From assembly GCA_030840885.1 (NCBI GenBank), contig JAVEDQ010000213.1:1-14702 (forward strand): DNA of 14,702 nucleotides, given 5' to 3'. The translations under genes and the position numbers were made by a program. The notes under the pieces were generated by a model. That model made no database searches. It was not told where the DNA came from and saw only the letters and a program-made list of their open reading frames with translations. Shown here piece by piece: positions 1 to 14,702 of the stretch. How positions within the stretch are numbered: the stretch's first letter is position 1; each line of letters begins with the position of its first letter. This DNA is from Frankiaceae bacterium (GTDB taxonomy: Bacteria; Actinomycetota; Actinomycetes; Frankiales; Frankiaceae).

Positions 1-102
1 CCGGCGACGTCGAAGCGGGAGCGGGCCGCGGAGAACGCCGCCGCGGGCGACGCCGTCTTCGATGACGACCAGCGCGCGCGGGTGGCCGCGCTCGCCAAGT
101 GA
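1..102 (+). CDS. C-terminal fragment of a probable aldo/keto reductase
   Basis: Frame 1 is open from the window edge to a TGA at 100-102, giving 33 residues. The fragment begins PATSKRERAAENAAAGDAVF and continues with an acidic DDDQRARVAALAK tail. The run 'PATS...R..EN..AGD....D...R..V..L' resembles the extreme C-terminus of NADPH-dependent aldo/keto reductases, where the Ser/Arg/Glu-Asn residues lie in the cofactor-binding end of the barrel. The call rests on this short resemblance only; the catalytic tetrad is outside the window. It converges on the M1 peptidase-like gene with a 22-nt gap. Confidence 0.5.
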   Translation, partial: PATSKRERAAENAAAGDAVFDDDQRARVAALAK

Positions 103-124
103 GGGTGACGGGCGCTCGACCGAC

Positions 125-1804
125 CTAGGGCAACGCGCCGGCCTTGCGCAGGACGGCCGTCGCCGCCGGCAGTTCGTCGAAGGCCGCCGCGACCGATGCC
201 GGCGAGGCCACCGACCAGGCGTTGGTGCGTACGTAGCAGCGCACCGCGGCATCGAAGGCCGCCGACCCGACGGCTGCCCGCGCCGCGTGCAGGGCCGTGG
301 GTCCGGTGCCGTAGACGACGGACTGAAGCAGGTCGTAGTCGGTGCCGAAGGCGGCCATCGAGCGGTCGAGCCGGTCGAGGCCGAGCGGTGTCTCGTAGGC
401 AACGGCGTTGTCGTCGACGAGGGACTCGGCGTAGGTCGCGAACGCCTCGTCGAGCCACGGGTGCTCGGCCTGGTTGTTGCCGACCAGCGCGTAGAACCAC
501 TGGTGGGCAAGCTCGTGCGTGGTGACGACACGGGCGCTCGCCGCGTCCGGCTGCGGCAGCACCCAGGCCATCCCCGGGTACTCGAGCCCGGAGGCGACGA
601 TTCCCGGCACCCCCACCACGCGGATGGTCCCGAACGGCACCGGTCCGAAGGTCGCGGCGAGCACGGGTAGGGCCCGGCGGGTCTCCGCCATCAGCAGGCC
701 GGTGTTCAGAGCATTCTGGGGAGCGGCCGGCAGGCCGGGGGCGACGGCGGCGACGATGCGGACGTTCTTGCCGGCGATCGTCATCGTGGAGCTCTCGGTG
801 GCGAGCGGTCCGACGACCACGGCCACGTCGCGGACGGCGTCCGCCGAGAACCGCCACAGCGTCCGGCCCGGTTCCGCCGGGACGGGATCGTCGCCGGCGC
901 CGGGGGCGAGCACCGTGTCGCCCGTCGGCGCCGTGACCGCGACGGTCGTAGCGGCGGCCTCGCTGTCCTGGGTTTCACCGGGCAGCGGCGAGGCGTTGTC
1001 GCGGACCCAGCCGACGTCGCGCTGCCAGGCGAGCATCGGGTGGCCGGAACCCCAGAAGGCGGTGCGGCCGTCGGTGCCGTAGCGGTCCCAGGTCGCCGTC
1101 GGCAAGGTCAGGGTGAAGGCCAGGTCGGCTTCGATCGGCTCGCCGGCGGGGGCGGTGCGGCCGAGGGGGATGGTCAGCAGCGTCCCCTGGGTGCCGGGGC
1201 GGCCGCCGGCGGAGCTGGTGCGGAAGGGCAACGCGTCCGGGCTGGTCGCGGTGCCCACCCGGAGCGAGGCGTCCTTGCGGTAGCCCTCGGGTCCGTTCGG
1301 CCACAGCCGGAAGACCAACTCGGTGACGGAGCGGTCGGGGGTGAAGCGGACGTGCTCGGTGCCGCTGACCGACCGGTGGTCGGGTGCGAGGTCGAAGGTG
1401 AGCGCCACGACGGGGCGCGCGGGGTCCGGGGCCGCGTAACCGTCGAGCGCACAGCCCGGCGGTGCCGCCGGAGCGGCAGAAGTACCGGTCGGGGGCGCCT
1501 GCGTGGTGGTCACGGTCGGTACGGATGCCTTCGACGCGGCGCGTGCTGCCGCGGGGGCCACCGGCCTGCGGGCCAGTGGTGGCAACGTCGAGTCACCACC
1601 GTCGTTCGGGTCGTCGGCGGCCGCCGGAGCGGCGCGCAGCGAGGGCGGGGCCGGTGCGGCGGTTGGCCGGTTCGCTGGCTTGGTGGCGTGGTGGGAGCCG
1701 CAGGCGCCCAGCAGCAGTGGCAGGGCGAGGGCAGCGGTCAGAGTCGCCGCGGACAGGCGGCGGGGACGGCGCCGCGCTGGAGCGAACCCATGTGCTGGTC
1801 GCAT
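125..1804 (-). CDS. M1-family (gluzincin) zinc metallopeptidase-like lipoprotein
   Basis: Predicted secreted lipoprotein with an M1 aminopeptidase-type catalytic domain. The N-terminus is Arg-rich (RRRPRR), followed by a hydrophobic stretch ending in lipobox LLGAC (Cys about 35). An Ala/Pro/Thr-rich linker reaches residue about 115. A beta-rich N-terminal domain is followed by the active site: HELAH at 430-434 and the third zinc ligand Glu453 in WLDEAFATYAE, which is exactly the HEXXH-X18-E spacing. The GLEYPGM motif (406-412) replaces the GXMEN exopeptidase motif, and Tyr498 in VVYGTG is a candidate transition-state Tyr. The ATG at 1804 is preferred because GGAAGG lies 8 nt upstream; the in-frame ATG at 1810 would leave only 2 nt. 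It is the last gene of the leftward LPFTG/DUF4012 operon, 55-61 nt behind DUF4012. The substrate is unknown, and with GXMEN altered, classical aminopeptidase activity is not assured. Confidence 0.88.
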   Translation of the reverse strand: MRPAHGFAPARRRPRRLSAATLTAALALPLLLGACGSHHATKPANRPTAAPAPPSLRAAPAAADDPNDGGDSTLPPLARRPVAPAAARAASKASVPTVTTTQAPPTGTSAAPAAPPGCALDGYAAPDPARPVVALTFDLAPDHRSVSGTEHVRFTPDRSVTELVFRLWPNGPEGYRKDASLRVGTATSPDALPFRTSSAGGRPGTQGTLLTIPLGRTAPAGEPIEADLAFTLTLPTATWDRYGTDGRTAFWGSGHPMLAWQRDVGWVRDNASPLPGETQDSEAAATTVAVTAPTGDTVLAPGAGDDPVPAEPGRTLWRFSADAVRDVAVVVGPLATESSTMTIAGKNVRIVAAVAPGLPAAPQNALNTGLLMAETRRALPVLAATFGPVPFGTIRVVGVPGIVASGLEYPGMAWVLPQPDAASARVVTTHELAHQWFYALVGNNQAEHPWLDEAFATYAESLVDDNAVAYETPLGLDRLDRSMAAFGTDYDLLQSVVYGTGPTALHAARAAVGSAAFDAAVRCYVRTNAWSVASPASVAAAFDELPAATAVLRKAGALP

Positions 1805-1865
1805 GGCCATGGCCTTCCATCGGCGAAAGGTCCCGCTCCGGGAGAGGCAGGCCGGAAGACCGGCT

Positions 1866-3608
1866 TCAGCAGGAGTCGGCGATTCGGACGGTCATCGGTC
1901 GGGCGAGCGGCTGCACCGGCACCGTCAGGTGCGCTGATGTCCTCGGCTCGTCGTATTCGAGAACCATGGTCTTGGTGGAGCCGGGGTTGATCTCGACGTC
2001 AAAGGTGAAGTCCGGGTGAGTTCGCTCCTGGCCCACCTGGACCGTGGCCGCCTTCCCGTCGACGGAGGCTCCCGTCAGAACCGCGCCGCTCGAGGCGTAG
2101 TAGTTCACGAAGGTGCGGGTCTGCCCGCTCGGTCGTGAGGGCCGGTCGACCCGAAAGCCGACGTAGGCCGGCAGACCCGATGAGGGAGCGTTGTTCTTCA
2201 TGGCGATGGTGGCCCGGACGCGCCGCGTGCGGTCGCCGCATGACAGGACCTGGTAGGTCAGCGTGCGGTCGACGTAGTAGTCACCCTTGCCGGTGCCGCC
2301 GTTGTTGAGGACGAGAGCGGCGATCGGCCCCGGAGTGTCGAGGACGGTGCCGGCGATCGGCGTCCCGAGGATCGAGGCCTGCTCCTCCGGACGCGCGGCC
2401 CAGAACAGGATGCGGTGCTCCCCGGCCGCGCGGCCCATCGCCTTCAAGAGGGCCGCGCTACTGCCGTTGCCGTCTTTGATCCGGTCGAACGCCTTTTCGC
2501 CGAGTTCCGTGAGGAGATCTTTCCGGCGTTCGTTGTCATCGGCGTATTTGAAGTACTCGGTGGACAACGCCCAGGTCGCGACGTTGTCTCCCGTGAGCAC
2601 CTCACCGTCGCTGAGGGTGACAGGCCCGGTGACCTTCAGCAGGTAGCCGAGGGCCAGCGGGTCGAGGGTGATGACACCGTCGATGCGCTCGCCGCTCTGC
2701 CGTTCCCACAGCTTCTGCCAGATCTCCGCAGCCCACGGGTAGTGCGGGGTGAAGTTCGCGTTGCGCCACCCGCGGTCGCCGTCCGCCTTACGCCACTGGG
2801 CGTCGAAGTCGGGGCCGAGGTCCACCACGGGGCGGGGTGCGTCGATCAGCTCGCTGTCGCTCCCGGTGCGCTCGCGGCTGAGCTTGCCGTTGTCGGCCCT
2901 CACCACGGCGAACGAGCCGGCGAGCCCCCCGGTGCCCCGCGCCTCAGCTGGGTTCTGGAAAATCACCAGATAGCGGCGCGGGCCGTTCTCGCCGAGCATG
3001 GCGGGACCCACCCGGGCTGCCCGGGTTGCGGCGTCCAGGCTGCCCGCGAGGTCGGTGAGCTGGGTGGCGAACTGCTCGCGAGCGGTCGCCACCGGCGCGA
3101 CCAGGCCCGTCGACGGCAGGGCAGCGACGGTGGTCCGGGCATCGGCGAGTGCGCTGTCGGCGGCGGCCAGCGGGGGCGCGGCTGCTGTCAGTCGCGCGAG
3201 CTCGACCGTGCCGTCCTTCCGGCGGACCTGCGCCGGGCTGAGTTGGTTGCCGGCGTCGACGAGTGGCGGAAGTGCGTGCGAGGCCAACTGGTCGGTCGCC
3301 TTGGCGAGCCCGCTGCTGGCGGCGAAGGTGTGACCGAGGACGGGCACGTGGGACGCCAGCCACCAGATCGGGTCGCTCGTCCACCGCCGCGCGGAGGCCG
3401 CGTCGGCCTGGATCGAGGCCAGACCTGGTGTCAGCCGATCGGTGTTGCCTGCGGAGACGTCCTTCTGCAGGCGCGTGACCTCGCTGCGGACGTCGACGAG
3501 GTGGCTGCGGGCGAGAAAGGCAGTGAGCCCGAGCCACCCGAGTACCAGGAAGAACACAACGACGGCGACCCCCGCAGGAAGCAGGGGTCGCCGTCGTTGT
3601 GTGCTCAC
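1866..3608 (-). CDS. DUF4012 family membrane-anchored protein
   Basis: A 580-aa protein with a basic N-terminus (TQRRRP), one transmembrane helix at about 13-33 and a large extracytoplasmic part. The segment at 206-237 (GENGPRRYLVIFQNPAEARG, then TGGLAGSFAVV) is the hallmark of DUF4012, and 308-332 (IDGVITLDPLALGYLLKVTG) is a second conserved block. Residues 40-200 are Ala-rich and probably helical. The family has no established biochemical function; members occur in cell-surface and exopolysaccharide contexts. The protein ends in a lone Cys (RIADSC). The start is GTG at 3608; the frame closes at a stop at 3630-3632 with no other start between, so a start keeping the basic N-terminus and full helix must be this one. 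No Shine-Dalgarno is visible at normal spacing, and strong hairpins flank and overlap the start. It lies 46 nt downstream of the LPFTG gene, probably in one operon with it. Confidence 0.87.
   Translation of the reverse strand: MSTQRRRPLLPAGVAVVVFFLVLGWLGLTAFLARSHLVDVRSEVTRLQKDVSAGNTDRLTPGLASIQADAASARRWTSDPIWWLASHVPVLGHTFAASSGLAKATDQLASHALPPLVDAGNQLSPAQVRRKDGTVELARLTAAAPPLAAADSALADARTTVAALPSTGLVAPVATAREQFATQLTDLAGSLDAATRAARVGPAMLGENGPRRYLVIFQNPAEARGTGGLAGSFAVVRADNGKLSRERTGSDSELIDAPRPVVDLGPDFDAQWRKADGDRGWRNANFTPHYPWAAEIWQKLWERQSGERIDGVITLDPLALGYLLKVTGPVTLSDGEVLTGDNVATWALSTEYFKYADDNERRKDLLTELGEKAFDRIKDGNGSSAALLKAMGRAAGEHRILFWAARPEEQASILGTPIAGTVLDTPGPIAALVLNNGGTGKGDYYVDRTLTYQVLSCGDRTRRVRATIAMKNNAPSSGLPAYVGFRVDRPSRPSGQTRTFVNYYASSGAVLTGASVDGKAATVQVGQERTHPDFTFDVEINPGSTKTMVLEYDEPRTSAHLTVPVQPLARPMTVRIADSC
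3554..3602 (-). repeat. Perfect 19-bp inverted repeat (11-nt loop) in the first codons of the DUF4012 gene
   Basis: The left arm acacaacgacggcgacccc (3554-3572) is the exact reverse complement of 3584-3602, with an 11-nt loop at 3573-3583. In the leftward mRNA the hairpin begins 6 nt after the first base of the GTG start and covers codons 3-19. Both arms are coding: one gives TQRRRP, the other GVAVVV at the beginning of the membrane helix. No U-tract follows, so it is not a classical intrinsic terminator. Confidence 0.95.
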
Positions 3609-3612
3609 GTGA

Positions 3613-3638
3613 TCAGGATGCCGTATCCGTCATCCTGA
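3613..3638 (-). repeat. 8-bp inverted repeat just upstream of the DUF4012 start
   Basis: TCAGGATG (3613-3620) and CATCCTGA (3631-3638) are perfect inverted repeats around a 10-nt spacer in the 46-nt gap between the LPFTG and DUF4012 genes. In the leftward mRNA the hairpin ends 4 nt before the GTG start, where a ribosome-binding site would normally be. It could be an attenuator, an mRNA-end stabiliser for the upstream gene, or a protein operator. No U-run follows it. Confidence 0.7.
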
Positions 3639-3654
3639 CGGTGGGACGGTCCGC

Positions 3655-4041
3655 TCAGGCGAGGGCCGAGCCGCCGGCGCGCTTGCGCGAGGCGACGACG
3701 ACAACGCTGCCGGCACCGATGGCGCCGATGCCGAGCGCGAGGGCCGTCGCGAGCTCGAAGCCCGTGAACGGCAGGCTGCCGGAGCTGCCGGAGCCAGAGG
3801 AGGTGGCCCCGCCGCCGCTCTCGACCGCACCGCCACTGGTCGTGGTCGTGCTGGTCGTGGTACCGGTGGTGCCGGCGCCGCCACCCGAGGTGTTGCCGGG
3901 CGTAGTGGCTCCGCCACTGTTGCTCACGCCACCGTAAGCGGCGCCGCCACCGTTATCACTTGCGAAGGCCGTTCCACCAGCCAGGACGCTGACTGCGACA
4001 GCGCCGCCAGCAACAACTCCGCGGATCATCCGTCGGTTCAT
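3655..4041 (-). CDS. Small secreted LPFTG (LPXTG-type) cell-wall-anchored protein, Gly/Ser/Thr-rich
   Basis: A 128-aa sortase substrate. The signal peptide runs MNRRMIRGVVAGGAVAVSVL, then AGGTAFA with probable cleavage after Ala27. A low-complexity Gly/Ser/Thr stalk with no folded domain follows (about 28-89). The sorting signal is LPFTG at 90-94, then a hydrophobic helix (about 97-116) and a basic RKR tail (119-121). The ATG at 4041 is preferred over the in-frame ATG at 4068 because a G-rich Shine-Dalgarno (GGGGGGTGG) precedes it and the signal peptide then starts normally. It is the first gene of the leftward operon and is divergent from the class E sortase, its likely anchoring enzyme. The role is unknown; a spacer or decorating surface protein is plausible. 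Confidence 0.82.
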   Translation of the reverse strand: MNRRMIRGVVAGGAVAVSVLAGGTAFASDNGGGAAYGGVSNSGGATTPGNTSGGGAGTTGTTTSTTTTSGGAVESGGGATSSGSGSSGSLPFTGFELATALALGIGAIGAGSVVVVASRKRAGGSALA

Positions 4042-4252
4042 CTCGCCACCCCCCAAAGGTATGTACACACAGTAACGCAGACCTGGGGGAATCGCGCCAC
4101 CCTGATCGGCAAATTCACCCGGCCGGCTGAGCGCCCGATCGGGTGACAGGTGACCAGCTCATGTCCAGAACTGCACTGCGCGCATTCGCGGTGATCTCTT
4201 GTCGCGGTGACGCGGTGGTCGCCAACCGTCGCACCGACCCGATAATGGACCC
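4042..4252. promoter_or_regulatory. Divergent intergenic region between the LPFTG gene and the sortase gene
   Basis: This 211-nt spacer must hold promoters for both directions. Visible elements are a perfect 10-bp palindrome CCCGATCGGG at 4134-4143, GGTGA(C/T) motifs on the plus strand at 4142, 4149, 4190 and 4206, and a near-palindrome GTATGTACACAC at 4059-4070 just upstream of the LPFTG ribosome-binding site. On the minus strand TACTGT (4074-4069) could be a -10 box for the LPFTG gene. No convincing -35 boxes were found, so the individual sites are tentative. Confidence 0.45.
4241..4246 (+). promoter_or_regulatory. Candidate -10 box for a leaderless sortase transcript
   Basis: GATAAT matches TATAAT at 5 of 6 positions and ends 6 nt before the ATG at 4253. 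That puts the expected transcription start at or next to the start codon. No Shine-Dalgarno precedes the ATG, which fits leaderless expression, common in actinomycetes. No clear -35 is seen. Confidence 0.5.
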
Positions 4253-4969
4253 ATGACCGTGCGCACCGAGGCCCCCGCTGCGGCGGCCCCGTCCCCTCGT
4301 GGGCGGAGCGCCGGCGACGTGGTCCGACTGCTCGTGCAGATCGTCGGCGAACTGATGATCACCTTCGGCATCGTCGTGCTGCTGTTCGCGGTCTACGAGC
4401 TGAAGGTGACCGACCTGCGCGCCGCCTCGACGCAGCGTGGGCTGCAGAACCAGCTGGACAAGGCGTGGTCAGGTGCCGGGCCGGTGCGCCCGAACGGTCC
4501 GGACCCGGTGGTGACGCCGGTGGAGGGCCAGCCGATCGCGGTCGTGCACATCCCGAAGCTCGGCGCCGACTACTCCCGCGTCGTCGTCGAGGGAGTGACG
4601 CACGAGGACCTGAAGAAGGGCCCCGGGCACTACCCGAAGACCGCGCTGCCCGGCCAGGTCGGCAACCTCGTGGTCTCCGGGCACCGGACCACCTACGGCG
4701 CGCCGTTCAGCAACATCGACCAGCTCCGGCCGGGTGACGTCGTCGACGTCCAGGTCCGGTTCCGCACCTACCACTACCGCATCACCGGTACCCGGATCGT
4801 CTCGCCGGACGCCGCCGAGGTGCTGTTGCCGGTGCCGGCGCAGCCCGGCGTCACGCCGACGCAGCGTCTGCTGACGCTGACCACGTGCAACCCCCGCTTC
4901 TCGGCGGCGCAGCGGATGATCGTCTCCGGCGTCCTGCAGCCCGGCGACTACACCGACAGCTCCAGCTGA
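4253..4969 (+). CDS. Class E sortase
   Basis: A 238-aa membrane-anchored transpeptidase that cleaves sorting signals and links the surface protein to the cell wall. A cytoplasmic N-terminus is followed by a transmembrane helix at about 23-50 and an extracellular sortase domain (about 90-230). Catalytic residues are visible: His144 in VVSGHRTTYGAPF, Cys212 in LTLTTCNPRF and Arg221 in SAAQR. The TLTTCNPRF/SAAQR signature and length fit actinobacterial class E enzymes. Many class E enzymes prefer LAXTG signals, whereas the neighbouring candidate substrate has LPFTG. The gene is divergent from that substrate and has no Shine-Dalgarno but a -10-like hexamer 6 nt upstream. Confidence 0.92.
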   Translation: MTVRTEAPAAAAPSPRGRSAGDVVRLLVQIVGELMITFGIVVLLFAVYELKVTDLRAASTQRGLQNQLDKAWSGAGPVRPNGPDPVVTPVEGQPIAVVHIPKLGADYSRVVVEGVTHEDLKKGPGHYPKTALPGQVGNLVVSGHRTTYGAPFSNIDQLRPGDVVDVQVRFRTYHYRITGTRIVSPDAAEVLLPVPAQPGVTPTQRLLTLTTCNPRFSAAQRMIVSGVLQPGDYTDSSS

Positions 4970-5003
4970 TCTGGCTGACATCTCCGTCCACGAAGATGGC
5001 GGA

Positions 5004-5207
5004 GTGACGAACCGTCGGGTGCTGGCCGCCATCCTGGTGGTGCTCGGCGTCGTCTGGTTGCTCGTCAACGGGCCGGTCGAGGGAGCGATCCTCCTCAAGT
5101 TCGACGCCGATCACGGCCTGACGGTGGCCGATCTGCTCTCGCTGACGGCGTTCGCCATGGCCGTCGTCCTATGGTTCGACCGCTCCAAAGCGCCGCCCCG
5201 CCCCTGA
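5004..5207 (+). CDS. Small membrane protein, function unknown
   Basis: A 67-aa product with two hydrophobic segments: about 6-20 (VLAAILVVLGVVWLL) and about 42-58 (VADLLSLTAFAMAVVLW), separated by a short polar loop (KFDADHGL) and ending in a basic/proline tail. The GTG at 5004 lies 34 nt after the sortase stop. No Shine-Dalgarno at usable spacing is seen; GAAGAT sits 6 nt upstream, like the element before the sortase gene. I do not recognise a family. Its position suggests a role with the sortase locus, but that is inference. Confidence 0.62.
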   Translation: MTNRRVLAAILVVLGVVWLLVNGPVEGAILLKFDADHGLTVADLLSLTAFAMAVVLWFDRSKAPPRP

Positions 5208-5255
5208 GGCGCCGCTGCCTCGCCATTCCGGCGATTGGTCGGTCACACTTGGTTG

Positions 5256-5708
5256 ATGGCGACACTGGTGTCGGTTCTGCTGCTGCTACTGGACGTCCTC
5301 GTCGTGGCGCTGATCCTGCAACTCGTCGTGCTCGGGCTGCTGCGCCTGGTGCGGCTCGCACGCGGACGCGGGAGCTCGCGGACCGGCGCACCCGCGTCCG
5401 CAGCGTCCTCGGCGTCCTCGGCGTCCTCTGCGTCCCCGGCGCCGCAGGTGGGCTTCGGCGACCCGGGCGCCGGTGCGACAGCTCGTAAGCGCCGCTGCGA
5501 CGACTGCCGCAGCGGTTGGGTGGGCCGGCCGGGGACGGACGCGTCAGCGCTGGTGCTGCGGCTGCGGCGCCGGGCGCGTCATCGCGCGCACCGTCGGCAG
5601 CAGCCGGCACCCGCCTGGGCCGCCAAGCAGGGGTGGGAACGCTGCCCCAGCTGCTACTCGTCCGCGGTGCGGGATTCCAGGCAACAAGGTAACGCTGCCG
5701 TCCGTTGA
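5256..5708 (+). CDS. Membrane-anchored protein with zinc-ribbon-like CXXC pair, function unknown
   Basis: A 150-aa product. One hydrophobic segment (about 4-30) is followed by a basic stretch, an Ala/Ser repeat linker (about 47-62), then CDDC (Cys81, Cys84) and WERCPSC (Cys130, Cys133). Two CXXC knuckles about 45 residues apart are typical of a small zinc ribbon; the intervening region is Arg-rich. Codon third positions are strongly GC, supporting a real gene. The ATG at 5256 is preferred because the hydrophobic segment then starts at once; an in-frame ATG exists at 5235. No Shine-Dalgarno is visible. It lies 48 nt after the 67-aa gene. I do not recognise a named family. Confidence 0.6.
   Translation: MATLVSVLLLLLDVLVVALILQLVVLGLLRLVRLARGRGSSRTGAPASAASSASSASSASPAPQVGFGDPGAGATARKRRCDDCRSGWVGRPGTDASALVLRLRRRARHRAHRRQQPAPAWAAKQGWERCPSCYSSAVRDSRQQGNAAVR
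5403..5438 (+). repeat. Four tandem 9-bp repeats (gcgtcctcg) in the zinc-ribbon gene linker
   Basis: Units at 5403, 5412, 5421 and 5430 read gcgtcctcg, gcgtcctcg, gcgtcctct and gcgtccccg. They encode the Ala-Ser-Ser linker and stay in frame, so copy-number change would alter linker length without frameshift. Confidence 0.85.
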
Positions 5709-5799
5709 CCCTGACGAGGCCGATTCCTGCTGCTGCCAGGGCATTCGGCCTATCGTCGGGCCGGACCGTTGCGCCCGGACATCGCTGGAAGGGGGCGCC

Positions 5800-5985
5800 G
5801 TGCACCCCGACACCCGCGCCTCGAACTCCGAGCGGGAAGCGGTCGTCGACCGCCTCGTCCGCGCGCTGCAGGACGGGCGTCTCTCGCCGGAGGAGTTCGA
5901 GGAGCGGGCCGCGCGTGCCTATGCCGCCCGGGTGCACGGCGAGCTCGCCGTCCTCGTCGGCGACCTCCCCGGGCACCTCTGGTAG
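5800..5985 (+). CDS. DUF1707 domain protein
   Basis: A 61-aa protein that is almost entirely one DUF1707 (SHOCT-like) domain. The core is TRASNSEREAVVDRLVRALQ, followed by DGRLSPEEFEERAARAYAAR and GELAVLVGDLP. In many actinomycetes this domain is followed by a membrane segment; here the protein ends straight after it (PGHLW). The function is not established; a protein-protein interaction role is usually assumed. The GTG at 5800 is supported by a strong Shine-Dalgarno, GGAAGGGGG, just upstream. It is convergent with the slipin gene, with a 17-nt gap. Confidence 0.8.
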   Translation: MHPDTRASNSEREAVVDRLVRALQDGRLSPEEFEERAARAYAARVHGELAVLVGDLPGHLW

Positions 5986-6002
5986 GCCCTGCTGTACTGC
6001 CT

Positions 6003-6914
6003 TCAGGCGTTGGCGGGGGCGTCGCCCTGGGTGATGAGGTCCGCGGCGGTGAGGTCGACGACCGGCGTCGGAGCAGTCACCGGCGCGGTGGCTGGCCCAG
6101 TCGCTGGTGCGGTCACCGGCGCAGTCACCGAAGGAGCCGCATGGTCCGGACCGTCGGTGCCGGCGGCCCGCTCGAAGAAGCGCAGCAGCTCGACCGGGAA
6201 CGGCATGACCAGCGTGCTGTTCTTCTCCGACGCGACGTCGGCGACGGTCTGCAGCAGGCGCAGCTGGAGCGCTCCGGGGGTCGCGCTCATGGCGGACGCG
6301 GCCTCGGAGAGCTTCGTGGAGGCCTGGAACTCACCGTCGGCGGCGATGACGCGGGCACGACGCTCACGCTCGGCCTCGGCCTGCCGGCTCATGGAGCGGC
6401 GCATGCCCTCGGGCAGCGAGATGTCCTTGATCTCGACGCGGTCGATGCTGATGCCCCATTCCTCGGTCGGTGCGTCGATCACGGCCTTGAGCTCTCCGTT
6501 GATCTGCTCGCGGTCGGAGAGCAGCGTGTCGAGGTCCGCACGGCCGATGACCGACCGGAGCGAGGTCTGTGACACCTGCGAGGTGGCGTGCAGGTAGTAC
6601 TGCACGTTGATCAGCGCACGCACCGGGTCGACGACGCGGAAGTAGACGACGGCGTCGACGCCGATGGTGACGTTGTCGCGGGTGATGGTGCCCTGCGTCG
6701 GCACGTCGAGGACGATCGTCTGGATCGAGATCTTCCGCATGCGGTCGACGAACGGGATGATCAGGCGCAGCCCCGGCTGACGGACGTCGGGCAGCAGACG
6801 GCCGAAGCGCAGGACGACGCCGCGCTCGTACTGCTGGACCATCCGCACGCTGGCGGCCACCAGGAGCAGGAGGACGAATGCGATGATTAGGACTGTGGTG
6901 ACTACGGCGGTCAT
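6003..6914 (-). CDS. SPFH/Band 7 domain protein (slipin/stomatin type)
   Basis: A 303-aa membrane scaffold protein of the stomatin/prohibitin superfamily, which oligomerises on the inner membrane and organises microdomains. The order is an N-terminal transmembrane helix (about 5-23), the SPFH domain (about 26-185), a coiled-coil region (about 175-210, QAEAERERRARVIAADGEFQ) and the typical slipin tail NSTLVMPFPVELLRFF (232-247). The RFGRLLPDVRQPGLRLIIPF block is characteristic. After residue 252 comes an added low-complexity extension built from Thr-Ala-Pro repeats. The ATG at 6914 has GGAAGGGG 8 nt upstream. No NfeD partner, which often accompanies slipins, is adjacent. It lies downstream of sat on the same strand, separated by 102 nt containing two stem-loops. 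Confidence 0.92.
   Translation of the reverse strand: MTAVVTTVLIIAFVLLLLVAASVRMVQQYERGVVLRFGRLLPDVRQPGLRLIIPFVDRMRKISIQTIVLDVPTQGTITRDNVTIGVDAVVYFRVVDPVRALINVQYYLHATSQVSQTSLRSVIGRADLDTLLSDREQINGELKAVIDAPTEEWGISIDRVEIKDISLPEGMRRSMSRQAEAERERRARVIAADGEFQASTKLSEAASAMSATPGALQLRLLQTVADVASEKNSTLVMPFPVELLRFFERAAGTDGPDHAAPSVTAPVTAPATGPATAPVTAPTPVVDLTAADLITQGDAPANA
6073..6132 (-). repeat. Five tandem 12-bp repeats in the slipin C-terminal extension
   Basis: Degenerate 12-nt units begin at 6073, 6085, 6097, 6109 and 6121 (for example gcagtcaccggc, gcggtggctggc, ccagtcgctggt, gcggtcaccggc). They encode the VTAP/ATGP-type tail and preserve the reading frame. Confidence 0.8.
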
Positions 6915-6934
6915 GGGGGTGGCCCCTTCCTCTC

Positions 6935-6952
6935 AGGCGCGAAAAAGCGCCT
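6935..6952 (-). other. Stem-loop in the slipin 5' leader
   Basis: AGGCGC (6935-6940) and GCGCCT (6947-6952) form a perfect 6-bp stem around a 6-nt loop; on the transcript strand the loop is UUUUUC. It ends about 5 nt before the slipin Shine-Dalgarno (GGAAGGGG). It could stabilise the mRNA or act as a minor regulatory structure. It lacks the downstream U-run expected of a terminator. Confidence 0.5.
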
Positions 6953-6983
6953 TCATCACCCTCAACGCACAACGGGCAGCCGA

Positions 6984-7014
6984 TGTGCCGCCCTCGACCA
7001 TTGGCCCCGGCACA
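6984..7014 (-). terminator. Possible terminator hairpin after sat
   Basis: TGTGCCG (6984-6990) and CGGCACA (7008-7014) form a perfect 7-bp stem with a 17-nt loop that can itself pair partly. On the minus strand it starts 2 nt after the sat stop codon. No U-tract follows, so it is either a non-canonical actinobacterial terminator or an mRNA 3'-end structure. Confidence 0.4.
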
Positions 7015-7016
7015 AA

Positions 7017-8225
7017 TCAGCGCGACCGCTGATGAGGGATGCGGAAGGCAGCCTGGAGCTCCTCCGCCACCGACGGAGGCGTGAACCAGGGCGGGAGGGG
7101 CTCGCCATCCGCCAGCCGGCGCCGTTGCTCGGTACCGGAGATCGCGAAGGCACGGGCCCCTGCTGGCACCTGGTCCTCGGGCATGTACCGGTCGAGTTCC
7201 TCGACGTAGACCAGCTTGGGGAACGAGAGCATCCGGATCCCGAGCTCCTGCTCGTGCCGTCGCACCAGCTCCTGCGATGCGTAGGGCGCGTAGAACGGCC
7301 GGCCGGACCGATCGTTACCGGGACCGGCATGGTCGCGCCCGACGATCAGATGCGAGGCGCCGAAGTTCTTGCGAATGATCGCGTGCCACAGCGCCTCACG
7401 CGGCCCCGCCATCCGCATGGCCAGTGGCAACAGCGACAACAGCGCCGTGTCCGGCGGGTAGGAGGGCAAGAGCGCTCGGTAGCAGCGAACCCGGATGCGG
7501 TAATCAACGTCCCCAGGCTTGGTGAGGCCGACGACCGGATGCAGCAGGATATGCGCTCCGGCCTGCTCCGCTGCCCGGAGCGTCAATTCGAGGTGGGCTC
7601 GGTGCATCGGATTGCGAGTCTGGAACGCCACGACCTTCCGCCACCCCCGGGTGGCGAACTCGCGTCGCAGCTCTGCCGGGGTTCGGCGGAGCAGCGGGAA
7701 GTCCGAGTGCCGCGGGTGGCGGACCATCTCGAGGTGCCCCGCCAGACACACCCCGTCGGGTCCGTTCAGCAGGCGTTTCACACCGGCATGCACGAGATCC
7801 GTGGTGCCGAACACGGCGCCCGCTTCGGCCCGCCGGTCACGCCACCACTTCTCCTCGACGTGCTGGACGGCGAGTAGCTGTCCGTCCGGCCCGACCAGGT
7901 TGAGGCGACTCCCGAGGCGGAGGCCACGTGCACATTCCGCCGGCACCTCCAGGACGACCGGAATCGGCCACAGCAGGCCATTCGTGAGGCGCATGTCCGC
8001 GCATACCGATGCGTAGTCGGCCGCGCCCAGAAACCCCGTGAGCGGGGAGAAGCCCCCAATGGCCAGGAGCTCGAGGTCACACAGTTGTTGAGGGGTCAGG
8101 AGCAGAGTCGGATGCCGGAGGCGGTCGGCGTCAGGTGCCCCAGCGTCGATCGTCAGGTCGACCAATCGCCCGCCGTGCGGTGCCGGTAAGGCGGGCGAGG
8201 ACGTTCGCTCCGGCGTCTCTGTCAC
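7017..8225 (-). CDS. sat: ATP sulfurylase (sulfate adenylyltransferase)
   Basis: Converts ATP and sulfate to adenosine 5'-phosphosulfate and pyrophosphate, the first step of sulfate activation, in the cytoplasm. It is the single-chain Sat type: an N-terminal PUA-like domain (ALPAPHGGRLVDL...IGGFSPLTGFL) followed by the nucleotidyltransferase domain. The active-site motif QTRNPMHRAH is at about 202-211, GRDHAGPG at about 296-303, and ISGTEQRRR near 362. There is no APS kinase domain. The GTG at 8225 (402 aa) is preferred because GGGGGTGA lies just upstream; an in-frame TTG at 8303 with GGAGG only 3 nt before it would add 26 residues not typical of the family. No other sulfur gene (APS/PAPS reductase, APS kinase, sulfate transporter) is in the window. 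Confidence 0.93.
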   Translation of the reverse strand: MTETPERTSSPALPAPHGGRLVDLTIDAGAPDADRLRHPTLLLTPQQLCDLELLAIGGFSPLTGFLGAADYASVCADMRLTNGLLWPIPVVLEVPAECARGLRLGSRLNLVGPDGQLLAVQHVEEKWWRDRRAEAGAVFGTTDLVHAGVKRLLNGPDGVCLAGHLEMVRHPRHSDFPLLRRTPAELRREFATRGWRKVVAFQTRNPMHRAHLELTLRAAEQAGAHILLHPVVGLTKPGDVDYRIRVRCYRALLPSYPPDTALLSLLPLAMRMAGPREALWHAIIRKNFGASHLIVGRDHAGPGNDRSGRPFYAPYASQELVRRHEQELGIRMLSFPKLVYVEELDRYMPEDQVPAGARAFAISGTEQRRRLADGEPLPPWFTPPSVAEELQAAFRIPHQRSR

Positions 8226-8336
8226 GTGGTCACCCCCGAGTCGGGACCGCAGGTCCGGTCGCCTGACTAGGAGACCTGGCTCGGCCGCCTCCTGATACGG
8301 CAACCGCCTCCTTCAGCGGATACAGGTCGGCGGGGC

Positions 8337-10019
8337 TCAAGGGTGGTTGACGAGGTGGTCATGGACGCCGGCCCCGTATGCCGTCGGAGCCCCGCTGTAG
8401 TCGCTGATGAGCGCTGGCTCGCCAGCGCAGTTGCCGGCGAACCAGGCCCAGGCGAGGTAGCTCACGCCGGCCTTGTCGGCCCAGTCGAGCAGCGGCTGCT
8501 GGGGTTCGGGCACGACGCCGCTGCCGTCGAGAAGGTCGAACGCGCAGTCGTGTTCACCGAACTCGCCGATGACCACCGGCACGTCCTTGGCCAGGGGTGC
8601 AATCTGACTCTCCCAGCAGGACTGCTGGTAGCAGGGCGACCAGTCCTGGGATTCCAGAGTTCCCGGGGTGTTGAAGTAGATGTGGCTTGACGCGGCCAGC
8701 TGGCCGAGCGGGTCAGCAGGCTTGTAAGCGGACCACTGGTCGAGGACACCGGCGTACTGCGGCCCACCCACGAGCACGACGTTGCTGGCACCGGCCGCGC
8801 GGACGGCGTCCAGCATCGTCTGGCTACCTGCCGCTGTGAACGGGACGCCCGCGCAGGTGCCGCCGTCGCGGACGCACTGCCACGCCGCGGTGGTGTTCTG
8901 GTTGCCGTCGGGATGGGGTTCGTTGTAGAGGTCGAACAGCACCCCTGGGCTGTGCTGGAACGTTGCCGCGACGCTGGACCAGAAGTGCGGGGAGTGGTCG
9001 CGGTCGGCCATTGGGGCGGTGCCGTTGTCGTAGGTCGCGAGTTCTGTGCCGGGGGCGGTGAAAGCCAGGTCGAGGATGACGTACATGCCTTGGGCCAAGA
9101 TCCGGTTGACGTAGTCCGTGATCGCCGCCTGGTATTGGGGGCCGGAGAACTGAGGCTGCACGCCGTTGATCCCGAGCCAGCAGTCCTCGTTCAGCGAAAT
9201 GCGAACCGCGTTGACGTGCCAGCTCTTCATTGCCGTGATGTTCGCATCCATGACACCGGGGTCGGCTTGGGACGGGGGATCGAAGATGCCGTAGCCGATC
9301 TCGATCTTTGGGTTCCCCGGATCGGAGTCGTCCCTCACGGGGCTGGTGCAGGCGTACTGGGTTCCGGAGACGTTCACGCCGCGGAGCTGCACCGGCTGTC
9401 CGTTCTCGTCCTTCAGCTGGCTGCCGTCCACGTGGATCGATGGAGAAGTCGTCGACGGCACCTCCGTCATCGCGAAGTCGTCCATTCCGAGGAGACCGCG
9501 GGAGTCGAGGGTCAGGCCGAAGCTCAACCGGGAGGCATCCGGCGGCATCGGGGGAGTACGGAAGGATGCTTTGTGCCAGCCGGTGCCCTCGTTCATGGGC
9601 GGACTGCTGACCCAGGCGTGCCAATCGCCGTCAGCGGTCTGATAGCTGGTGGCGATCATGGCGTGGCCGACGAGCTGGTACCACGCACTCAAGTCGAACT
9701 GCTGACCTGCCCTGACGCGAGGAGCGCACCCACTTGCCCCCGTCTGCACGCGGAGACCTCGCGAGCCGGAGGTCCTCCTCCAGATGCCGACCCACTCTGC
9801 GGAGCGCCCGCTGTGAGCAATGGGCGAGCGCCACATCCGGTAGTCATTCGCCCCGGAGCCGGAAGCCTCCCAGCAGTTCGGCGGAGCGCTCGGAGATCCG
9901 GCCGCCTCGAGGGACGCGTTGCGGAGCGACGAACTGCCGACCACCGCTACCGGCGCGCAGCCGGCGACGAGGAAGCCGATGGATGCGGTGGCGATCAGGG
10001 CGAGCAGGCGGGAGTTCAC
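8337..10019 (-). CDS. GH5 family glycoside hydrolase (endoglucanase-like) lipoprotein
   Basis: A secreted beta-glycan hydrolase. The signal peptide MNSRLLALIATASIGFLVAG ends in lipobox VAGC (Cys21), predicting a lipid-anchored exoenzyme. Residues about 34-187 form a beta-rich module (aromatic, Cys-containing) that resembles a carbohydrate-binding sandwich but that I cannot assign. The GH5 domain runs about 196-555: LKDENGQPVQLRGVNVSG at the start, conserved Arg in WHVNAVRISL, acid/base Glu367 in YNEPHPDG and nucleophile Glu486 in GEFGEH. The retaining pair is thus intact. The substrate could be cellulose, mannan or another beta-glucan. The GTG at 10019 is supported by CGGAGG 4 nt upstream and by the immediate signal peptide; the longer open frame to 10280 is basic, low-complexity and has no signal. 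It lies upstream of sat on the same strand. Confidence 0.9.
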   Translation of the reverse strand: MNSRLLALIATASIGFLVAGCAPVAVVGSSSLRNASLEAAGSPSAPPNCWEASGSGANDYRMWRSPIAHSGRSAEWVGIWRRTSGSRGLRVQTGASGCAPRVRAGQQFDLSAWYQLVGHAMIATSYQTADGDWHAWVSSPPMNEGTGWHKASFRTPPMPPDASRLSFGLTLDSRGLLGMDDFAMTEVPSTTSPSIHVDGSQLKDENGQPVQLRGVNVSGTQYACTSPVRDDSDPGNPKIEIGYGIFDPPSQADPGVMDANITAMKSWHVNAVRISLNEDCWLGINGVQPQFSGPQYQAAITDYVNRILAQGMYVILDLAFTAPGTELATYDNGTAPMADRDHSPHFWSSVAATFQHSPGVLFDLYNEPHPDGNQNTTAAWQCVRDGGTCAGVPFTAAGSQTMLDAVRAAGASNVVLVGGPQYAGVLDQWSAYKPADPLGQLAASSHIYFNTPGTLESQDWSPCYQQSCWESQIAPLAKDVPVVIGEFGEHDCAFDLLDGSGVVPEPQQPLLDWADKAGVSYLAWAWFAGNCAGEPALISDYSGAPTAYGAGVHDHLVNHP

Positions 10020-10155
10020 GTGGCCTCCGAAGTGTCGGTGGCGGCTCCCCCGGGCCGCACAAGAGCAAGGTGTCAGGTGACTGGATGAGCTCCAACAGGT
10101 GGTGTGGACAGGACGGACGCGACCGGGTCGGCGGACGCTTTCACGGTGCAGGTAG

Positions 10156-11586
10156 TCATCGGAGCGGTTCCCGATCGACCGCAGCTGCTCCAATGTCGGA
10201 CGCAGCCGACGGCGTACGGGGGCTCGGAAGTGCGGGCTTGTCGCGGTCCGATGACGGCTTCGTGCCGTTCGCCACCACAACCGGTTGCGGCCGCAGGTCT
10301 CGTCCCAGCCGTACGACCCGGCCGAGCCACGAGCCTGCCACCAACGAGGTGACGATGGCCATGAGCACCAGGCAGGCGTAGAACTCCTGGTTGATGATCC
10401 CAGCCGTGTAGGTGATGGATGCGAGCACGATGCCCGGGCCGCCGCGGGCGTTCAAGGCGACTGCGAGGTTGAGCGCCGACTTCGAGGACTCTCCGCCGAT
10501 GCGCGCGCCGAGGTAGACGCTCAGGGCCTTGGCCGCGCAGGCGAAGCCCAGGAACCACGCGAAGAACACCGGGTTGAAGTGGTGCAGCAGGTCGAGCTGC
10601 AGGCCCACGATGGCGAAGTAGACAGGCACGAAGAATCCGAACGCGAAGTCCTTCACCGCTCCTCGGGCCGCCGCCCCTGCCGTCCCGGGGACGGAGGCCG
10701 CGACGATCCCGGCCAGGAACGCACCGAGCATCGGCGTGACCCCGAGGAGGACGCATCCAAGGGTCGCTGTCAGGACGAAGACCAGCTGCTGGGCGATCGG
10801 GCTGTCGATGCCGAGGCTGAGGACGCGGATGCGCGAGCTGGCTGTGCGGCGGGCGAGAGCGGGAGCCGCCGCCAGCATCACCGCGAAGAATGCCAGCGTC
10901 GCGACGATGTGAAAGGTGATGGAGGCAGCGGTTCCGGGCTCGAGCCCGAGCAGCGCCGGCACGCCCACCGCATGCTCGCCGGTGGCCGCACCGGCGATGC
11001 CCACCGCGATCGCCAGGCCGACGTAGACGAGGGTGTCCTCGATGACGGCGACGCCCAGGACGATGCGGGCGAAACTGGTGTGCAGGATCCCGAGGTCGAA
11101 CATGATCCGCGAGATCACCGGAATGCTGGTCACAGCGATCGCCAGGGCGAAGACAAGAATCAGCGCGGTGTCGCTGTGGGCTGTTCCGGTGAGCGACGAC
11201 GTGTTGAGGACCTGCACCAGGCCGAGGCCCAGTAGGAAGGGAATCGCCATGCCCACGACGGTGATCGCCCCCACCGCGCGTTCGTCGCCCCGCCGAAAGA
11301 CGGCCCGGGTCTCGACCCCGGAGCAGAACAGGAGCAGGAGGAGCCCTAGCTGGTAGAACACCCCGACGGTCACGCCGGTGACGCCCGACTTCGGGAAGAC
11401 CTCCGCTTGGACGCCGGGGGCCAGGCCACCGAAGACGGTGGGGCCGAGCAGTAACCCGCCGACGATCTCACCGATCACGCGCGGTTGGCGCACCGCCGCG
11501 AAGACGGCACCGACGACGTGCGCCGACACCAACAGCAGGGCCAGTGCGAACAACAGCCGGGCCAGGTCGAGTGATCCCAGGGTCAC
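10156..11586 (-). CDS. Cation:proton antiporter (CPA/Kef-type, Na+/H+ exchanger domain)
   Basis: A 476-aa polytopic membrane protein with about 12 hydrophobic segments and a 45-50-residue hydrophilic C-terminal tail. Family hallmarks are QPRVIGEIVGGLLLGPTVFG (34-53), the LLLLFCSGVETR block (83-93), TSIPVISRIMFDLGIL (153-168), the ion-site-like VIEDTLVYVG (181-190), and a late LNARGGPGIVLA segment typical of this superfamily. It exchanges Na+ or K+ for protons; no Trk/RCK regulatory domain is attached, so a Kef glutathione-gated channel is unlikely. The GTG at 11586 is chosen because the hydrophobic core starts there. An in-frame GTG at 11643 would add 19 polar residues and has no Shine-Dalgarno; an AGGAAAG lies about 10 nt before 11586. 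It is downstream of the phosphoesterase gene, separated by a strong hairpin. Confidence 0.88.
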   Translation of the reverse strand: MTLGSLDLARLLFALALLLVSAHVVGAVFAAVRQPRVIGEIVGGLLLGPTVFGGLAPGVQAEVFPKSGVTGVTVGVFYQLGLLLLLFCSGVETRAVFRRGDERAVGAITVVGMAIPFLLGLGLVQVLNTSSLTGTAHSDTALILVFALAIAVTSIPVISRIMFDLGILHTSFARIVLGVAVIEDTLVYVGLAIAVGIAGAATGEHAVGVPALLGLEPGTAASITFHIVATLAFFAVMLAAAPALARRTASSRIRVLSLGIDSPIAQQLVFVLTATLGCVLLGVTPMLGAFLAGIVAASVPGTAGAAARGAVKDFAFGFFVPVYFAIVGLQLDLLHHFNPVFFAWFLGFACAAKALSVYLGARIGGESSKSALNLAVALNARGGPGIVLASITYTAGIINQEFYACLVLMAIVTSLVAGSWLGRVVRLGRDLRPQPVVVANGTKPSSDRDKPALPSPRTPSAASDIGAAAVDREPLR

Positions 11587-11733
11587 GTCACCACCGCTTT
11601 CCTCACCATCACGCGGGCCGGAGCCGCTGTCGCTCCGTCCCACTTGTCATAGAGGGGGAGGAGGTCGAGCCCGCGGAGATACGCCCGAGCAGGTTCCGAG
11701 TCCGGGCAAGAGACATGAGGCCTCGACGCCAGG

Positions 11734-11787
11734 CCGCCGCCCAGACCTCCGTCGCCTGGGGGTTGTCGACGGCGGTCTGGACGGCGG
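11734..11787 (-). terminator. Strong 21-bp imperfect hairpin after the phosphoesterase gene
   Basis: Arms 11734-11754 and 11767-11787 pair at 19 of 21 positions around a 12-nt loop (11755-11766). One mismatch becomes a G-U wobble on the transcript strand. It starts 26 nt after the phosphoesterase stop codon. There is no U-tract; U-less hairpins are proposed terminators in actinomycetes. It could equally be an mRNA-protecting structure. Confidence 0.55.
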
Positions 11788-11813
11788 GGTTTGCGCCGAC
11801 CCGCGCGGCGCGT

Positions 11814-14702
11814 CTAGGGGCCGACGTAGTTCACGATGAGCTGCGGCCGATTGGTGGCGGCTTCCTTGGAGTTGAAGAACCGCTGCGTGGTGTCAGCGTC
11901 GGTCAACACCACCGAGTAGGTGCCGTTCCCGGTCACGAAACCAGTCACATCGAAGGTGTTGTACACGCCGCTCGTCAGCCCGGACTTCGTCGACAGAGCC
12001 GGTCCGGGGGCCGGCTGGTTGTTCCATGTCAGCGTGGCTTCATTCCAGCTCGTGTCGGTCTTGCTGGCGGTGACGACCACTGTGCTCGGTGCCACGGACT
12101 GGGAGTACAACCGCAGGCTCGCCGTGACGTTCGTGGCACCTGGCGGAAGACCGGCCACCGTGAACTTGGTGTAGGCCCGCCGCTCACTCGTCCCACCGTT
12201 GATGTTGATCGATGCATCGCTCGGGTGGGTTCCGGTCGGGTTGCCCTTCGACGTGTAGCTGTCGTCGGTGGGGGTCAGCGTGAGGGTGCCGGGAGCGCCG
12301 CTGCCCGGAGTGACCGTGATGACCTGACTGTTGGTCGGTTCGATGTTGCCGGCGACGTCGCTGGAGAAGGCCCTCACCGTCGAGGTCGTGGTCAGGCTGA
12401 ACGGCTGCGTGTAGGTGGTGGCGGTCGGGCTGATCGCCGGGTCCGACCCATCGACGGTGTAGCGCGTCTTGGCGAGCCCGGAACCTCCCGCATCGCTCGC
12501 CGCCAGCGTCACCAAAACGGGGCTCGGGTAGGCGTCGGTGCCGCACGGGTCACCCGCGGTGCCGCACTTGAAGGGCGTCGTCGGGGCCACGGTGTCGATC
12601 TGCACCGCCTGGCTGACCGTCGGACCCCGTCCACCGGCACCGTTGGTTGAGAAGGCTCGCACGGTCGCGGTGGTGGCGACGCTGAACGGCGCCGTGTAGG
12701 TCGTCGCCGTGGAGCTCGTGGCCGGGTCGGTGCCATCCGTCGTGTAGCGCGTGGAGCCGACTCCGGAGCTACCGATTCCGCTGGCCGTCAGGCTGACGGT
12801 GACGGGTGAGGTCCTGTACCAGGTCGCGCACGCTCCGCCGTTGCAGGTCACGGACGTAGTCGGGGAGGAGGTATCCACCTGCACCACTTGCGACTGTGGC
12901 GTCTCGGCGTTGGCCGCGTTGTCGGTGGAGAGGTACTTCACCGTGCTGGTGGAAGCCACGGAGAAGGGTGCGGTGTAGGTCCTGGCGGTCGAGCTGGAGC
13001 TCGGGTCCGAACCGTCGGTCGTGTAGCGGGTGGACGCGACGCCGGCCCCACCGGTGTCGGTCGCCGTCAGGGTCACGGAGACGGCCGAGGTGTAGAAGCC
13101 GGACGAGCAGGTGGCGCCGTTGCAGCGGATCGCCGTCGTCGGGGCGACGGTGTCACCTGGCGCCGGGTTGACGCTGATCGCTTGCGAGTTGGTGGGCTCG
13201 ACATTCCCCGCCCTGTCGGTGGAGATGTACTTGACGGTGCTGGTCGAAGCGACCGAGAAGGGTGCGGTGTAGGTGATGGCGGTCGAGCTGGAGCTCGGGT
13301 CGGAACCGTCGGTGGTGTAGCGGGTGAGCGCCACGCCCGAGCCGCCGGTGTCCGCCGGCGACAGGGCCACCGAGACACTGCTCGAGTACGTGCTGGCGCA
13401 CGGCCCCCCGTTGCAGCTGATCGACGTGGTGGGTGTGTTCTTGTCCACCTGGACCAGCCTGCTGTTCACTGCCTCGGCTTGGCCGGCTTTGTCCACCGAG
13501 AAGAACTTGACCGTCGTCGTCGCGTTGACCGGGATGGGCCCGCTGTAGATGGTCGAGCTGGTGGTCGGGGTCGTCCCGTCGGTCGTGTAGTAGGTCTTGT
13601 CGACGCCGGCGCCGCCGGTGTCGGTCGCGCTCAGCGTCACGGATACCGGTGTGGTGTTGTTCCAGCCGCTCGCATTAGCGGCCGGCGAGAGCGTGGCGGT
13701 CGTGGTCGGCGGCGTGGTGTCAGCTGCCGGAGTGCCGTGGCAGGCGGTGGTACCCGAGTCCGTGTAGGAGGACCCCGCGATCGGCACGAAATTGAAGTCG
13801 TAGCTGGCAGCGTGCAGTCCCATCTTCAGGACGCCGAAGGTGTTGTCGTTGGAGGCCTGGCTGTTGGCGTTCCGCGGCGACCGCAATGGCATGAAGCTCT
13901 CGCCGCCGGTGCCCACGATGAACTGTCGGATGCCGTTGGCCGTGTCGAGCCCGCCGGCGGGGTTCTGCTGAGCGAACCGCTCGTAGAAGTGCTGGTGGCC
14001 GGTGAGGACGACGTCGGCCTTGGCGGCGTAGAGGTCCTTCATCCACGCGTCCGTCGTGTCGTCGCTTCCGCCGCCGTACGAGTACCACCGCGGCTCGTGC
14101 CAGTAGGCCATGGTGCAGGCCGTCTTGTTCGTGGCCAGGTCGGTCTTGAGCCAGGTCTCCTGCGCACTACCCGCGCCGCATCCGGCAGTTCCGCCGATGG
14201 GGGACTGGTTGTAGGGGGACTGCCCATAACAGAGTTCGGAATTCAGCGCGACGATGTGCCAGGCCCCGAGGTTGAAGCTGTAGTAGCCCTTGGCCGGGTC
14301 GCCGGCGCTCGCCCCGAAGTAGCTGAAGTACGCGCTCGCGTTGTGGGCGCTCGGGCAGTTCGTGCCGCCGCTGGTCTGGTATTCGTGGTTGCCCGGAACG
14401 GGATTCGTGACGGCTTTCTGCGCCCCCCAGGTCGGGTTGTAGACCTGCTGGAAGGCGCTCAGGCCGCCGCAGTTGTACTGCTCGTCACCGAGCGGCAGGA
14501 CCGCGTCGACCGGACCGACGGCGCCGCCCAGCGCGAGCAGGTTCGCGGTCGCCTTCTGCCGGCAGTCGGTCGCGTCGCCGTCGCCGCCGTTGTATCCGGA
14601 GTTTGCCGGGTCGCACGCGATGTCCCCGACCGTCGCAATGACCGGGTCGCCGGTGAGGGCCGCCTGAACTCGCGGCGAGCTCGTCGTGCTGAGCGCGGGG
14701 AG
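11814..14702 (-). CDS. Modular calcineurin-like metallophosphoesterase, five Ig-like repeats and DNRLRE module (5' partial)
   Basis: The frame is open from the window edge to a TAG at 11814, giving 962 visible residues; the N-terminus and presumed signal peptide are missing. Metal-binding motifs occur in order: GDIACD (near 14612-14627), GDEQY (near 14475-14489), GNHEY (near 14379-14393), YWHEP (near 14100) and GHQHF (13986-14000), the full di-metal set of calcineurin-like phosphoesterases. Then come five tandem modules of about 93 residues with the pattern PTT...YTTDGSDP...Y..PFSV..T.TVK..S.D.AGN.E, resembling chitobiase C-terminal/Fn3-associated Ig-like domains. The end (about 12290-11817; TDDSYTSKG...AYTKFTVAGLP...SWNEATLTWNNQPAPG) is a DNRLRE/CBM96-like module. 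Cys pairs fit an extracellular protein. It is predicted to be a secreted phosphomonoesterase or phosphodiesterase held on glycans; the substrate is unknown. Confidence 0.9.
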   Translation of the reverse strand, partial: LPALSTTSSPRVQAALTGDPVIATVGDIACDPANSGYNGGDGDATDCRQKATANLLALGGAVGPVDAVLPLGDEQYNCGGLSAFQQVYNPTWGAQKAVTNPVPGNHEYQTSGGTNCPSAHNASAYFSYFGASAGDPAKGYYSFNLGAWHIVALNSELCYGQSPYNQSPIGGTAGCGAGSAQETWLKTDLATNKTACTMAYWHEPRWYSYGGGSDDTTDAWMKDLYAAKADVVLTGHQHFYERFAQQNPAGGLDTANGIRQFIVGTGGESFMPLRSPRNANSQASNDNTFGVLKMGLHAASYDFNFVPIAGSSYTDSGTTACHGTPAADTTPPTTTATLSPAANASGWNNTTPVSVTLSATDTGGAGVDKTYYTTDGTTPTTSSTIYSGPIPVNATTTVKFFSVDKAGQAEAVNSRLVQVDKNTPTTSISCNGGPCASTYSSSVSVALSPADTGGSGVALTRYTTDGSDPSSSSTAITYTAPFSVASTSTVKYISTDRAGNVEPTNSQAISVNPAPGDTVAPTTAIRCNGATCSSGFYTSAVSVTLTATDTGGAGVASTRYTTDGSDPSSSSTARTYTAPFSVASTSTVKYLSTDNAANAETPQSQVVQVDTSSPTTSVTCNGGACATWYRTSPVTVSLTASGIGSSGVGSTRYTTDGTDPATSSTATTYTAPFSVATTATVRAFSTNGAGGRGPTVSQAVQIDTVAPTTPFKCGTAGDPCGTDAYPSPVLVTLAASDAGGSGLAKTRYTVDGSDPAISPTATTYTQPFSLTTTSTVRAFSSDVAGNIEPTNSQVITVTPGSGAPGTLTLTPTDDSYTSKGNPTGTHPSDASININGGTSERRAYTKFTVAGLPPGATNVTASLRLYSQSVAPSTVVVTASKTDTSWNEATLTWNNQPAPGPALSTKSGLTSGVYNTFDVTGFVTGNGTYSVVLTDADTTQRFFNSKEAATNRPQLIVNYVGP
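12300..13721 (-). repeat. Five tandem about 280-bp modules encoding Ig-like repeats
   Basis: Approximate module limits on the minus strand are 13721-13441, 13440-13152, 13151-12873, 12872-12597 and 12592-12300. Modules 2-5 share the motif (T)RYTxDGxDP. Modules 2 and 3 are the closest: 13237-13326 and 12943-13032 differ at only 7 of 90 positions by direct comparison. Confidence 0.85.

What the first reader, a model, noticed from the sequence alone, without database searches (positions are those of the whole stretch)
3554..3602. Perfect 19-bp inverted repeat inside the first 20 codons of the DUF4012 gene
A 19-bp exact, GC-rich inverted repeat with an 11-nt loop is very unlikely by chance, and it lies wholly in coding sequence 6 nt after the first base of the start codon. 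In mRNA it should form a very stable hairpin over the site the initiating ribosome must clear, and no Shine-Dalgarno is visible. Two explanations can be separated. Either it is a translational or attenuation switch keeping DUF4012 low relative to the LPFTG gene upstream, or it is a replication template-switch event in which one arm was copied from the other, converting a quasi-palindrome into a perfect one and rewriting the start of the membrane helix (TQRRRP versus GVAVVV).
Basis: partly seen in the sequence, partly recalled or inferred. Interest (0 to 1): 0.7.

Follow-up and report, generated by a model that had tools for sequence, protein, structure and literature searches.

The report
RNA hairpin inside DUF4012 gene start
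A strong RNA hairpin sits inside the first codons of a membrane-protein gene that follows a cell-surface-protein gene, and the same arrangement recurs with different hairpin sequences in Streptomyces and related bacteria, so it probably helps make much surface protein and little membrane protein from one operon.

Summary
The 19-bp perfect inverted repeat is real (3554-3572/3584-3602, loop 11) and not chance. It is the longest of its kind in 417 kb sampled from the same genome, and 3,000 synonymous recodings of the same 25 codons never exceeded 13 bp. It lies in the coding sequence of DUF4012 (GTG at 3608), 52 nt after the stop of an LPFTG cell-wall-anchored (CWA) gene. No near relative was found, but the architecture recurs. 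Perfect stems of at least 11 bp lie near the DUF4012 start in 12 of 36 other loci with a CWA gene directly upstream, 4 of 101 without one, and 3 of 159 ordinary neighbour pairs. Stem sequences differ. In 16 Streptomyces loci a 13-bp hairpin inside the coding sequence is kept with compensatory changes. In one genome the same leader and hairpin follow a CWA gene but precede a glutamine cyclotransferase. Most likely this is an operon-internal stem-loop serving the 3' end of the CWA message (partial terminator or decay barrier) that keeps CWA above DUF4012. Function is inferred; no RNA data were available. New variant of a known kind.

The parts
3554..3602 (-). stem-loop: RNA 5' arm 3602-3584, loop 3583-3573, 3' arm 3572-3554; 19 perfect pairs, 22 with one G.U in the sense RNA
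3546..3553 (-). 8 nt after the stem in the sense RNA, UCUUCCUG, 4 U of 8: meets the U count (3 or more in 8) used for the U-rich terminator class in S. clavuligerus
   Evidence: criterion read as a passage of PMC8269248
1866..3608 (-). DUF4012 gene (580 aa, PF13196), GTG start at 3608; N-terminal basic tail and start of the membrane helix encoded by the two arms
3655..4068 (-). upstream co-directional gene for a small secreted protein with an LPFTG sorting signal (CWA gene); the true start may be the ATG near 4041 (inference); no Pfam or NCBIfam match
3609..3654 (-). 46-nt gap between CWA stop and DUF4012 start; holds a smaller hairpin, arms 3613-3620 and 3631-3638
4253..4969 (+). divergent class E sortase
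   Evidence: NF033747, 232 bits, cut-off 160; PF04203; best PDB relatives are sortases, 5cuw SrtE1 among them

Best explanation
The hairpin is an operon-internal stem-loop that belongs functionally to the 3' end of the upstream CWA (LPFTG) message but is encoded inside the first codons of DUF4012. RNA polymerase leaving the CWA gene makes the stem-loop about 50 nt after its stop. A share of transcripts then ends there, either by partial intrinsic termination or by 3'-5' decay halted at the stem. This leaves plenty of stable CWA message and less full-length CWA-DUF4012 message. Ribosomes that start on DUF4012 melt the stem and favour the long message; in the window a ribosome at the GTG and the closed stem exclude each other. 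Shown: the structure, its place, its non-randomness, recurrence of the arrangement, compensatory pairing in Streptomyces. Inferred: co-transcription, termination or protection, the protein ratio, the ribosome effect, and that the window's non-homologous stem does the same job as the Streptomyces ones.
For: Own genome: of 7 perfect stems of at least 13 bp in 417 kb, the 6 others are intergenic and 5 of these lie within 120 nt after a called gene stop; only this one overlaps a gene start. Recurrence: stems of at least 13 bp in 10 of 135 DUF4012 start regions (window included) and 0 of 1620 windows in the bodies of the same genes; at least 11 bp: 14 of 135 and 12 of 1620. Second sample, at least 11 bp: 6 of 30 against 0 of 360, three of the six being records already in the first set. 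Link to the CWA gene: 12 of 36 against 4 of 101, window left out, p 1.9e-5; fold z median -2.2 (37 loci) against -0.5 (101) and 0.0 (276 body windows). Ordinary co-directional pairs with a possible near start: 3 of 159, p 9e-8 against 12 of 36. With the protein kept, stems exceed synonymous recodings at p 0.01 or less in 11 of 34 CWA loci (window included) and 4 of 88 others. Alignment A2: 13-bp hairpin inside the CDS, 92.3% of cells paired, 12 cells changed on both sides, 0 of 500 shuffles reach that; internal alignment gaps are multiples of 3. In G532 a leader with the same hairpin follows a CWA gene and precedes a glutamine cyclotransferase.
Against: 24 of 36 CWA loci other than the window lack a stem of at least 11 bp, and all 9 of them with an LPXTG motif like the window's lack it (L004, L006, L015, L057, L078, L212, L227, L229, L252); the 12 positives have LAXTG-like motifs. 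The four positive loci without a recognised CWA gene are L193, L198, L199 and L215. U bias after the stem is not significant (7 loci sense over antisense, 3 the reverse, p 0.34), so canonical termination is unproven. In A2 the number of further pair types is not above shuffles (11 against 11.7). Loci are related, mostly Streptomyces, so p values overstate independence. The CWA pattern was tuned by me and admits one degenerate motif (LADRG, L236). Two same-record pairs stayed in the 138 loci (L206/L269, L197/L286, all negative). The window stem has no homologue. No RNA data. The 46-nt gap in the window and its second small hairpin are unlike the ATGA overlap of Streptomyces.
Confidence: 0.6

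Rival explanations
1. The hairpin acts on DUF4012 alone, as a translational brake over its ribosome-binding and early coding region.
For: It starts 6 nt into the ORF, no Shine-Dalgarno is visible, and the -20..+60 region is the most stable of 282 starts.
Against: In relatives the stem lies 13-79 nt downstream of the DUF4012 start (the start nearest the CWA stop), where an initiating ribosome would not be blocked in most (inference), whereas its distance from the CWA stop is 27-75 nt in 12 of 13. The -4..+38 window is not unusually stable (222 of 282 starts are as stable or more). The hairpin leader also precedes an unrelated gene.
Confidence: 0.17
2. Neutral scar: a replication template switch copied one arm onto the other, and the result is tolerated because the antisense of Val/Ala codons can read as Arg codons, which suit a basic tail before a membrane helix.
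For: 5'-arm codons are in the lowest 1.7% of 287 genes, 3'-arm codons ordinary. L263/L215 signature, 4 of 4 in the 3' arm. Template switching is described as making and repairing stems (PMC8794818, outline and abstract) and as altering coding sequence between inverted repeats in yeast (PMC8604942, outline and abstract).
Against: Origin does not explain why such stems concentrate after CWA genes, nor compensatory changes. Polarity of the L263/L215 change is unknown, and 5'-arm differences are explained in only 2 of 4.
Confidence: 0.17
3. By-product of amino-acid composition: Arg codons followed by Val/Ala codons in a GC-rich genome.
For: The peptide permits fairly long stems: 265 of 3000 recodings reach at least 8 bp.
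Against: None of 3000 exceeds 13 bp; none of 200 recodings reached the window's 19 bp.
Confidence: 0.02
4. Assembly or amplification artefact of a draft genome (629 contigs, 63% complete).
For: Draft assembly; no second genome of the genus was found.
Against: The frame stays open and matches homologues across both arms. Comparable stems occur at this place in named isolates (records, stems) and in further genomes.
Confidence: 0.04

Closest known systems
Protective RNA structures of differential operon decay in E. coli (PMC5927463; passages read)
   Same: [quoted passage not shown] binding protein against channel is one case.
   Different: Here the host is actinobacterial, the gene pair is CWA and DUF4012, stems are perfect helices of unrelated sequence between lineages, and no RNA measurement exists.
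Internal transcription terminators after substrate-binding-protein genes in Clostridia (PMC9045158; passages read)
   Same: A stem-loop just after the gene for an extracellular protein, before a membrane-protein gene, sets their ratio.
   Different: Those were sought in intergenic regions of more than 50 bp, and the example with 24 bp between genes showed no drop. Here the stem lies in the next gene's coding sequence.
Highly structured transcript 3' ends of Streptomyces (PMC8269248, passages; PMC1779546, passages)
   Same: Long GC-rich stems, often with few U after them, mark transcript 3' ends or predicted terminators.
   Different: Not described, in the passages read, as lying in the first codons of a following gene.
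Leader attenuators (recalled, no call)
   Same: A terminator-like stem whose formation depends on translation.
   Different: A competing antiterminator stem or leader peptide was not searched for; none stands out in the fold.

Membership tests
CDS-embedded operon decay barrier (PMC5927463 type) | Stable structure inside the coding sequence of the gene after the stabilised gene | tested here: met
   Window stem begins 6 nt into DUF4012; relatives' stems 13-79 nt in. That the upstream gene is stabilised was not tested.
CDS-embedded operon decay barrier (PMC5927463 type) | Structure conserved in relatives | tested here: inconclusive
   Met among 16 Streptomyces loci; the window stem has no homologue
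CDS-embedded operon decay barrier (PMC5927463 type) | RNA 3' ends at the structure, upstream gene more abundant | not testable with these tools
   No transcript data
Intrinsic terminator | GC-rich stem followed by a U-rich tract | tested here: inconclusive
   Window 4 U in 8 and a hit in the terminator scan; over 17 loci 5 have at least 3 U on the sense side and 1 on the antisense side, no significant bias
Intrinsic terminator | Position shortly after a gene stop | tested here: met
   52 nt after the CWA stop; 27-75 nt in 12 of 13 loci, window included
Quasipalindrome template-switch product | One arm of a near relative explains the changes in the other arm | tested here: inconclusive
   4 of 4 and 2 of 4 in L263/L215; no near relative of the window gene found
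Known Rfam family | Covariance-model score at or above the gathering cut-off | tested here: not met
   6 matches at E 1 or less, all below their cut-offs

The most novel reading that the evidence does not exclude
The CWA 3' end plus hairpin leader is a portable dosage module: whatever membrane or secreted gene follows (DUF4012, glutamine cyclotransferase) begins with a translated leader carrying the stem. The stem is repeatedly renewed by template switching, so its place persists while its sequence turns over, and translation of the leader gates read-through.
Probability: 0.2. Interest if true: 0.75.

Novelty: new variant of a known kind. Interest (0 to 1): 0.56.

Why it matters
It would show that actinobacteria can build the 3' end of one message into the coding start of the next gene, so one stretch of DNA is under protein and RNA selection at once. 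Stems that change sequence but keep their place make the question of how perfect hairpins arise and persist directly testable in Streptomyces pairs such as L263/L215. It also gives a first regulatory handle on DUF4012, a family named in Pfam as of unknown function, and ties it to sortase-anchored surface proteins.

Tried and rejected
Chance: rejected. Repeated element: rejected, arms unique in the genome. Composition by-product: rejected. Start at GTG 3557 with the hairpin outside the CDS: disfavoured, since it would leave a 16-residue helix without the basic flank that homologues show; the codon-based caller prefers it. Near relatives of the window gene for a direct test: none found (protein scan gave nothing; listed identities 42% or lower). 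First pass over homologues suggested a species-private hairpin; this was reversed when 80 named loci, the best of 237, were added. U-tail bias as proof of termination: not significant. Rfam: nothing at cut-off. Model R1 matched 32 of 150 Streptomyces genomes at E 0.01; I opened the six best matches only. Of these L314 showed neither DUF4012 nor, in the frames printed, a CWA gene. No structure prediction was run, as the protein fold does not bear on the hairpin.

Rows dropped: one search skipped 15 loci (6 duplicates, 9 whose alignment began too far in or had too little upstream DNA); one search kept 135; one search kept 138 of 165 after dropping start regions over 85% identical in register. 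One search shows that this dropped one positive (L268, kept relative L186) and one negative (L263, kept relative L215) besides repeats of positives, and left two same-record pairs in (L206/L269 and L197/L286, all negative; without the second copies the counts would be 12 of 35 and 4 of 100). One search used 122 of the 138. A2 used 16 of the 18 loci with TCATGA, two being near-copies.

Full report
Observation. The exact 19-bp inverted repeat with an 11-nt loop is at 3554-3602. In the sense RNA it is 22 pairs with one G.U and a 5-nt loop. It begins 6 nt into the GTG-started DUF4012 ORF (1866-3608, -), and the region is the most stable of 282 gene starts sampled for -20..+60, though the narrower -4..+38 window is ordinary. 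In 81 contigs (417,405 bases) of the genome, 7 perfect stems of at least 13 bp exist: 6 intergenic, 5 of them within 120 nt after a called gene stop, and this one, with 52 nt between it and the LPFTG stop (53 by that script's subtraction), overlapping the next gene's start. In 400 kb of four relatives, 20 of 23 such stems, 13-23 bp among those printed, lie outside called genes. So the stem looks like this genome's usual terminators (inference). Its overlap with coding sequence is what is odd.

Coding status. In the alignment of 12 sequences RRR falls in the same column in 5 of 11 homologue segments, before a membrane helix with gaps of two residues or less. The 5' arm is written with rare codons (ACA CAA CGA CGG CGA CCC; lowest 1.7% of 287 genes), the 3' arm with ordinary ones. 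With the protein kept, 3,000 synonymous versions reach 13 bp at most. My codon-based caller would start the gene at 3557, after the stem.

Relatives. The genome is a draft (63% complete, 629 contigs). It shares its family label with G017, whose contig length equals that of Frankia torreyi CpI1, so Frankiaceae is likely (inference). No near relative was found: listed homologues are 42% identical or less (one search found none). A first look at homologue starts found no stem above 10 bp except the window's.

Recurrence. After adding 80 named loci, the best of 237, stems of at least 13 bp lie near the DUF4012 start in 10 of 135 distinct loci, window included, against 0 of 1620 windows in the bodies of the same genes; at least 11 bp, 14 of 135 against 12 of 1620. 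A further 30 loci from the Streptomyces genus (33 of 295 genomes have the gene) gave stems of at least 11 bp in 6 of 30 starts and 0 of 360 body windows, one of them again 19 bp (L285); three of these six (L260, L266, L281) are records of the first set. The upstream gene is in most positives a protein with an LAXTG-like signal. After removal of start regions over 85% identical (138 of 165 kept), and with the window left out, stems of at least 11 bp occur in 12 of 36 loci with such a CWA gene and in 4 of 101 without. Of these four, L198 and L199 follow a gene ending in a helix and arginines without a clear motif. One positive, L236, has a degenerate motif (LADRG) that my pattern admitted; moving it gives 11 of 35 against 5 of 102. 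All 9 other loci with an LPXTG motif lack a stem. Ordinary co-directional neighbours with a possible near start have such stems in 3 of 159. In Streptomyces, pairs called 60 nt apart or less have them in 1 of 57, and pairs called further apart in 24 of 116. So these tightly packed pairs carry stems at least as often as neighbours that are well apart.

Geometry. Measured from the CWA stop the stem begins at 27, 28, 29, 30, 32, 52 (window), 53, 55, 63, 64, 64, 75 and 117 nt. Measured from the DUF4012 start nearest the CWA stop it varies from 6 to 79 nt. None begins closer than 27 nt to the CWA stop, which would leave room for a ribosome stopping there (inference).

Compensation. In 18 Streptomyces loci the CWA stop overlaps the DUF4012 ATG (TCATGA) in frame. 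Sixteen were aligned. A 13-bp hairpin about 32 nt into the CDS is paired in 92.3% of cells; 5 pairs and 12 cells changed on both sides; shuffles reach 12 cells in 0 of 500 and 5 pairs in 10 of 500; covariation 0.233 against 0.140, 0 of 500; slid versions are far lower. The number of further pair types is not above shuffles (11 against 11.7). Internal alignment gaps are multiples of three, as expected of coding sequence. Some of these loci also have a possible start after the hairpin (L221, L272, L282); the conserved leader peptide favours the ATG at the CWA stop. Synonymous recodings give p of 0.01 or less in 11 of 34 CWA loci (window included) and 4 of 88 others.

Leader without DUF4012. A covariance model of that hairpin searched in 150 Streptomyces genomes matched 32 of them at E 0.01, with four strong hits (over 70 bits). 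Three are DUF4012 starts. The fourth, in G532, follows a CWA gene and opens a frame that starts with the same leader (MTEADLRTAEPRRPGPGRDAV) and continues into a glutamine cyclotransferase. The next hit, 41 bits, in G495 follows a CWA gene with no long downstream frame in the 1.5 kb held. The sixth (L314, 37 bits) showed neither gene in the frames printed. The rest were not opened. In these two genomes the element thus goes with the CWA gene rather than with DUF4012.

Origin. L263 and L215 are 90.6% identical in the gene body. L215 has a 15-bp perfect stem, L263 does not. All four differences in the 3' arm region are those that copying the 5' arm would give; in the 5' arm 2 of 4. This fits a template switch, but polarity is unknown and selection for pairing could give the same.

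Mechanism. The best reading is an operon-internal stem-loop that ends or protects the CWA message. Both forms are known elsewhere: decay barriers inside the downstream coding sequence in E. coli (PMC5927463, passages) and internal terminators after binding-protein genes in Clostridia (PMC9045158, passages). The tail in the window has 4 U of 8, enough for the U-rich class used in S. clavuligerus (PMC8269248, passages), but over 17 loci there is no significant U bias. Termination and protection therefore stay open.

Limits. Gene calls and the CWA pattern are mine. Loci are related. 24 of 36 CWA loci lack a long perfect stem, including all 9 LPXTG ones outside the window. The window stem is not homologous to any other seen, so its membership in the recurring type rests on place and context. 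In the listed parts of my paper searches (titles and starts of abstracts) I saw no paper on this arrangement; DUF4012 occurs in 3 papers of the library, seen as a listing only.

Noticed in passing
L310 (G532), - strand from 1574: The hairpin-bearing leader MTEADLRTAEPRRPGPGRDAV is joined in frame to a glutamine cyclotransferase instead of DUF4012; the CWA protein upstream has AQPYPP after its signal helix, so a mature N-terminal Gln is possible (inference).
   Followed up: partly
L313 1440-1700 (G495): CWA gene followed by an imperfect copy of the hairpin and what looks by eye like a remnant of the cyclotransferase C-terminus, without a long frame in the stretch held.
   Followed up: no
L312 near 1484 (G487): TCATGA at the CWA stop is duplicated within 20 nt; the leader frame starts at the second copy.
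   Followed up: no
Loci L013, L016-L019, L021, L024, L026, L028-L030, L069: In these loci of the window's family an LPFTG gene lies downstream of DUF4012 instead of upstream, so the gene order is swapped.
   Followed up: no
L017 (-121..-83 from the aligned residue 1) and L242 (-170..-135): Long perfect stems (18 and 16 bp) further upstream of DUF4012 in a locus of the window's family and a Mycobacterium sp. locus.
   Followed up: no
window 3613-3638: A second, smaller hairpin (8 bp, loop 10) lies in the gap between the LPFTG stop and the DUF4012 start; perfect 8-bp stems are common in this genome (192 in 210 kb).
   Followed up: partly
L233 and L250 (-13..15): Two Mycobacterium sp. DUF4012 starts have a 10-bp stem that exceeds synonymous recodings (p 0.015 and 0.005) without a recognised CWA gene upstream.
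   Followed up: no
L268 and L186: Start regions 89% identical, one with an 11-bp perfect stem and one with 8 bp: a second close pair that could show how such stems arise.
   Followed up: no
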